Assembly (NCBI RefSeq): GCF_022919575.1
Contig: NZ_CP095071.1
Coordinates: forward strand, 1,736,001-1,800,000
DNA length: 64,000 nucleotides
Direction: 5' to 3'
From: Gracilibacillus salinarum
GTDB taxonomy: Bacteria; Bacillota; Bacilli; Bacillales; Amphibacillaceae
The notes below the pieces were generated by a model that worked only from the letters and a program-made list of their open reading frames with translations, had not been told where the DNA came from and did no database searches. Shown in pieces: positions 1 through 64,000 of the stretch (its first letter is position 1; each line of letters opens with the position of its first letter). Both the position numbers and the translations under genes were made by a program.

Positions 1-329
1 CGCTCCGTCCAACCACTCCGCGTCCTGCGGGAGTCTACGTGGTTGGCCTACGCTGATGTATAGCTCCACAATTTATGCGACATCTAGAATATGAAGCACT
101 GTCTGCAAGATTTACACCTTAATTGATGAAATACACTGCCTAGCACGACTGCTTTTTGCTGTTACATAAGTTGTAGCGCTTCCCTAAAGCGTAGGAAATA
201 GGCGGAGACTCCCGTGGAATCAGCGCGAGCTGAAGATCCATTTCATTTGTGCCTGTGTCTGCAAGTATTGCTTCAAAGTGAGCTTCCTCGGCACAAGGCA
301 GCAAAGAAGTATTACATGCAGTAGCCTAG
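1..329. repeat. Large palindromic interspersed repeat, copy 1, part left of the intron
   Basis: The first 329 bases match the repeat at 5117-5632 in the same order: a CGCTCCGTCC start, a GGGAGTCT..CG block, a CCCTAAAGCGTAGGAAATAGG block and a final GCAGTAGCCTAG. Copy 1 lacks about 150 bases of the left arm found in copy 2. The element runs to or beyond base 1 and resumes at 2273 after the intron. I see no convincing coding capacity, so it looks like a non-coding repeat. Confidence 0.75.
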
Positions 330-381
330 GTCGAGTAAGCGGGAATACCCTCTTCTTGCTAGAGTATTCCTCACTCCTCAC

Positions 382-415
382 AGATCCGTGCGTGCGCTAT
401 TTACGCACACGGCTC
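382..415 (-). ncRNA. Group II intron domain V
   Basis: On the minus strand this 34-nt hairpin begins GAGCCGTGTGCG and closes with CGCACGCACGGATCT, the typical length, shape and GAGCCG start of a catalytic domain V. It begins 13 nt after the maturase stop codon. A second hairpin with complementary GGAATAC/GTATTCC arms follows and would be domain VI with the branch-point adenosine. Confidence 0.88.
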
Positions 416-428
416 CTCCTATTATCTT

Positions 429-1757
429 TCACAGAATATACGAGATATGGGATCGTAAGTCGTAGATACTGACCTTGATGGTGGGTTTCGGTAATGGGTA
501 CTTCTGTAGAAATAGTTGAAATTTATCCCAACTAAAGGATTTTCGCTGACTTCTGCGATTCATCCATTTATATACCAGTTTTTCCACTTTGTTCAGAAAT
601 TGTTCTACAGTGTAATAGTTATCCGTGATACAATAATAATTGTAGTACCCAACTAGCGATTGGTGCATTCTATACATGATGTCCTTGATGTCCATCGTTC
701 GATGTGCTTTCAGCCAAGCTTTCTGTTTCTTGAGCTTGGATCGCACCTTCTTGTTGCTTGTTTTCCTCTTTACACGAAAGTTGCCTTTCTTGCTCTTTCC
801 GCAATAGTGGGTAAAGCCAAGAAAATCAAACGTGGATGGCTTTTTCCAACCCTTACGTTTTGCGTCTTTCATCGCAAAAGGACCAAACGAGATAATCTTC
901 GTTTTCTCCTCTGCCACTTCTAAATCAAATTTGTGCAGGCGTTGAATCAGCGCTTTATAAAATCGTTCGGCATCTTCTCTGTATTGAAAGCAACAAACAA
1001 AATCATCCGCAAACCTCACCATATAGGCTTGACCTTTACATTGCTTCTTAACGGTTTTCTCAAACCAAAGATCTAGAACGTAATGTAAGTAGACATTTGC
1101 GAGTACCGGAGAGATGACGCCGCCCTGCGGTGTTCCTTTCTCCGTATCATAATATTTCCCTTCCTCCATATAGCCTCCTTTTAGGAATCGCGCTATAATT
1201 TGTAGAAGTTTTGGGTCTTGGATACGATGTTGTAGGAATTCCATCATCCACTTATGACTCACATTATCAAAAAATCCCTTTATATCTGCATCTACTATAT
1301 AGTTGGTCTTTCGCCTCTCAATATATACATTAAGAATCTTTAATGCATCATGGCAGTTTCTCTTCGGCCGAAAGCCAAAAGAACAATCAAGAAAGTCATT
1401 CTCATAGATAGCATTTAATATCCTGGTAATCCCCATTTGGACGATTTTGTCCTCATGGTCTGGAATACCTAATGGCCTTTTCTTCTTTGAACCTGGCTTA
1501 TCAATATACGTACGCTTCACCGGTACTGGTCGGTAAGCCATATTTTTCAAGCGAACCATTAAGTTTTCTATATTACTATCCAACTGTCTTTCATAATCCT
1601 GTTTCGTCACTCCCTTTACTCCCACTGCTTTATCTCTGGGTAGTCGGTTGTGACATTGTTTGAGATTGTTCTCATTGAGTAGATGTACTAAGGATGAGAA
1701 AGCAAGATTCTTATCCTTTTTCGCTGTTTCTGTTATCCTTTTAAGTTTCGTTTCCAT
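429..1757 (-). CDS. ltrA: Group II intron reverse transcriptase/maturase
   Basis: Intron-encoded protein of 442 residues that helps the intron RNA fold and splice and copies it into DNA during retrohoming. The fingers/palm motifs are in order: RPLGIPDHEDKIVQ, FGFRPKRNCHDA, DADIKGFFDNV, GTPQGGVISP and the catalytic FADD near residue 249. A maturase (X) region and a basic C-terminal segment follow. There is no HNH endonuclease block, so mobility would not rely on second-strand cleavage by this protein. I start at the ATG at 1757 because AGAGGTGG lies 10 bases upstream; an in-frame start at 1799 lacks such a site. The reading frame is intact. Confidence 0.93.
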   Translation of the reverse strand: METKLKRITETAKKDKNLAFSSLVHLLNENNLKQCHNRLPRDKAVGVKGVTKQDYERQLDSNIENLMVRLKNMAYRPVPVKRTYIDKPGSKKKRPLGIPDHEDKIVQMGITRILNAIYENDFLDCSFGFRPKRNCHDALKILNVYIERRKTNYIVDADIKGFFDNVSHKWMMEFLQHRIQDPKLLQIIARFLKGGYMEEGKYYDTEKGTPQGGVISPVLANVYLHYVLDLWFEKTVKKQCKGQAYMVRFADDFVCCFQYREDAERFYKALIQRLHKFDLEVAEEKTKIISFGPFAMKDAKRKGWKKPSTFDFLGFTHYCGKSKKGNFRVKRKTSNKKVRSKLKKQKAWLKAHRTMDIKDIMYRMHQSLVGYYNYYCITDNYYTVEQFLNKVEKLVYKWMNRRSQRKSFSWDKFQLFLQKYPLPKPTIKVSIYDLRSHISYIL

Positions 1758-2272
1758 AAATGTTTCCACCTCTGTGTATGGTTTATGTTTCCCTCGCAAG
1801 GTTGATGACAGGTAACGGCCTTCCCTCCATTGGCATTACCCGATTTCATTGGTACTATGCCGTTATCCGACTTCCCTTAAGCATCTGACAGCCCTCGCTT
1901 TATTATCGCTCGTTCGTCATTACTCTTCTGAATGTATGCTCAGAGAGACCTAAAGGATCTCCCGAGTTGCCGCAACATATCCATGTGTAACGTGCCAAGG
2001 TCACCGACTCCGGAGAAGTTATCATCCTCTCACCTCTAACGTGAATGATAATGTTGTCTTCTGTGCTTCAGAACACATCGACCTTCTCGATTTTGGGCAC
2101 ATTTCGAAGCTCTATCCCTTCAACACTATGGTTTTCGGCCCGTTACCTCACTGTCTACGCTTAAAGGCATGCGTTGCCACATAACCCTCCAAGACTCGCT
2201 ACAAGTGAATGGTTAGTTCTTACTTGACGGGAATCCCACCCGCTATATGTTGCGACCTACGCTCGGACGCAC

Positions 2273-2335
2273 CTGAAGCCATGCCCACAGGACGCGGAGC
2301 CTATTTCCGGAGCTTTGCTAAGCAGATGAAAACTA
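2273..2335. repeat. Large palindromic repeat, copy 1, part right of the intron
   Basis: CTGAAGCC, CCCACAGGACGCGGAGCC and TATTTCCGGAGCTTTGCTAA repeat the right-hand end of copy 2 (5582-5632) almost base for base. This is the 5' exon side of the intron insertion on the minus strand. Confidence 0.8.
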
Positions 2336-2443
2336 TCAAAATTAACTCCATGTAAGAAAGTTCCAGTTTACACAATCCATAATATAGGAACTCAACTTCA
2401 AACTCTATAAGGTTACTGCTGTAACTACACTTATATGCTTTCT

Positions 2444-2515
2444 AATACTGGGTACATTTTAAATTTTCACTATGTCGAACTGATTCTATGCTAAAATTTC
2501 ATAGTTTCCTAACGT
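2444..2515. repeat. Dispersed repeat family 2, copy a
   Basis: The order TACTGGGTACA, AAATTTTCACTATGTCG, ATGCTAAAAT and GTTTCCTAACG recurs at 43538-43608, 49517-49588 and, more divergently, 62510-62567. In three of the four copies it lies next to a terminator hairpin. No coding potential is visible. Confidence 0.55.
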
Positions 2516-2525
2516 GGAACAAAAA

Positions 2526-2555
2526 ACGCTAAACCATCACTGATTTAGCGTTTTT
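2526..2555. terminator. Bidirectional rho-independent terminator
   Basis: An 8-bp stem ACGCTAAA/TTTAGCGT with a 10-base loop, flanked by an A-run on the left and TTTTT on the right. Confidence 0.75.
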
Positions 2556-2949
2556 ACCAGGTTTAATAAATTATCATACTTTAGTGAGAGGCGGAACAAG
2601 GGAACCGCCCTGCTGCTTACTCCATTTATCTTTTGATTTACACTCCCCTAAGCTTAGATGTATCGTGCAAAAATGCTTATAGAAAGATCAGGTTGTTCCC
2701 CCTTCCCAAATAGTGAAATCAACATTAAAGCATACTACCAACTTATGTTTTAAAACATGAGAAATTCGCCAAATATTATCTTTTACAAAAAGATCAAAAA
2801 ACCTATATATCCAGAATATTGATCAAACTTCCGCATCCCGAATTGCTATCATTGTGACCATTAGCCCTGTGATGCAAGGATGGGTTTACACCATCCTAAA
2901 AAAGGGAAAACGAAAATCAAGACTCATAACTTAAAGGATGGTGACAGTT

Positions 2950-3159
2950 GTGAAACAGAACCGTCAGCATAAAGACGCACGGAACCAAAAGACGGACAGA
3001 GCAAAGAAACGATTTGACCCATCAGAATTCGAAGAAGAACTGCAAATGGTAGATGAAGTCCCTTTAAAAGACATAGAAATCGAAGAAAAGAATATCAGAC
3101 AAAAAGAAAACAGCCAAAGTACTTCAGAATCAGAGCAAAAACACAGAAAAGATAAATAA
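2950..3159 (+). CDS. Small, highly charged hypothetical protein
   Basis: A 69-residue hydrophilic protein rich in K, E, D, Q and S. It has a basic start (KQNRQHKDARNQKTDRAKKR), an acidic middle (SEFEEELQMVDEVP) and a polar lysine-rich end, with no membrane segment or cysteine. I prefer the GTG at 2950 because AAAGGATGGTG lies just upstream; the ATG at 2938 overlaps that site. A strong terminator follows 3 bases after the stop, which supports a real gene. The composition suggests a disordered or nucleic-acid-associated protein, but I do not recognise a family. Confidence 0.6.
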   Translation: MKQNRQHKDARNQKTDRAKKRFDPSEFEEELQMVDEVPLKDIEIEEKNIRQKENSQSTSESEQKHRKDK

Positions 3160-3162
3160 GAT

Positions 3163-3198
3163 TGGGACACGGAACAATTTCCGTGTCCCATCTATTTT
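3163..3198 (+). terminator. Rho-independent terminator
   Basis: A 12-bp stem TGGGACACGGAA/TTCCGTGTCCCA with a 4-base loop, followed by TCTATTTT. It ends transcription of the small gene upstream. Its tail runs into the -35 box of the next gene. Confidence 0.85.
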
Positions 3199-3248
3199 GA
3201 CAACAAAAGAGCTTATATGATACACTCCAAACTAGAATGACCGTTCTA
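3197..3248 (+). promoter_or_regulatory. Promoter and operator of the TetR gene
   Basis: TTGACA (3197-3202) and TACACT (3221-3226) are 18 bases apart. Immediately downstream is the imperfect palindrome TAGAATGACCGTTCTA (3233-3248). A near-identical palindrome precedes the MFS gene (3847-3862), sharing TAGAA..G..CGTTCTA. This implies autoregulation and control of the exporter by the TetR protein (inference). Confidence 0.7.
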
Positions 3249-3274
3249 TCTATTTGCAAAGGAGAGATCATCAT

Positions 3275-3829
3275 ATGAGACGATCTGCAAAGAAAGAAGC
3301 GTTATTAGAAGTAGCTGAACGATTATTTTATGAGCATGGCTTTCGTGGCGTAGGGTTGAAGCAAATCATTAGTGAAGCAAATGTCGCATCGATGACACTG
3401 TATAATCACTTTTCTTCCAAAGAGAATTTGATAGAAGAAGTGTTAAAACAACGGGAAGAAAGCTATTGGACTTATTTAGACGCAGCAGTAGACAGGGATT
3501 CCGATTCTCCTTTTATTCTAGTTGTAGAAGCTCATGGTCGCTGGTTAAAAGAGCATTCCTCCAAGGGATGTATGTTCTTAAGAGCCATAGAGGATTATAC
3601 AGGTACCGATAATGAGATTGAGAGTATTGCCAGAGGACATAAAGCTAAATTGCTTCAGTATTTTCAACGAATAGCACAAAACAAAGACAGAGAGAATGAA
3701 TTGGATTTAGCTAATCAGATGACACTGCTCCTGGAAGGAACAACTTCGATGACAACCTTTATTGGTGCGGAGAAAGCAACTGAATATTCTATTGCGATGG
3801 CGCGGACAATTGTCCAGCACACATCGTAA
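3275..3829 (+). CDS. TetR/AcrR family transcriptional regulator
   Basis: A 184-residue one-component repressor. The N-terminal helix-turn-helix is clear: LLEVAERLFYEHGFRGVGLK, then IISEANVASMTLYNHFSSKE, the usual TetR recognition helix. The C-terminal ligand domain is less conserved and resembles regulators of small-molecule exporters. The start at 3275 follows AAAGGAGAG. The gene is 61 bases upstream of an MFS transporter, and both have the same 16-bp palindrome in front, so the protein probably represses itself and the transporter until it binds an inducer. The inducer is unknown. Confidence 0.9.
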   Translation: MRRSAKKEALLEVAERLFYEHGFRGVGLKQIISEANVASMTLYNHFSSKENLIEEVLKQREESYWTYLDAAVDRDSDSPFILVVEAHGRWLKEHSSKGCMFLRAIEDYTGTDNEIESIARGHKAKLLQYFQRIAQNKDRENELDLANQMTLLLEGTTSMTTFIGAEKATEYSIAMARTIVQHTS

Positions 3830-3846
3830 TTTTTTTACAAGAAAAA

Positions 3847-3862
3847 TAGAAAGGTCGTTCTA
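3847..3862 (+). promoter_or_regulatory. Candidate TetR operator in front of the MFS gene
   Basis: TAGAAAGGTCGTTCTA differs from the palindrome in front of the TetR gene (3233-3248) at three central positions and keeps both TAGAA/TTCTA arms. It lies 28 bases before the MFS start codon. Confidence 0.65.
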
Positions 3863-3890
3863 TATATTTTTAAAAAGGTGAGTGGATATC

Positions 3891-5030
3891 ATGAAATTTG
3901 CTAAGCTTGTTTTACCCGGGGCTTCCATGATTGCTGTTACGTATGGATTTGCGAGATTTAGCTATGGACTGCTCCTTCCTGATATCAATCAATCACTTGG
4001 CATGTCCGAACTCGTATCAGGTCTGATTTCTTCCATGTTCTATTTAGCCTATTGTTTCACCATTATTCTGTCGACTGTAGTCACGACTAAGGAAGGGCCA
4101 AGAAAAATGATTAGCTTAGCTGGTCTCTCCGCCTTTGTTGGGATGCTGTTAATAGCGATCTCACCAAACACTTGGATACTTGCACTAGGCGTATTGTTTG
4201 CCGGTGGAAGCACTGGCTTGGCCTCTCCACCATTTGGAACAGCTATCTCCCTCTGGATAAAGGATCACCAGCAAGGAAAGGCAAATACCTGGGTCAATTC
4301 AGGAACAAGCATAGGTATCGTACTGTCAGGAATAGGAGCTTATTTTTTATCACCACATTGGCGAATAACCTATTGTTTCTATGCTATATTGGCACTTCTG
4401 ATCTGGGGATGGAATTCCCGCTCGATTCCGAAGGGGTTGGCCAAATCAACCAGACCATTAAAAAAAGGAATCCTTTCTTTTCGAGGAGCAGACGGGGTAT
4501 ACGCACTGATCGCAGCTTCTGTTACCTTGGGCTTTTCAACCGCGACATACTGGACATTTTCCAGATCTTATATAGAAGTAGCTGGTGATTTCAATGAATG
4601 GCTGCTAGCCGGATTCTGGGTGATGATCGGACTATTTGGTATACTGGGAGGCTTTTCGGGTTCTCTGATTGAAAAAATCGGACTGTGTTTCGCCTATAAA
4701 GTGGCGAGCCTGGCGATTGCCTGCTCATCAATTATGCTTCCCTTTACAACGGGAAATTGGCTAATGTCTTATGTATCAGCTGGACTCTTCGGTTGTGCCT
4801 ATATAGGTTTAACAGGCATTCTGCTTGTATGGGGAATCCGGGTTTTTGTTACGAATGCATCCTTAGGTATTGGCATGCCCTTTCTGCTTTTGTCAATCGG
4901 TCAGGTGATAGGATCATCGATTGCTGGGGTGGTCATTGAAAGTTGGAGCTATGGGGTATCTTTTATGCTTTATGGATTTGTAGGATTGATTGCTATCTTT
5001 TTAGGACCGAAGAAAAACTGGTACCTGTAA
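3891..5030 (+). CDS. YbfB/YjiJ-type MFS transporter
   Basis: A 379-residue polytopic membrane protein with about 12 hydrophobic segments, the size of a single MFS unit. The start (MIAVTYGFARFSYGLLLPDI) and the segment with ASPPFGTAISLWI are typical of the MFS_4/YbfB-YjiJ group, which are putative exporters. The ATG at 3891 is preferred, with AAAAAGGTGAG 6 bases upstream; a GTG at 3882 overlaps that site. It follows the TetR gene and carries the same operator, so it is probably an inducible efflux pump. Its substrate cannot be told from sequence. Confidence 0.88.
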   Translation: MKFAKLVLPGASMIAVTYGFARFSYGLLLPDINQSLGMSELVSGLISSMFYLAYCFTIILSTVVTTKEGPRKMISLAGLSAFVGMLLIAISPNTWILALGVLFAGGSTGLASPPFGTAISLWIKDHQQGKANTWVNSGTSIGIVLSGIGAYFLSPHWRITYCFYAILALLIWGWNSRSIPKGLAKSTRPLKKGILSFRGADGVYALIAASVTLGFSTATYWTFSRSYIEVAGDFNEWLLAGFWVMIGLFGILGGFSGSLIEKIGLCFAYKVASLAIACSSIMLPFTTGNWLMSYVSAGLFGCAYIGLTGILLVWGIRVFVTNASLGIGMPFLLLSIGQVIGSSIAGVVIESWSYGVSFMLYGFVGLIAIFLGPKKNWYL

Positions 5031-5116
5031 TATGGATTATGTGAAGTGGATGCTATGAGCGACTTCCTGCTAATTAGCGCTGAGACCATTTTGGGATTTA
5101 TTATGTGCTAGAATAC

Positions 5117-5632
5117 CGCTCCGTCCAACCACTCCGCGTCCTGCGGGGCACGGCTGAAGCTAGGCTACTACTCGAGCTACTTCTTTGCTGCCTTGCACCG
5201 AGGAAGCCTACATCGAAGCTTTACTAGAAGACACAGGTGCAGACGTTGTGGATCTTCAGCACCTGCACAATCCCGCGGGAGTCTCCGTGGTTGCCCTACG
5301 CTAAGATTTTAGCTCTACAACTCTTATCACAGCTAGTATCTAGAGTGCTATGCTTTAATGTTTCTAACTTTATCTTATGTTGCATAGTGCCAAGTACTAC
5401 TGCTTATAGCTGTTCCATCCGTTGTAGAAATTTCCCTAAAGCGTAGGAAATAGGCGAAGACTCCCGTTAGATCAGCTCGAGCTGAAGATCCACTTAGTCT
5501 GTGCCTGCGTCTGCAATTATCGCTTCGAAGTGTGCTTCATCGGCACAAGCCAGCAGTGATGCTGTTCAAGCAGTAGCCTAGCTGAAGCCGTACGCCACAG
5601 GACGCGAAGCCTATTTCCGGAGCTTTGCTTAA
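5117..5632. repeat. Large palindromic interspersed repeat, copy 2 (intron-free)
   Basis: About 515 bases forming a long imperfect inverted repeat. The left part (GGCACGGCTGAAGCTAGGCTACT, then GATCTTCAGC and GGGAGTCTCCG) matches the reverse complement of the right part (GAGACTCCC-like, GCTGAAGATCC and AGTAGCCTAGCTGAAGCCGT). It shares blocks with bases 1-329 and 2273-2335. Several short open frames inside lack ribosome binding sites and are not counted. Such GC-richer palindromic repeats are dispersed in Bacillaceae genomes (general knowledge); their mode of spread is unclear. Confidence 0.8.
5581..5582. other. Empty target site of the group II intron
   Basis: The junction CCTAG|CTGAAGCC is uninterrupted here and is the exact join of the two exon flanks around the intron at 330-2272. 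It shows the pre-insertion state within the same window. Confidence 0.9.
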
Positions 5633-5717
5633 CACAAAAAACATTTCTAAATAACAAAATGGGTTTACCGCTCTATTACAACGATTTACTTCGTAGTATA
5701 TGGATACAGCATAACCG

Positions 5718-5780
5718 AAAAGCCGGATGTACCACGAAACGTTTCCAATTAACATTCGTGGTACATCCGGCTTTCGTTTT
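5718..5780. terminator. Strong bidirectional terminator after hxlB
   Basis: AAAGCCGGATGTACCACGAA pairs with TTCGTGGTACATCCGGCTTT (5755-5774) over 20 bp around a 16-base loop, with T-rich tails on both strands. It closes the hxlA-hxlB operon and insulates it from the repeat. Confidence 0.88.
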
Positions 5781-5811
5781 ACTAAAAACACTTTTGTCTC
5801 AGGATCTTGCT

Positions 5812-6369
5812 CTATTCCAGATTAGCATGTTGTCCATACATGTTCTTCGTATCCAAGCCCTTCTTCTCCATAAACCGTAGAATAACGGCATCGTAGAAAA
5901 GCAAGGATGTTTGTTCAAATAAGGATCCCATCGGCTGGATAGTGCCATAATCGGTACCTGTCTGATCTTTCGGAGCTCCGGGTAACGTAACGGTAAAATC
6001 AGCGAGCTGACCAATAGTGGAGGCGGGCGATAAGGTAATGGCTGCGATCGTACCGCCAATCTGCTTCGCCTTCTCTGCTATGGTTACCAGACTTTTTGTT
6101 TCACCTGACCCTGAGGCAATTAATAAGATATCGTTCTGCTCAAAGCTAGGTGTAACGGTCTCACCAATCGTATAAGCTTCAATACCCATATGCATCATCC
6201 GCATCGCAAATGATTTGGCCATAAAACCTGATCGGCCAGCGCCTGCAACGAATACCTTCTTCGCTTCGGAAATCTTGTTCACCAGCATTTCCGCTTCTTG
6301 ATTGTCGATCTGGTTTGCTGATTGGGACAGTTCTTTAATAATCTCTTGCAAAAATTCAGTCGTATTCAT
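5812..6369 (-). CDS. hxlB: 6-phospho-3-hexuloisomerase
   Basis: A 185-residue SIS-domain enzyme that isomerises D-arabino-3-hexulose 6-phosphate to fructose 6-phosphate, the second step of formaldehyde fixation in the ribulose monophosphate pathway. The fold signature KVFVAGAGRSGFMAKSFAMR is near residues 38-57 and IASGSGETKSLV near 83-94. The C-terminal PMGSLFEQTSLLFYDAVI helix is typical of Hps/Phi isomerases. It is cytoplasmic and full length. The start lies 5 bases after the hxlA stop, so the two genes form one transcript and are probably translationally coupled. Confidence 0.95.
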   Translation of the reverse strand: MNTTEFLQEIIKELSQSANQIDNQEAEMLVNKISEAKKVFVAGAGRSGFMAKSFAMRMMHMGIEAYTIGETVTPSFEQNDILLIASGSGETKSLVTIAEKAKQIGGTIAAITLSPASTIGQLADFTVTLPGAPKDQTGTDYGTIQPMGSLFEQTSLLFYDAVILRFMEKKGLDTKNMYGQHANLE

Positions 6370-6374
6370 TGGAT

Positions 6375-7007
6375 TTATCCTTGCTTGATCATATCTTCCA
6401 TTTTTGCAGCAACGGCTTGTTTATCTTCCTGATTAGCAATACCGCCACCGACAATCACTAAATCAGGCTGTTGCTTGATCACTTCTGGAAGCGTGTCTAA
6501 TTTAATACCGCCAGCGATTGCTGTTTTGGCATTTTTCACTACTTTCTTAATCTTCGTTAGATCTTCAAAAGAGTTCTTTCCTACTGCCTGCAAGTCATAT
6601 CCAGTGTGTACACAAATGTAATCCACACCAAATGCGTCTAATTCTAGTGCTCTAGTTTCCACATCTTTGACAGCAATTAAATCAACTAATACTTGCTTGC
6701 CTTGTTTTTTCGCTTCTTCTACCGCACCTTTGATCGATTCGTCTTCTGCTACCCCAAGAATCGTCACAATGTCCGCTTTCGCTTCTGACGCTTTTAACAC
6801 TTCATATGCTGCTGCATCCATTGTCTTTAAATCTGCCAATACTTCCAAGTTAGGGAATGCTTCTTTTATTTCTTTAACAGCTTTCAATCCCTCAATCTTG
6901 ATAATCGGTGTTCCAATTTCGACGATATCAATATGATTCTCCACTTCTTTAATTAATTCCTTTGCTTGTGGAATGTTCACTAGATCTAATGCTAATTGTA
7001 ATTTCAT
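6375..7007 (-). CDS. hxlA: 3-hexulose-6-phosphate synthase
   Basis: A 210-residue TIM-barrel aldolase of the orotidine-decarboxylase superfamily that joins formaldehyde to ribulose 5-phosphate. Family marks are MKLQLALDLVNIPQAKEL at the start, VEIGTPIIKIEG, the DLKTMDA metal/substrate loop near residue 60, VDYICVHTGYDLQA, and GGIKLDTL plus VIVGGGIAN for phosphate binding. The ATG at 7007 has AGGAGAGAG upstream and is conserved in the family. The longer open frame upstream would run through the promoter. It is the first gene of hxlAB, divergent from the regulator, and its main role is formaldehyde detoxification. Confidence 0.96.
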   Translation of the reverse strand: MKLQLALDLVNIPQAKELIKEVENHIDIVEIGTPIIKIEGLKAVKEIKEAFPNLEVLADLKTMDAAAYEVLKASEAKADIVTILGVAEDESIKGAVEEAKKQGKQVLVDLIAVKDVETRALELDAFGVDYICVHTGYDLQAVGKNSFEDLTKIKKVVKNAKTAIAGGIKLDTLPEVIKQQPDLVIVGGGIANQEDKQAVAAKMEDMIKQG

Positions 7008-7044
7008 GTAGTCTCTCTCCTTTATCATCATCTTTCCATTGTCC

Positions 7045-7073
7045 ATTATATAAACCAAATCTAAATGATGTAA
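7045..7073 (-). promoter_or_regulatory. hxlAB promoter
   Basis: On the minus strand, TTACAT (7073-7068) and TATAAT (7050-7045) are separated by 17 bases, 38 bases before the hxlA start. The 60 bases upstream reach the hxlR start and would hold the activator sites known in B. subtilis; I could not define a clean direct repeat by eye. Confidence 0.65.
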
Positions 7074-7141
7074 GTAGGCACTTTTTTCTGTTATAGTATC
7101 TAAACATAGACTAACGCATGAGAAAAGGATCGGCGATACAC

Positions 7142-7777
7142 ATGGAAAATATTTATCCGGAAAAGGAATTAACATTATCTGTCATCGAAGGCAAATGGAA
7201 AATCACGATACTTTGTCATTTAGGCCTAAAAGGGACCAAACGATTTGGCGAATTAAAAGAATTGATTCCTAACATTACACAGCAAATGCTTACAAACCAA
7301 TTAAGAGAATTAGAAGCAAATCATATTGTTTGTCGACAAGTATACCGCGTAGCCCCGCCAAAAGTGGAATATTCCCTGACAGATCAAGGAAAGAGCTTGT
7401 TCCCTATCTTAGAACTGTTTTATCAGTGGGGTAAAGAACATGTAGAAAAAGAATTAGCAGAAAGTGACGATATCTATTATGAAAAAACACTTACTTTATC
7501 TGTCATAGAAGGCAAATGGAAGCTGATCATCTTATGTCATTTAGGATTAAAAGGCATGAAACGCTTCGGCGAAATTCGAAAATTAATTCCCAGCATTACG
7601 CAAAAAATGTTAACAAATAAACTAAGAGAACTAGAAAAAGATGGATTAGTCCACCGGGAAGTATATCCCGTTGTCCCGCCAAAAGTAGAATACTCCTTAA
7701 CAGACAAAGGCAAAAGCCTGCTCCCTATTTTACATATGTTAGAAGAATGGGGAAAGCGTTATTTGGAGGAAGCCTAA
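7142..7777 (+). CDS. hxlR: Tandem-fused HxlR regulator of hxlAB
   Basis: A 211-residue protein made of two complete HxlR winged-helix domains. Unit 1 (about residues 7-105) and unit 2 (about 115-211) each contain [31 protein letters not shown] and [14 protein letters not shown], and are about two-thirds identical by eye. Ordinary HxlR proteins are a single domain of about 110-120 residues that act as dimers, so this looks like a covalent dimer from an in-frame tandem duplication. It is divergent from hxlAB, where HxlR is known to activate transcription in response to formaldehyde in B. subtilis. Unit 1 carries substitutions (CRQVYRVAP for HREVYPVVP). The start at 7142 is chosen by family alignment; 7118 is possible. 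Confidence 0.9.
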
Positions 7778-7806
7778 AAGGAGAGAAAAAAGTCCCTCTC
7801 CCTTTA
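7776..7806. terminator. Terminator between convergent genes
   Basis: AAAGGAGAG pairs imperfectly with CTCTCCCTTT around an A-rich loop, directly after the hxlR stop and just before the stop of the small minus-strand gene. It is a modest stem that could serve both strands. Confidence 0.5.
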
Positions 7807-7811
7807 CGCTT

Positions 7812-7943
7812 TTATATTTTTTCATTTTTATTTGGCTTTAATTTAGGAGGCTTTACAGGTGGACGTTCTACAGCTTCACCATATGTCTTTTTAATACTGC
7901 TTCCTTTTTTATCACTATTCTTTTTGTCATGTTTTGGAGGCAC
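7812..7943 (-). CDS. Short basic proline-lysine-rich protein
   Basis: A 43-residue frame starting at a GTG that shares its G with the TAG stop of the upstream membrane protein gene (sequence TAGTG). A strong AAAGGAGGTGA site lies inside the end of that upstream gene. The product is hydrophilic and basic: an N-terminal PPKHDKKNSDKKGSS, a central KKTYGEAVERPP and an ending KPPKLKPNKNEKI. The overlap and the perfect ribosome binding site argue for a real, translationally coupled gene. I do not recognise a family; the Pro/Lys-rich chain suggests an unstructured partner of the neighbouring membrane protein. Confidence 0.7.
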   Translation of the reverse strand: MPPKHDKKNSDKKGSSIKKTYGEAVERPPVKPPKLKPNKNEKI

Positions 7944-8710
7944 TAATGATTCACCTCCTTTATCGTTTCATCTAATTGGACTCTGTCAATTTCGTTTACA
8001 ACCAGCCTCGAATCCGCATCAAAAAAAGTACGGCTTATTGGCACACTGAAATCTTCTTTTATATGATGCAGTTCTTCTATCAGTTCGGTCCATTCCTTTT
8101 CATATTCCATGATGAACTGTTTTTTTTGTTTATCGTCAGCCGGAATAAAAGTCAGGCTGCCATAGATAGGATTCGTTTTCACATCAAGGTAATACATTTG
8201 AACGAGCAAACTTTGTTCGTTATTAGCTTCACTGGGCTGTTCCTCATTTTTTAAAATGAAAAATTTGTGCCAAACAGAAATACCCGGGCTAATCTTCGCA
8301 TGATTTTTCTTTAACCTTATGTTGTTTATGAGACCGATAAATAATGCGTAAATAGATGGAGCAATAATGGAGACAGCGATACTGCTGATGATCATAATGA
8401 TCGAAAAGGAAAAGATAAAAATAAACGGATCAATGTTATCTTTCAAGGTGGAGATCGAGTTAATATACGTGATATCAAACGTTGAGAAATACGTAATATC
8501 AAACGACGTTAAAATGAGATCTGTAAAAAAATACAGGATATTGAAGAACAAAATCGAGACTAGTATAGTGGGAATCCACAGCAGCGAGGTGATTGCGACT
8601 AATTCTGTGTTCGATTGCTGATTAGAGGTGGAAGTTCCCAAGCCTTTCGTAATTAAATAAGTAAGTACACCCGGAATACCTAAGATGAAAAAGGAAAAAA
8701 AAGCGTCCAC
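7943..8710 (-). CDS. Hypothetical membrane protein with a cytoplasmic tail
   Basis: A 255-residue protein with three or four hydrophobic stretches in the first 140 residues (FFSFFILGIPGVLTYLI, LLWIPTILVSILFFNILYFF, FIFIFSFSIIMIISSIAVSII and IYALFIGLI). A soluble C-terminal half of about 115 residues follows, rich in charged residues (MEYEKEWTELIEELHHIKED). It probably starts at GTG 8710 with a GGAAG-type site a little far upstream. The stop overlaps the start of a 43-residue basic protein, so the two should be made together. I do not recognise the family. Confidence 0.75.
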   Translation of the reverse strand: MDAFFSFFILGIPGVLTYLITKGLGTSTSNQQSNTELVAITSLLWIPTILVSILFFNILYFFTDLILTSFDITYFSTFDITYINSISTLKDNIDPFIFIFSFSIIMIISSIAVSIIAPSIYALFIGLINNIRLKKNHAKISPGISVWHKFFILKNEEQPSEANNEQSLLVQMYYLDVKTNPIYGSLTFIPADDKQKKQFIMEYEKEWTELIEELHHIKEDFSVPISRTFFDADSRLVVNEIDRVQLDETIKEVNH

Positions 8711-8791
8711 GTTGCATCACTTCCTTTTATCAGGATTCACTCTTTATTTTACCATATATTATCAGATATAGTTAGTTAATTCCACAGTAAT

Positions 8792-8904
8792 TGATAAAGT
8801 GAGACTTTGATCAGGGTGTTAGCGGCTGTTTACTCTCAATTAGCTTCTTTGTAATCTCGAAACTTGAAGTGAGAGACTTACAGACGGTTAGCACCGTGAC
8901 CAAT
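8792..8904 (+). repeat. Dispersed hairpin repeat family 1, copy A
   Basis: It begins GATAAAGTGAGACTTTGATCAG and ends ACAGACGGTTAGCACCGTGA. The inner part holds CTGT..CTCTC and GAGAG..ACAG arms around TTAGCTTCTTTG..CTCGAAACTTGAAG. Five further copies lie in this window in the same orientation. Confidence 0.75.
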
Positions 8905-8967
8905 GAAACCAGAAAATAAGAATGTCAACACGTCGCCTTTTTTCCACACTGTTATCAGACTTTCCAC

Positions 8968-9927
8968 TTAATACCCCTTATCATAATCGACTAAATTAAT
9001 ATCCACTGCGCCGGACTCCAGATAACGTCTTAAGTTAGGGATAAACACATCCCGGACAACACGTTGATCATAATATTCCGTTGAGCCAGCGGTATGCGGG
9101 GTAACGATGACATTATCCATCGTCCATAAAGGACTGTCTTCCGGCAAAGGCTCTGTTGCAAAAACATCTAAACCAGCACCTGCGATTTCCTTATGTTGCA
9201 AAGCCTGAATCAACTCTTCTTCTTTGACAATAGGCCCTCTTCCAATGTTAATCAGAAAAGCACTATTCTTCATCTGACGGAACGCTTCTGCACCAAACAT
9301 GCCGGTCGTTTCGTCGGTCAAAGGGAGCGTAATGACGACATAATCACATTGAGGCAAAAGCTCTGCCAGCTGATCCGGTGTATACATTGCATCGATGTGC
9401 TCTGCCGGCTTACCTGAGTGACGCATGCCGAGCACTTTCATCCCGAATGCCTTTGCAACTTTTGCTGTTTCCTGACCAATCGCACCAACACCGATAATGC
9501 CTATCGTTTTTTCATGGATTTCAAGTCGAAGCCCTGCATGGTGCCACGTTTTTTGCTGTTGTTGCCGCACATAGGCATGAATATTCCGCGTTAAACCAAG
9601 CATCAATGCAAAGATCGTCTCAGAGATCGGATAAGCATGTATACCATTGGCACTCGTCAGCATCACATTTCGTTGTTGCAATGCATCTAGTGGAAGGCTA
9701 TTCACACCCGCACTGAAGGTTTGTATCCATTTTAGTTTCTCGTTTTTCTCCAGCAAAATCGGGGCAATCGCCCTCTTCCAATGCAGCACCACCTCTGCCT
9801 CTTCCAGGCTAGCCTCGATCTTGTCCGTGTCCTTTGTGATCACATTCCACTCAGGTACTACTTGTTTGATTTCGTTAACTAATAATTCATTCAGATTCCA
9901 GTTGATTACTAATGTACGCTTTGTCAT
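8968..9927 (-). CDS. D-2-hydroxyacid dehydrogenase (NAD-dependent)
   Basis: A 319-residue cytoplasmic oxidoreductase of the D-isomer 2-hydroxyacid dehydrogenase family. The Rossmann motif is GIIGVGAIGQETA near residues 142-154. The catalytic arginine lies in NIGRGPIV (near 230), the glutamate in FATEPLPED (near 260) and the histidine in VTPHTAGST (near 278). The length fits the family. It could reduce glyoxylate, hydroxypyruvate or another 2-oxoacid; the substrate cannot be decided. The gene stands alone, with a good AGGAGG-like site upstream. Confidence 0.92.
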   Translation of the reverse strand: MTKRTLVINWNLNELLVNEIKQVVPEWNVITKDTDKIEASLEEAEVVLHWKRAIAPILLEKNEKLKWIQTFSAGVNSLPLDALQQRNVMLTSANGIHAYPISETIFALMLGLTRNIHAYVRQQQQKTWHHAGLRLEIHEKTIGIIGVGAIGQETAKVAKAFGMKVLGMRHSGKPAEHIDAMYTPDQLAELLPQCDYVVITLPLTDETTGMFGAEAFRQMKNSAFLINIGRGPIVKEEELIQALQHKEIAGAGLDVFATEPLPEDSPLWTMDNVIVTPHTAGSTEYYDQRVVRDVFIPNLRRYLESGAVDINLVDYDKGY

Positions 9928-10172
9928 CCAAATCCTCCTACGCTACTGCTTTGCTTTTAGTTTATCATGTTTTTCCTGAATTCTTCTATTAAAGAGCAAC
10001 CAGAGTAGAACTGCTTGGTTACTGCTAGAAAGAGCACCGGTATTGACATAAGAGTGCCTTTGATATGGTTGAGGGCTCATACAATTGATTCTTATGGACA
10101 ACTTTTGCCCTTTTCCTTTTCAACTGTCCACAATAACGGATTATATGATAGGAACATACATTTTTCTCTTTC

Positions 10173-10243
10173 TCTTAACTTGCCGGCTATGAGCTCTGCC
10201 ACACAAGACGCAGAGCAATTTTCAGGGCTTTGCTAAGCACATA
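10173..10243. repeat. Decayed end of the large palindromic repeat
   Basis: GAGCTCTGCCACACAAGACGCAGAGC and TTTCAGGGCTTTGCTAAGCAC are recognisable degenerate versions of the GCCACAGGACGCGAAGCC..TTTCCGGAGCTTTGCTTAACAC end of copy 2. Confidence 0.55.
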
Positions 10244-10326
10244 TTTCATATCAAAATAACCACAATAGCAGATAATCCTACTTTACATAACCCATTTCAA
10301 TTCAGCATGATTACCTTACATGATCA

Positions 10327-10360
10327 AAAAACAGACCTTCTTAAGTAAGAAGATCTGTTA
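10327..10360 (-). terminator. Terminator of the amidase gene
   Basis: Arms AACAGA..TTCTTA and TAAGAAGATCTGTT pair with a small interior mismatch. On the minus strand the stem ends in a T-run (complement of AAAAAA, 10326-10331). Confidence 0.7.
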
Positions 10361-10364
10361 TTAC

Positions 10365-11441
10365 TTATTGAAAATATTCCACCAGACCCTGCGTTATTCC
10401 CTGAGCCAGACCTACTTGGTAATCTTCGGTCTGAATCGTTAGCAGATCATGGGGATTTGTTATAAATCCTAACTCCAATAATAAAGCTTGATGCTGATTA
10501 TTACGCAGCACATAATAACCATCTTGCATCACGCCGCGATTCATTAATCCGGTATAATCGCTCACATCACTTTGCATCTGATAGGCCAGCTGGCGACTTG
10601 TTTCATCATAATAATGAACGCTTGTTCCATTAATGGCCGAGGAACTCATCGCATTAAAATGTAAGCTTAGAAATAAATCGGTGTTATAGGCGTTACTGAT
10701 CTGTACTCTTTGTTGAAGCGAGACGTAACGATCATCACTCCGCGTTAACAGAACATGTGCCCCGGCATTACGCAATGCGGTAGCAATGTCATCCGCAACC
10801 TGCAAGGTCAAATCTTTTTCAAAAACATCGCCTACACCAATAGCGCCTGGATCGATTCCACCATGTCCTGGATCAAGAATAATGGTTTTGCCTTCTAACT
10901 CCTCTGTACGCTGCTGATTAGAGACAGGCGGCTGCACCTCTGTTTCAGTTGATGGTGGCGTTGCCTGTTTATTGGTCAACCAGGAAGCGATCCAGCCGGT
11001 ACTCCCGTTTAATCGTTCGACTTTCACCCAATTCTTGCTCGTCTCTACCAAGTGATAGGTATCCCCATGTGAAGCAGAACCAATCATGCGATAGGTAGTA
11101 CCCGGACCCGAACGAATGCGCACGTTTTGTTTCGTAATAGTAATTTCTTCATCTTGGGCAGTTTCGTTCTCCGTATTCGCATCCTTCTTACCAATTACAT
11201 ACTGTGATGCTACCCAGCCTTTTTGTCCACCGAAATAAGTCTGGTACCAGCCGTAAGATTCCTCAAAGACCGATACATGATCACCTTGTTTCAGTTTTCC
11301 TATGACAGCACTATCAGATGATGGTCCCTCTCTGACCATGAGAACATCCGCATCGACTTCATAGACCTCGCTCGCACTGACGGAAACCGGCAATAAAAAG
11401 AATAGAAAAATTAAGCTGAAGATGATAACTCTTTTTGTCAC
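10365..11441 (-). CDS. Secreted N-acetylmuramoyl-L-alanine amidase with two SH3b domains
   Basis: A 358-residue exported autolysin that cuts the bond between N-acetylmuramic acid and L-alanine of peptidoglycan. A signal peptide covers about residues 1-23 (FSLIFLFFLLPVSVSASE). Two bacterial SH3 domains follow at about 25-85 and 100-160, each with a VREGPSS/IRSGPGT start and a GW(V/I)AS end. The zinc-dependent Amidase_3 domain spans about 183-358. Its zinc ligands are in DPGHGG, VFEKDL and SLHFNA, and the catalytic glutamate is in LLELGFITN. Likely role: wall turnover or cell separation. A terminator follows directly. Confidence 0.95.
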   Translation of the reverse strand: MTKRVIIFSLIFLFFLLPVSVSASEVYEVDADVLMVREGPSSDSAVIGKLKQGDHVSVFEESYGWYQTYFGGQKGWVASQYVIGKKDANTENETAQDEEITITKQNVRIRSGPGTTYRMIGSASHGDTYHLVETSKNWVKVERLNGSTGWIASWLTNKQATPPSTETEVQPPVSNQQRTEELEGKTIILDPGHGGIDPGAIGVGDVFEKDLTLQVADDIATALRNAGAHVLLTRSDDRYVSLQQRVQISNAYNTDLFLSLHFNAMSSSAINGTSVHYYDETSRQLAYQMQSDVSDYTGLMNRGVMQDGYYVLRNNQHQALLLELGFITNPHDLLTIQTEDYQVGLAQGITQGLVEYFQ

Positions 11442-11643
11442 AAAATCCCCCCTGTTGCATGTCTTTTAATCACTTAATTTTATATGTAATACAAAAATAG
11501 TAATTTCAATATAACAAAAATTGACTAATTCGTACATTTTTTTATATGACTTTTCGTCATGAAATTTGAATTTTGTCTATTGGAATATTATAGACTGACA
11601 GAAAATATAATGAGATTACATTATGTTTGAAGGAGTGACCGGT

Positions 11644-13071
11644 ATGGGAGCAATCTCAGGGGAAGAGTATATGAGTCGGATAAAACAGCGAAACGTTGAA
11701 TTATGGCATAACGGAGAGAAAGTTCAGAATTTCCTTACACATCCTGTCTTTCAAGGCATCATAAAAAGCCAAGCATCTTTATATGATATGCAATTGCAGG
11801 ATAGTACGATGACGTATCCTTCCCCCGAAACAGGTAATGCAGTTGGTCTCTCGTACATGAAACCATACACACAAGAGGACTTGATCAAACGAAGGAAAAT
11901 GGTGCAGAAATGGGCTAAAGTCAGTGGAGGTATGCTTGGTAGAAGCCCTGATTACATGAATACAGTATTAATGGCTTTTGCCGCTTCGACAAAATTATTA
12001 CAAGGGGAAGAAAATTGTTTTCCTCAACATCTTCAACAATTCTATCAAACTGCTAAGGAACAGGATCTATCTTTTACTCATACATTTATCAACCCTCAAG
12101 TCAACCGTTCGCAGCTTTACTTTGAAGATTCAACAGAACCAATTGCAGCAAAAGTTGTGGAAGAGAACAAGGATGGCATTGTCATCAAAGGAGCACGTTT
12201 ACTTGCCACACAAGGAGGCATTACCGATGAAGTGCTTGTATTCTCTTCTGGCGGTATTTCGGAAGAAGCATTAGGATATGCATTCGCTATTCCCAGTGAT
12301 ACAAAAGGTTTAAAGTTCATCAGCAGATCTTCCTTTGTTGGTGGTGCATCTACATATGATCATCCGTTAAGCGCTCGTTTTGAGGAAGCAGACTGCCTTG
12401 TCGTATTTGATCATGTAACGGTTCCTTGGGAGCGGGTATTTTTTTATAACAATATAAAAGTTTCCAATAACTTCTTAATGAACAGTGCGTTCGTTCCTTT
12501 TGCCATGCACCAGATTGTCAGCAGACAAATTGTAAAGACACAATTTGTCGTTGGGTTGGCAGAATCAATTGTATCGGCCATTCATATCAGCGAATTTCCC
12601 CACGTGCAGGAAAAAATGGCGGAACTCATCATGACGTTAGAAACAATGGAAGCCTTACTTCTCAAAGCAGAAACAAATGCAGCGATAGATGAATTCGGTC
12701 TGATGCGACCAGAGACCACCCCGCTCAAAGTGGCAACATCCACCTTCTCCAAAGGATACAGTCGATTAACCGAAATCATTCAACTCTTAGGTTCCAGCGG
12801 ACTAGTATCGATTCCAACCGAAGCAGATTTCAAAGCAGAAATTAGACCTGATCTTGATCACTACCTCCAATGCGCCACACTAGACGCAAAAGAACGTGTG
12901 CAATTGTTTCGTCTTGCCTGGGATGCAACAATGAGTGCGTTCGGCAGCAGACAGATTCAGTATGAACGCTTTTTCTTTGGAAATCCCCATCGTCTGTTAA
13001 GTGAACTGTATCGAAGCTATGAAATCCAGAAACATACTGATTATATTGATAGCTTTTTACGGGATGAATAA
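11644..13071 (+). CDS. HpaB-type flavin-dependent aromatic monooxygenase
   Basis: A 475-residue protein of the 4-hydroxyphenylacetate 3-hydroxylase oxygenase family, which uses reduced flavin and oxygen to hydroxylate phenolic rings. Family features include the N-terminal YMSRIKQRNVELWHNGEKV, HPVFQG, TFINPQVNRS, the flavin-binding VPWERVF and the C-terminal DYLQC-like DHYLQCATLDAKERV region. GAAGGAGTGA precedes the ATG at 11644; an ATG at 11623 lies upstream of that site. No HpaC-type flavin reductase is nearby, so it would need one encoded elsewhere. The substrate is not determined. Confidence 0.9.
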   Translation: MGAISGEEYMSRIKQRNVELWHNGEKVQNFLTHPVFQGIIKSQASLYDMQLQDSTMTYPSPETGNAVGLSYMKPYTQEDLIKRRKMVQKWAKVSGGMLGRSPDYMNTVLMAFAASTKLLQGEENCFPQHLQQFYQTAKEQDLSFTHTFINPQVNRSQLYFEDSTEPIAAKVVEENKDGIVIKGARLLATQGGITDEVLVFSSGGISEEALGYAFAIPSDTKGLKFISRSSFVGGASTYDHPLSARFEEADCLVVFDHVTVPWERVFFYNNIKVSNNFLMNSAFVPFAMHQIVSRQIVKTQFVVGLAESIVSAIHISEFPHVQEKMAELIMTLETMEALLLKAETNAAIDEFGLMRPETTPLKVATSTFSKGYSRLTEIIQLLGSSGLVSIPTEADFKAEIRPDLDHYLQCATLDAKERVQLFRLAWDATMSAFGSRQIQYERFFFGNPHRLLSELYRSYEIQKHTDYIDSFLRDE

Positions 13072-13444
13072 CAACGAAGCTGAGGCATCCGAAGAGTATG
13101 AAGACGAACAGTATTGACCACTTTAACTAAAAACGTATCTGCGCACTCAGCCATACAGCATGGAACCCAGCTTTCTATCGACCATTTCGCACCTACAATG
13201 CAATACTGATTTTTTAATCCAATTCTTTCAACGGACAGACTTGCTCAACTGCCTCATAGCTTTCATCATTTTCACTTTAGCATCTTCCTTTTTTCAAGTC
13301 AGATAACTTGTCAAGTACAATATTCATCATATAATGCCTTTCACCCATTTATCTTGCTATCCTATTACCCAAAATCTATTTTTTCTCATTTATGCAGTAC
13401 TATGTTACTATCAAGATGATCATACTCATGGAGTGAGAAAAAAT
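13072..13444. other. Intergenic stretch, possible short gene relic
   Basis: No intact gene. On the minus strand near 13230-13330, ATGATGAATATTGTACTTGAC begins a frame that would read on as KKEDAKVKMMKAMRQLSKSVR only after a shift, so it may be a broken short gene. The kinase promoter probably lies near the right end, but I see no clear boxes. Confidence 0.35.
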
Positions 13445-16400
13445 ATGTTACCGAAGTCATCAATAATTTTCTTTAAAGTATGCAGTATCCTGTTAGCATT
13501 TACATTTCTCTTAATTACGTTTCGATTAGTCTGGATTCATTACCATAAAGATACAAATCAGCCAATAATCGAAAATGGTGTACTCGATCTGAGAGAATGG
13601 ACATTAACAAACAAGGATACAATTGCTCTAGATGGGGAATGGGCTTTTTATCCCGAAACATTTATAAATAAGGAAACGAACGTTGATCTAAAAGAGAAAA
13701 GATTTATCGACGTTCCAAGTGATTGGAGCACGGAGTTAAACAGTAACCATTCCATCTCTTCTGGTTATGGATATGGAAGCTACCATTTAAAAATTCTTTT
13801 ACCTGATACAGATCATCTTTTTTACGGATTGCGCATGAACAATATACATACTGCTGCAACAATTAAGGTGAATGGAGAAACAATTGCCAGTATAAATAGT
13901 CCTGCAAGAACACAACAAGAACCAGCTACCTTTCGTGGTCCCCTGACAACTCGATTTTACATAGAGGAGGATGCTAAGGAATTAAATATTGTTATCCAAG
14001 CTTCTAACTATGAAATACCATTCTTCGGGGGAATTAACAGGTCCATCCTTTTTGGTACTGAAAAGGCAGTTACTAACCAAACAAATATGTTAGAATTCTT
14101 ACAGCTAGCGGTTATTGTTATCTTATTACTACATGCTTTTTATGCATTTGCATTATTTTTCCTAGGCAAAGGAGCACCACAAAAAGAATTGATGTACTTT
14201 GGCATCATGCTCTTACTAATGGCTTTTGGAAACGTAATAGATGATGAAGTGTTCTTACAATTACCATTTAATACCGAGTTTTCGTTTCGCTTGCTCATGT
14301 TTATCTTTATTGCAACATTATATGTTCTCATTTATTTTATTCATCATTTGTACAAAACCAGTGCATGGTTCATAAAAGTTTTATCCGTTAGTAACATTAT
14401 TTTGTCAGCCTTGACATTATTCCTTTTCCCATTCGAACATTTTGTGATACTAGTAATGATTCTATACATCTATTATTTCATTTCAATATCCTTTATGTTT
14501 ATTACTACATTCAGACACATCCTTAATGGCGATCGAAATGCTATCTTTATTTTATTATTTATTTGCAGCTATACGTCCAACATTATTTGGGGTGCTGCCA
14601 TTCAGACAGGACAAATTGAGTTTCCATTTTACCCATTTGATTTCTTTATCTCGATTGTTTTAATTGCTATTCTATTATTTAGAAGGCATATTGCGTTAGT
14701 GCAACTTTCTGAAGAGCAGACGGCCAAACTTATGGAGGAGGATAAGAAAAAAGATCAATTCTTAGCTAACACATCACATGAGATTCGTAATCCCCTGCAC
14801 GGGATGATTAATATTGCTCAATCTATTATTAATAAACACATAAAAACACTGGATAAAGAAACAACCAATAACTTGCACTTGTTAGTCCGGATTGGGCATC
14901 AACTCACGTTTACTTTAAATGACCTATTAGATATTACACGATTAAAAGAAAGACAAATTCACTTACAAAAAACACCTATCCAATTACATCAGGTAACAAC
15001 TGTTGTGTTGGAAATGATTCAGTTCATGTCAGATAATAAGTCTATTAAAATGAAAAATGAAATTCCTACTAATTTCCCACTAATACTGGCGGATGAAAAT
15101 CGAATCATTCGAATACTGTTCAACCTTGTTCATAATGCAGTCAAATTCACGAATTCTGGGCAAATTACAGTTCATGCAAAAGAGAACAATCATTATGCGA
15201 TGATATCGGTTCAAGATACAGGGATTGGTATAGGTCAACAAGAATTGGATAGGATCTTTGTCCCATATGAAAAATTAAGCAAAGAAGAGGTTGATAGTGG
15301 CGGGATGGGACTTGGATTAAATATTTGCAGGCAATTAGTAGAACTTCATGGTGGAACAATACAGGTAGAATCGGAAGTAGAAAAAGGAACCTCCTTTACT
15401 TTCAGCCTGCCATTAGCTGAGCTCTCTGAAAAGGAACTACCGTATTCTGAAACCAATTCCTTATGGAAGGACATCAAACCTTTAGCAACAAAATCAGGGC
15501 AGAAATCTGATTCAACTAGTTATCTGGCCAAATTGTTTATCATTGACGATGATCCGATCAATATTAAAGTGATTCGAAATTTACTAGAACATGACTATGA
15601 TATTGTTAGTACAACAGACCCCCGACTAGCCATCGACCTTATTGATGCTAGCTCGTGGGATTTGATCATAACTGATGTCATGATGCCTCATATATCCGGT
15701 TACGAATTAACCAAACAACTTAGAAAAAAATATACGATTTCAGAGCTTCCAGTCTTACTATTAACTGCCCGAAATCAGCCAGAAGATATATATGCTGGCT
15801 TTCAATCGGGTGCAAATGACTATATAGCCAAGCCGGTAGATGCTTTAGAATTACAGGCACGTGTCAAGGCACTCACTGAATTAAAGCAATCTATAGCAAA
15901 ACAGTTACAAATCGAAGCAGCTTGGCTACAGGCTCAAATCAAACCACACTTTATTTTTAATACATTAAATACAATCGCTTCATTAAGTCAAATCGATACT
16001 GAAAAAATGACGACATTATTACATGAATTTGGAACCTATTTATATAAAAGCTTCGATATTAAGAATACATTACCGTTAGTACCTTTAGAAGATGAGTTAG
16101 CATTAGTCGAATCCTATTTGTATATTAATAAGCAACGATTCCAAGACAAAATACGGATTGAATGGGAGTTAGAAGAGACATCAGACATCCAAATCCCACC
16201 GCTATCGATCCAAACCTTAGTTGAAAATGCCATCAAACATGGCATACTTAAGAAAAATACAGGAGGTATGGTCCGAATTGAAGGAATTAACCTGCATCAT
16301 TCCTACCAAATAAAGGTCTTGGATGACGGGGTTGGCATGCCTGCATCAACAATCCGTACGATTCTCAGCCAACATGGAGAATCTCATGGAATTGGATTAA

Positions 16401-16504
16401 TCAACACTAACAAAAGATTTGAAAAACTGTTTGGAAAAGGTATCTCCATCCAAAGTAAAGAGGGGAAAGGTACCGAAATAACTTTAGTTATACCACTATT
16501 ATAA
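13445..16504 (+). CDS. Hybrid sensor kinase with two kinase cores and an internal receiver
   Basis: A 1019-residue membrane kinase. Order: one membrane anchor (about 8-28); an outer jelly-roll-like domain (about 40-215, with LDGEWAFYPE and YGYGSYHLK); seven hydrophobic helices (about 215-420) of 7TMR-DISM type; a first kinase core with the H-box ANTSHEIRNPLHGM (His near 444), N-box NLVHNAVKFT and DTGIGIG/GMGLGL; a receiver (IIDDDPIN, phospho-Asp in ITDVMMP near 743, lysine in AKPVD); and a second, LytS/YesM-type core (QIKPHFIFNTLN near 834, LVENAIKHG, DDGVGM). Having HisKA and His_kinase cores in one chain is unusual. The start at 13445 follows GGAGTGAG. Its natural partners are the SARP regulators just downstream. 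Confidence 0.9.
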   Translation: MLPKSSIIFFKVCSILLAFTFLLITFRLVWIHYHKDTNQPIIENGVLDLREWTLTNKDTIALDGEWAFYPETFINKETNVDLKEKRFIDVPSDWSTELNSNHSISSGYGYGSYHLKILLPDTDHLFYGLRMNNIHTAATIKVNGETIASINSPARTQQEPATFRGPLTTRFYIEEDAKELNIVIQASNYEIPFFGGINRSILFGTEKAVTNQTNMLEFLQLAVIVILLLHAFYAFALFFLGKGAPQKELMYFGIMLLLMAFGNVIDDEVFLQLPFNTEFSFRLLMFIFIATLYVLIYFIHHLYKTSAWFIKVLSVSNIILSALTLFLFPFEHFVILVMILYIYYFISISFMFITTFRHILNGDRNAIFILLFICSYTSNIIWGAAIQTGQIEFPFYPFDFFISIVLIAILLFRRHIALVQLSEEQTAKLMEEDKKKDQFLANTSHEIRNPLHGMINIAQSIINKHIKTLDKETTNNLHLLVRIGHQLTFTLNDLLDITRLKERQIHLQKTPIQLHQVTTVVLEMIQFMSDNKSIKMKNEIPTNFPLILADENRIIRILFNLVHNAVKFTNSGQITVHAKENNHYAMISVQDTGIGIGQQELDRIFVPYEKLSKEEVDSGGMGLGLNICRQLVELHGGTIQVESEVEKGTSFTFSLPLAELSEKELPYSETNSLWKDIKPLATKSGQKSDSTSYLAKLFIIDDDPINIKVIRNLLEHDYDIVSTTDPRLAIDLIDASSWDLIITDVMMPHISGYELTKQLRKKYTISELPVLLLTARNQPEDIYAGFQSGANDYIAKPVDALELQARVKALTELKQSIAKQLQIEAAWLQAQIKPHFIFNTLNTIASLSQIDTEKMTTLLHEFGTYLYKSFDIKNTLPLVPLEDELALVESYLYINKQRFQDKIRIEWELEETSDIQIPPLSIQTLVENAIKHGILKKNTGGMVRIEGINLHHSYQIKVLDDGVGMPASTIRTILSQHGESHGIGLINTNKRFEKLFGKGISIQSKEGKGTEITLVIPLL

Positions 16505-16505
16505 C

Positions 16506-16538
16506 AAACCATCATGCGCTGCATGCATGATGGTTTTC
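16506..16538 (+). terminator. Terminator of the hybrid kinase gene
   Basis: AAACCATCATGC pairs with GCATGATGGTTT around a short loop, ending in TTTTC, starting just after the stop codon. The response regulator downstream therefore has its own transcript. Confidence 0.75.
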
Positions 16539-16664
16539 ATTGGTAAAATTGACCTTACATAGCTATCCAATAGGAAGTAAGGTGTCTCTTTTGAATTAAC
16601 TCGATGATTCATGTAATATTACTCTTGTAAATACCAAGCCAATTTTGGAATAGTAGATATATAA

Positions 16665-16789
16665 CCTCCTAAAACGACAATATTTTACCAACTAAAAATA
16701 TTGTAACGTTAGAAAATAGACATTTTCTAAACAAATTTTGCTCATCAATAGTTCGATCAGACTATTGATAAGCAAGGCGTTTTAGGAGG
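16665..16789 (+). promoter_or_regulatory. Structured leader that sequesters the ribosome binding site of the SARP regulator
   Basis: An outer 12-bp perfect inverted repeat, CCTCCTAAAACG (16665-16676) and CGTTTTAGGAGG (16778-16789), encloses three perfect 9-bp hairpins: CAATATTTT/AAAATATTG (16678-16703), TTAGAAAAT/ATTTTCTAA (16709-16730) and ATCAATAGT/ACTATTGAT (16744-16769). The right outer arm contains the AGGAGG site, 7 bases before the ATG at 16797. As RNA it is a four-way junction hiding the start of translation. Alternatively it is a 125-bp MITE with 12-bp terminal repeats and TAA on both flanks. Confidence 0.7.
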
Positions 16790-16796
16790 TAAGCAA

Positions 16797-17933
16797 ATGA
16801 ACGTAATTCTTTTCGACGATGAAGAGCCTGCACTAAATTTCTTAGAGCACCAGTTGAAATTAGTGAAGAACGTAACGATTCTTGGTAAATATACACACAC
16901 AAACATTACAGCAATATTGGATCAGATAAGGCGATCCGATTGCGTATTTCTTGATGTCAAAATGCCTGAATTAAATGGCATCGAACTAGCTGAGAAACTA
17001 TTAGAGATAAATCCTCAGTTAGCGATTATTTTCGTAACAGCTTATGATAGATATGCGATTCAGGCATTTGAATTAAATGCCTTAGACTATTTGTTGAAAC
17101 CTGTCTATTTAGATAGACTAAAGAAAACGGTCGAGCGCCTTGATTTATACATGCAGTATAAAACGACCATAAAAACACTCAAAGGTTCCCATTCTTTAAC
17201 TATACAAGTATTAGGAGCGTTTACCTTTCAAATGAACGAGAGCGATAAGCAGATTATCTCTTGGCGAACAACGAATGCACAAAATCTGTTTATTTATTTC
17301 CTCCATCACCATGATAAGGTAATCACAAAAGATGAAATAATAGAACTGTTTTTCTCTAATACAAATATAGAAAAAGCTTATTCCCTTCTATACGTAACGA
17401 TTTATCAAATAAGACAGGCGCTGCTAGATTTTAGTTCCTTTCTATCTATTCATAATGTCCAGAGTGGATATATGTTAAAGCTACACTCTAACACATGTAT
17501 TGATAAAGAAATTTGGGAAAAAAAACTCCATACAGCTCCTGCAATCAACCTGGAAACAGTGGAGATACATGACCATTTATTACATTCCTATCATGGTCCC
17601 TATTTAAAGAATTATGATTTTGTCTGGTTAGAAAGTGAACGATACAGATTAGAAAAATTATGGGTGAATCATGCCCTGAAACTGGCTCATTATTATCTGG
17701 ATCATCACTATTTAGAAAAGGCTGCATTATGGTTTAATCAAACACTGGAAGTGATGCCAGAGAACGAAAATGCTCATTATGAACTGATGAGAATTTACGC
17801 AGAAGAAGGTTTCGGGGTTTTGGTGACCTCTCATTATCAGCAACTCATTCACAATTTAGAGGAACTGAATCTACCTTTAAGCAGAGAAATTGATAAGTGG
17901 TATCACGATTGGAAATTATCCAGTAAATACTAA
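16797..17933 (+). CDS. SARP-type response regulator (REC + winged helix + BTAD)
   Basis: A 378-residue cytoplasmic regulator. The receiver (about 1-120) has LFDDEEPA, the phospho-acceptor Asp53 in FLDVKMPELNG, FVTAYD and the conserved lysine in YLLKPV. A winged-helix DNA-binding domain follows (about 135-235: LTIQVLGAF, WRTTNAQNLFIYFL, KAYSLLYVTIYQIRQAL). A bacterial transcriptional activation (BTAD) helical domain with TPR-like repeats ends it. It is probably phosphorylated by the hybrid kinase upstream. Its ribosome binding site is embedded in a large nested-hairpin leader, so expression is probably controlled after transcription. A paralogue lies at 18761. Confidence 0.88.
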   Translation: MNVILFDDEEPALNFLEHQLKLVKNVTILGKYTHTNITAILDQIRRSDCVFLDVKMPELNGIELAEKLLEINPQLAIIFVTAYDRYAIQAFELNALDYLLKPVYLDRLKKTVERLDLYMQYKTTIKTLKGSHSLTIQVLGAFTFQMNESDKQIISWRTTNAQNLFIYFLHHHDKVITKDEIIELFFSNTNIEKAYSLLYVTIYQIRQALLDFSSFLSIHNVQSGYMLKLHSNTCIDKEIWEKKLHTAPAINLETVEIHDHLLHSYHGPYLKNYDFVWLESERYRLEKLWVNHALKLAHYYLDHHYLEKAALWFNQTLEVMPENENAHYELMRIYAEEGFGVLVTSHYQQLIHNLEELNLPLSREIDKWYHDWKLSSKY

Positions 17934-17945
17934 TTCACCCAGAAA

Positions 17946-17977
17946 CTCCGATGAGTTGTTCGTTACACTCATCGGAG
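17946..17977. terminator. Bidirectional terminator between convergent genes
   Basis: An 11-bp perfect stem CTCCGATGAGT/ACTCATCGGAG with a 10-base loop, between the SARP regulator and the GGDEF gene. The T-rich tail is better on the minus strand. Confidence 0.72.
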
Positions 17978-18002
17978 CCAATTCCACTTCTCACCTGACA
18001 AC

Positions 18003-18578
18003 TTACTCATCAAAGTATAGAACTTTATTATTAGGACGTTTTTTAGAACGATATAATGCGTGATCTGCTTGTTTAAATAAGAGACTGTCATTATTTTTTA
18101 GAATTCCAGAACTTATTCCAATGCTTCCTGATACATAGATAGTGACATCCTCATTCTCTATCCTTATTGGTTTAGCAATATGATGCAGTAAAGCTTCTGC
18201 TAACATGACAGTATCTTCCTTACTTATGTAATCTGTCATAAAAATAAATTCATCTCCACCAATACGAAAGAAACCTTGACGAGATTTCTTGAATGTCATC
18301 ATTCTATTACCAAGTTGATACACTACTTGATCACCGACATAATGACCGAATTGATCATTAATCCGTTTGAAATTGTTTAGATCAATGTAGAGAATACTCA
18401 TTTCCTTCTTGTTCCTTCTACGTACAAATTTATGTAAAGCATGAGTGTTTGGTAATTCCGAATTAAAATCTTTGAAGGCCATTTTCTTATATTGATACAA
18501 TGTAATGAATTGAACAATGATGACAATCAATAACATGACGATGAGAAGTGACAATAATTCCAATTTATAACTCAACAC
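18003..18578 (-). CDS. Membrane-anchored GGDEF protein (diguanylate cyclase)
   Basis: A 191-residue protein that probably makes cyclic di-GMP at the membrane. One strong membrane helix spans about residues 8-29 (LLSLLIVMLLIVIIVQFITL). The GGDEF domain follows (about 35-191), with LYIDLNNFKRINDQFGHYVGD and an intact RIGGDEF at 105-111, so it should be catalytically competent. I see no RxxD inhibitory site upstream of GGDEF and no sensory domain. It faces two response regulators and is probably part of the same signalling island. Confidence 0.9.
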   Translation of the reverse strand: MLSYKLELLSLLIVMLLIVIIVQFITLYQYKKMAFKDFNSELPNTHALHKFVRRRNKKEMSILYIDLNNFKRINDQFGHYVGDQVVYQLGNRMMTFKKSRQGFFRIGGDEFIFMTDYISKEDTVMLAEALLHHIAKPIRIENEDVTIYVSGSIGISSGILKNNDSLLFKQADHALYRSKKRPNNKVLYFDE

Positions 18579-18760
18579 GTTAACAACTCCTGTGGTTTCT
18601 ATTATCAGATCTTATAGAAGATCAAGGATATAGTTGGTAGTAGAAAGCAATGAAAATAAACGATTCTACTATATAATAAGGAGCTAAACGTTTTGTTAAC
18701 ATTACCGCTTTAAAAATTAGGTATAAATAACTACACTCCTATTTTTGGAAGGTGAAATTT

Positions 18761-19873
18761 ATGAATGTTGGTTTATTTGATGATGAAATATTAGCCATAG
18801 ATTTTCTTGTTCATCAACTAGAAAAATTAGAGAATATCCATGTCCTCTTCACTTCTACCCAACCATTTCTTGATGAAAAGAAAAAAATGTTAAATGATAT
18901 TGATATTATCTTTCTAGACATAGAAATGCCAGAAATCAGCGGGCTAGAGCTAGCGGAAAAAATTCTTGCATACAACCCTTCCATACACATTGTATTTGTA
19001 ACAGCGTTTGATCAATATGCTATTAAAGCATTTGAATTACACGCCTTAGATTATTTACTTAAACCCGTTTCACTTGATCGTTTAAAAAATACTGTACAAC
19101 GAGTAACTTTTACCCCGTTCGAAGCAAAGGACAATAACAGTATTCACCCCTTGCACTTACATGTGCTGGGGGACCTGTCTTTTCAATTTGAGGATAAATC
19201 AGAGCCAGAGAATATTAAATGGCGGACAGCAAAATCAAAGGAATTGTTTTTATATTTGCTGCATCATGAAGGAAGTGTAGTATTAAAATCAAAAATAGTC
19301 GACACGCTCTGGCATCATCTTGATGTAGAAAAGGCTTTTTCACATTTATATGTGACCATTTATCATATTAGACAAGCCTTACAATCCAGCTATAAGAACA
19401 TAAAAATCGTAAATACAGAGGATGGTTACCAATTAAAGTTACACCATGTTCTTTTAGATAAGAATGAATGGAAACATCAATTATTTGATACAGCCTCACT
19501 GGCAAAAGCAGATTTAGAAGAACAAGAAAGAATCATGCACTTGTATAAAGGTAGTTATTTAGAGAGTCATGATTATATCTGGGTCGAAGGGGAAAGATTT
19601 GAACTTGAAGAAATTTGGCTGCATCATGCACAATTAATTGCAGATGCCTTCAATCAAACAAAACATCACGAAAAGGCTATTCATTGGTATACTGCTATCC
19701 TAAAAAAGAGACCTGAGGACGAAAGAGCCGCTTTTGCTTTAATGAAAATATATGCTTCCTTACACTACCGAATGTTAGTAAATCATCAATATAAGCAGTT
19801 GCAAAGAAACTTAGCCGAATTAGATTTAACGATAGATCCACAAATTGAAGCATGGTATAAGAATTGGAGGTAA
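18761..19873 (+). CDS. Second SARP-type response regulator
   Basis: A 370-residue paralogue of the regulator at 16797 with the same REC, winged helix and BTAD order. The receiver has LFDDEILA, Asp53 in FLDIEMPEISG, FVTAFDQYAIKAFELHALDYLLKPV, and the DNA-binding part WRTAKSKELFLYLLHHEGS and FSHLYVTIYHIRQAL. The start at 18761 follows GGAAGGTG. It has no kinase gene of its own beside it, so the two regulators may share the hybrid kinase. Its leader lacks the nested-hairpin structure of the first, apart from one 8-bp TAGTAGAA/TTCTACTA hairpin near 18645-18678. Confidence 0.87.
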   Translation: MNVGLFDDEILAIDFLVHQLEKLENIHVLFTSTQPFLDEKKKMLNDIDIIFLDIEMPEISGLELAEKILAYNPSIHIVFVTAFDQYAIKAFELHALDYLLKPVSLDRLKNTVQRVTFTPFEAKDNNSIHPLHLHVLGDLSFQFEDKSEPENIKWRTAKSKELFLYLLHHEGSVVLKSKIVDTLWHHLDVEKAFSHLYVTIYHIRQALQSSYKNIKIVNTEDGYQLKLHHVLLDKNEWKHQLFDTASLAKADLEEQERIMHLYKGSYLESHDYIWVEGERFELEEIWLHHAQLIADAFNQTKHHEKAIHWYTAILKKRPEDERAAFALMKIYASLHYRMLVNHQYKQLQRNLAELDLTIDPQIEAWYKNWR

Positions 19874-19913
19874 TAAAGTATTTTGATGTGTACCGAAGAA
19901 TTTTTATAAAAAA

Positions 19914-19939
19914 ACGCCCATATACCAAGATATGGGCGC
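19914..19939. terminator. Bidirectional terminator
   Basis: The stem ACGCCCATAT/ATATGGGCGC is flanked by a long A-run on the left and TTTT on the right. It serves the SARP gene on the plus strand and the surface-protein gene on the minus strand. Confidence 0.85.
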
Positions 19940-19948
19940 TTTTATTAG

Positions 19949-22900
19949 TTATTGTTGTTTCTTACGTCTATACATTGTTAAAACAATCATCCCGCCAATC
20001 ATGAATAAGCCGCCAAATAAAATATAATTGAATATATTTGTCGCGGTACTCGGGAGGTTGCTGCTTTCCTGCTCGACTTCTTCATGATTGCTGCTTACTT
20101 GTTCCATCTGATTGTATGCTTTTACTTCGGTTCGAGTCGACTGCCCTCGCTCCACCGTAAACGTAATCGGACTTTCATCCAATAGGTAACCTTGGGGTGC
20201 TTTTGTTTCGATGAAGGAATAGACACCTGGTTTCAGTCCGTCTACGATCAGCTTCCCATCTTGATCCGTTGTCAGATCTTGTGCCACGATATTGCCTTCT
20301 TCGTCCTGAAGCATAAATGTTGCCCCTTGTAAGACGTTATCCTTGTTCTCTCGATCCAGCTTCGTCAGTTCTACACCAGAACGAGTCTGTTTATTCGTTA
20401 TCGTTATTTCTTTTGCTTCTAATTGTCCTTTTCCGATCGTAAACGATACGGCTGGATGTGCTTGATACCCTTGTAATGGCCCCGTTTCAACGAGAAGATA
20501 TTGGCCAGGTCGTAAATCGTTGAGGAGAAGCTTTCCATTCTCATCCGTTTGGAGATCTTCTCTTATAATATGACCATCGGCATCCTGCAATTCAAATCCT
20601 ACTCCTGCCAAAGGGCGCTCAGGGTTATCAAAATCCACCTTAGTTAATGCGAAATCTCCCTTGATAATCGCGTTGTCGGTCGATAAAGCTAACGTCTCAC
20701 TTTGACCCAGGTCGATCGTAAATTCGATTGGGGCAGGATCCAACGTATATCCCTCAGGCGCTTCTGTTTCAACAAACTGATAGCTACCTGGTTTCAATCC
20801 ATCCACGAATAATTGACCATTCTCATCCGTTATCAGATTGTCTCTAATTACTTCACCATTTTGACTTATTTGATAGACTGCTCCTGCTAATGTTTCGCCT
20901 GTTTCATCATCCACCTTTGTCAGTTGAACAGCGCTGGTAGTCCTTTCATTCTCAGCAGTCACGGTAATTGGTTCTTGTTGATTAAAGACGATTTCGAAAG
21001 AGATTGGATCCTCTTCTAATACATGACCAAAAGGGGCTTTTGTCTCGACAAATTGATAGCTTCCAGGTTTAAGCTGGTCAACAAAGATCTCACCATTTTC
21101 ATTTGTAGTTAAACCCGTTTGCAGCACATTCCCTTCTTCGTCAAGCAAAGAAAACTCCCCATTTGCCAGGGCTTCCCCTTCTTCTCCTATCTTCCTCAAC
21201 ATTACAGCACCAGTGGTCAACTCATTTACTGCTTCGATTTCTGTGCTTTCTGTCTGACCTAGAGCTATTTCAAACGCAATTGGGGTCGGATCTAAGTCAT
21301 ACCCAGGAATAGAAGCAGTTTCCACTAATTGATAATTTCCTGGCTTTAATTGATCAACTAAAAGTTCACCATTTTTATCTGTGACAAGATTTGTGTCGAG
21401 GCTATTACCTGCACCATCCTGCAGTTCATACTCCACACCTTCCAGAAGATTTCCTCTTTCACCGCTTTTCGTTAATACTACGGAACTGGTAGATCTACTA
21501 TTCTCTGCTGTTAATGTTACAATTTCCTGCTGATTAAAATGGATAGTAAAGGATATGGGACTTGTATTCAGATCATGACCAAATGGTGCTTTTGTTTCTA
21601 CAAGCTGATAGTTACCAGGCTTCAGGTCATTAATTAAAATACGTCCATTGTTATCTGTTATTAAACCGGACTGGAGTGCTTCACCTGCTTCATCTTGCAG
21701 TGTGAACTCTGCACCACTTAATGATTCTGCCTCTTCTCCGACTTTGGTTAATTGCACTGATCCGGTTGTCAATTCATTTATTGCTTCTACTCGTGTGCTC
21801 TCCTCTTGACCAAGGGCTATTTCAAATGTTACAGGCGTTTCATCTATTTGATAACCAGGGATGGTTTCTGTTTCGACAAATTGATAGTTACCTGGTTTCA
21901 AGTCATCTACCAATATTTCGCCGTTCTCATCTGTCATTAAACCGGTTTGCAATGTCTCTCCCTGCTCATTTTGCAATTCAAATGTTACTCCCTCTAACAG
22001 AGTTCCTCTTTCCCCTTGTTTCGTTAAGACGACAGAGCTGGTTGTTCGACTGTTTTCTTTCGTTAATTCAAGTGTTTCCTGCTGGTTAAAGCTAATCTCA
22101 AAATCTATCGGTGTCTCATCTAACTCATGGCCAAATGGTGCTTTTGTTTCCACAAGCTGATAATTTCCTGGCTTTAAGTTGTCAATGGTAATTACGCCAT
22201 TGTCATCTGTTACCAAACCAATTTGCAACTCGTTTCCTGTTTCATCTAGTAACTTGAATGCAGCTCCTTCAAGTGTTTCTGCTTCTTCACCGATTTTGGT
22301 TAATTCTACAGAACCTGGTGTTAATGCATTAGTAAACTCCAGTTCCAGCATTTCCGGTTGACTTTTTACAATTTCAAATTTCTCGACTGTATCATTTAAT
22401 TGGTATCCTGGTATTGATTTTGTTTCCACAAATTGATAGAGTCCAGGTTTTAAATCCGTTACTACAACTTTTCCATCTTGATCTGTTGTTAAACCTTCTT
22501 GAATAGTATTTCCGTTTTGATCTTGAAGCTCAAAGGTAACGCCTTCTAACAATTGACCGTCTTCCCCTTTTTTCGTCAATTGCACAGATCCGGTTATCCA
22601 TTCGTTGGAGACAGTAACAACAACTGGTTCGGTTTCGTTTTTCTCAACCACCACTTCCACTGGTGTAGCATCAAGTTGGTAATGTTGTGGCGCTTCTGTT
22701 TCGGTAAAATAGTAAGTGCCCGGGCGTAAATCTGCAATGTCAATTATGCCGTTTTCATATGTTGTAAATTGATCCTGACCATTGCGAACGATTTTATTGC
22801 CTTCTTCATCTTCCAATTGAAAAACAGCATCTGCTAAAGGTGTATTATTGTTCTCTGCATCTAGTTTTTGTAACTGTACAGCACCTAAAATGATATTATT

Positions 22901-25900
22901 TTCAGCCACTAATTCTTTCACTTCTGTTTGCTCAGAATCAATGGTAAAGTTTATCGGATTTTCTAGAGCGTGATAACCGAATAGTGGTTCCAGCTCAACA
23001 AAAGAATAACTCCCTGGATCAAGGTCGAGAACAGTAATCTTACCATCTTCATCTGTTTCTAATTGTTCATAACCTGCTACTACATTCCCATCCTGATCCT
23101 GCAGTTCAAATACAACGCCTTCTAATGGCTGATTTGTATCGGCATCCACTTTGGTTAATGTCACATCACGAATTATTTTTTCATTTTCAATCGTAATACT
23201 CGATGGGTCACCGTTAACTTCAACTGTTTGCTCATTCGCAATACCTGTAACATATCCAGTTGGTGCATTGGTTTCCTTTAAAATATATTCGCCATATAGA
23301 AGATTTTGGAATACAACCTTACCATCCGTATCTGTTGTGTAAGTTCTGAGCGCTTGCTCGCCAGTATTATCGTATAATGTAAACTCTGCACCTTCCAATG
23401 GGGAATCATTATCAGCATCGACCTTGGTAACCTCAAGACTTCCTACTTCACCATCAATACCTCCACCAATGCCACCTAGATTAATGGCTTGGTTGACAGA
23501 ATCATTGGTAGGCAAACCTGTAGTCTCCGCTCCATCAAATTGAAAATCATTGGAGATATTGCCATCTCCTTCATACAGAATGTACGTATCATACTCCAAC
23601 ACATAGGCGTGATCAATGGTTTCAGGGAAATCAAGGGAGAACGTAACCATACCATTCTCATCTTCTGTGAATTCTAGCGTGTAATCTTCACCTTCTACTA
23701 ATTGATCGCCTTTGGTAATGTCATTACTGGTTGCTACTGTATCATACAGCTTAATAGAATCTTGGAGTAAAGTCTGATTAGCACTTGGTGTATCAGTAAT
23801 CGTAACATCCGATACCGTCGATTGTGCATAGTTAATATTCACTCGCCAATTAACTACTCTAGGGTTTTCATTGTTTTGCGAGCCTGATTTATCGGAATAT
23901 TCCCCTCCATGATATGGAGATACAGAAGCATCCAGATTAAAATCCTCGCGATTGTCACTTTTGACAGTAGCTGTATTATCATAACGTGGTTTTACTAATC
24001 CATCATGTAAGTCGGTTTGATACGTAATGTAATACGGGCTCGTGATATCACCAAGTACTACACGGAATGCTTCTTCACCGTCAGGTCCAGTGAATGCTTC
24101 CACTTCGTACTCATCAGGGTTGTCAGCATTTCCTAATGTTAGCTGCTCACCTGTCTCCACGCCATTTTCTCCACCAGTAAGTGTCATATGATAGACTTTG
24201 ATCGAATTCATATCGAAATTCTGGTTATCTAAAATAACATCCTCAATCACCACTTGATCCAATGTTGCATTATTATAGTTGACTCCTATTTCCCAATCAA
24301 TTTGCTTATCCGCTACATGATAAGAAGCTCCTTTAAATCCATTGGCATTCGTATATTGATCTGGTGTGAAGGTAGCAGAACCTGTTTTCGTCCGAGTCTC
24401 TGATGAACCTTCAGGATTCCAGGTAATGGCTGCTCCATTTTCGAATGTAGTTTTCGTGTTATCAATAATATCGAAATCAATATCGGTCTTATACGTAATG
24501 TAGACTTGATTAGTTATGGGTTGATTAAATGTAATCGTCAACGTTTGGGTAGACGCGTCAAAATTCATAGTATATTGATCGCCATTACTCCAAGCTTCTC
24601 CATTATGCTCCACAACAATATCTCCAGGCGTAAAACCTTCAGGCAATTTATCTGTGAACACCACGTTTTCCATGGTATATTCGTCACCATTTAACATGAC
24701 TTGCCAGTCAGTTGCTTTGCCGTTGTAATCTGTACTTCTGTTTGACTTCTGTAAAACCTGCTGAGAAATACTTTGGCTTGCATCAGCTTGATGTTCAAAC
24801 TGATCGGTCACCGTGTTGGTAATCGTGGTACTTTCTTCTATTCGATCAATGGCCGTTGTTTCATATCTAATTTTATATGCTTGATCTATAGCTTGATCAA
24901 ATTGAAAGTCAAACGTACCATCATTGTTGTCTGTGACCGTGTAGTTAGTGAAGTCGGTGGTACCCGTTTCTTCTCCTGTATCTGGGTTAATAGCTACCTC
25001 GAGAACTTCAAAACTACTAGGGTCAACCAATTGTTGATTGTCACCAAGTGTATCTTTTAACAACGCATCCACTGCGGCAATGCTTTGTTCATCATAATTA
25101 TATTTAATTTCCCATGTAGTGGTCTGTGTGGTCGGATTATAGTCTGTTGCGGACTTCTCTAGCGCCTCTCCTCTTGCTACAGAAACCGAAGCACTTGCGT
25201 CCAATGGTTCGATATTATCTCCATCTAATGTGGCAGTATTGGTATATTGTGTTCCTTGACTATCTTCTATCGACGTTTCATAGACAACCCGATATGCCGA
25301 ATCAATACTTCCTAATGTAAAAGGAAATGCTGGACCGAATGTACCGGTTACTTCTGTCGTTTTCTCCTCGCTTATGGTGCCATCTGCATTCATTGCAAGC
25401 TCATATACGTGCAAAGATCCATCGATAAACTGGTGGTCTCCTGATGTTACATCATCTAAAATTGCATTTTCTACTAGCTGGAGATCCTTGTTGAAATCTA
25501 CGGTCCATGTGATAGTGTCCGTGTTGTAGGATTTATCCGGTACACCTCTTTTATCAATGGATGATGCGTTCGGTTTAAATTTAATCGGATAGGTGACCGT
25601 ACCACCGGATGAAACAGGAAAATTGATTTCTTCTTGTGCTGCTCCGTCATAATGTGCATCAAATGCTGACCACAAACTGATATATCCGCTAATATTAGAG
25701 TTATTCTCAATATTCTCATTGAACGTGATGATAATCTCATTATTATTATTGACGACAAAGGTCCCAAATTCGGTGCCAGTTGCTGTTGTTAACGGCTGTG
25801 GTTCGGGATTTGCCACCGTTTCAAATTGGTCTGGAACGGTAATCGTATATTGGGAACCATCGCCATAGCTATGATTATTCGGCAACGCAAAATCATATGC

Positions 25901-26674
25901 TAATTCGACTTGGAACTTATCATAAGGGTGCTCCACTACGATCTCTTCCCCTGGAACCAGTTCTTGTCGATCGCCATTCTCTTCAAAACGCTGATATAAT
26001 GTTACATCTGTGATAATATTATCGGTAATTTCCGTTGAGGCTAATGAAGCACTCTCTTCCTTCATGCTTTGCGAAGATATCGATACTTTCTCATTATCTG
26101 AGGATTGATCGATATTACTAGTATCTTTCGTTTCTGAGGAGGTTGTTTGTTTTTCGGATGTGGCGATCGGATCATCGTCTTGTGTTTTTTCATTTGTTAC
26201 CTTTTTTTCATCCGTATTACTGTCAGGGCTTTGTTCTTCCGCTACTTCTTCCTTATGATTCACCGTGTCAAAACGGAATTCACCCTTGGCATCATGTTGT
26301 TCCTCTATCCTTTCGTTGAATGTAACCGTTAAAATACCTTCCTTGGAAACTTCATATGTCCCCACCTCTGTCTGTTCGGTATGTATGGTACCTTGTTGAT
26401 CGCCTTGAGCAGTCAGTGTTTCTGGTAGCTCATATGACTCTGCATAACCACTTTGTATTTGCAAATCCTCGACTGACCATTCGACATTGACTTGAATTGT
26501 CGATGTGGCAGACGTGATATCTGTTACCTCATTACCATCTGCATCTGTATATGATACATTTGTAAAGACACTTGTGGCCGTGTCCTCACTCTCCTCTTGA
26601 GTCGTTACAGCAAAACTCGTAACAGTCTGAAACATCAACATACAGATCAACAGTATGCTTATTTTTCTTACCAC
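19949..26674 (-). CDS. Giant Cna-B/SpaA-repeat surface adhesin with LPxTA-type anchor
   Basis: A protein of about 2241 residues that is secreted and wall-anchored. The signal peptide is RKISILLICMLMFQTVTSFA; the GTG at 26674 follows AAGGTGAT. Then come an N-terminal beta domain, a Ser/Thr/Asp-rich linker and several Ig-like, collagen-binding-type adhesion domains to about residue 1100. Twelve Cna-B (SpaA) repeats of about 92 residues follow, each with LTK near the start, D.NG near the middle, Y.(F/L)VET and a final Asn. These are the Lys, Glu and Asn of isopeptide-forming domains (family knowledge). Repeats 4-9 alternate IPGY and APFGH types, a duplicated two-repeat unit. The C terminus is LPSTAT, a hydrophobic helix and YRRKKQQ; Ala replaces Gly of the usual LPxTG. 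No sortase gene is adjacent. Confidence 0.92.
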   Translation of the reverse strand: MVRKISILLICMLMFQTVTSFAVTTQEESEDTATSVFTNVSYTDADGNEVTDITSATSTIQVNVEWSVEDLQIQSGYAESYELPETLTAQGDQQGTIHTEQTEVGTYEVSKEGILTVTFNERIEEQHDAKGEFRFDTVNHKEEVAEEQSPDSNTDEKKVTNEKTQDDDPIATSEKQTTSSETKDTSNIDQSSDNEKVSISSQSMKEESASLASTEITDNIITDVTLYQRFEENGDRQELVPGEEIVVEHPYDKFQVELAYDFALPNNHSYGDGSQYTITVPDQFETVANPEPQPLTTATGTEFGTFVVNNNNEIIITFNENIENNSNISGYISLWSAFDAHYDGAAQEEINFPVSSGGTVTYPIKFKPNASSIDKRGVPDKSYNTDTITWTVDFNKDLQLVENAILDDVTSGDHQFIDGSLHVYELAMNADGTISEEKTTEVTGTFGPAFPFTLGSIDSAYRVVYETSIEDSQGTQYTNTATLDGDNIEPLDASASVSVARGEALEKSATDYNPTTQTTTWEIKYNYDEQSIAAVDALLKDTLGDNQQLVDPSSFEVLEVAINPDTGEETGTTDFTNYTVTDNNDGTFDFQFDQAIDQAYKIRYETTAIDRIEESTTITNTVTDQFEHQADASQSISQQVLQKSNRSTDYNGKATDWQVMLNGDEYTMENVVFTDKLPEGFTPGDIVVEHNGEAWSNGDQYTMNFDASTQTLTITFNQPITNQVYITYKTDIDFDIIDNTKTTFENGAAITWNPEGSSETRTKTGSATFTPDQYTNANGFKGASYHVADKQIDWEIGVNYNNATLDQVVIEDVILDNQNFDMNSIKVYHMTLTGGENGVETGEQLTLGNADNPDEYEVEAFTGPDGEEAFRVVLGDITSPYYITYQTDLHDGLVKPRYDNTATVKSDNREDFNLDASVSPYHGGEYSDKSGSQNNENPRVVNWRVNINYAQSTVSDVTITDTPSANQTLLQDSIKLYDTVATSNDITKGDQLVEGEDYTLEFTEDENGMVTFSLDFPETIDHAYVLEYDTYILYEGDGNISNDFQFDGAETTGLPTNDSVNQAINLGGIGGGIDGEVGSLEVTKVDADNDSPLEGAEFTLYDNTGEQALRTYTTDTDGKVVFQNLLYGEYILKETNAPTGYVTGIANEQTVEVNGDPSSITIENEKIIRDVTLTKVDADTNQPLEGVVFELQDQDGNVVAGYEQLETDEDGKITVLDLDPGSYSFVELEPLFGYHALENPINFTIDSEQTEVKELVAENNIILGAVQLQKLDAENNNTPLADAVFQLEDEEGNKIVRNGQDQFTTYENGIIDIADLRPGTYYFTETEAPQHYQLDATPVEVVVEKNETEPVVVTVSNEWITGSVQLTKKGEDGQLLEGVTFELQDQNGNTIQEGLTTDQDGKVVVTDLKPGLYQFVETKSIPGYQLNDTVEKFEIVKSQPEMLELEFTNALTPGSVELTKIGEEAETLEGAAFKLLDETGNELQIGLVTDDNGVITIDNLKPGNYQLVETKAPFGHELDETPIDFEISFNQQETLELTKENSRTTSSVVLTKQGERGTLLEGVTFELQNEQGETLQTGLMTDENGEILVDDLKPGNYQFVETETIPGYQIDETPVTFEIALGQEESTRVEAINELTTGSVQLTKVGEEAESLSGAEFTLQDEAGEALQSGLITDNNGRILINDLKPGNYQLVETKAPFGHDLNTSPISFTIHFNQQEIVTLTAENSRSTSSVVLTKSGERGNLLEGVEYELQDGAGNSLDTNLVTDKNGELLVDQLKPGNYQLVETASIPGYDLDPTPIAFEIALGQTESTEIEAVNELTTGAVMLRKIGEEGEALANGEFSLLDEEGNVLQTGLTTNENGEIFVDQLKPGSYQFVETKAPFGHVLEEDPISFEIVFNQQEPITVTAENERTTSAVQLTKVDDETGETLAGAVYQISQNGEVIRDNLITDENGQLFVDGLKPGSYQFVETEAPEGYTLDPAPIEFTIDLGQSETLALSTDNAIIKGDFALTKVDFDNPERPLAGVGFELQDADGHIIREDLQTDENGKLLLNDLRPGQYLLVETGPLQGYQAHPAVSFTIGKGQLEAKEITITNKQTRSGVELTKLDRENKDNVLQGATFMLQDEEGNIVAQDLTTDQDGKLIVDGLKPGVYSFIETKAPQGYLLDESPITFTVERGQSTRTEVKAYNQMEQVSSNHEEVEQESSNLPSTATNIFNYILFGGLFMIGGMIVLTMYRRKKQQ

Positions 26675-27440
26675 TTCTTGATCACCTTCCCTTATTATAA
26701 ATTTAGTACCTAAGAAGCATAGGCACCAATGAGTCAGTCTACATAACACCACTTAACATTTTCTATACAGATTTATGTTCTATCGTTAGATTTATGGGTG
26801 AATAGAACTATTCCATTATCTAAAATTTACAATTAAAACCAATTTAAAGGTGATTATCACTGAGCTTAGGGGGTAACTAGAAAAGGTTTCATTATCATTT
26901 TTTACTACTCCTAATGATTTTGAATACAACTGCATGACTTCTAATTAATAGTTAGTAAATGGTTATTACTCTTGATAGAGAATGCCTGTGATATGAGCTA
27001 AGCTGATTTATTAAAGTTCTCTTCTGAAGCGTTGACGTAATTTTTCAGTCAGTAAATAATCTCTTAGTCATTGCTAGATTAGTAGTGGAGCATAAAAAAG
27101 AAGTAATTACTCTTCCTGGCCACGCTTCCTTGATGTTTTTCAATTTATTCATCTATTTTTTTCACATAATCCCAAAACAAAAAAGACACCTGCACACTGC
27201 AGATGCCTGACAAATTATATCCCTATTTCTTTCAAAAAAACACCAACACCAACTCAACCCTATCCCCTTACAGTGACGGTGTCCACTCACTATTTGTTTT
27301 CATCTTACTGACACTGACACTGCAAACGACTGGTTACTCAGGATATCTATAACCTCCACTGCTACATTCACTCTGAGGAATAGTTTATTCCCTGGTTTCT
27401 CACGTTAGAATGCTTCACTGGAAATACACCTTTTCCTTTA
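26675..27440. other. Intergenic stretch, no gene seen
   Basis: AT-rich DNA upstream of the adhesin gene and downstream of the Gfo/Idh gene. It should hold the adhesin promoter. The one clear structure is a hairpin near 27183-27206 with a T-run on the minus strand. No open frame with a ribosome binding site was found. Confidence 0.5.
27178..27206 (-). terminator. Candidate terminator downstream of the Gfo/Idh gene
   Basis: On the minus strand GGCATCTGCA pairs with TGCAGGTGTC, using two G-U pairs, then TTTTTTG. It is over 230 bases after the Gfo/Idh stop codon, so assignment to that gene is tentative. Confidence 0.5.
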
Positions 27441-28595
27441 TCACTCGTAATTTCCTCCGGTTGTTATTTCGTTCGTTTGGAAATTATCAATACTAGCTGT
27501 CTTCTCATAAAAATACGTGGCGTTCTTCAGAATCCCTTCCGTTGTATAAAATGGACTCGTTTGATCCAATGGTAACGCTACTGTTTTCCCTAAACTTGCA
27601 GATTGAAAAATGGCAGTAATCAGTTCCAATGTTGCTCTTCCATCTCGCCCCGTAACTAACACTTCTTTTTTGCCTTCGACTGTTGACAATACATCTTCTA
27701 TCTGACCGACGTGCCCTTCATACTGTAAATTTGGTTGAGTATCATAGATATGTTGTAATTGCATTTCGAGATCTTTATCTTTCTCGGGAAAGCCATTGCC
27801 AAGTGATTGGGAAGCCTTTAGTTTCCATGGAACAGAGACGCGAGCATTTTTTCCTTGGAAGACGAGCTGCTGTTCTTCGCCATGATGGACAACAGAGCTT
27901 GTGATTTGTGCAAGACTTCCATTTGGATAACGTCCGATCGCAACCGAAATGTCCTCCACTTCGGCATTGTCATGCGCCACATTGCTCATCACCGCCGTAA
28001 TTTCTGACGGCATCCCATTCATCCAGCGGAAAATATCGATATGATGTACGGCATGATTTAATGTACAGCCGCCACCTTCTTTCTCCCAAGTGCCTCTCCA
28101 CCATAAATCATAATAGGAGTGACCTCTCCACCAAAAGGAATCTACCTGTGTATGCAGAATCGGTCCCATTAATTTCGTATCTAATACGTGCTTCAATTTC
28201 ATCATTGGGGAAGTGAACCGGTTCTGGGCAATCACGGATAAAATTTTTCCGCTTCGATCTGCTGCTTCATTCATCGCATCACATTCCTCTAAGGAGGACG
28301 CCATTGGTTTTTCTACGAGTACATGCTTTCCTGACCGTAAAGCTTCAATCGCAATTCCTGCATGGGTGTAAGGCGGTGTGCAAACGGAAACCAAATCGAT
28401 ATCATCCTGCTCCAGCACTTCTAAATAATCGCGATAAACCGTAACATCCAAACCAAATTCATTTGCTTGTTCTTCCGCTTTCTCTGGATAAATATCGCAC
28501 AACGCAACGATCTTACAGCGATCCTGAAATTGTAAATATCCTTTCATATGCGAAGTTGAGATTGCTCCTGTACCTATAATGGCAACATTAATCAT
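27441..28595 (-). CDS. Gfo/Idh/MocA family oxidoreductase
   Basis: A 384-residue NAD(P)-dependent sugar or inositol dehydrogenase. The Rossmann start is INVAIIGTGAISTSHMKGY, and the EKPMASSLEECDAM motif with catalytic-site lysine is near residue 94. GGGCTLNHAVHHIDIFRWM, near 180, contains the conserved metal/substrate histidines. The start at 28595 is set by the Rossmann fold and a GGAG upstream; an ATG at 28619 would add eight residues. It stands alone with a CRE-like box upstream, suggesting catabolite control. The substrate cannot be told. Confidence 0.9.
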   Translation of the reverse strand: MINVAIIGTGAISTSHMKGYLQFQDRCKIVALCDIYPEKAEEQANEFGLDVTVYRDYLEVLEQDDIDLVSVCTPPYTHAGIAIEALRSGKHVLVEKPMASSLEECDAMNEAADRSGKILSVIAQNRFTSPMMKLKHVLDTKLMGPILHTQVDSFWWRGHSYYDLWWRGTWEKEGGGCTLNHAVHHIDIFRWMNGMPSEITAVMSNVAHDNAEVEDISVAIGRYPNGSLAQITSSVVHHGEEQQLVFQGKNARVSVPWKLKASQSLGNGFPEKDKDLEMQLQHIYDTQPNLQYEGHVGQIEDVLSTVEGKKEVLVTGRDGRATLELITAIFQSASLGKTVALPLDQTSPFYTTEGILKNATYFYEKTASIDNFQTNEITTGGNYE

Positions 28596-28657
28596 CTTTA
28601 CACGCTCCATTCGTATCATTTTTCATACTTTTGGATAGCTTGCTAGATCTTGAATAA

Positions 28658-28671
28658 GGAAAACGCTATCA
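28658..28671. promoter_or_regulatory. CRE-like catabolite repression box
   Basis: GGAAAACGCTATCA matches the CcpA operator consensus (TGAAANCGNTNNCA) at all but the first base. It lies 63 bases before the Gfo/Idh start, where CcpA could block transcription. Confidence 0.4.
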
Positions 28672-28898
28672 TTTTTTATTAACACTCTCACCCTTTTGCA
28701 CAATTGTCTTGTACGCGACCTGCAAAAAGTAACTACTTGCTCTACATCGTGGCCTCTGTCCTCTCTTCTTTTACTTCAAACCACACAAATAATACTAGTA
28801 TGGTAGTTGTGGTTACATTATATTTCCTCGCTTTATCAATTTCAATATATACGACTTCATTTCTTTGAATTTTTTTGTCGTAACTATACAATTCTACC

Positions 28899-29015
28899 AA
28901 TAAAGGGAGACTTTGATCAGTTGGGGTTTTTGACACCCATGACACCCACGACACCCACTTATCATTAGCGAAGCTTGAAGTGGGTGTCTTACAGACGGTT
29001 AGCACCATGATAAAA
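28899..29015 (+). repeat. Dispersed hairpin repeat family 1, copy B
   Basis: It runs from AATAAAGGGAGACTTTGATCAG to ACAGACGGTTAGCACCATGATAAA. Its variable stem contains three 9-base units GACACCCA(T/C) (28932-28958) opposite AAGTGGGTGTC. The minus-strand open frame across it is judged spurious. Confidence 0.75.
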
Positions 29016-29134
29016 ACCTGTGCAAATTATTTCCCTTCCGCCATCATTAGGCGTATGCTATTGTTTAGGCACTCGAAATAAATATCAAAAGAAGGGATAA
29101 TATCGTACAACAGGAACAGATCGCAAAGCGTAAT

Positions 29135-30334
29135 TTGTATATTATGTGGTTTGCGAATTTTTTTATTGCTGCTAGTTTGACAATGGTTATTCCATTTTTG
29201 TCTTTATATATAGAATCATTAGGTAATTATTCGGATGACTATGTCCAACGATGGTCAGGATGGGTATTTGCTATTACGTTCTTAATCGCCTTTATCGTCT
29301 CACCGTTCTGGGGAAGATTTGGGGATAAGCACGGCCGTAAGATTTTCTTAGTCTTTGCCGCGTTTGGCTTAGGTATCAGTGTGTTGCTGATGGGCTTTGT
29401 CACCAATGTACCACAGCTGTTTGTGCTCCGTATGTTTATGGGGTTTTTCACTGGATTTATTTCCATGTCCCAAGCCTTTATTTCGACACAAACACCACCA
29501 GATATCGCCGGGAAAGTGTTAGGCACCTTGCAAACAGGTAATGTCACAGGCAGCTTATTAGGACCACTGTTAGGCGGCGTCTTAGCAGATATGTTTGGTT
29601 ATGCTGCTACATTCCAACTGACTTCTGTCACCCTTTTTATTGCTGCGTGCTTAGTGATGCTCGGAACGACAGAAATCAAATCGGAAACAAAGCAGAAGGA
29701 AAGCCAATATTCCCCTGCAGATGTGTTAAAACATATTTTCAGCAAACCTGTCCTTGTCATGGTCATGATTGTCTCGATGTTTGTCCAAGTGGCAAATTTC
29801 AGCATTCAGCCGATTCTTTCTCTTTATGTAAATGAGATACACGGCCCGACAAGTATTGCCTTCTTTTCTGGTCTTGCTTTCTCTGCAGCAGGACTCGGCA
29901 ATTTACTCATGTCACGCAATTGGGGAAAACTTGGAGATCGCATCGGTTTTGAAAAAGTCCTGGTCATCTTGCTCTTTTTATCTGCTGTCTTTTTCATACC
30001 AGGTGCATTCGTCGATACGATCTGGCAGTTAGTCATCGTTCGTTTCTTATTAGGGATAGCGATCGGTGGCGTCATTCCGATTCGAACAGCCTATATTCGT
30101 CAGGTATCACCGCTGGATATTCAAGGGGAAGTCTTAGGTTATAATACCAGCATTCGGTTTCTCGGAAATATCATCGGCCCTGTAATAGGTGGCTGGATCG
30201 CTGGCATGTACACGATTTCCACTGTCTTTTATTTCAGCAGTGGATTGCTGCTTGCCTGCGGAATTGGACTTTTCTATACGATGAAGCATACTGCGCAGAA
30301 ACAGCAGACAGAACATTTTCCCGTGCATTCGTGA
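29135..30334 (+). CDS. MFS multidrug-type efflux transporter
   Basis: A 12-helix exporter of the drug:proton antiporter group, about 400 residues. It has the loop 2-3 motif GRFGDKHGRKIF, the antiporter-like LGTLQTGNVTGSLLGPLLGG and a second-half equivalent NWGKLGDRIGFEKVL. The start is uncertain. The TTG at 29135 and ATG at 29144 have no good ribosome binding site, and family proteins usually have about ten residues before the RNLYI(M/L)WFANF start. The frame is open to an ATC at 29102 preceded by AGAAGGG (see findings). A terminator follows. The substrate is unknown. Confidence 0.85.
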   Translation: MYIMWFANFFIAASLTMVIPFLSLYIESLGNYSDDYVQRWSGWVFAITFLIAFIVSPFWGRFGDKHGRKIFLVFAAFGLGISVLLMGFVTNVPQLFVLRMFMGFFTGFISMSQAFISTQTPPDIAGKVLGTLQTGNVTGSLLGPLLGGVLADMFGYAATFQLTSVTLFIAACLVMLGTTEIKSETKQKESQYSPADVLKHIFSKPVLVMVMIVSMFVQVANFSIQPILSLYVNEIHGPTSIAFFSGLAFSAAGLGNLLMSRNWGKLGDRIGFEKVLVILLFLSAVFFIPGAFVDTIWQLVIVRFLLGIAIGGVIPIRTAYIRQVSPLDIQGEVLGYNTSIRFLGNIIGPVIGGWIAGMYTISTVFYFSSGLLLACGIGLFYTMKHTAQKQQTEHFPVHS

Positions 30335-30338
30335 TTTA

Positions 30339-30374
30339 GAAACCACTCAAGTTAGGGTCTTGAGTGGTTTTTTA
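30339..30374 (+). terminator. Terminator of the MFS gene
   Basis: AAACCACTCAAG and CTTGAGTGGTTT form a 12-bp stem ending in TTTTTTATTTT. Confidence 0.88.
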
Positions 30375-30403
30375 TTTTGGATGAATGAATAGAGAGCCTA
30401 TCT

Positions 30404-32239
30404 TTAGCCGTCTCGCTTAATACCATTCCTTTTTTGAGAAATCAGTGGTTTTACCATATCACCAGGTTCCTCACCATATCCAATGGGATGTTCGATCGTA
30501 ATCACCGTTCCATATAACTGTTTACTTTTAATAATAAAAGTGAATTGATTATTAAATATCAATGATAACCGTTTATTAATATTAGCTAGTCCTATGTGAT
30601 TGGTTGCATATTCATCCTTATCTAATTTTTGTCTTAGCTTACTTAGCTCAGACTTTGATATGCCTTGACCATTATCAATTACTGTAAAACGAATAACACC
30701 TTCTTCTTTTTTTCGAATTTTTATTTTAATATCGATTTGACTTAATTTTGATTCATAGTCAATTCCATGCTGTATACTATTTTCAATTAGTGGCTGCAAT
30801 ATAAATTTTAATACTTGAACAGATAATTTATCCTCATGATAATCCCATGTAATGCGAAAGTCTTTATCTGACCTGACCCGCAATATTTCAAGGTAATTTT
30901 TTGTATTGTTCATTTCCTCCTCCAGCGTAACGGTATGATGCTTGATTCGTAATGAAAAACTAAGAATATCTGTGAGCGTCTCTACCATTTTGGTGACCTT
31001 GTTTGGTTTACCTGTCAGTGCCATGGCTCGCCAATAAATAATGGCAAGTGTATTAGAAAGAAAATGTGGGTTAATTTGATTTTGCAAAGCCAATAATTCG
31101 GCTGATTGAAGCTCGTATTTCTTTTCATTCAATTCTTTTTCAAGCTCATTTTGCGCAATATAATGCTTAAGAATCCTTCTGACAATATATTGGTATTCAT
31201 TGTCTTTAAACGATATATGCTTGATCAAATCTTTTTCCTTCTGATCCGATGTGTTCAATATTTTAATAATGTCACCTACATGCCTGGCATTTTTGCGCGA
31301 CAAATAATAAATAGTTGCTGTTCCAAGAATAAGAGAAGATAACACGAATAATACCGTTAAAAAAAGCAGTTGATTAGGCACACGATAAATAATACTATTC
31401 TCTACCATTGAATAATAACGAAGTGGATATAAGTCCGATTGTAATTGACTGACAATAAAGGAGGTACCATTTATCTGAACCTCGAAAGTTTGTTTTGGAT
31501 TGTCGGTTACCTCCTCATCAAATGCTAATTCCTCGCTTATACTATTTCCATACAACTTGGTATTCGTTTTATCTAATACAAAGATGCTTTGATTGTGATA
31601 ATTATTTAATTCACTAATTAAATTCTCAAAATAACTTTGGTAAATATTTAATACGATTAATCCTTCTGAAGTCTGAGCATTCGAATTAAAGATATTACGA
31701 TAAATACTGATAACAGGCTCTTCTTTTTCAAAATCATATTGTGATATTTGACGGTTTTTCATCCAAATAGCTCGATTTGTTGATTTCGCGTCATATTCTT
31801 CTAGCCAAGCATCGTCATGCATATTAGCAATGTTCATAAATCCTGATCGAGATGTAAGTACACGGTCATTATCATTCTCATAATAAATATACATCGAATG
31901 AATGTAGGATGTTGCAATTTCTTTTCTTCTCAAATTCCCTTCTTCATAGTCGATCATCTTAATATCCAGATAATTAAAATGCTCAGAATCAAAAAAATTT
32001 CGTAAAGATAACGTAATATCAGGATTCCAATTATAGTCAAGATTAAGTAAATACATTTCATTTAATACCGTATTGGTTTGTTGCTCAAGCTGCTGCAGCA
32101 CATTTCGATTGTTAGCAGTAATCGACTCTTTGATATATTTATCAGTAATCACAATTGCAAAAGAACCGAGAATAAATACAGGAATCAATAATGGAAAAAC
32201 AAAGAGGAGAATGTTTTTAATTAATATTCGATTATTCAC
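30404..32239 (-). CDS. YesM-like sensor histidine kinase
   Basis: A 611-residue membrane kinase. Two membrane helices (about 10-33 and 295-315) flank an extracellular sensor region; then a HAMP-like linker, a coiled coil (ELEKELNEKKYELQSAELLAL) and the His_kinase core with QNQINPHFLSNTLAIIYW (phospho-His near 400). The HATPase part has PLIENSIQHGI and DNGQGIS. It begins with GTG overlapping the TGA of the regulator gene (GTGA), so regulator and kinase are translationally coupled. This pair type controls carbohydrate transport genes in Bacillaceae; the divergent ABC operon is the likely target. Confidence 0.93.
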   Translation of the reverse strand: MNNRILIKNILLFVFPLLIPVFILGSFAIVITDKYIKESITANNRNVLQQLEQQTNTVLNEMYLLNLDYNWNPDITLSLRNFFDSEHFNYLDIKMIDYEEGNLRRKEIATSYIHSMYIYYENDNDRVLTSRSGFMNIANMHDDAWLEEYDAKSTNRAIWMKNRQISQYDFEKEEPVISIYRNIFNSNAQTSEGLIVLNIYQSYFENLISELNNYHNQSIFVLDKTNTKLYGNSISEELAFDEEVTDNPKQTFEVQINGTSFIVSQLQSDLYPLRYYSMVENSIIYRVPNQLLFLTVLFVLSSLILGTATIYYLSRKNARHVGDIIKILNTSDQKEKDLIKHISFKDNEYQYIVRRILKHYIAQNELEKELNEKKYELQSAELLALQNQINPHFLSNTLAIIYWRAMALTGKPNKVTKMVETLTDILSFSLRIKHHTVTLEEEMNNTKNYLEILRVRSDKDFRITWDYHEDKLSVQVLKFILQPLIENSIQHGIDYESKLSQIDIKIKIRKKEEGVIRFTVIDNGQGISKSELSKLRQKLDKDEYATNHIGLANINKRLSLIFNNQFTFIIKSKQLYGTVITIEHPIGYGEEPGDMVKPLISQKRNGIKRDG

Positions 32240-32979
32240 GATTCCATGTTCTCCATGTTTGAAGTGCGATAATCTCTTGGCGTCATCCCATAATATTTCT
32301 TAAACATACGGGTGAAATTTTTGGGATTGTGATAACCGACTAGTTCACTAATTTCATATGTTTTGTAATGATAATCAACCAATAGTTCTGCTGCTTTTTC
32401 CATTTTGATTTTCGTCAGATAGGTGGAGAAATTTTCGCCTGTCTTTTCCTTGAAATAAGAACTAATATAGTTTGGAGACATGTTTAATACTTCCGCCATA
32501 TCTTCTAAACAAATGCTGGCATACTGTTTTTGAATATGCTCTTTCATAGTACGAATAATATTTTCACAATAACTGGCCTGATTTTCATCTAATTCTCGCC
32601 ACTCTTTATCCAGTTCTAGCTTCACCCTGCTAAACACTTCTTGAATTTCCTCAAACTTTCCTGGCTTCACTATATAATCCTTCACTCCATATTTCAGCGC
32701 TTCCTTCGCATAGGAGAAATCTTTATAGCCACTAAGAAAGATAAGGTAAATATTCGAACCACTTTCGTGAAGTTTTTTAGCAAGTTCAATGCCATCCAGA
32801 ACGGGCATGCGGATATCAGACAGAATGACATCAATGTCATGTTGATCTAAATAATTTAACGCTACTTTTCCATCAACACAATCTTTCACTACATCAAAAC
32901 CGATCTGATTCCAAGGAAAATAATTTTTCAATCCTATGCGAATTTCAGATTCATCATCGATAATCATCATTTTATACAT
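32236..32979 (-). CDS. YesN-like response regulator (REC + AraC)
   Basis: A 247-residue regulator. The receiver has MMIIDDESEIR, phospho-acceptor Asp in VILSDIRMPVLDG (near 55), FLSGYKDFSYAKEAL and IVKPGKFEE. The C-terminal AraC DNA-binding domain has LEDMAEVLNMSPNYISSYFKEKTGENFSTYL and the family signature ISELVGYHNPKNFTRMFKKYYGMTPRDYR. AAAGGAG precedes the ATG at 32979; the upstream in-frame ATG at 33015 lies in a repeat. It is the first gene of the pair, divergent from the DUF624-ABC transporter operon it probably activates. Confidence 0.93.
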   Translation of the reverse strand: MYKMMIIDDESEIRIGLKNYFPWNQIGFDVVKDCVDGKVALNYLDQHDIDVILSDIRMPVLDGIELAKKLHESGSNIYLIFLSGYKDFSYAKEALKYGVKDYIVKPGKFEEIQEVFSRVKLELDKEWRELDENQASYCENIIRTMKEHIQKQYASICLEDMAEVLNMSPNYISSYFKEKTGENFSTYLTKIKMEKAAELLVDYHYKTYEISELVGYHNPKNFTRMFKKYYGMTPRDYRTSNMENMES

Positions 32980-32997
32980 GGTTAGGACTCCTTTCTT

Positions 32998-33153
32998 GAT
33001 AAAGTGAGACTTCAATCAGTGGTTTTTTTACCCCACTGATTGTTAGCGAAGCTTATCAGGAAGTTATCGTCCGTTTATCCACCACTTAGCTTCTTATTTA
33101 CCTCTCGAACCTTAAAGTGGGGGATAAACGGACGGTTAGTACCGTGATAAAAA
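32998..33153 (+). repeat. Dispersed hairpin repeat family 1, copy C (longest)
   Basis: It contains two clear hairpins. CAATCAGTGG/CCACTGATTG is at 33013-33042. A 20-bp stem with one mismatch has arms at 33068-33087 and 33115-33134 (CGTCCGTTTATCC..CCACTT and AAGTGG..GGATAAACGGACG). The terminal hairpin ACGGTTAGTACCGT and GATAAA close it. It lies between the divergent YesN-like and DUF624 genes. Confidence 0.8.
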
Positions 33154-33249
33154 GTATCTTCATCTTAGAAAGATCGTAAAAAAAGACACTTCTTATCAGA
33201 ACGCATTAAAAAATGAGGACATTTGATAAGACAAATGACTATATAAAAT

Positions 33250-33268
33250 TGTAAACGCTTACTATAAT
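33250..33268 (+). promoter_or_regulatory. CRE box overlapping the -10 of the sugar ABC operon
   Basis: TGTAAACGCTTACT (33250-33263) fits the CcpA operator with one mismatch at the last base. It overlaps the TATAAT at 33263-33268, 70 bases before the DUF624 start. Repression by glucose through CcpA is likely. No well-spaced -35 box is visible, which suits a promoter that needs the AraC-type activator. Confidence 0.7.
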
Positions 33269-33337
33269 AAAGACAACCATTAATTTCATGGACTATATTG
33301 TTTGCCATCACCAAATTGAAAGGGAGGGACAGGTTGT

Positions 33338-33970
33338 ATGAATGCAGTCCGGTTAACAGAGCTTGCTCGTAACTTCTGTATAGCTCTACTTAAATTAGTC
33401 TATCTCAATTTGCTTTGGTTCTTCTTTATGATCTTAGGTCTTGGTATATTAGGGATCGCACCAGCAACAGTAGCATTGTGTAATGTGGAGAAGTCATGGC
33501 TGGAAAAACAGCACTTACCTTCTATCTTCCGTGAATACTGGAATCAATTTCGTTTCCATTTTGTTAAATCTAATGGATTAGCTATTCTATTATTTGTGAT
33601 AGGTTTTGTGCTTTATTTTGATTTGAAGTTTTTCATCGATAGAGGTGGCATGTTCAATCAAACCATCAGTATATTGCTATTTATATTATCTGTATGGTTC
33701 ATGATTACCGTTATGTATATTCTGCCTATCTATACAAAATACCAGCTTAAACTGGTTGATTATATAAAGTATGCCTTTATTCTCGGAATGCTTAATCCGC
33801 TAAAGACATTCGGGATGGCTATATCTGCAGGTGGTATGATTTATTTATCGTTATATATTCCACAAATATTATATTCGCTTGGAATTAGCCTGACTTGTTT
33901 TATTGTGATGATCATTACCTTACAAGCTATTGAGGATCTGTCTGCTTTGCAGCACAAATATGCAAAATAA
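33338..33970 (+). CDS. DUF624 (YesL-like) membrane protein
   Basis: A 210-residue protein with about five membrane helices. It has the family start (LARNFCIALLKLVYLNLLWFFF) and a conserved GIAPATVALC segment. YesL-type proteins commonly accompany sugar ABC importers and YesMN regulators; their exact role is unknown. AGGGAGGGAC precedes the ATG. It is the first gene of a four-gene operon and is preceded by a CRE box. Confidence 0.88.
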   Translation: MNAVRLTELARNFCIALLKLVYLNLLWFFFMILGLGILGIAPATVALCNVEKSWLEKQHLPSIFREYWNQFRFHFVKSNGLAILLFVIGFVLYFDLKFFIDRGGMFNQTISILLFILSVWFMITVMYILPIYTKYQLKLVDYIKYAFILGMLNPLKTFGMAISAGGMIYLSLYIPQILYSLGISLTCFIVMIITLQAIEDLSALQHKYAK

Positions 33971-34044
33971 CTTGATTTGAAGCAATTACATTACAAGTAG
34001 TTGTTTTAAATATATTTTTTTACAAAAAAGGGGAGATACATGTG

Positions 34045-35385
34045 ATGTTTAAAAAGCGAAAGTCCTTGCTCTTACTCTTGATGCTCGTTCTTATTGTTAT
34101 TTTTGTAAGCGGTTGTAGTACGGAAGGTGAAGATGTTGCCTCTGATAGCGGAGATGATGCTGGGAAAACAGAGAATAACGAAGATCAAATTGAACTGCGT
34201 ATTTTATGGTGGGGTTCACAGAACAGGCATGACCGGACATTAGAAGTCATTGATAGGTATATGGAAGAAAATCCAAATGTGACGATATCACCTGAATTTA
34301 CTGGATGGGATGGCTATTGGGAGAAGATGGCTACCCAAGCTGCCGGCGGGAATTTGCCGGACATTGTACAAATGGACTACGCCTATTTAACAGAATACGT
34401 TGGGAGAAATTTGTTAGTAGATCTGAATCCGTTTGTCAAAGAAGGGACATTAGATTTAAGTGATGTAGAAGATGTGTATATTGAGGGTGGAAAAATTAAT
34501 GACAGTTTGTACGCCGTTAACTTAGGTGCAAATGTGCACGGTACAGTATATGATCCAGCCCTATTTGAGGAAGCTGGTATAGAACCGCCAGAGCCAGGTT
34601 ACACGTATGAAGACGTTCAATCATTCGCAAAGAAATTATCCGATAATTTAGACGGAGCATATGGTGTTCAACCTACGGTAGGAACTAATCCGTTAAAACA
34701 TTATTTAAGACAAAATGGCGTATCCTTATATGCACCAGATGGAAAAAGTTTAGGCTATGAAGATGATCAATTATTAGTAGATTTCTTACAAAAAACGGTG
34801 GATATGATCGAATCCGGCGCTGCTGCACCTCCCGATCTGTTTATGGATGCAGGTTCTATAGAGCAGCAACCGATTGTGAATGGTGATACTGCCATGTTAC
34901 TCGATATTTTTAGTAATCAGTTAGTAGCCATCGAATCTGCAGCAGGACGTCCATTAGAATTGATGTTAGACCCCACACTCGAAGGTGGAGAAAGTGGTCA
35001 TTTCCTGAAGCCTAGTCAGTTTTTCTCGGTGACAAAAGATTCTAAACATCAAGAAGAAGCTGCTAAATTCATCAGTTATTTCACAAATAACTTAGAAGCT
35101 AACGAAGTCTTAAATGCAGAACGTGGCGTGCCAATCGCTGGTACTGTTCGTGATCACTTAAGAGATAAACTGGATGATGCCGGAAAGAAAATGTTTGACT
35201 ACGTGGAAATGGCGCAAGATTACGCTAACCCCATCGACCCGCCAGATCCTCAAGGGGCTACAGAAGTAGAAACATTGTATGTACGCGAAGTGGAGGAACC
35301 AATTTATTACGGGCAAGTCACTCCAGAAGAAGCTGCTGCTAATTTTAGAGAAAAGGCAAATGAAATCTTAGCAAAGAATGAATAA
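34045..35385 (+). CDS. Sugar ABC transporter substrate-binding lipoprotein
   Basis: A 446-residue extracellular binding protein. A lipoprotein signal peptide (KSLLLLLMLVLIVIFVSGC) ends with the lipobox cysteine near residue 24, then an acidic linker. The mature part has the family 1 solute-binding pattern: LRILWWGSQNRHDRTLEVID near the start, WEKMATQAAGGNLPDIVQMD, and the late VTPEEAAANFREKANEIL. It captures oligosaccharide for the two permeases downstream. The upstream GTG at 34042 is an alternative start. No hydrolase is in this operon, so the sugar cannot be named. Confidence 0.92.
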   Translation: MFKKRKSLLLLLMLVLIVIFVSGCSTEGEDVASDSGDDAGKTENNEDQIELRILWWGSQNRHDRTLEVIDRYMEENPNVTISPEFTGWDGYWEKMATQAAGGNLPDIVQMDYAYLTEYVGRNLLVDLNPFVKEGTLDLSDVEDVYIEGGKINDSLYAVNLGANVHGTVYDPALFEEAGIEPPEPGYTYEDVQSFAKKLSDNLDGAYGVQPTVGTNPLKHYLRQNGVSLYAPDGKSLGYEDDQLLVDFLQKTVDMIESGAAAPPDLFMDAGSIEQQPIVNGDTAMLLDIFSNQLVAIESAAGRPLELMLDPTLEGGESGHFLKPSQFFSVTKDSKHQEEAAKFISYFTNNLEANEVLNAERGVPIAGTVRDHLRDKLDDAGKKMFDYVEMAQDYANPIDPPDPQGATEVETLYVREVEEPIYYGQVTPEEAAANFREKANEILAKNE

Positions 35386-35443
35386 AGAAGAGGATGAGTC
35401 ATCTATTTAGATGGCTCATCCACTATCAAGGAGGTGCTTGACA

Positions 35444-36388
35444 ATGCAGGAGAATAGTTCGATAAAGCAGGATGCCGTCATGAAAAAGAAAAAACAATTA
35501 AGGTCCCAGCGTTCTATTGACATAACAGGTTTTACTTTTATCGCACCATGGTTAATTGGATTTCTCGGATTTATTGTCGGTCCTATGATTGCGTCTTTAT
35601 ATTTTTCGTTTACCAATTATGATTTACTTTCCGCTCCTTCATGGATTGGATTCGAAAATTATATCACAATGTTTACAGAAGATGCCCGGTTTATCCAAGC
35701 ATTAAAAGTGACCTTTATCTTCGTTTTTGGTTCCGTTCCATTAAAATTAGCCTTTGCCTTATTCGTGGCGATGCTATTTAATACAAGAAGAAAAGGTGTC
35801 GGCCTTTACCGCACACTTTATTACGTCCCTTCTATTTTAGGTGGAAGTGTTGCCGTAGCAGTAGTTTGGCGAGAGTTATTCGGTCGTGAAGGTGCTTTAA
35901 ATGATGTTCTGGCTATCTTTGGTATCGAGGGAACCAGCTGGGTAACCAGTCCGGATTTCGCACTATCTACACTGATTTTGTTAGTCGTTTGGCAATTCGG
36001 TTCACCAATGCTTATTTTCCTAGCTGGTTTAAAGGCAATTCCGAATGAGTTGTATGAAGCAGCAGCGGTTGATGGCGCCAGTCCCTTTTTACAGTTTATA
36101 AAGATTACGTTACCTATGCTCTCACCTGTCATCTTTTTTAACTTAGTAATGCAAACCATTCAAGGATTCATGGCGTTTACACAAAGTTTCTTGATTACCA
36201 ATGGTGGTCCTATGGATCGCACTTTATTTTATGCGGTTTATTTATACGAGAAAGCCTTTGCCCATTTCGATATGGGATATGCCTCTGCTTTAGCTTGGAT
36301 TTTATTATTGATATGCGCTTTATTCACTGCTTTGATCTTTAAATCAGCGCAAAGCTGGGTCTACTATGAGTCAGAGGGAGGCAAATAA
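35444..36388 (+). CDS. Sugar ABC transporter permease, MalF/UgpA type
   Basis: A 314-residue inner-membrane permease with six predicted helices. It has the typical start DITGFTFIAPWLIGFLGFIVGP and the EAA cytoplasmic loop NELYEAAAVDGASPFLQFIKITLPML, which contacts the ATPase. AAGGAGGTG lies before the ATG at 35444. It pairs with the next permease; no ATPase gene is present, as is usual in Bacillota systems that share an MsmX-type ATPase. Confidence 0.93.
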   Translation: MQENSSIKQDAVMKKKKQLRSQRSIDITGFTFIAPWLIGFLGFIVGPMIASLYFSFTNYDLLSAPSWIGFENYITMFTEDARFIQALKVTFIFVFGSVPLKLAFALFVAMLFNTRRKGVGLYRTLYYVPSILGGSVAVAVVWRELFGREGALNDVLAIFGIEGTSWVTSPDFALSTLILLVVWQFGSPMLIFLAGLKAIPNELYEAAAVDGASPFLQFIKITLPMLSPVIFFNLVMQTIQGFMAFTQSFLITNGGPMDRTLFYAVYLYEKAFAHFDMGYASALAWILLLICALFTALIFKSAQSWVYYESEGGK

Positions 36389-36390
36389 CC

Positions 36391-37236
36391 ATGCGAAATA
36401 AATCCGCCCAAAAAACGATTATCTATCATGGCGCTATCATACTGCTTGGTTTTTTAATGATATATCCCATCCTTTGGACCATTGCCAGCTCATTAAAACC
36501 GGAAGATGAGATATTTCGAAATGCAGCTTCCTTACTTCCTTCTGAATTAAAATGGGGGAATTACCTGCAAGGTTGGGAAGGATTTGGAGATTTATCATTC
36601 TCCACCTTTTTTATTAATTCGACTTTCGTCACTACAATGGTAGTGATCGGAACTATATTTTCATCCACCTTAGTGGCGTTTGGTTTTGCTAGAGTAAAAT
36701 TTCGCTTTCGCACTCCATTATTTGTTTGTATGATTGTGACACTTATGCTACCACAGCAGGTTACCTTGATTCCGCAATATATATTGTTCCATAATTTAGG
36801 TTGGGTGAATACCTACTTGCCTTTAATCGTCCCGGCTTTCATTGGTGGAATCCCCTTTTTTATCTTTTTAATGATTCAATTTATAAGAGGGATACCACGT
36901 GAACTGGATGAAGCGGCCTATATAGATGGCGCCAGCACCTTCGGGATTTTCTGGCGAATTATTTTACCATTAACCACCCCTGCTTTGGCAACCGTTGCGA
37001 TATTCTCTTTCTATTGGACGTGGGATGACTTTATGACTCCATTAGTTTATTTAAATGATACAAAATTATATACCGTCGCACTAGGACTACAGTTATTCTC
37101 TGATCCTTCCTCTTTATCAGCGTGGGGACCAATGTTTGCTATGTCCGTTGCTTCTATTCTGCCACAGTTATTAGTGTTTCTGTTCTTTCAGAAGTATTTA
37201 GTAGAAGGAATTACTGCAGGAAGTGTGAAAGGGTGA
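36391..37236 (+). CDS. Sugar ABC transporter permease, MalG/UgpE type
   Basis: A 281-residue permease with six membrane helices and the EAA loop RELDEAAYIDGASTFGIFWRIILPL. The late YLVEGITAGSVKG is the standard end of MalG-like proteins. It starts 2 bases after the previous stop and completes the importer. A strong terminator follows. Confidence 0.93.
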   Translation: MRNKSAQKTIIYHGAIILLGFLMIYPILWTIASSLKPEDEIFRNAASLLPSELKWGNYLQGWEGFGDLSFSTFFINSTFVTTMVVIGTIFSSTLVAFGFARVKFRFRTPLFVCMIVTLMLPQQVTLIPQYILFHNLGWVNTYLPLIVPAFIGGIPFFIFLMIQFIRGIPRELDEAAYIDGASTFGIFWRIILPLTTPALATVAIFSFYWTWDDFMTPLVYLNDTKLYTVALGLQLFSDPSSLSAWGPMFAMSVASILPQLLVFLFFQKYLVEGITAGSVKG

Positions 37237-37260
37237 AACGACTTGAATATGCTGTTAATA

Positions 37261-37297
37261 ATGAGACACATGGAGCGCTCCTGTGTCTCATTTTTTT
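37261..37297 (+). terminator. Terminator of the sugar ABC operon
   Basis: ATGAGACACA..GGAG and CTCC..TGTGTCTCAT form a near-perfect stem followed by TTTTTTT. Confidence 0.9.
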
Positions 37298-37420
37298 GTA
37301 GATAAAAAACATTGATTAACTCTCAATTAGCTAGTTTGACAAGTTTTGAAATCTTCTGTCAATTTTATCTGCACAATGTATGCAGATGAAGTTCTTTCAT
37401 CCCCTCTCCAAGCCCAGCGA

Positions 37421-37450
37421 TTGATGTTAAGTCAATTGGGGTATTATAAT
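37421..37450 (+). promoter_or_regulatory. Promoter of the CaCA antiporter gene
   Basis: TTGATG (37421-37426) and TATAAT (37445-37450) are separated by 18 bases, about 80 bases before the start codon. A short stem (CCAGCGATTGA/TCAATTGGGG) overlaps it. Confidence 0.55.
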
Positions 37451-37528
37451 GAGGCGAAGACTATTCGCCTGCGTTTTAATACGTATACATAATCACCAAG
37501 CAGTTATCATCAATATGGAGGCAGATAC

Positions 37529-38479
37529 ATGGTTTATATTCTATTAATTGTCGGGTTCGCACTACTAATTAAAGGTGCCGATTTTTTCGTGGACGGGGCA
37601 TCACATATCGCTGCTGCGCTTAGGGTCTCTCCCCTAATCATCGGGTTAACAATTGTCGCATTTGGAACCAGTGCTCCGGAGGCTACCGTGAGTATTGTGG
37701 CTGCGATAGAAGGCTCAGCAGGGGTAACGGTCGGGAATGTAATCGGGAGTAATATTTTTAACATTACGTTAGTTGTAGGAATTGGTGCGTTGATTTTGCC
37801 AATGCTTGTCGAAAATGAAACGATTAAAAAGGAAATTCCTTTTACCCTGTTAGCAGGACTGGCTATGCTTATTCTCGTCAGTGATGTTTCCCTGCAGCAA
37901 TCCGCTGAAAATGTTGTGACGAGAGCGGATGGTATTATTCTCTTATTGTTTTTTGCGATTTTTCTCTATTACATTTTTGAAGTGGCAAAAAACAGCCGTA
38001 GTAAGGAAGAGCAGAATATGGTCGATCATAAAGCCTGGGGAAAGAATATCAGCGTAACAGTCGCCGGGGTTGCCGCGATCATTCTCGGTGGAGAGCTGGT
38101 AGTAAACAGTGCCACTGAAATTGCGCTCTCGTTTGGCATGAGCGAAACGCTTGTTGGTTTAACAATTGTGGCAGTAGGTACATCTCTTCCCGAGTTAGTT
38201 ACTTCTGTCACCGCCGCTATCAAAAAAGAAAGTGATATAGCGATTGGGAATATCGTCGGCAGTAATATTTTCAATATCTTACTGGTACTAGGTATCACCG
38301 CTGTGATCTCCCCACTTACCATCGACAATCGCGTTTTCTTTGATATTATCGTCATGCTTCTATTGACGATCATCCTCCTGGTTTTCTCGAGAACCAATTT
38401 TAAGGTTGGCAGAAGAGAAGGTGGATTTCTCACCATCTCCTACATCGCCTATATGGTGTATATTATTATTCGAAATTAA
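37529..38479 (+). CDS. CaCA-family sodium/calcium antiporter (YrbG-like)
   Basis: A 316-residue membrane exchanger of about ten helices built from two homologous halves. Each half carries the alpha-repeat: GLTIVAFGTSAPEATVS..GNVIGSNIFNI in the first and GLTIVAVGTSLPELVTS..GNIVGSNIFNI in the second, with the ion-binding glutamates. It probably exports calcium in exchange for sodium or protons. GGAGGCAGA precedes the ATG. It stands alone between terminators. Confidence 0.93.
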   Translation: MVYILLIVGFALLIKGADFFVDGASHIAAALRVSPLIIGLTIVAFGTSAPEATVSIVAAIEGSAGVTVGNVIGSNIFNITLVVGIGALILPMLVENETIKKEIPFTLLAGLAMLILVSDVSLQQSAENVVTRADGIILLLFFAIFLYYIFEVAKNSRSKEEQNMVDHKAWGKNISVTVAGVAAIILGGELVVNSATEIALSFGMSETLVGLTIVAVGTSLPELVTSVTAAIKKESDIAIGNIVGSNIFNILLVLGITAVISPLTIDNRVFFDIIVMLLLTIILLVFSRTNFKVGRREGGFLTISYIAYMVYIIIRN

Positions 38480-38510
38480 ATGAGACACAGCAACGTTGCT
38501 TGTGTCTCAT
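38480..38510. terminator. Bidirectional terminator between convergent genes
   Basis: TGAGACACA..GCAA and TTGC..TGTGTCTCA pair closely after the antiporter stop, and the stem overlaps the last codons of the minus-strand C45 gene. Confidence 0.78.
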
Positions 38511-39550
38511 TCTAATCCTTCCATATAAGGCATTCGTTCCTTCGTATTAATTTGACCTCTTACTTTTCTGATCCAGCTATCCTGCCCTTTTAGCCAATCA
38601 CGAAAGGAAAAGGTAGTGGGAACACGATTATGGCCTAATGCAATGCCTGCTTCAAGCGAGTGCAGATCATAGACGGTAGTGTGCAAGGTTCCCCCAGATT
38701 GAGGATATTTTTCGGAAAACACTTCATGTTCGATATTATTTAGCAATTGAAAGGCGTCACGCTTGGTTAAGGATGGAGGCTGCTCTCTGAAAATGGCCAT
38801 TCGTCGTTTGGAATCAGCCAAATGATAACGATTGGACTCTGTGAGTATATCAAAATGGTTGGTACTTACGGTATCCTCTTTTACACGAACAGCATCTGAG
38901 GTTGCCTCGACCACATGTCGATTGCCAAATCGGTCAGCCAGCACATAGTTAAATGCTACACGATGCGGCACTTCTTTTAATAATGCAATGGCTTCTTCAT
39001 TAGACTGGCACGTCTCCAGCATCATCCGTGTAATGATTGTCGGAATAAATCCATCACCCGTGTTACGCCGGTTCACAAAATTATAGCCAGTCGTCAGCCC
39101 TTTCTCGTTGAGGCCATCCGCCCTTCCGACAATACGTTGCGAAGGACCGATCGTAGCATAACCGTGATCAGGCTGATAAAGCACAAACCTTCCCTCATAC
39201 GTCTTCGGATGAAAATCATAATTACGGACAAGAAAATGATCACCGGTTATAATCGAGCAGCCGGACCGCCTCCATTCCTGCTGGAACCCGCTAAAATGGA
39301 GCAGTACTTGCTCAAGTGACATTTTCAACCCTTCCGCCAATCCATCTAATTCTTCGTAAAAATGTGGAAATAGTGACTTTGTCCATTGCACCGCCTCTTT
39401 TTGGTCAAAAGAAAAGCGTACCTTTTTCATACTATCCGAGTTGGTATAAATCGGATTCAAATAGGATTGCAGCAGCCACTGTCCCTGTTTATAACCGAAA
39501 GAAGCATGGTCGCCCCTAAATTGCATGACATCTGCATAATAATTTTTCAT
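38507..39550 (-). CDS. C45 family acyltransferase/amidohydrolase-like protein
   Basis: A 347-residue Ntn-hydrolase of the peptidase C45 / acyl-CoA:6-aminopenicillanate acyltransferase-like family. The nucleophile is expected at Cys98 in RSGCSII; family members self-cleave before this cysteine. RNYDFHP and DGLNEKGLTTGYNF, then FNYVLADRFGNRHVVEA and STNHF, are family blocks of linear-amide C-N hydrolases. There is no signal peptide. The natural substrate of most bacterial members is unknown. It stands alone. Confidence 0.85.
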   Translation of the reverse strand: MKNYYADVMQFRGDHASFGYKQGQWLLQSYLNPIYTNSDSMKKVRFSFDQKEAVQWTKSLFPHFYEELDGLAEGLKMSLEQVLLHFSGFQQEWRRSGCSIITGDHFLVRNYDFHPKTYEGRFVLYQPDHGYATIGPSQRIVGRADGLNEKGLTTGYNFVNRRNTGDGFIPTIITRMMLETCQSNEEAIALLKEVPHRVAFNYVLADRFGNRHVVEATSDAVRVKEDTVSTNHFDILTESNRYHLADSKRRMAIFREQPPSLTKRDAFQLLNNIEHEVFSEKYPQSGGTLHTTVYDLHSLEAGIALGHNRVPTTFSFRDWLKGQDSWIRKVRGQINTKERMPYMEGLE

Positions 39551-40067
39551 AGCTTGGTCTCTTACCTCATCTCTTGTTTGTAAAAACGACTGATTGTTAA
39601 GGAAAGCGTAGCATGAAACAGCTTGGAACCAAAGGGAATTGCTTGGATTGTTAGCAAATAACTCTTCATTAACAGATATTACGCAGTGTTTACGTCATAA
39701 CAGATAAATTATATCAAAATGACCATTCTGCAATACATTTTCTGTTAACACATTCCATATTATAGAAACTAAACTTCATGTTTCAATATGACTATCGCTT
39801 TGACTGCTAATAAAAGGGTCCATTCCCCGTCTGTAGTTTCAGTAGAACGAAGCATCATAATATTTTAAAAAAAGTAAGCACTTATCCTCAGTTTCTATTG
39901 ATTATAAAAATGAAAGAGGAGAGATAGCCATTGTTAAATTTTTTTAATTATTTGGTTTGCACGATAATATCCCATGATTTAGTAACATTTCTATCTACAC
40001 CCGAGAATTTACTACTCTCATTTAGAAACACTCACATGAATTCAATAGCTTGAGCTTGCTAAATTTA
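39551..40067. other. Intergenic stretch, no gene seen
   Basis: AT-rich DNA upstream of the C45 gene and downstream of the MHYT protein gene. No supported open frame, terminator or repeat was found. Confidence 0.5.
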
Positions 40068-42080
40068 TCATTTAATCAAACTCGCTTCTCTTTGACTAGC
40101 CCACTCATCAATATGTTCAAACTTCATCGGTTTACTATAGTAATAGCCTTGCATAACAAAACAGCCCAACTTCATTAAATAATCGATATCTTTCTCTAAT
40201 TCCACCCCTTCTGCCACAACATCTAAGTCCAGAGATTCAGCCAATACAATGATTGCCTGAATAATTGCTTGCTTACTCGGCTTTTCTATATCTTGTGTGA
40301 AAATCCGATCCAGTTTTACAGCATTTATAGGTAAGGTATCTAATAATCCGATAGATGAATAGCCTGTCCCAAAGTCATCCATAGACACTTTTACGCCTAG
40401 CTGACGAATTCTATTAAGTTGTCGGATTATATCTTCTACATCATGTAACATCATAGATTCCGTTATTTCTATTTCCAGTTTATCTGGATCTAATGTCGAT
40501 TGATCTAATGCATGTTTAATTAATTCATATAGTGTGCCAGTTTGAAATAAACTCGGGGATACGTTCACTGCAACTGGTTGATTCAAGCCTTGATGAGTAG
40601 ACCACTCATAGCATTGTTTGCAAGCAGTTTCCAGCGTCCACTTTGTAACCGAAACAATGATTCCGTTTTCTTCTGCGACCGGAATAAACTCAATTGGTGG
40701 CACTACTCCTAACCGAGGATGATCCCACCTAATTAACGCTTCAAATCCATATAGACTGTTTGTTTTCACGTTCCATTTAGGCTGATATTCCAAGTGAAAT
40801 TGATCATCTTCCAGCGCTCGTGGCAAATCTTTCTCTAATTCCATTCTGCGTACTTCTTTCACTCCCATTTCTTCAGTGTACACGCAATATTGATTTTTTC
40901 CTTTTCTTTTGGCAATATACATGGCTGTATCAGCAGTCCGTAATAGTTTAGTATGACCGACATCTGAAATAGTTCCTTCCGCAATCCCAATACTGCCCGT
41001 CACATATAGTTCATTCCCATCAACCCGAATAGGCAAATTGATTTCTTTTAGAATATCATCAGCAATTTTCTCCATCCATGGTACCTCAGCATATTCACTG
41101 ATAAACAAAAATTCATCGCCACCTATTCGATAGGCTCGTAATGAGTGACTTTCAAATTTTCGAAGAATCGCCCCTACTTCCATTAATAACAAGTCCCCTA
41201 TTTCATGGCCTAACGTATCATTAATTGCTTTAAATTGATCTAAATCAAGGAATAAGACAGCTATTTTTTTGCCAATTGGTTGCTTACGAAAATAACGAAT
41301 CATCTCGTTTCGATTGGCTAATCCGGTGACATTATCTTGAAATGCCATTTTCTCTAGGACAAAACGATCGAAAAACATCGCCACCCACGAAACCATAATA
41401 ATCAAAAAGATGGTACCGATAACTCCGAATAAAAGAAAGGTATCTGGTGCATAATCGGTTCCTCCATGCGATACATGACTTTCCGTCATTTGAAAAGTAG
41501 TGGCACTCATTGCCGTATAATGCATTCCAGAAATGGCAATTCCCATGATTATTGCCGCGCCCCATTTTAACCAGGTGGAGGATGCATCATGACGAAACCG
41601 TACAAATAACAATAATGCTGCGTAAGATGCACACAAAGCAATCACCACGGATAATGTGACTAATCCTGGATCATACATCATTTCTGCATCCATTATCATC
41701 GCTTTCATCCCTAGATAGTGCATGGTGACTATGCCAGCACCCATCACACCCCCGCCACATGCGATTTTCCATTTATTAATTGCTTTGGGCATCGTAATAA
41801 AGAATGCAAGAAAAGAAGAAAAAACACTGGCAAGCATAGACAAAATAGTGATAAGAACATCGTAATCTACCATACTATGAGAACGATAAGCTAACATCCC
41901 AATAAAATGCATAGACCATACGCCAGCTCCCATAACGATAGATCCTGCAATTAACCAGAATAATTTACTCTTACCTTCTGCATTTGAAATTTTAGCTGCA
42001 ATATTTAGTGCAGAATAGGATGCTGTTATGGCGATGATAATAGAAATAGCAACAAGAAAAATATTATAATCAGCATTCAT
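40068..42080 (-). CDS. MHYT-GGDEF-EAL cyclic di-GMP protein
   Basis: A 670-residue membrane signalling protein. The sensor has about seven helices with three MHYT motifs (SMHFIG, TMHYLG and GMHYTA, near residues 57, 121 and 185), proposed to bind metal or gas ligands. GGDEF follows (LFLDLDQFKAINDTLGHEIGD, intact RIGGDEF), then EAL (GFEALIRWDHP, EIEITESM, DDFGTGYSS, KLDR). Both catalytic motifs look intact, so it may make or degrade cyclic di-GMP. It stands alone on the minus strand. Confidence 0.95.
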   Translation of the reverse strand: MNADYNIFLVAISIIIAITASYSALNIAAKISNAEGKSKLFWLIAGSIVMGAGVWSMHFIGMLAYRSHSMVDYDVLITILSMLASVFSSFLAFFITMPKAINKWKIACGGGVMGAGIVTMHYLGMKAMIMDAEMMYDPGLVTLSVVIALCASYAALLLFVRFRHDASSTWLKWGAAIIMGIAISGMHYTAMSATTFQMTESHVSHGGTDYAPDTFLLFGVIGTIFLIIMVSWVAMFFDRFVLEKMAFQDNVTGLANRNEMIRYFRKQPIGKKIAVLFLDLDQFKAINDTLGHEIGDLLLMEVGAILRKFESHSLRAYRIGGDEFLFISEYAEVPWMEKIADDILKEINLPIRVDGNELYVTGSIGIAEGTISDVGHTKLLRTADTAMYIAKRKGKNQYCVYTEEMGVKEVRRMELEKDLPRALEDDQFHLEYQPKWNVKTNSLYGFEALIRWDHPRLGVVPPIEFIPVAEENGIIVSVTKWTLETACKQCYEWSTHQGLNQPVAVNVSPSLFQTGTLYELIKHALDQSTLDPDKLEIEITESMMLHDVEDIIRQLNRIRQLGVKVSMDDFGTGYSSIGLLDTLPINAVKLDRIFTQDIEKPSKQAIIQAIIVLAESLDLDVVAEGVELEKDIDYLMKLGCFVMQGYYYSKPMKFEHIDEWASQREASLIK

Positions 42081-43142
42081 TTACATTCAAATCCTCTCTC
42101 GGGAATGGATAGGGTAGTATAAAAACTAGGATAAAAACAAAAATATTCAAATCATCATTCGTCTATAACTTTTACGACAAGCTCAACTATCCCATCCTTA
42201 TTTATGTTGATGGTTACAATAAGTAAGTAAACGACTTATAATGACATTATACTACAATATACCTTAAAAGAAATGAATTCGACCGAATAAATTAGTATAA
42301 ATGAACTATTTTTTCTGCTTACTTTGGGAATATTATCGTTTTATTCCTATCAAAAACTACTATTTTAAAAAAACGCTCATTAAATAGTAGTTTGTTTACC
42401 ATCCCTCTTATATTCCTAATACTTATAAGTTTTATATCTATTATACGTTTGAAATCCTTTATAGTTGTCCAAACTATTGAAAAATGCATGAAATTCAGAT
42501 GTGAGGGTAGATTCATATGACAAAAATAAGACACGTGAAGCAAACAGCCGAATCCTTCTGCTGAAGTTGGTAATCGTCCCCTATATGAGAAATTGGACAA
42601 AAATATTTCAATTACATTTCGAAATAACCTTTCTTTTTTACAATATATGGCTCGATTCTGGAACAGTTTTATCTTTCGGCCCACGAGCAGCACGGCTGGT
42701 TTTAAAATATCATTTTCAATGGCAAGCTTATGATATTCTTTGGGAATTCTTGTTAACTCCTACTGTTCAAGCGTTCTATTTTCTTTTTTTCTTCATAAGA
42801 TCCATTTGATTTATTTTTGCGAACTCATTTAGCAAAGGCAGATAAAGTCAGCTCTTATTCTTTAATAGTCTTAGCCAAGGTTTATCTAAAGCATGTAGCT
42901 GGACAATTTGCTGTTTAAACTATTCGAAAAATGTTCTTTTCCCTCTCTTGGTCATCATTAATTCTCCTCTTACACATATGGACAAAGTTTATATAATGTT
43001 TGTCCATATGTCCAACTAAGTGTAACTTATTCACTATTTCACCTCAATTTTTTATAGTAAATAAACTTTTAAAATAGCGTATAACTTATATAAACAAACA
43101 AATAATACACAAGAACAATACATGATAAAGGAGACTATCTAA
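42081..43142. other. Long intergenic region
   Basis: About 1 kb with no convincing gene. Open frames at 42319-42693 and 42501-42809 overlap on opposite strands, are AT-rich and lack ribosome binding sites. The right end holds a promoter enclosed by a 13-bp inverted repeat (42974-43011). Confidence 0.5.
42970..43011 (+). promoter_or_regulatory. Promoter enclosed by a 13-bp inverted repeat
   Basis: ACATATGGACAAA (42974-42986) and TTTGTCCATATGT (42999-43011) are perfect inverted arms 12 bases apart. TATAAT (42992-42997) lies in the spacer, with TTACAC (42970-42975) 16 bases upstream. This is a classic operator arrangement for a dimeric repressor; the regulator is unknown. The next gene is the DUF378 protein. 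Confidence 0.65.
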
Positions 43143-43442
43143 ATGAATTCATTACAACGTATCGCTTTAGCACTCGTTATAATCGGCGCTATTAATTGGG
43201 GCTTAATTGGATTATTCCAATTTGATTTGGTTGCATCCATTTTTGGTGGACAGGATGCTGCGCTTTCAAGAGTCATCTATACTTTGGTAGGAATTAGTGC
43301 ATTATGCTGTTTACCGTTATTATTTGCGTCAACAGCAACTGAGGAAAACTCTGGCATCGAGAGAAATAGAAATTTAGAGTACACTACTGAAATTGCGGAA
43401 GAAACGGACCCGTCTGAATTTAACAATAATAACAAAAAATAA
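43143..43442 (+). CDS. DUF378 small membrane protein
   Basis: A 99-residue protein with two membrane helices (ALALVIIGAINWGLIGLFQFD and IYTLVGISALCCLPLLF), the DUF378/YuzA pattern including INWGLIG and FDLVASIFGG. The last 35 residues are a hydrophilic acidic, Asn-rich tail longer than in most members. AAAGGAGAC precedes the ATG. Function is unknown. The upstream palindrome suggests repressor control. Confidence 0.85.
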   Translation: MNSLQRIALALVIIGAINWGLIGLFQFDLVASIFGGQDAALSRVIYTLVGISALCCLPLLFASTATEENSGIERNRNLEYTTEIAEETDPSEFNNNNKK

Positions 43443-43497
43443 TTGCTTACTTGACTTATGGGACTGATTTTCTTATCGGCCCCATTATAGAATAACT

Positions 43498-43537
43498 CGG
43501 CATTCGCCTCGTCCATTAGCGAGTGCCGTAGTTTTTC
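43498..43537 (+). terminator. Terminator of the DUF378 gene
   Basis: CGGCATTCG (43498-43506) pairs with CGAGTGCCG (43520-43528) with one G-U pair, then TAGTTTTT. Confidence 0.75.
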
Positions 43538-43608
43538 TTATACTTGGTACAACCAAAATTTTCACTACGTCGCGCTTCTTCATTGCTAAAATATTATGTT
43601 CCCCTACC
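43538..43608. repeat. Dispersed repeat family 2, copy b
   Basis: TTATACTTGGTAC, AAATTTTCACTACGTCG, TTCATTGCTAAAATATTATG and TCCCCTACC follow the same order as the copies at 2444 and 49517. It directly follows a terminator tail. Confidence 0.6.
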
Positions 43609-43609
43609 A

Positions 43610-43668
43610 TATAAAGTGAGACTTCAATCAGCGGGGGTATTACGGACGGTTAGCCTCGTGATTAAAAA
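43610..43668 (+). repeat. Dispersed hairpin repeat family 1, copy D (internally deleted)
   Basis: The first 22 and last 30 bases of the family are kept (ATAAAGTGAGACTTCAATCAG and TTACGGACGGTTAGCCTCGTGATTAAA). The variable central stem is missing. Confidence 0.7.
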
Positions 43669-43798
43669 GCCCACCACTATGAAGTGATGGGTGTTAGGAG
43701 AGTATATCAGAGTTTCACTCTGGCTTTTCTAGTTTTACCGTATAATAAAAATTCATTCAGGATAAGTTCAAAAAATAATAAAATTTCAAATGGAACAT

Positions 43799-43954
43799 CT
43801 ATTGTTTTGTTATTTCGTCCAGTTGGTTTAGCAATCCATCCAACTTCTGTGATATTTTAACTAGTTCTTTATACTCTAAATTATTTTGGTATGAGATGTA
43901 CATTTCCAATCTGACATCTTCTATTTCCTTTTCCAAACAATCTGCAGTAGGCAA
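43799..43954 (-). CDS. Spo0E-like aspartyl-phosphate phosphatase
   Basis: A 51-residue protein, shorter than usual gene-calling limits. The family signature SQKLD is at residues 37-41 in the expected context: LEKEIEDVRLEMY in helix 1 and KELVKISQKLDGLLNQLDEI in helix 2, a helical hairpin. Spo0E-family proteins dephosphorylate Spo0A~P and so restrain sporulation (family knowledge). It starts with TTG at 43954, preceded by AGGAGG at a spacing of about 7 bases. It points to a spore-forming host. Confidence 0.82.
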   Translation of the reverse strand: MPTADCLEKEIEDVRLEMYISYQNNLEYKELVKISQKLDGLLNQLDEITKQ

Positions 43955-44252
43955 ACACAACCTCCTCACAACTTAATAGTTCTTTCTGAAGGAATTTAAC
44001 CTTTAGCTATCTACAGGTTCCTTCTAGTAAATTACTCCTATAATTGGAAGCTTCGCTACTTACATATTAAACCAAGAGGACTTAAATGTCGAACAATGAA
44101 ATAAAATGAAGAATGGAAACAAAAATAAGAAGCCCTTATCCTGAACTAAGAAAAGGGTTAATAGAACGAATAGGATAAGGACTATGGATATGAGTTGGAA
44201 AAAATTCTTCCTTCATTAGCAGTAACACCTAGGTTAAAGGTTCACCATCAAT

Positions 44253-44381
44253 TCAATCAAAATAATCGTGTTTAATTTCTTTTATCATTTCCAGAAGTGC
44301 GTCTATTTCTCGAATAAAACATTCTATTTCTTCATGTGTGTATTTATTTAACAAAAAGAGAGAGAACTCTCGTTCTGACAT
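44253..44381 (-). CDS. Small acidic hypothetical protein
   Basis: A 42-residue frame from an ATG preceded by AGGGGG at a 5-base spacing. Sequence features are SEREFSLFLLNKYTHEEIE, then REIDALLEMIKEIKHDYFD, which look like two amphipathic helices. It lies 298 bases upstream of the Spo0E-like gene on the same strand and has similar size and helix content but lacks SQxLD. I do not recognise it. Confidence 0.5.
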   Translation of the reverse strand: MSEREFSLFLLNKYTHEEIECFIREIDALLEMIKEIKHDYFD

Positions 44382-44503
44382 AAATTCCCCCTATACCCAT
44401 AATTTATTATTATATTTTATTCGACACTAACGTATGAATTTCCTTCTACAACTGATAGTAGTGTGTCAATATATTTAAAAAATGATGAGAAGTATGTATT
44501 TCA

Positions 44504-45040
44504 TTATTTCTTTTTCAAATCTATGAATAGTGCAAAGATCATGATTGCAAGCAAGATGATAACAGCTAGAGGTATCATCCAAAGATTTTGACCAAGCGAT
44601 AGCCAACCAACTACCATTATTACAACTGATGTTACAGGCGACATTACATAATATGCTTTTGCATTATACAACCAACCATACGGAAAAAAATGAGCACCAG
44701 TAATAATGGCAAAAATCATTACAGCTTCGTTTGGACTATTCCCTATTGCCCAAAACAAAATAGGAAAGTACATTATTTGAGCAAGATTTAAATATAAACC
44801 TAACTTCCCTAAAGGACTATCCTTAAGTTGCCAATCTGATTTTATCAGAAAGGAAATAGCGATCGATAAAGGAAACATAATACCTGATGCTATCAGCATA
44901 AAGATATTCTTCGTATAAATGTCTAACGGCAGTAAAAAAACAATCATAATAATTAGCCATATAATAACTCCAGCAAACAAAAAGGCAACACCATTTTTTC
45001 CGCTTTTCGATAATTTATTCCTTGTCTCAACTAGATTCAC
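44504..45040 (-). CDS. DUF7010-like membrane protein
   Basis: A 178-residue protein with five or six membrane helices (GVAFLFAGVIIWLIIMIVFLL, FMLIASGIMFPLSIAISFLI, LNLAQIMYFPILFWAIG, AVMIFAIITGAHFFPYGWLY, MSPVTSVVIMVVGWLSL and a final one ending IDLKKK). The region HFFPYGWLYNAKAYYVMS is typical of small Bacillaceae membrane proteins now grouped as DUF7010, an identification I hold with moderate confidence. Its function is unknown and it stands alone. Confidence 0.75.
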   Translation of the reverse strand: MNLVETRNKLSKSGKNGVAFLFAGVIIWLIIMIVFLLPLDIYTKNIFMLIASGIMFPLSIAISFLIKSDWQLKDSPLGKLGLYLNLAQIMYFPILFWAIGNSPNEAVMIFAIITGAHFFPYGWLYNAKAYYVMSPVTSVVIMVVGWLSLGQNLWMIPLAVIILLAIMIFALFIDLKKK

Positions 45041-45317
45041 AATTTCTCCTCATTTCTTAAATCGCAGTGATGTATCATTTATAGATACTATCACAGTTAA
45101 CTATGCAAATATACAATTTATAATATCTTTCTCAATGAGACTTACCTTTAAAAGACATTGTAAAATATAGTCAATCGAACCTTTAAAGCCACCCATTATC
45201 ATAAGTCAAATTAACTATATTCACAGTCTTTAATGCTTGGTTATTGTTTCCAAAAAGTACTTCGGGTACAATGACAATGGTTTTATACATTTCAAAATAT
45301 CAACTAGGAGTGGTCAT

Positions 45318-46286
45318 TTGAATAAAGGATTATTGTGGCTTTTATTTTCTTTTTTATTTTTAGCAGGGTGTGGATTACTTAGTTCAACGGACCCACAATT
45401 CTCAAGAGAAAAATATGATAGATGGTATGATAAAGAAGAATATCAAAAAGCCTTGAACCATGTCAATGAACGTTTAGAAAGCTATCCAGAAGATCCGCTT
45501 TTATGGAATGAAAAAGGTTATATTCTTATTAACATGGAGCAATACAGTGAAGCATTAGTACCATTAGAGAAAGCAATTGAAATTGATGCAGAATCAGACA
45601 GCGCCTATAATAATAAAGCATTGGTATATAATGAAACTGGAGAATACGAGCAAGCAATTGTAGCAGCTCAAAAAGCTATTGACCTTAGTGAAGAAGAACC
45701 AGAACAATTTATTAATATGGGTAACGCATTATCTTTTCTGGAAAGAGATGAAAAAGCGTTAGAGTACTTCAATAAAGCATTAGCAATTGATGCAAATGCT
45801 CCTTATGCTCAATATGGTAAAGGAGTATCATTATACTTCTTAGGTAAATATGAAGAAGGCATTCCTTACTTTGAAAATTTTCTTCATTCCTATCCAAATG
45901 ATATTGATGCTTTATGGTACCTTGTTTATTCGCATGATACCTTAGGCGATTATATGGAAACGATCCCTTATTTAAATCAGATCATTGATCATCAGAATGA
46001 TAATCCGATTAATACGATGGACTATAAGGGTTTGATGTTAACTTACGCAGGTAAATGGGATGAAGCGGCTACCGTTTATAATGGAATCATCGAGCAATAC
46101 CCCCGTGAAGCTATTGGATATTATGGAAAAGGAGTTCTCCAGATTCAAAAAGGACAGACAGACAATGGATTACAATCTTTAGAGCAAGCGGTCTCTCTAG
46201 ATAATAGTTTGAAGGACACTGCTTATAATGATCCCTTGTTGTCTAGTGTTTATCAGCATGAACTGTTTAAGAGTATTGTAGAATAA
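45318..46286 (+). CDS. TPR-repeat lipoprotein
   Basis: A 322-residue exported scaffold-type protein. The lipoprotein signal is KGLLWLLFSFLFLAGC, lipid-modified at the cysteine near residue 17. Six or more tetratricopeptide repeats follow, for example PLLWNEKGYILINMEQYSEALVPLEKAI and AYNNKALVYNETGEYEQAIVAAQKAI. It starts with TTG at 45318 behind TAGGAGTGG; the longer frame upstream would bury the signal peptide. It may mediate protein contacts at the membrane surface; no partner gene is evident. Confidence 0.85.
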   Translation: MNKGLLWLLFSFLFLAGCGLLSSTDPQFSREKYDRWYDKEEYQKALNHVNERLESYPEDPLLWNEKGYILINMEQYSEALVPLEKAIEIDAESDSAYNNKALVYNETGEYEQAIVAAQKAIDLSEEEPEQFINMGNALSFLERDEKALEYFNKALAIDANAPYAQYGKGVSLYFLGKYEEGIPYFENFLHSYPNDIDALWYLVYSHDTLGDYMETIPYLNQIIDHQNDNPINTMDYKGLMLTYAGKWDEAATVYNGIIEQYPREAIGYYGKGVLQIQKGQTDNGLQSLEQAVSLDNSLKDTAYNDPLLSSVYQHELFKSIVE

Positions 46287-46643
46287 TAGTGATCATTCGC
46301 TTTAAAATAATGACATGACTATAAGTGAGAAGGAATATGCCTTCTCACTTAACTATACCCATAAATTTAAAAACTGTTGATTTCATTTTTTCTTCTGAAA
46401 TAACACTTTCTACTAATTAATCACATTTTACAAAGTCTGCCGCTCCATTTGACTTAACTTCCTCTCGTTTGATTTCTTATTTTTTTATCTCCTTATTAAT
46501 TTCAACATGTATAGCAACGAGCAAGTTGTTTCATTTATTGTTCCGCTATTAAATTCATTTAGGTCTATAGATGTTATACATTGATACTTTTAGGGTAATA
46601 TTCCTATATTGAGCATTTACTACATTAAAAAGGGGACAAACAA
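46287..46643. other. Intergenic stretch with a hairpin
   Basis: An 11-bp perfect stem AAGTGAGAAGG/CCTTCTCACTT (46323-46350) follows the TPR gene but lacks a good T-run. The rest is AT-rich and contains no supported gene. The DUF1295 operon promoter should be near the right end. Confidence 0.5.
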
Positions 46644-47405
46644 TTGCTAATACTAAGTATCATTTTAATTTTATATTTATTTATGTTGATCGGCTGGCTA
46701 GTCGCAGTAAAGAAAGACAATTTTGGACTAGTCGACTGTTTTTGGGGTATTACATTTATCATTACTTCAGTCGTAACGTTAATTTTTACGAAAAATATAA
46801 ACATCGTTTCCGTTTCAATTACTTTATTTGTTACTATTTGGGGCGTTAGATTAAGTGGTTATCTATTCGCCAGAAATTGGAATAGCCAGGAAGATTATCG
46901 TTATCAAAACATGCGAAAGAAATGGAAAAACCCTAAAATCACTGCGCTTTTTCGCGTTTTTCTATTACAGGCAACCATCTCCCTCTTCTTCTCATTAGGA
47001 ATTATCTTAGGTATTTTGTATTCTGATGAACCATTCTCTCATGTACCGTTATATATCGGGATAATGATTTGGATTATTGGATTTATATTTGAAAGTGTCG
47101 GAGACTACCAATTAAAACAACATCGAACAAAAAACGCTGGGACTATCATTACCCATGGGTTATGGAAGTATACAAGACACCCTAACTACTTTGGAGAAGC
47201 GGTAATGTGGTATGGTATTTCAATGATGGCCAGCAGCCATCCAATGGGGCTTGTATCCTTTGTCAGTCCACTTTTACTTACCTTTTTCTTATTAAAAATC
47301 TCAGGTGTCCCTTTATTAGAGAAAAAATTAAAAACGAAAAAAGGTTATCTGACCTATATGAGAAGAACGAATAAATTTATACCAGGACCACCAAAAAATG
47401 ATTAA
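46644..47405 (+). CDS. DUF1295 membrane protein (steroid 5-alpha-reductase-like)
   Basis: A 253-residue protein with six or seven membrane helices. It has the DUF1295 features NWNSQEDYRYQNMRKKW, a long helix array and the C-terminal GLWKYTRHPNYFGEAVMWYG, the NADPH-binding-like motif shared with steroid reductases and isoprenyl methyltransferases. The TTG at 46644 lies behind AAAAAGGGGAC. It overlaps the next gene by 8 bases, so it is the first gene of a three-gene operon. The substrate is unknown. Confidence 0.88.
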   Translation: MLILSIILILYLFMLIGWLVAVKKDNFGLVDCFWGITFIITSVVTLIFTKNINIVSVSITLFVTIWGVRLSGYLFARNWNSQEDYRYQNMRKKWKNPKITALFRVFLLQATISLFFSLGIILGILYSDEPFSHVPLYIGIMIWIIGFIFESVGDYQLKQHRTKNAGTIITHGLWKYTRHPNYFGEAVMWYGISMMASSHPMGLVSFVSPLLLTFFLLKISGVPLLEKKLKTKKGYLTYMRRTNKFIPGPPKND

Positions 47406-47799
47406 AACAAGAATATTATATATACTTCTAAGCTATGTGGTCTACATTCTGTTAGATGGAATCTGGTTAAGTGTTATGGGACCCCTTCTATATCAAGATT
47501 TATTACAAGGGGTTATAAACACTACCCCACCAATTTGGCAAGCACTGGTCTTTTTCGCTCTATATAGCATATGTATGCATGTCCTGGTTTTGGACAGGTT
47601 GCAATATACCCGATCCCGTTTATGGAAGGCAGCGATTTTTGGTTTTGTAGCTTACGGTACATATGGAATGACCAATTATATGACAATCGAAGAATGGCCA
47701 CGTACTATCCTCATAATTGATATCGCTTGGGGAATGATTGTTACTGTCTTAATATATCTAGTAACCAGCTTAGTCTACACCAGGAGGAAAAACGTATGA
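47398..47799 (+). CDS. DUF2177 membrane protein
   Basis: A 133-residue protein with four membrane helices. DUF2177 features include LLDGIWLSVMGPLLYQDLL, FGFVAYGTYGMTNYMTIEEWP and a final IDIAWGMIVTVLIYLVTSL. In many bacteria DUF2177 and DUF1295 genes sit together, as here, suggesting a shared lipid-related role (inference). It overlaps its neighbours on both sides. Confidence 0.88.
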   Translation: MIKTRILYILLSYVVYILLDGIWLSVMGPLLYQDLLQGVINTTPPIWQALVFFALYSICMHVLVLDRLQYTRSRLWKAAIFGFVAYGTYGMTNYMTIEEWPRTILIIDIAWGMIVTVLIYLVTSLVYTRRKNV

Positions 47800-48617
47800 A
47801 ATTAGCATTTGTATTTGATAGCACCGTATTAATTCCTGAATATGTTCCTTTTGACTATTGTATAGTTCCATTGCATATAACGTTTCAAGAGGAACATGGG
47901 AAAACTACGGTACCATCTGATCATAAAAATATCTATCAATCTATTCGCGAAGCATCCAATATACCAAAAACGGCTCAACCTTCACCACAGGCATTCGCTG
48001 AAGCTTTTGCTGACCTTGCAGAAAAAGGCTATGATACCATCGTTACCATTACGATGTCCTCTGAGTTATCGGGGACATATAATAGTTCCAGTATTGCCGA
48101 GGTTCCAGATAGTTTAAATGTGTATATGATTGATTCTAAATATGTCTCGTACCCGATTTACGATATGGCGTTGCGCATCCATCAATTAGCATTAGAAGAT
48201 GAAAAGAATGTATCAGAAATAGTTGAGCAGGCCCGAGATTGGCATCAAGATTACCAAAGTATAATCTGTGTTAATTCATTAGAGAATTTGCGTCAAAGCG
48301 GAAGAATGAACCGATTTACATATTTAATAGGTTCTAAGCTTCATATTAAACCAGTAGTAGAAATTAAAAATGGAAAACTCTCTCTTGTTAAAAAAATACG
48401 CACAATTAATCATGCAATTGATTACGCAATATCCACCATTCCTAACCATATAAAGGTCTTATATATTCTTCATTGTGATGATGAAAAGGTAGCTCTTGAA
48501 ATTAAAAAAAGGTTATTTAAAGATGGGAAAAAGCCTGAAATAATCGTTGATAAACTAACTCCAATTATCGGCATTCATGGTGGTATTGGATCTTTTGCTT
48601 TAGCTTATCGAAAATGA
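47796..48617 (+). CDS. DegV family fatty-acid-binding protein
   Basis: A 273-residue cytoplasmic protein of the DegV/FakB type, which binds fatty acids and, in better-studied relatives, presents them to a kinase (family knowledge). Seen here: FVFDSTVLIPEY at the start, TAQPSPQAFAEAF, the conserved TITMSSELSGTYNS ligand loop and the C-terminal GIHGGIGSFALAY. The start at 47796 overlaps the previous stop (ATGA) with AGGAGGAAA upstream. The grouping with two membrane proteins of possible lipid function suggests a lipid-handling operon. Confidence 0.9.
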   Translation: MKLAFVFDSTVLIPEYVPFDYCIVPLHITFQEEHGKTTVPSDHKNIYQSIREASNIPKTAQPSPQAFAEAFADLAEKGYDTIVTITMSSELSGTYNSSSIAEVPDSLNVYMIDSKYVSYPIYDMALRIHQLALEDEKNVSEIVEQARDWHQDYQSIICVNSLENLRQSGRMNRFTYLIGSKLHIKPVVEIKNGKLSLVKKIRTINHAIDYAISTIPNHIKVLYILHCDDEKVALEIKKRLFKDGKKPEIIVDKLTPIIGIHGGIGSFALAYRK

Positions 48618-48803
48618 AGCATCCATCGCCTTTCAATACTTTGTCCAATCACGCATGGGAGAGTAATCTTAAATGAGATTATTCTTCAAAACTAAACGGT
48701 TTGAACAAATCGGTATGGATCATGTTAAACCTTACGAAGACGATACAAGAGAGCATCAAGCCATGACATCACAAAAAGCAAATTTTTCGAACGTCACAAT
48801 ATT

Positions 48804-48849
48804 AAAAAGTCCAATTTCTTTCTGTTAGCATGAAGAAATTGGACTTTTT
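48804..48849 (+). terminator. Terminator of the DUF1295-DUF2177-degV operon
   Basis: A 17-bp perfect stem AAAAAGTCCAATTTCTT/AAGAAATTGGACTTTTT with a 12-base loop and T-rich ends on both strands. It is 187 bases after degV. Confidence 0.85.
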
Positions 48850-48943
48850 CGTTATATAGTTATCTATGCTTTTTTCTCATCATTTCAATCTTACTTCATT
48901 TTAAATTCCTATTTTTAGTAAGAACCTATTATATCTTTAGCAA

Positions 48944-49145
48944 CTAACCATTTCTCAATTTTATAAAATATTTAACAAGCATTGATATTCCAGTAAAAAA
49001 GAAAAGAATTAATAGAAAAATAGAAAAGCCATTATTAGAAATATCTTATAAGGTTTGTATTTCTTATATATAAAAATAGAAAAAACGCACAGAATCCACA
49101 TATACTACTTATCAGATAGAGGTTTGCTTCTATCTTATTTCTCAT
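48944..49145 (-). pseudogene. Frameshifted two-helix small membrane protein
   Basis: From the ATG at 49145, with GGAGGGA upstream, a frame gives 36 residues with one membrane helix (LYLISSICGFCAFFLFLYI) and stops at 49035. A second helix (FSIFLLILFFFTGISMLVKYFI) continues in another frame to a stop at 48944. A one-base shift near 49045 would join them into about 66 residues, the size of small immunity-like or accessory membrane proteins. I do not recognise the family. It lies 575 bases from the peptide cluster on the other strand. Confidence 0.45.
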
Positions 49146-49516
49146 GATATTCCCTCCAAAGTAATACTTTCTAGAATTCACCTGTATTTTATTAGAAAAA
49201 TTTCTAAAAATGAAAATTCATTAATTTTTATGTTGCGACAGTAGTATCGTTGTTCACTATTTTTTCCTAGCCGTGTATTTACCGGCAATCACTGCCTCAT
49301 TCGATAGATTTTTAATAGTTATCGCCTCTTTCATCATGATGTTACATCCTACTTTAAACGACAGATAACCGTTTATCAATAGACCAGTTTTTATTTTAAT
49401 TATTTAACGATGCAACTTTACTAGTTGATCATCTTTCAGATAATAAAAAAATAGCTTCCAAGGGGGGCATTAGAAAAGCTGTTTGCCCTCATCCTATAGC
49501 AGAGGCATCGTTTTTC

Positions 49517-49588
49517 TTATACTTGTTACATCATATATTTTCACTATATCCAACTGCACCTTCGCTAACATATTATGCTTTCCTAACG
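49517..49588. repeat. Dispersed repeat family 2, copy c
   Basis: TTATACTTGTTACA, ATTTTCACTATATCC, TTCGCTAACATATTATGC and TTTCCTAACG match copies a and b. It lies just upstream of the peptide cluster. Confidence 0.6.
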
Positions 49589-49720
49589 AACCTTAACCAG
49601 TCTCCCCCTCTCCCTTTTACAAAAATATAACTTCTTTTTCAAAAAATTAAAATAAAAGTGATCCAAAAACGATCTATAAACAATAGCTTAATAGAAATAA
49701 TGAAAGAGAGGTGAACACAA

Positions 49721-49813
49721 ATGACTGACGTTACTCAAATTTTAAGTGACATTTTAGGCGATAGTGTGAATGACTCTGGAAATATTTCAATCGACGTAAG
49801 TGACTTACTTTAA
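49721..49813 (+). CDS. Tandem acidic peptide 1
   Basis: A 30-residue peptide, first of four paralogues. It has TQILSD (residues 5-10), a Gly/Asp/Asn/Ser-rich middle and an ending IDVSDLL. It carries six Asp and no basic, cysteine or aromatic residue. GAGAGGTGA precedes the ATG. It is the most diverged member, ending VSDLL rather than LSDIL. The peptide has no signal sequence, double-glycine leader or known precursor motif. The family is not known to me; with the exporter downstream, a secreted acidic peptide is the simplest guess. Confidence 0.8.
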   Translation: MTDVTQILSDILGDSVNDSGNISIDVSDLL

Positions 49814-49851
49814 AACGAAAAAGAAATAAAAATGCTAAAGGAGATGAGCAA

Positions 49852-49944
49852 ATGTTAGACGTAACTCAAATTCTAAGCGATGTATTGAATGATAGTGGAA
49901 ATGATACAGGTAATGTAGATTTTGATTTAAGCAACATTCTTTAA
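49852..49944 (+). CDS. Tandem acidic peptide 2
   Basis: A 30-residue paralogue: DVTQILSDVLN at the start, SGNDTGN in the middle and DFDLSNIL at the end. It has its own AAAGGAGAT site and lies 38 bases after peptide 1. It has the only aromatic residue (one Phe) in the family. Codons differ from peptides 3 and 4 at many silent positions while the protein pattern is held, which supports translation. Confidence 0.82.
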   Translation: MLDVTQILSDVLNDSGNDTGNVDFDLSNIL

Positions 49945-49976
49945 GGAAGCAGCTAATAGAGAGGGAGTGACCAAAA

Positions 49977-50066
49977 ATGGATATTACTCAAATTCTTAGT
50001 GATGTATTGAATGGAAGCGGAAATGATACAGGTAATGTTGATATCGATCTAAGCGATATTCTATAA
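49977..50066 (+). CDS. Tandem acidic peptide 3
   Basis: A 29-residue paralogue with DITQILSDVLN, GSGNDTGN and VDIDLSDIL. GAGGGAGTGA precedes the ATG; the gap to peptide 2 is 32 bases. The LSD(V/I)L pattern occurs near both ends, suggesting two short amphipathic helices joined by a Gly/Asn/Asp turn. It is identical to peptide 4 at 27 of 29 residues. Confidence 0.85.
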   Translation: MDITQILSDVLNGSGNDTGNVDIDLSDIL

Positions 50067-50095
50067 AACACAAACAAAAAGAGGAGTGAAAAAAC

Positions 50096-50185
50096 ATGGA
50101 TATTACTCAAATTCTTAGTGATATATTAAATGGAAGCGCAAATGATACAGGTAATGTTGATATCGATTTAAGTGACATTCTTTAA
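50096..50185 (+). CDS. Tandem acidic peptide 4
   Basis: A 29-residue paralogue differing from peptide 3 only at residues 10 (Ile for Val) and 15 (Ala for Gly). The two genes differ at several silent third positions in their last nine codons, the mark of selection on the peptide. GAGGAGTGA precedes the ATG; the gap to peptide 3 is 29 bases. A terminator begins 10 bases after the stop. Confidence 0.85.
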   Translation: MDITQILSDILNGSANDTGNVDIDLSDIL

Positions 50186-50195
50186 ATAACGTAGG

Positions 50196-50232
50196 AGGAG
50201 CAACTAATCAATCATTCAGTTGCTCCTTTTTT
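50196..50232 (+). terminator. Terminator between peptide genes and exporter
   Basis: AGGAGCAACT (50196-50205) and AGTTGCTCCT (50218-50227) pair perfectly, followed by TTTTTT. Partial read-through would give abundant peptide mRNA and less exporter mRNA, a layout common in bacteriocin and pheromone operons (general knowledge). Confidence 0.88.
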
Positions 50233-50259
50233 CAATTAGCGTAAGGTGGGAGAGAAAAA

Positions 50260-51962
50260 ATGAAAATATTTATAAAGAAGTTTGGACATCCATATAAAAA
50301 ACCAATTACTATCCTGTTACTATTACTGCTGCTTCAAGTAACAACGCAGCTGTTATTACCATCCATTATGGCCGTAATGGTAGATGAGGGAATCGTAAAC
50401 AATAATATTCCCAAAATACTATTAATGGGAATTATAATGTTAGCTGTAGCAGTACTCGGAGTTGGTTTTGCAATTGGTGCGAACTATTATATTTCTAAAG
50501 TTACGCAGCGTGTGGCGCGTGATGCTCGAAGCGATATGTTTTACACCATTGAACGATTACCTAGACAGCAATTTGAATCGTTTGGGGAATCTACTCTTAT
50601 CACCAGGACTACAAACGATATTATGCAAGTGATACAATTCCTAAACACGCTCTTACGAGTAGTTGTGATGGCACCAATGATGTTCGTTGGAGCATTGGTT
50701 TTGTCTTTATGGATGAACCCTACCCTTTCATTAGTCATTTTCACTTCTCTTCCTCTTCTTATTTTTTCCGTATGGTTTATTGCCAGAAAAGCCACACCCC
50801 TGTTTCATCGAATCAGAGATCAAGTAGATAAGATACACTTCGTCTTACGTGAAACATTAGCAGGAATGAAGGTTATAAAGCTTTATAAAAAAATCAGCGT
50901 GAAAAAAAACGATTCAAAGACACCAATTACAGTTACTATAATTTATCATTGTCTGTAAATAGACTAATGACATACTTAACACCTGCAATCATGTTAATTT
51001 TGAATTTTTCTATTTTAGTTATCGTCTGGGTGGGCAGCTCTCTGATTAGTAATGGGAATTTACAAGTTGGGCAGTTAATGGCATTTATTCAATATGCTAT
51101 TCAAATAATGTTTAGTGTTGTAATGGCTTCTGTTGCACTAACAGCTTACCCGAGAGCTTCTGTTTCAGCAAGCAGAATGATGGAAGTTTTGGATATAAAG
51201 CCTGGATCAGCCCAACCAATTAATAAACATATTCGCAAGCAAATAAAAGGAAAAAGTCTACAATTGAACGATGTAAGTTTTTACTATCCAGGTGCAGAAC
51301 AACCAGCTTTATCTAATATAAACATGACCATCAAGCCAAACAGAATAAACGCTATTGTAGGAGGTACCGGGTGCGGTAAATCAACATTACTTCAGTTATT
51401 ACTTAAATTTTATAAACCGACCTCTGGTTCCATTCATGCCGGATCGGTACCTCTTGAAGATTTTAAGGAAGCTGATTGGAGAAATGCTGTAGGATATGTT
51501 CCGCAAAAGAATCATTTGTTTACAGGGACAATGGAAGAGAATATCAGACTAGGAAACGTAACTGCAACAAATGAAGAATTACTAAACGCAATCGAAGATG
51601 CCAATTTACGACCGTTGATAGAAAGCTTTTCGAACAAACATCATACAAACCTAAAACCTAAAGCTGCTAATATGTCCGGGGGACAGAAGCAACGAGTTGC
51701 ACTTGCAAGAGCATTTATTTCAAATGCCCCGATATTAATGTTCGATGATAGCTTATCCGCATTAGATTTTAAGACTTCAGAGTATGTACAAGCTTCGTTC
51801 CGAAAGAATACTAATGTATCTACTATCATTGTAGCTAGCCAGGATATTCATGCAGTGAGTTATGCTGATCATATTGTGATTCTTGATAAAGGGAAAGTAG
51901 TCGCTAGTGGCTCCTATCAGCAATTAACTGCTGATGATTCGTTTCGTGTAAAGGAAGGATAA
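50260..51962 (+). pseudogene. ABC exporter half-transporter, first subunit, frameshifted
   Basis: Bases 50260-50958 encode the membrane half (six helices, 232 residues before an early stop). The rest, in another frame to 51962, holds the last membrane helices and the ATPase: GGTGCGKST, QKNHLFTGT, MSGGQKQR and MFDDSLSALD. The break is at A7 (50887-50893). One extra A would restore the reading IKLYKKNQREKKRFKDTNY into the downstream frame. The Walker B end is Asp-Asp rather than Asp-Glu, the degenerate site typical of one subunit of heterodimeric exporters of BmrC/TM287 type. It may be a recent mutation, a sequencing error or slippage-regulated. GGTGGGAG precedes the ATG. Confidence 0.88.
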
Positions 51963-51965
51963 GAC

Positions 51966-53732
51966 ATGACTAGAGATAAAAATACGTATAATAAGATTCA
52001 ACCTGTTATCAAACGATTACTGAACTATATAAAACCTTACAAACGGAAACTATTTTCAGTTGTTATATTCGCAGTGTGCAGTACTTCTTTTACTATTCTA
52101 AGTCCCGTTATTCTAGGGTTAGCTGTAACAGAATTATACGAAGGAGCAGTCCAGGGAAGTAAGGTGGATCTGCAGTATATCTTTCTGATAATTTGTCTGT
52201 TAGCAGTACTATACTTACTAAGTTCTGTATTCACCTACATGCAAGAATATCTTCTTATTGGTGTGACCCAAAAAATTATTTACACCCTTAGAAGTGAAGT
52301 GTATCAAAAGCTTTATAAATTGCCAATAACTTTTTTTGATCATACCAGTCATGGAGACATCCTCAGCAGGTCTATTAATGATATTGAGAAAATAAATAAT
52401 ACATTCAAGCAGATGATCAGTCAATTTCTCACATCCGTTATTTCATTACTAGGTATCATGCTTATCATGCTTTATATAAGTCCTCTTATAACGGGCGTTG
52501 TATTTCTCATTATTCCCGGGAGTATATTTATTACAAAGAAAATAGTGAAGAAATCTCAACTATATTTTAAAAATCAACAGAAGCTGTTAGGTAATCTAAA
52601 TGGTTTTGTGGAAGAATCATATACGGGACAGGAAACGATAAAGGCTTTTAATCTGGAAAATGATGCAGATGAGAATTTCCAAAAAAGAAATAACCTTTTA
52701 TACGAATATAGCTGGAAAGCACAGTATATATCCAGTACCATAACCCCTCTGCTAAAGCTTTTACAAAACATGGTGTATATTGTGGTATGCGTCCTTGGCA
52801 GTATTTTTGTCATAAATCAATTGATAACGTTGGGGAATATTCAAGCTTTTATTATGTATGTGCGTCAGTTCCAGCAGCCTGTTAATAAATTGGCTACGAT
52901 TATGAATACTATTCAGTCAACGATAGCTGCTTCCGAAAGGGTCTTTCAACTATTAGATGAGAAGGAACAGCCTCTATCTGCTAAAAAAAATGCTGACCAT
53001 TCTAGTCATAATAATGAATTTGTTCATTTTGAAAATGTAAGCTTCTCATATGACCATTCTTCATCTGTTATAAATAACGTAAATCTAAAAATAAATAAGG
53101 GCGAAACTGTTGCTATTATTGGGGAGAACGGGGCAGGTAAGTCAACATTATCTTTATTACTGCTTGGTCTGTTAGCACCAAGTGAAGGACGAATCCTGAT
53201 AGGTGGTAATAACATCCACCAAATAGAGGAGCAAGAGAAATTTGAATTATTTGGAACAGTATTCCAAGAAAATTGGCTGTTTAGCAGAAGCATCAGGGAA
53301 AATATCGCTTATGGCTCTAAAGCTGATGATGTAACGGATGAAGAGGTTATAAAAGCGGCAGAGTTAGCTCAAGCCGATTACTTTATTCGGAATTTACCTG
53401 ATGGCTACAACACCATCATTAATGAATCCGGATCTAACTTATCAGAGGGCGAAAAACAACTTATAGCAATTGCGCGAGCTGTTATGGCACAACCAGAAAT
53501 ATTAGTGCTCGACGAAGCCACTAGTCATGTTGATATGATGATGGATGAACGTATCCAAACTGGCTTACAAGGCTTAATGAGAGGACGAACAACGTTTATT
53601 ATTGCTCATCAACCATCGACAATAAAAACGGCTGATAGAATTATCGTCTTAGAAAATGGAGAGATAATCCAAGAAGGCAATCATGACGAATTATGGCAAA
53701 AGCATGGTTATTATAAAGATTTTATTAGCTGA
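51966..53732 (+). CDS. ABC exporter half-transporter, second subunit
   Basis: A 588-residue intact half-transporter: six membrane helices in the first 320 residues, then the ATPase with GENGAGKST (near 387), QENWLF, LSEGEKQ and the consensus LVLDEATSHVD. It has the catalytic Glu that the first subunit lacks, so the pair should form a heterodimer with one active site. There is no C39 peptidase domain, so it would export peptides without cleaving a double-glycine leader. It starts 3 bases after the first subunit and is probably the exporter of the upstream acidic peptides (inference); a drug pump of BmrCD type is the alternative. Confidence 0.92.
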   Translation: MTRDKNTYNKIQPVIKRLLNYIKPYKRKLFSVVIFAVCSTSFTILSPVILGLAVTELYEGAVQGSKVDLQYIFLIICLLAVLYLLSSVFTYMQEYLLIGVTQKIIYTLRSEVYQKLYKLPITFFDHTSHGDILSRSINDIEKINNTFKQMISQFLTSVISLLGIMLIMLYISPLITGVVFLIIPGSIFITKKIVKKSQLYFKNQQKLLGNLNGFVEESYTGQETIKAFNLENDADENFQKRNNLLYEYSWKAQYISSTITPLLKLLQNMVYIVVCVLGSIFVINQLITLGNIQAFIMYVRQFQQPVNKLATIMNTIQSTIAASERVFQLLDEKEQPLSAKKNADHSSHNNEFVHFENVSFSYDHSSSVINNVNLKINKGETVAIIGENGAGKSTLSLLLLGLLAPSEGRILIGGNNIHQIEEQEKFELFGTVFQENWLFSRSIRENIAYGSKADDVTDEEVIKAAELAQADYFIRNLPDGYNTIINESGSNLSEGEKQLIAIARAVMAQPEILVLDEATSHVDMMMDERIQTGLQGLMRGRTTFIIAHQPSTIKTADRIIVLENGEIIQEGNHDELWQKHGYYKDFIS

Positions 53733-53880
53733 AATCTGACAATCCGCTTATCGCTAGTCTACTAGTCTTAACCACCATTGCCTTTTTCCATCTAGGTAAA
53801 TGATCTGTGCAACCATAATATTTCAATAAGCCATAATTCTTTGGTAAACTGAAATATACTATTATTAAATAGGAGGTCAC

Positions 53881-54849
53881 ATGATGAAAAGACCCTTCTC
53901 AAATAAGGGCCACGAATCATTTTACGGCTATTTATTTGCCCATTTTATTGGCGAGCAAAAGAACGGCGAACAAATCTATTTTGCGCTAAGTAAGGATGGG
54001 CTGCATTGGCAAGATCTGAATAACCAGCAGCCGGTTTTGTATTCAACAGTTGGAGAACAAGGAGTACGGGACCCCTTTTTAATTCGAAGTAACGATGGGA
54101 AAACCTTCTATTTACTGGCTACCGATCTCAGTATCTATCACCGTGGTGGCTGGCAACATGCGCAAGCTACAATTACCGGCAGTCATTCACTCGTTATTTG
54201 GGAATCACCCGATCTTGTGAACTGGTCTGAGCCACGGATTGTAGAGGTTGCTCCGCAAGATGCAGGCTGCGCTTGGGCTCCGGAGGCTATTTTTGACGAG
54301 CAGGAAGATGATTATCTCGTATTCTGGGCATCCAGCAGAAAGGCAACGAACGGTGAGGGCAGAGGCATGCATATCTATTGCAGTAAAACAACAGATTTTC
54401 GTAGTTTTACAGAGCCTCAATTATATATCACTCGTGGTGAAAACAACTCAATCATAGACACAACCATCATCTCGGCAAATGGTTCCTATTACAGAGCATC
54501 AGGTGACGGGCAAATCACCATTGAAGCAAGCGACCAATTATTGGGGGAATGGCAAGTTCTTTCTACTTTAGAATCCTTAGGCATGAAGCTTACCGGTAAA
54601 GATGTTGAAGGGCCGGAATTTTTTAAGTTTAACGGAGAAAATAGATGGGGATTGCTCGTTGATCAGTACGCAACAGAAGGAGGCTATCTGCCAGTCACCA
54701 CTACAGACATAGGGGACACAACCGGGACATGCTGGCGCAAATTAAAACCGGATGAATATTCGTTTGGTCAGCTAAAAAAGCGTCATGGCACGATATTGCC
54801 TGTAACGGAAAAGGAATATCATGCTATATGGACGAAATGGCATAAATAA
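53881..54849 (+). CDS. Glycoside hydrolase family 43-like protein
   Basis: A 322-residue five-bladed beta-propeller enzyme, probably cytoplasmic because it lacks a signal peptide. Family 43 marks are VRDPFLI (catalytic-base Asp near 62), CAWAPEAIFDE (near 135) and KDVEGPEFFKF (acid Glu near 243). It likely removes arabinose or xylose from oligosaccharides, but the specificity cannot be assigned. AGGAGGTCAC precedes ATGATG; the second ATG (53884) has the better spacing. It stands alone, far from the sugar importer. Confidence 0.85.
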   Translation: MMKRPFSNKGHESFYGYLFAHFIGEQKNGEQIYFALSKDGLHWQDLNNQQPVLYSTVGEQGVRDPFLIRSNDGKTFYLLATDLSIYHRGGWQHAQATITGSHSLVIWESPDLVNWSEPRIVEVAPQDAGCAWAPEAIFDEQEDDYLVFWASSRKATNGEGRGMHIYCSKTTDFRSFTEPQLYITRGENNSIIDTTIISANGSYYRASGDGQITIEASDQLLGEWQVLSTLESLGMKLTGKDVEGPEFFKFNGENRWGLLVDQYATEGGYLPVTTTDIGDTTGTCWRKLKPDEYSFGQLKKRHGTILPVTEKEYHAIWTKWHK

Positions 54850-54863
54850 TCACTTTACCTTAT

Positions 54864-55454
54864 TTATTGAAACTTATACTTAAGTATAAATACGACATCA
54901 AATTCTTTTATCAAGTCTATATTAATTTGACTTTTTTTATAAAATTTATCTGGCAATCTCTCGCCCATTGTGGGGTCTGTACTAGTATAACAAATACTCA
55001 ATAAGATACCTTCATCTTTAAATTGCTGTTCAAGCAGCGGGTTAGAATCCCACCTGCTGCTCATTGAACTCAATTCCTCATCAAATGTTTGAAATGTTGT
55101 AGCACCACCTATTTTGTCCTGACTATGAGCAGTAATATTGAAAATCGGATCATCACGTCTCGTTTTAGAGGTGGAGAAAACAATCATGCCATCTTTCTCT
55201 ATTGGTATAATGGAATGATCAACCAGTTCTTCTTGTAAAGTACCAAATGAGAATTTTTCCATTTTTAATTCCACTTCATCGTAGTCTTCGCCAATAAAAA
55301 AATCGAATATAAAGTATTTATCTGCTGTATTATCTAATATATTCAATTCTCTATCAGTTAGTTCAGCTTGAGCAATATAATTTTGTTGATGGACACAGGA
55401 AGTAATCATCATGAAACAAAACAGCCCTAGAAAATAATATACAATCTTTTTCAT
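54864..55454 (-). CDS. Hypothetical lipoprotein
   Basis: A 196-residue exported protein. The lipoprotein signal is KKIVYYFLGLFCFMMITSC. The mature part is acidic and soluble, with ADKYFIFDFFIGEDYDEVEL near the start and RRDDPIFNITAHS in the middle. GGAGAGAAG before the ATG at 55454 decides the start over 55472. It is convergent with the GH43 gene, only 14 bases away. Family not recognised. Confidence 0.75.
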   Translation of the reverse strand: MKKIVYYFLGLFCFMMITSCVHQQNYIAQAELTDRELNILDNTADKYFIFDFFIGEDYDEVELKMEKFSFGTLQEELVDHSIIPIEKDGMIVFSTSKTRRDDPIFNITAHSQDKIGGATTFQTFDEELSSMSSRWDSNPLLEQQFKDEGILLSICYTSTDPTMGERLPDKFYKKSQINIDLIKEFDVVFILKYKFQ

Positions 55455-55687
55455 TAGCTTCTCTCCACTCAAAAATTGAATTTATATCCAATTATACCAA
55501 AATAAATTCTATGCTGCCAACGGCATACAAATTATTTTCACAAGAACCGAAATTTCCTTTGAAAAGGGATGAAAATCCTGATTAAACTTCGTGCAATCCT
55601 GCATACGTGATTTTCTTGTTGTTCATAATAAAGATGTCATTCGGCACTGGCATCTACCCAAAATGAATTAAACTCTTTTACTTCTTG

Positions 55688-56240
55688 GATCTGCAAGAAA
55701 GCAAACTAATACCTAAACCCGCCGCTATCGCTTCTTTAATGATCTGAGTACTGTCAAACTCCAACTTTTTCTCAGAGTCGATGATGTCTGCTTTTCTAAC
55801 TCTTAAACTGAAACATCCCCTTCATTTCTGGCCAAACGGTGATTCAGAGCGACTACTATACACATGGAATCCTCCGCAAAAGATTCAATAACCCGATGTT
55901 TAATACATCTTCCTCATCTATACTTGTTGCAGAAAACTCTGTAAATACAGAGATCCCTCACTACCTCCTTGATACCAGGGTAATGTATCTGGTGTAGTTT
56001 CTACTTCAGCTCGTGGACTTTCGCTTCCGAACGCTCTTAATAAGCTCAAAAAAACGTCAATGCCTTCGTTTGAAACGGGGAACATAACACAATTGAAAAT
56101 TCACGTTTTACCAGCAGTTGGTTGATCTTTATCACAGACAATGAACCCTTGGCACTTTCATCACGAATTGCCCAGTAGATGACTCAACAATATATTGGCT
56201 ATTTTTAATGTATTTCCAATCGTGATGGTTGGTTCAATCA
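55688..56240 (-). pseudogene. Scrambled remains of a duplicated LysR gene
   Basis: Two blocks match the intact LysR gene at 57163-58065 but in the wrong order and with deletions. Bases 55688-55910 match about 57350-57612, lacking about 60 bases. Bases 56010-56240 match 57170-57345 and then jump to about 57648-57720. Shared stretches include TAATACCTAAACCCGC, TTTAATGATCTGAGTACTG, TGGACTTTCGCTTCCGAA and CAATTGAAAATTCACGTTTTACC. Many stops and shifts make it non-functional. It looks like an old tandem duplicate that was rearranged around the LOV gene. Confidence 0.85.
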
Positions 56241-56308
56241 TTTCTATTCTAGTTAGAGGAACTTTAGTAAAAAAAGCACCTTCACCAAGATGCTTTCCTC
56301 CAAAAATA

Positions 56309-57088
56309 TTATTCAGAAATATACGCAATAGCTGCTTTCACATTGTTAAATGTAGGGATTTTGTTGACTGTATCTACCATCCCAGCTGTTTTCATTGCGA
56401 GATTGGGACCGATTCCTGCCAGTAGTGTTTCTTTCCCCATTAAACGAGCTAACTGACTGATCTCGAAGAAACGGGAAACGACATACGTATCCATTTCATA
56501 CAAACCAGACAAATCGATAATCAGGTAATCTTCATCCGAATCTTCCAGATAAAAGGATAGCCGCTTGCTCATCGAATCAAATCGTTGATCGGTGAAGTTG
56601 CCGATCAGCGGCAGGATAACTGCATTGTCTGTTATCGGCACAATCGGGGTCGAGATACTGTCCATCTCTTTTAATGTATTCTCTAGTATCATTGCCTTTT
56701 CCCTTTCTTCACTGATATCTTTTTGAATCCCGATAAAATAAAACTTGGATTCTTCCTCTATCCAGACCGGATCGATGATTAATTCATTCCAAAAGCCTGT
56801 CTGATCTTTCCTATAATTGTATAACAAGACTTCAATGGATTCTCGATTATGTAATGCCTCCGAAATCTTTCGTACACTATCATCATTTGTTTCTGAACCT
56901 TGAAGAAAGCGACAATTCTGTCCGATCACTTCCTCACTGGTATAGCCAGTTAAGTGATAAAAGCCTTCATTAGCAAGTATGATCGGATTATCTTCCTGAT
57001 CGGGATCGGTAATGACGACTCCCACTTTTGTTCGATTAAGTGCTTTTTCAAATAGGATTTGTTTAAACGTAGCAATCTCCTCCTGCAC
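56309..57088 (-). CDS. LOV-STAS blue-light photoreceptor (YtvA-like)
   Basis: A 259-residue soluble light sensor. The LOV/PAS core (about 15-130) has KVGVVITDPDQEDNPIILAN and GQNCRFLQGSETND, with the flavin-adduct cysteine at residue 59, then NYRKDQTGFWNEL and YFIGIQKDISEEREKA. A helical linker leads to STAS (about 145-259) with STPIVPITDNAVILPLIGN and YLIIDLSGLYEMD. In B. subtilis the relative YtvA feeds blue light into the SigB stress response through stressosomes (established). It starts at a GTG with no good site upstream; the AGGAGGAG lies inside the first codons, so the true start may differ. Confidence 0.93.
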   Translation of the reverse strand: MQEEIATFKQILFEKALNRTKVGVVITDPDQEDNPIILANEGFYHLTGYTSEEVIGQNCRFLQGSETNDDSVRKISEALHNRESIEVLLYNYRKDQTGFWNELIIDPVWIEEESKFYFIGIQKDISEEREKAMILENTLKEMDSISTPIVPITDNAVILPLIGNFTDQRFDSMSKRLSFYLEDSDEDYLIIDLSGLYEMDTYVVSRFFEISQLARLMGKETLLAGIGPNLAMKTAGMVDTVNKIPTFNNVKAAIAYISE

Positions 57089-57162
57089 AATTACAATTAG
57101 TCTAATTTTATCATAAATAAAGCCTCTTGCAAAAAACGTTAATCAGTATGCCTACCTGACAT

Positions 57163-58065
57163 TTACTCCAGTTCTCGTGGACTTTCGCTTCCGAATGCTC
57201 TTAATAAGCTCAAAAAAACGTTCAGCGCCTTCGTTTGAAACGGCGAACGTAACACAATTGAAAATTCACGTTTTACCGGCAGTTGGTTCAGCTCCACCAC
57301 AGACAACGAACCCCTGGCACTTTCATCGCGGACTGCCCAATAAGAAAGCAGACTAATACCTAAACCCGCTGCTATCGATTCTTTAATGATCTGAGTACTG
57401 CCAAACTCCAATCTTTTCTCAGGGTCAATGCCAATCGATTGAAACATTTTTTCCGTAACTTCCCTGGTTCCCGAACCTTGTTCCCGCACGATCCATGTCT
57501 CCTTTTCTAATTCTGAAACGGAAACATTCCCTTCTTTTCTGGCCAAACGGTGGTTAGGAGCGGCTACTATACACATGGAATCCTCTGCAAAAGGTTCAAT
57601 AACCAAATGCTTATCATGAAAGGCTCCTTCCACTATCCCTACATCTATTTGATGACTCAACACTAGATTGGCTATTTTGGATGTATTTCCAATCGTGATA
57701 GTTGGCTCAATCAGTGGATAGTGCTGGTGCATGTTTTTGATCACATGGGGCAACACATATTCACCAAAAGTATAACTGGCACCAATCGAAATAGGACCGC
57801 TTGCCTTATTAGTCAGATCATCGATTAAGTCGTGCATTTTTGCATAAAGCCCCAAGATCTCCTTTGCATGGTAATACACCATTTCACCCGCCTGATTCAA
57901 GCGGACAAACTTGTTGCTTCGTTCCAGTAATTTGGATCCCATAGTTTGCTCCAGCGATCGGATGTACTGACTGACAGCAGGCTGGGTCATGTGTAATTTT
58001 TCTGCTGCACGCGAGAAATTCTTTAATTCTGCTACGGTGACGAAGACTTGTAATTGTTGATCCAT
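57163..58065 (-). CDS. LysR family transcriptional regulator
   Basis: A 300-residue LysR-type regulator. The N-terminal winged helix is clear: FVTVAELKNFSRAAEKLHMTQPAVSQYIRSLEQTMGSKLL. The inducer-binding domain follows (about 90-290). It is divergent from a YeiH-type transporter gene, an arrangement seen with CysL/YeiE-like regulators, so it probably controls that gene and itself in response to a sulfur or other small-molecule signal (inference). A rearranged remnant of a close copy lies at 55688-56240. Confidence 0.92.
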   Translation of the reverse strand: MDQQLQVFVTVAELKNFSRAAEKLHMTQPAVSQYIRSLEQTMGSKLLERSNKFVRLNQAGEMVYYHAKEILGLYAKMHDLIDDLTNKASGPISIGASYTFGEYVLPHVIKNMHQHYPLIEPTITIGNTSKIANLVLSHQIDVGIVEGAFHDKHLVIEPFAEDSMCIVAAPNHRLARKEGNVSVSELEKETWIVREQGSGTREVTEKMFQSIGIDPEKRLEFGSTQIIKESIAAGLGISLLSYWAVRDESARGSLSVVELNQLPVKREFSIVLRSPFQTKALNVFLSLLRAFGSESPRELE

Positions 58066-58084
58066 TGTATTCCACCTTTTTCAT

Positions 58085-58135
58085 TTATATAAATTTACTT
58101 ATGATTAACATAATAAATGATTATTTTACTTATAT
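58085..58135. promoter_or_regulatory. Divergent control region between LysR and yeiH
   Basis: An AT-rich spacer containing AATAA-ATGA-TTATT, an inverted repeat of LysR-box style, and two TTTACTTAT direct repeats about 31 bases apart. It probably holds the LysR binding sites; the assignment is by position. Confidence 0.45.
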
Positions 58136-58172
58136 CCAGAGAGGACGTAATCTGAGAACAGGTGGTGTTAAC

Positions 58173-59177
58173 ATGAAAAACGCAAAATTTGACATAAATA
58201 GGATCGGCGGTATAGCTTTCACCTTTTTGATTGCCTCGCTTGGTTTTTTATTAGCAAAGTTACCCGGTTTTGACCAGATCGGACAGCTGGCATCCGCGAT
58301 CATTATCGCTGTTTTCTACCGGCAGTTATGTGGATACCCTGAATTCTTCCGCTTAGGTATCGCTTTTTCTTCCCAAAAATTATTACGGTTTGCGATCGTT
58401 TTATTCGGATTAAAGCTCAATATTGCTACGGTTATACAGGATGGAGCAGGATTACTGCTTCGAGATATTGGGGTTATAACCTTTGCCATCCTAACAACCG
58501 TATGGCTGGCACGGCTTGTGAAGGCCGATAAAAATATCTCTCTTCTGCTTGGGGTAGGGACAGGAGTCTGTGGTGCCGCAGCCATCGCTGCCATTGCACC
58601 TATCATAAAATCTAAAGAGGAAGACACAGCGATCAGCGTTGGTATCATCGCATTATTTGGCACTGTTTTTGCTATTACGTACACTATTTTACGCCCATTC
58701 CTCCCATTAACGCCAACAGAATACGGCATCTGGTCCGGCATTAGTTTGCATGAAGTAGCGCATGTCGCCCTCGCTTCCGCACCAGCAGGAAAAGAAGCAC
58801 TGGCAATAGGGCTGCTGGCAAAATTGGGCAGAGTATTTTTACTCCTGCCACTGTGCCTGCTATTTATCTATATCATCAAACGAAAAAAGGGCCGGGATGA
58901 GCAGGATGCGCAAACAAAAATAGCATTCCCCTGGTTTTTGATAGGATTCATGGTGATGAGTATATTGGGAAGCTTTGTACTCGGCGATATTATTCATGTA
59001 TCCTCTTCTTTTATAAATGGGGCTTCGCATCTTAGTACATGGTGTTTAACAGCAGCAATGGTCGGATTGGGACTGAATGTAAATATACGTGATCTGCGCG
59101 CCAAAGCACTGAAACCAGCGATTGTGATGGTGATAGTTTCTATTTGTTTAACTGTTTTAACGTATTTTATTGTATAA
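58173..59177 (+). CDS. YeiH family (UPF0324) putative sulfate exporter
   Basis: A 334-residue membrane protein with about ten helices. Family features are LAKLPGFDQIGQLASAIIIAVFYRQL, LRFAIVLFGLKLNI, GVGTGVCGAAAIAAIAPIIKSKEEDTAISVGIIALFGT and GISLHEVAHVALASAP. The ATG at 58173 lies behind ACAGGTGG; the longer frame upstream would overlap the promoter region. It is divergent from the LysR gene that probably controls it. The transport role is predicted for the family, not proven here. Confidence 0.9.
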   Translation: MKNAKFDINRIGGIAFTFLIASLGFLLAKLPGFDQIGQLASAIIIAVFYRQLCGYPEFFRLGIAFSSQKLLRFAIVLFGLKLNIATVIQDGAGLLLRDIGVITFAILTTVWLARLVKADKNISLLLGVGTGVCGAAAIAAIAPIIKSKEEDTAISVGIIALFGTVFAITYTILRPFLPLTPTEYGIWSGISLHEVAHVALASAPAGKEALAIGLLAKLGRVFLLLPLCLLFIYIIKRKKGRDEQDAQTKIAFPWFLIGFMVMSILGSFVLGDIIHVSSSFINGASHLSTWCLTAAMVGLGLNVNIRDLRAKALKPAIVMVIVSICLTVLTYFIV

Positions 59178-59258
59178 AAAGGGGCTGGAAGGTCTTTTTC
59201 TAGCAGAAGTGTGATTGAAAGGAGTTCAGGTGGAAGGGGCTTTGTAGCAGGATGTTTG

Positions 59259-59375
59259 CGCTTGAAGTTCGGGCTACTTCAGACGTTTGGTGGTTCTTTT
59301 TTGACTCTTACGCTTGAAGTTTGCTCTTCTTCAGGCGTTCGGCTCTTCTTTTTTGGTCCTTACGCTTGAAGACAA
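59259..59375 (+). repeat. 52-nt tandem repeat of terminator-like hairpins
   Basis: Unit 1 (59259-59310) and unit 2 (59311-59362) are 52 bases each, and a third begins at 59363. Each has CGCTTGAAG, a short loop, CTTCAG(A/G)CG and a TTCTTTTTTG tail, so each unit is a complete terminator hairpin. It follows the yeiH gene by about 80 bases. Confidence 0.75.
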
Positions 59376-59432
59376 CTGAATGAAACACCAATAACCCTTC
59401 AAACCGCCGAAGACAGCTTCATACCTACTCGC

Positions 59433-59926
59433 TCACAACGTTATAAGCATCGTCTCGGATGTTCCATCAACACAATAATGTGCAAATCCTGTTTTTTTAT
59501 AAAGATGAATGGCTTGCACATTCCCCCGGTCTACACTTAACGATACCGTTCTAAAACCATCCGCCTTCGCTTGTTCTATTATTTTTTTCATTAACAGAAA
59601 ACCAAGTCCCTTTGCCCTTGCCTCTTCCGAAACAGCAATCCCCAGCTCCGGGGTATTTGAATTGACATAACCATAGCCTCGAACAATCGATACCAGACAG
59701 CTCCAACCGGCTGACGATCCGAATTATGCGCAATGAATGCTCGATCCCCTTTTCTTCCCCAATCCTCATAATACTTTTTAAGATGTGGCACGTTTAATAA
59801 TTCTTCTTTTGGCGGTTTGTTTTCGGGAACATAGATAGATTCATATAACATATCGGTTAAAAAGGGAAACTGATCATCTGTCATATTTTTTATCATAAAC
59901 AATACTTTTACCACCTTCGCATTCAT
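59433..59926 (-). pseudogene. GNAT acetyltransferase gene with a frameshift
   Basis: The N-terminal 100 residues (DDQFPFLTDMLYESIYVPE..GDRAFIAHNSDRQPVGAVWYRLF) read from 59926. The frame is then lost near 59690-59700. The acetyl-CoA binding part continues in another frame: GYGYVNSNTPELGIAVSEEARAKGLGFLLM, then VSLSVDRGNVQAIHLYKKTGF, ending at 59433. One missing base explains it. All GNAT motifs are otherwise intact, so the loss is recent or a sequencing error. An intact protein would be about 164 residues. Confidence 0.87.
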
Positions 59927-59944
59927 TTTTTCTCAGCCATTCAT

Positions 59945-60340
59945 TTAACCTTCTCGTAATCCGATATAAGGAATTTCTTCATTATTCACGATTGCAATAT
60001 ATAACCCGCTAGGTTCCTCTGTTTGGTAAATGCTGGTACCCACCGGTAAGATTGTAGCTGTTCCACTAGTAAACTCATTACTCTCAGCAGTTTGCCTGGT
60101 TATTTCGGCAACTTCCTCACCTGCCGTCCAATCTTTTTCCATCACCCAGTCAAGATCCCCTGCATTACTATACACAATTCCATTTAGCAAAAAAATATCT
60201 GCTTCCGGATTATCTATTAAAATATCTGCAGCTGTCGGGTTACCTGAACTCATTAGGTTCTCCTCTTTTTGATGATAGCAAGCGACTAGAACGACCGAAG
60301 TAATCAGCGTTATGAAAAAGAGTTTTCGTTTCAGCTTCAT
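59945..60340 (-). CDS. Hypothetical lipoprotein
   Basis: A 131-residue protein with a lipoprotein signal (KLKRKLFFITLITSVVLVAC), a lipidation cysteine near residue 21 and a short acidic soluble domain containing ILIDNPEADIFLLNGIVYSNAGDLDWV. The pattern resembles small Bacillus DUF3221-like lipoproteins, but I hold this weakly. AGAGG precedes the start; a GTG at 60343 is an alternative. The broken GNAT gene follows 18 bases downstream, probably in the same transcript. Confidence 0.75.
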   Translation of the reverse strand: MKLKRKLFFITLITSVVLVACYHQKEENLMSSGNPTAADILIDNPEADIFLLNGIVYSNAGDLDWVMEKDWTAGEEVAEITRQTAESNEFTSGTATILPVGTSIYQTEEPSGLYIAIVNNEEIPYIGLREG

Positions 60341-60406
60341 CACCTCTTTTATGATATCATTTATCAGTGACCTGCTGCTGCCATTTTTCTATCGTATCCC
60401 AAACGG

Positions 60407-60829
60407 CTAATGCTTAGCTTCTTTGTGATACTCGAAGCTTGAAGTGCGACGGTTAGCACTGTGATAAAACAACGCAACAAAGATAGCGCTAACAATCGGA
60501 TAACCAATATAAACCGCTGGATTCATATGTTCCACTAAGCTATACTCTCCCCACTCAAGCCATAAACGCCATCCCATCCCAAGACCGCTTAACAGTATAG
60601 AAAGCACAAAAACGCTTGCAATCCTTTTTTTCATTAACCCAGCAAAGATGATTGCTACTATTAAATAGATGAATAACGTTAGAAACGTAAAAAACAGGCT
60701 AAACCCTTTTAATCCAGGAACGACGAATGTAAAGGAGATTCCGGAGAAAAAGACAATCGTAAGCATCGTAACTATTAAAAATAGCTTAGGTGATTGTTCG
60801 ATATGATGATATAACTTTTCTACCAACAT
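60407..60829 (-). CDS. Small membrane protein with repeat-encoded C terminus
   Basis: A 140-residue protein with four membrane helices (LFLIVTMLTIVFFSGISFTFVV, FSLFFTFLTLFIYLIVAIIFAGL, VFVLSILLSGLGMGWRLW and VYIGYPIVSAIFVALFYH). The last 15 or so residues (ANRRTSSFEYHKEAKH) are read from a family 1 hairpin repeat (60411-60470), so the natural end was replaced by a repeat insertion. GGAGTGA precedes the ATG at 60829. Family not recognised; the membrane part appears complete. Confidence 0.75.
   Translation of the reverse strand: MLVEKLYHHIEQSPKLFLIVTMLTIVFFSGISFTFVVPGLKGFSLFFTFLTLFIYLIVAIIFAGLMKKRIASVFVLSILLSGLGMGWRLWLEWGEYSLVEHMNPAVYIGYPIVSAIFVALFYHSANRRTSSFEYHKEAKH
60411..60470 (+). repeat. 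Dispersed hairpin repeat family 1, copy E (5' truncated)
   Basis: It keeps the right half of the family: GCTTAGCTTCTTTGTGATAC, TCGAAGCTTGAAGTG and ACGGTTAGCACTGTGATAAA. It lies inside the 3' end of a minus-strand membrane-protein gene. Confidence 0.75.
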
Positions 60830-61139
60830 GGGCTTCACTCCAATTTGTTTTCTATTTCAACGTTGTTCCCTACACTTTTCTCTAAATTTATAGACATTGT
60901 AATAAATTCACCTTACATTCGTTTCTTATTTTAACATAAATATCCATTCATAAGTAGTGAATATTCTCATTCAGACATTTACATACCATCATACTTTTTT
61001 TGGATTTTTATCAGAATAAAAAAGCTAATCCTCCTTACATACCAAGAGAATTAGCCTTTTAAAATAAATTTTTTCTGATAGTGCTCTGTTTCAAAATCTT
61101 TTTCCACTTCTTCAAGTGGGTGAGTTCAATCAATAACTA
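60830..61139. other. Intergenic stretch with the GH1-remnant terminator
   Basis: No gene seen. It contains the terminator at 61018-61060 and AT-rich sequence, probably including the promoter of the small membrane protein. Confidence 0.5.
61018..61060 (-). terminator. Terminator after the GH1 remnant
   Basis: On the minus strand AAGGCTAATTCTC and GAGGATTAGCTTTTT form a stem around a 12-base loop with a T-run. It is probably the original terminator of the lost beta-glucosidase operon. Confidence 0.75.
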
Positions 61140-61436
<297 letters not shown>

Positions 61437-61790
61437 TCATCCTTTTTCTTCTTCCCAGTGGTTCTGTATATATTCTTCAATGTGGTTCATCATATTCTTC
61501 AGCAAAAACAAGCTGTTATGTTGAGGATCTATATAATAAAAATTCTTCGTGCCTACGCGATGAACATTCACCACTTTCGCTTCTTTTAAAATCCGTAAAT
61601 GATGTGAAACAGTAGGACGGGATAAATGTGTTTTTTGCGTAATTTCACCAACCCGCATTCCATCCTTACAACCTGCTGCGATCAGCGTAAGCAGGATAGA
61701 TTGTCTTGTCGGATCGCCAATCGCTGTCAGAACATGTTGGCATTCCCGGAATTCAGCAGCTAATACATTTAATTGCTCTGTGTCCTTCAT
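61437..61790 (-). CDS. ArsR family transcriptional regulator
   Basis: A 117-residue winged-helix repressor: HVLTAIGDPTRQSILLTLIAAG, then MRVGEITQKTHLSRPTVSHHLRILKEAKVVNVHRVGTKNFYY, the standard ArsR/SmtB DNA-binding order. I see no clear metal-binding cysteine cluster; the single Cys residues near 18 and 41 are not in the ELCVCDL motif, so it may sense something other than metal. AAGGAGCTG precedes the ATG. The gene it controls is not obvious. It lies between a GH1 remnant and a hairpin repeat. Confidence 0.9.
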   Translation of the reverse strand: MKDTEQLNVLAAEFRECQHVLTAIGDPTRQSILLTLIAAGCKDGMRVGEITQKTHLSRPTVSHHLRILKEAKVVNVHRVGTKNFYYIDPQHNSLFLLKNMMNHIEEYIQNHWEEEKG

Positions 61791-61808
61791 TGCATGCAGC
61801 TCCTTGTT

Positions 61809-61911
61809 GAAACTTATCAGGGTGTTAGCGTCTGTTTACTCTCGCTTAGCTTCTTTGTGATACTCGAAACTTGACTTGGGAGTATTACAGACGGTCAGTA
61901 CCGTGATAAAC
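61809..61911 (+). repeat. Dispersed hairpin repeat family 1, copy F
   Basis: It lacks the first bases but keeps AACTTATCAGGGTGTTAGC and GTCTGTTTACTC pairing with GAGTATTACAGAC around GCTTAGCTTCTTTGTGATAC. The ACGGTCAGTACCGTGATAAA end closes it. It sits directly upstream of the ArsR start. Confidence 0.78.
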
Positions 61912-62214
61912 ATATTAATCATAACATATAGATAGTTTTATAAATCATTGGGAAAAAAATTCAAGACCATTAAATTATTTATAAAAAATGGGAAATCATA
62001 TAGTATTCTCGTTGAACATATTCCTGGATCCTGTTCCTACCCAATACATAATCGGATAAATATCAACGCTATTGGAGGGATACAATTGATTATTTTTCCA
62101 TAATATGCCTTGTAATTGGTGATGGGATGCTGACAACACTATTTGGATACTTCGACTTCATTTCGTAATAATAATCTTCAATACTTTTATCTACCTAGAA
62201 GAATGCATGTGCAT
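61912..62214. other. Intergenic stretch, no gene seen
   Basis: AT-rich DNA between the hairpin repeat and the 52-bp tandem array. No open frame with a ribosome binding site, terminator or repeat was recognised. Confidence 0.45.
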
Positions 62215-62511
62215 CTATGGTAACTGCTCTCCACTTTTAGTTCCTTTCCCACTAAACGATACAAATCTTGAGCGACTGCTCCCCACTTTTGGCTCCTTTC
62301 CCGCTATACGAGACAAATCTTTGGCGACTGCTCCCCACTTTTGGTTCCTTTCTCGCTAAACGAGACAAATCTTGAGCGAGCACTCTCCACTTTTGGCTCC
62401 TTTCCCGCTAAACGATACAAATCTTTAGTGACTACTTCCCACTTTTGGTTCCTTTCTTGCTAAACGATACAAATCTTTGGCGACCACTCTACACTTTTGG
62501 CTCCTTTCCTT
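62215..62511. repeat. 52-bp non-coding tandem repeat, about 5.7 units
   Basis: The CTCCCCACTTTTGG start recurs at about 62226, 62278, 62330, 62382, 62434 and 62486, an exact 52-base period. Each unit holds (C/A)CTTTTGG(C/T)TCCTTTC, CGCTAAACGA(G/T)ACAAATCTT and GCGAC. The period is not a multiple of 3 and there is no open frame, so it is non-coding. It lies downstream of the symporter gene, in its 3' region beyond the terminator. Confidence 0.9.
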
Positions 62512-62567
62512 ATACTTGATGCATTCAAAACTTCAATACGTCTTCATTGCTTAAATTTTTCCAACCT
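62510..62567. repeat. Dispersed repeat family 2, copy d (divergent)
   Basis: TTATACTTGATGCA, AAACTTCAATACGTCTTCATTGC and TTAAATTTTTCC follow the family order with more changes. It abuts the 52-bp array on one side and the symporter terminator on the other. Confidence 0.45.
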
Positions 62568-62572
62568 AGAAA

Positions 62573-62602
62573 AAACACGTCTATTCGAAAATAGACGTGT
62601 TT
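62573..62602 (-). terminator. Terminator of the symporter gene
   Basis: A 13-bp perfect stem AAACACGTCTATT/AATAGACGTGTTT with a CGAA tetraloop; on the minus strand it ends in TTTTT. It is 5 bases from the stop codon. Confidence 0.92.
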
Positions 62603-62607
62603 CCACA

Positions 62608-63843
62608 CTAAGCAGTTTCTTCTGTTTTATCTTTCTCATTTCGTTTATCGCCTTCTGAAATAATATACGCACAAGCTGCATCACCGGTAATGTTGAGCGA
62701 TGTACGTAACATGTCTAATAATCTATCAACACCGATAATTAATGCAATACCATCTACAGGTAAGCCGACTTGCTTCAGCACCATTGCCAGCATAATAAGT
62801 CCCACACCAGGAACACCGGCTGTACCGATACTTGCCATGGTTGCGGTTAAGACAACCATTAACATTTGGCTAATGCCAAGTGGCTCTGCATATACTTGTG
62901 CGATAAATACGGTAGCTACCGCCTGCATAATCGCCGTACCATCCATATTGATCGTCGCACCTAAAGGCTGAACAAAGCTGCTGATTTCTTTTTTCACCCC
63001 AAGTCTTTCCTGTGCCATTTTCATCGAGACTGGCAGTGTTGCACTTGAACTCGATGTACTGAAGGCAACAGACATCGCTGGGAAGAACAGTTTGTAAAAC
63101 TTTATCGGACTAGCTTTTCCTAATCCTTTAATCGCTAAACTGTACGTAACAGCACCATGGATAAGCAATGCGAGGATGACAGCAACCATATACATTAACA
63201 TCGACCCTAATGCATCTAATCCGGCATCTCCAATTGCAGACGCAATCAACGCAAACGCACCATAAGGGGCTGTTTTCATTATCGCATTCACCAGGAAGAT
63301 TAAGATTTCATTTGCTTGTTCAAATAATCGAAGGATGCCGCTTGTTTTGTCACTAAGTTTCGCTAAGGCAATCCCAATAAATACGGCAAAAGCAATAATT
63401 TGTAACATGTTCCCCGTTGACATTGCTTCGATCGGGTTCTCCGGAATAATATTGATAAAGGTATCCATAATAGGCGGAGCAGCTTCTTCTTCATAGCTGG
63501 CATTTCCCGTATCAAATGTGCCTGCTTTACCTGGTTCGAGAATTAAGCCAACTCCAAGCCCAATGAATAAGGCTACAGCGGTCGTACATAAATAAAATCC
63601 AATCGTTCGAATCCCGATTTTCCCAAGCTTTGCAGGATCACCAAGACCGGCCGTTCCCAGTACAATGGATACGAAAACGATCGGTACAACAATCATCATA
63701 ATTAGATTTAAGAATATTTGTCCAACTGGATTTAATACATACGTATCAACACCAGTAAAAATGTTACTCGGTAACAACGATAAACCAATACCTGTAATTA
63801 CACCTAGTACCAGTGCAATCAGTATCTTTTTCGTTAAACTCAT
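62608..63843 (-). CDS. Dicarboxylate/amino acid:cation symporter (DAACS)
   Basis: A 411-residue membrane carrier of the glutamate/C4-dicarboxylate transporter family (GltP/GltT/DctA). It has eight helices and two re-entrant loops: AFSTSSSSATLPVSM (the serine-rich first hairpin), GATINMDGTAIMQ (sodium-binding helix 7 motif), GTAGVPGVG (second hairpin) and DRLLDMLRTSLNITGDA (substrate-binding Asp/Arg/Asn helix 8). It imports glutamate, aspartate or a dicarboxylate with sodium or protons. GGACGAAT precedes the ATG at 63843. It stands alone. Confidence 0.95.
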   Translation of the reverse strand: MSLTKKILIALVLGVITGIGLSLLPSNIFTGVDTYVLNPVGQIFLNLIMMIVVPIVFVSIVLGTAGLGDPAKLGKIGIRTIGFYLCTTAVALFIGLGVGLILEPGKAGTFDTGNASYEEEAAPPIMDTFINIIPENPIEAMSTGNMLQIIAFAVFIGIALAKLSDKTSGILRLFEQANEILIFLVNAIMKTAPYGAFALIASAIGDAGLDALGSMLMYMVAVILALLIHGAVTYSLAIKGLGKASPIKFYKLFFPAMSVAFSTSSSSATLPVSMKMAQERLGVKKEISSFVQPLGATINMDGTAIMQAVATVFIAQVYAEPLGISQMLMVVLTATMASIGTAGVPGVGLIMLAMVLKQVGLPVDGIALIIGVDRLLDMLRTSLNITGDAACAYIISEGDKRNEKDKTEETA

Positions 63844-64000
63844 ATCATTCGTCCTTTCTCGTTGATTATCTTGTTTATTGCTATTTGCTCGTCATAAATG
63901 TCAGACAGAATCCCTTTTTCGGAACGCTCCCGATTCTTGCCTGCTGCGTTTTTTTTGTGGTTTCTTATAGAAGGGGATCACTTTTTATACTGGATTTATT
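63844..64000. other. Upstream region of the symporter gene
   Basis: This 157-base end of the window should contain the symporter promoter on the minus strand. No further gene or clear signal was identified. Confidence 0.4.

Follow-up and report, generated by a model that had tools for sequence, protein, structure and literature searches.

Results

Organisation of the locus

Within the window (by which we mean the whole 64 kb stretch of DNA analysed), four short genes lie in tandem, separated by gaps of 38, 32 and 29 nt; a terminator-like hairpin and the genes of an ABC exporter follow (Table 1). The original prediction of four consecutive genes for 29–30 residue peptides, each with its own ribosome binding site and spaced 29–38 bases apart, is confirmed by the ORFs and SD-like sites. 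So too is the acidic make-up it described (about six Asp, without Lys, Arg, His or Cys), with six Asp in each of the four peptides and Glu missing as well. Six-frame translation of the window yields four occurrences of the motif D-x-T-Q-[IL]-L, equal to the number of peptide genes, and a search of the 4.8 Mb genome returned these four genes as the sole matches below E 1. Peptides 3 and 4, said to differ at two residues and at several silent sites, show 2 replacement changes in ~66 sites and 5 silent ones in ~18 (Fisher p 0.004). A promoter scan of positions 49400–50300 found one site, against 3.9 expected by chance.

Table 1. Positions of the peptide genes, hairpin and exporter genes in the window.
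Feature	Position	Strand	Evidence
Acidic peptide gene 1, 30 aa	49721-49813	+	ORF, SD-like site; orthologue at same position in G1135/L118
Acidic peptide gene 2, 30 aa	49852-49944	+	ORF, SD-like site; family match
Acidic peptide gene 3, 29 aa	49977-50066	+	ORF, SD-like site; served as search query
Acidic peptide gene 4, 29 aa	50096-50185	+	ORF, SD-like site; close to gene 3
Terminator-like hairpin + T-run	50194-50232	+	Custom hairpin search; similar in 10/14 array-exporter gaps
ABC1 5' piece, transmembrane part	50260-50958	+	PF00664; 71% identical to L118 ABC1, first 216 residues
ABC1 3' piece, other frame	50949-51962	+	PF00005 + PF00664; 70% identical to remaining L118 ABC1
ABC2, 588 aa, intact	51966-53732	+	PF00664 + PF00005; best PDB sequence match TM_0288, E 2.8e-128

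The terminator expected after the array is represented by a hairpin and T-run lying past the last stop codon, as found by a custom search allowing loops of up to 14 nt; a stock terminator scan, restricted to loops of 3–8, reported none here. Such hairpins are a feature of the array-exporter gap, being present in only 4 of the 77 gaps between peptide genes. Upstream of the ten in array-exporter gaps, no competing helix exceeds chance expectation, the lowest case being reached by 23 of 200 shuffles.

Two half-ABC exporters had been anticipated downstream. ABC2 is indeed intact; ABC1, in this assembly, is split over two frames, its 3' piece comprising the end of the transmembrane part and an ATPase domain in which the Walker B motif ends Asp-Asp. 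The last Walker B position is Asp in ABC1 and Glu in ABC2, an asymmetry that usually marks heterodimers in which one site is degenerate. Two half-transporters, each with a transmembrane and an ATPase domain and with one degenerate ATPase site between them, together with TM287-/TM288-like sequences, liken the pair to the TM287/288-type heterodimers (the PDB search for ABC1 being made with the L. sediminis protein, as the window gene is broken). The window exporter matches the Pfam models ABC_membrane and ABC_tran and is without a C39 domain.

The break in ABC1 sits within an A-rich stretch and is possibly an assembly error. In Geomicrobium sediminis the gene is also frame-broken, at a different place, and the gene stands open in 12 of 14 array-adjacent cases, which together make a programmed frameshift unlikely; ABC1 of a peptide-free relative (L083) is likewise in two frames. 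For the window strain, as distinct from the family, it is conceivable, if on balance doubtful, that the system is dead, with ABC1 inactivated and the peptides a remnant. The two overlapping frames of ABC1 would fit, as would the restriction of the array to one of the 17 genomes examined from the genus, and the single diverged peptide copies, lacking an exporter, in G383 and G441 (one with an internal stop). Against this, both ABC1 pieces retain their identity to an intact homologue (Table 1), neither ABC2 nor any of the four peptides is disrupted, and the break may yet prove an artefact of its A-rich surroundings.

A conserved family of leaderless acidic peptides

Related arrays are present in 17 genomes, including those of Lentibacillus, Halobacillus, Oceanobacillus iheyensis, Shouchella and Geomicrobium, with 2–12 copies at the loci whose extent was readable; judging by their names, we take the hosts to be mostly salt- or alkali-tolerant. 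Wherever the peptide genes bear any name, it is ‘hypothetical protein’. All 90 copies have an upstream SD-like site under a loose pattern (GGAGGTG in 65), and net charge ranges from -4 to -7 in 89, the exception being a degenerate copy at L047 (-1). With start codons placed by SD spacing, the conserved D-x-T-Q starts, with few exceptions, 1–2 residues past the start codon; the conserved block begins, in other words, at the start codon, without an N-terminal leader. This block is the best-conserved region of the peptides, the tail varying among copies of one array. The helical moment of the peptides' N-terminal 11 residues lies 2.5 s.d. above that of shuffles, and a model of the peptide predicts a helix at residues 4–18, albeit with low confidence (mean pLDDT 69).

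Within arrays, dN/dS is 0.04–0.20 at 13 of 15 loci, the other two being saturated. A lack of synonymous bias among the repeats would have told against the protein-level selection originally claimed; the low ratios instead bear it out. By this measure of their sequences, the peptide genes are coding and are kept by selection on the protein.

The arrays accompany one exporter lineage

The exporter pair, also sought beside the peptides of relatives, lies downstream of a peptide copy in 16 of 17 genomes, the contig of the 17th stopping within the array; in O. iheyensis the array accompanies an intact exporter, and the ~10 kb downstream of one Scopulibacillus array (L037) contain no exporter. In trees of ABC2, the peptide-linked exporters fall on one side of a single branch (13 in a tree of 49 rows and 16 in one of 43, support 100/99 in each), as do 14 in a tree of ABC1 (41 rows, support 100/100), forming a branch separate from other TM287/288-type exporters in both subunits. 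Many of the sister exporters are preceded by a MarR-sized ORF rather than by peptide genes, and Scopulibacillus has both the peptide-linked lineage and a peptide-free sister. At the level of sequence, then, the peptide family is repeatedly linked to a single exporter lineage, an outcome in favour of the original proposal, which a lack of such linkage in relatives would have told against. Charge changes within that lineage are mixed: the transmembrane part of ABC2 carries +14.0 versus +11.1, having acquired a basic residue at each of columns 158, 208 and 324, lost one at column 138 and taken on acidic residues at 73 and 110, and the charge of ABC1 is not raised (9.1 versus 10.1; basic-to-acidic change at column 90).

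DNA similarity between the window and L118 is confined to the cassette. When 15 neighbourhoods were clustered (ORFs of at least 60 aa), the exporter was the only widely common element; no separate small immunity gene, no modification enzyme or maturase family, and no receptor, kinase or regulator gene was common to these loci. In L. sediminis and L. jeotgali a sortase lies next to the array; in Geomicrobium, A. porphyridii and G279 the array is preceded by stand-alone secreted fn3-like proteins. Proteins of this fn3/sortase group adjoin 7 of the 15 loci; as relatives of the fn3 protein turn up in 50 of 199 genomes, we treat such a partner as a lead only.

Searches for known relatives

Neither Pfam nor NCBIfam gave the peptides a family match at accepted scores, or any kinship with leaderless bacteriocins; the sole Pfam hit among 33 peptides was to DUF6971 (one member, E 0.15). 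The best match in a PDB sequence search was AcrIE10 (E 0.37), and Foldseek returned no match to the low-confidence model. By eye the turn resembles EF-hand/dockerin calcium loops, a candidate we rejected since none of the 33 peptides matches such Pfam models at E up to 10. A mobile-element origin was likewise set aside: there were no relatives in viral contigs, in plasmids (peptide 1 as query) or in phages (peptide 3 as query), PHROGs gave a single chance-level match (E 0.058), and PADLOC gave nothing for the peptides, its ABC2 matches being to the ATPase domain. A literature search limited largely to freely accessible papers listed none on the peptide family; with the family libraries, this agrees with the original description of a candidate undescribed peptide system.

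Discussion

From this arrangement we infer translation, export, dosage set by termination and extracellular activity. We propose that a chromosomal cassette makes and exports short acidic peptides, each of which would be translated independently, from a separate ribosome binding site, with neither leader nor conserved maturase. The N-terminal D-x-T-Q-I-L-S-D-I-L would fold as an amphipathic helix, after which come a Gly/Asn/Asp turn and a tail of hydrophobic and acidic residues; the hairpin would allow array transcripts to outnumber those of the exporter; and the heterodimeric TM287/288-type pump, whose sisters often sit behind MarR genes, would carry the peptides out. Once outside, they would most likely be membrane- or surface-active, in habitats that are saline or alkaline. 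The pump would then serve for self-protection as well as secretion, a double part that pumps of the multidrug type play for some leaderless bacteriocins. We are reasonably inclined to accept this picture as a whole, with its leaderless, apparently unmodified peptides, excess production, dedicated pump and extracellular role; export by the pair, taken alone, is probable, and we are much less sure of the kind of activity. The frame-broken ABC1 of the window strain and of G. sediminis counts against it, as do the L037 array with no exporter close downstream, the mixed charge changes of the exporter and the low confidence of the peptide model. Toxins and pheromones often change fast; the strong conservation of these peptides is unlike that, and weighs against the picture too.

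The two usual classes of exported bacteriocin had been judged a poor fit, and both judgements hold: the window exporter lacks the C39 domain, and the peptides the leader, of the double-glycine class, and the negative charge of 89 of 90 copies does not suit the cationic leaderless one. The leaderless bacteriocins nevertheless offer a likeness, in the lack of a leader, in several peptides of ~30 aa together and in an adjacent ABC transporter (16 of 17 genomes). As described in PMC6131525, aureocin A70, garvicin KS and the cereucins comprise three or four leaderless peptides of ~30–34 aa encoded together, ABC transporters participate in secretion, and LmrB, a pump of the multidrug type, confers protection from LsbB as well as secreting it; those listed there are cationic (aureocin A70, +4 to +5), unlike the present peptides with their charge of -4 to -7, up to 12 copies and no common immunity gene.

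Set side by side by description, the phenol-soluble modulins and their Pmt exporter are also alike. Phenol-soluble modulins are small leaderless amphipathic peptides, encoded by several genes and exported by an ABC transporter; Pmt has separate ATPase and membrane subunits, whereas the peptide-linked exporters here are fused half-transporters.

Other roles deserve weighing. The peptides, once exported by the pair, might instead coat the surface of the producer itself, as a structural or ion-binding layer, a role we regard as rather unlikely but worth keeping in view. Their marked conservation, numerous copies and abundance of acidic residues would all suit it, as would hosts that are by name mostly salt- or alkali-loving, the want of a common immunity gene and the neighbouring sortases and fn3-like proteins, although the last two are common without arrays (50 of 199 genomes with an fn3 query) and missing at most loci; nor was any anchoring or aggregation motif identified in the peptides. 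Quorum signalling by the peptides, or by fragments cut from them, appears improbable. Small, exported-looking and multi-copy they may be, yet no receptor, kinase or regulator is common to the 15 loci, it is the N-terminal block that is conserved whilst tails differ within one array, and up to 12 copies would seem to exceed what a signal needs.

That the ORFs are regulatory leaders, controlling a drug-pump exporter through ribosome stalling, we consider very improbable. The model here is bmrB-bmrCD of Bacillus subtilis, described in PMC4191407 as a short ORF, a terminator and a heterodimeric exporter, and the order of elements is the same; there, however, the terminator overlaps the coding region of a single leader, and here the hairpin follows the last stop codon, with no competing helix beyond chance in any of ten cases. 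Arrays of 2–12 copies, conserved as proteins with silent divergence, argue against the role because one leader suffices, and the L037 array has no adjoining exporter to control.

Returning to the exported, membrane- or surface-active peptides that we favour, the balance tips somewhat towards an undescribed anionic class of leaderless secreted peptide, borne on a scattered cassette whose multidrug-type heterodimeric exporter was recruited once and then became dedicated to peptides; these would have an extracellular action at membranes or the wall that may depend on cations. If true, this would extend the leaderless secreted peptides, which PMC6131525 describes as cationic, by an acidic branch. 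It would also provide a natural experiment in the passage from multidrug-type to dedicated peptide exporter, for which Scopulibacillus, with its peptide-linked lineage and peptide-free sister, forms the basis, and O. iheyensis, with an array and an intact exporter, would be a place where the system can be tested. As read from these genomes, it looks like an overlooked secreted-peptide system in several mostly salt- or alkali-tolerant relatives of Bacillus.

An acidic peptide array and exporter in G. salinarum

The original prediction of four tandem acidic peptide genes, then a terminator-like hairpin, then exporter genes is borne out; both half-ABC exporter genes are present, but the first (ABC1, the second being ABC2) is not the single intact frame envisaged, being divided between two. 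Each peptide (numbered 1–4, 5′ to 3′) contains six Asp and lacks Glu, Lys, Arg, His and Cys (composition, 4/4), and no further family match below E 1 was found in the 4.8 Mb genome. Group II intron parts and a putative LysR-type gene with a rearranged second copy lie elsewhere in the window.

Coordinates of features in the window and at loci with fetched DNA (L numbers)
Feature	Location	Strand	Remarks
Four acidic peptide genes	window 49721–50185	+	Encode MTDVTQILSDILGDSVNDSGNISIDVSDLL, MLDVTQILSDVLNDSGNDTGNVDFDLSNIL, MDITQILSDVLNGSGNDTGNVDIDLSDIL, MDITQILSDILNGSANDTGNVDIDLSDIL
Hairpin and T-run	window 50194–50232	+	Directly after peptide array
Two half-ABC exporter genes	3′ of hairpin	+	Pfam domains
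ABC1 frames	window 50260–50958; 50949–51962		
Putative LysR-type gene	window 57163–58065		Label from ORF reading, not from a library match
Its second copy	window 55695–56240		Partial; four pieces, 63–179 bp, 87–91% identical, order scrambled
Group II intron parts	window 330–2236	−	D1–D4 region 1998–2236; domain V 330–417
Sortase fused to fn3-like part	L035 8637–9587		Directly upstream of array
Stand-alone secreted fn3-like proteins	L041 9110–9520; L044 8662–9096; L046 7985–8461; L047 10670–11080		Directly upstream of arrays
Large secreted protein, LPXTG-like end	L035 7255–8628; L038 15078–16511		Beside sortase and array (both Lentibacillus); no Pfam match for L035 protein
Low-complexity RALSLLI repeats	L034 ~11250–11804; L045 ~8651–9007		Upstream of Geomicrobium arrays
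Single diverged peptide relatives	L049 ~9676–9766; L050 ~9650–9740		Without exporter; in two related genomes, one copy with an internal stop

Distribution and conservation of the peptide family

The peptide family is real beyond the window genome. Searching 150 related genomes with peptide 3 gave matches at E up to 1 in 11, the best falling below 1e-7 in five (window, G017, G021, G064 and G123) and six lying at E 0.24–0.76, which we treated as chance. A one-genome-per-species scan yielded 12 named loci and profile searches added more; 17 array-bearing genomes are counted, window included: Lentibacillus sediminis, L. jeotgali, L. kapialis, Halobacillus hunanensis, Shouchella shacheensis, Scopulibacillus darangshiensis, Peribacillus cavernae, Alkalicoccobacillus porphyridii, Geomicrobium sediminis, Geomicrobium sp. 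JCM 19038 and JCM 19039 and Bacillaceae bacterium JMAK1 (species scan), G021 and G064 (peptide 3 search), and what are probably Alkalihalobacillus sp. FSL W8-0930 (G279) and Oceanobacillus iheyensis HTE831 (G1135; both profile searches). Wherever its extent is readable, an array holds 2 to 12 copies. Two genomes outside the 17, G383 and G441, carry one diverged copy apiece, that of G383 with an internal stop, and no exporter of this kind was found in the DNA fetched around either.

Matches occurred in 1/17 genomes of the genus sample, 7/159 of the family sample and 8/397 of the order sample (two being G383 and G441); the class sample of 398 gave three genomes already known plus three weak matches (E 0.004–0.009), and the phylum sample of 299 the window alone. 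Searches of viral contigs, plasmids and phages found no relatives. A protein search with an E cutoff of 1 listed 45 proteins, named, where names were shown, ‘hypothetical protein’ or ‘uncharacterized protein’; among them are four variants of 34–35 residues (P0042–P0045, metagenomic), with T-[EG] replacing T-Q and a longer turn. Pfam, NCBIfam, PHROGs and PADLOC gave no accepted peptide match.

Across 15 loci (90 copies, of which 70 are distinct; L034 and L044 come from closely related strains), pooled within-array dN/dS was 0.04–0.20 in 13, the other two not being computable because dS was saturated; between loci, pS was 0.81 against a pN of 0.16 (1792 non-independent pairs). An SD-like site precedes 90/90 copies under a loose pattern, GGAGGTG precedes 65/90, and net charge is −4 to −7 in 89/90. 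Among 89 distinct peptides, with one degenerate copy set aside, core positions D1, T3, Q4 and L6 are invariant, whereas the tail varies more freely.

Exporter linkage and lineage

The exporter pair lies directly downstream of the array, on the same strand and contig, in 14 genomes, with ABC1 frame-broken in two (window and G. sediminis, at differing sites). The A. porphyridii array contig stops inside the array, and the pair follows a peptide copy close to the end of a different contig. In Scopulibacillus an array of three lacks an adjoining exporter (L037), and at another site a peptide precedes a pair (L134); a pair thus follows a peptide copy in 16/17 genomes, the contig of the seventeenth (JCM 19038) ending within its array. 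In the 17 kb compared, the DNA common to window and O. iheyensis is confined to 49641–53723. ORF clustering over 15 array neighbourhoods placed the exporter group in 12 (absent from L037, L041 and L045), followed by a sortase/fn3 group in seven, one group in five and another in four (each with three Geomicrobium loci); all remaining groups occur in three loci or fewer, several being frames antisense to arrays or Geomicrobium-only. Sortase/fn3-like proteins adjoin arrays in several genera, and fn3 relatives are also common elsewhere.

By sequence, the exporter belongs to the TM287/288 type. For comparison we used 36 array-free exporters from an ABC2 search of the 150 relatives; exporters from other phyla also matched and were left out of the trees. 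Peptide-linked proteins fell on one side of one branch in two ABC2 trees (13 in 49 rows and 16 in 43 rows, support 100/99 in each) and an ABC1 tree (14 in 41 rows, 100/100), and so, as judged from these trees, form one lineage; the inner placement of window/O. iheyensis and of Geomicrobium is unsure because these long branches were flagged. Upstream of the 26 nearest array-free exporters no family peptide was seen, and their genomes gave no peptide match below E 0.2. Just before ABC1, 13 of these 26 have an ORF of 145–164 aa (contig ends lie too close to judge in L086, L098 and L105), as does L133 of Scopulibacillus (14/27 in total); three such ORFs run against Pfam were all MarR. On the 43-row ABC2 tree L133 groups with the peptide-free exporters and L134 with the peptide-linked. 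In peptide-linked ABC2 proteins, columns 158, 208 and 324 have acquired basic residues and the transmembrane part is more positive, but column 138 has lost a basic residue and columns 73 and 110 have acquired acidic ones; ABC1 has no such rise in positive charge. These changes are mixed and we give them no weight.

Relation to known systems and proposed working

A cassette of this gene order invites comparison with the bmrB-bmrCD attenuator of Bacillus subtilis, whose leader ORF controls the exporter behind it and which agrees in order (PMC4191407). Peptide copy number and protein-level conservation both speak against such an attenuator, as does the failure to find a competing (antiterminator) helix at the hairpins. 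Closest in way of working would be the multi-peptide leaderless bacteriocins, of which positive charge is a feature (PMC6131525); because the peptides here are acidic, and the 15 clustered neighbourhoods yielded no separate immunity gene, we do not class them as such.

A Pfam scan found no C39 domain in the window exporter, and clustering of the 15 neighbourhoods no shared maturase. The simplest reading would be that whole peptides are made in bulk and exported; against it stands the broken ABC1 of this assembly. Hairpins occupy 10/14 array–exporter gaps versus 4/77 peptide gaps (Fisher p 1e-7, ignoring relatedness), an enrichment that makes it likely that termination would leave peptide in excess over exporter. 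The helical moment of the N-terminal eleven residues averages 2.5 s.d. above shuffles (68 peptides), and the predicted model has one helix at 4–18 (mean pLDDT 69). Translation, export and activity are predictions from sequence; outside the cell, we would favour a bacteriocin-like role, with the pump as protection, ahead of a surface or matrix function and, least favoured, a signal.
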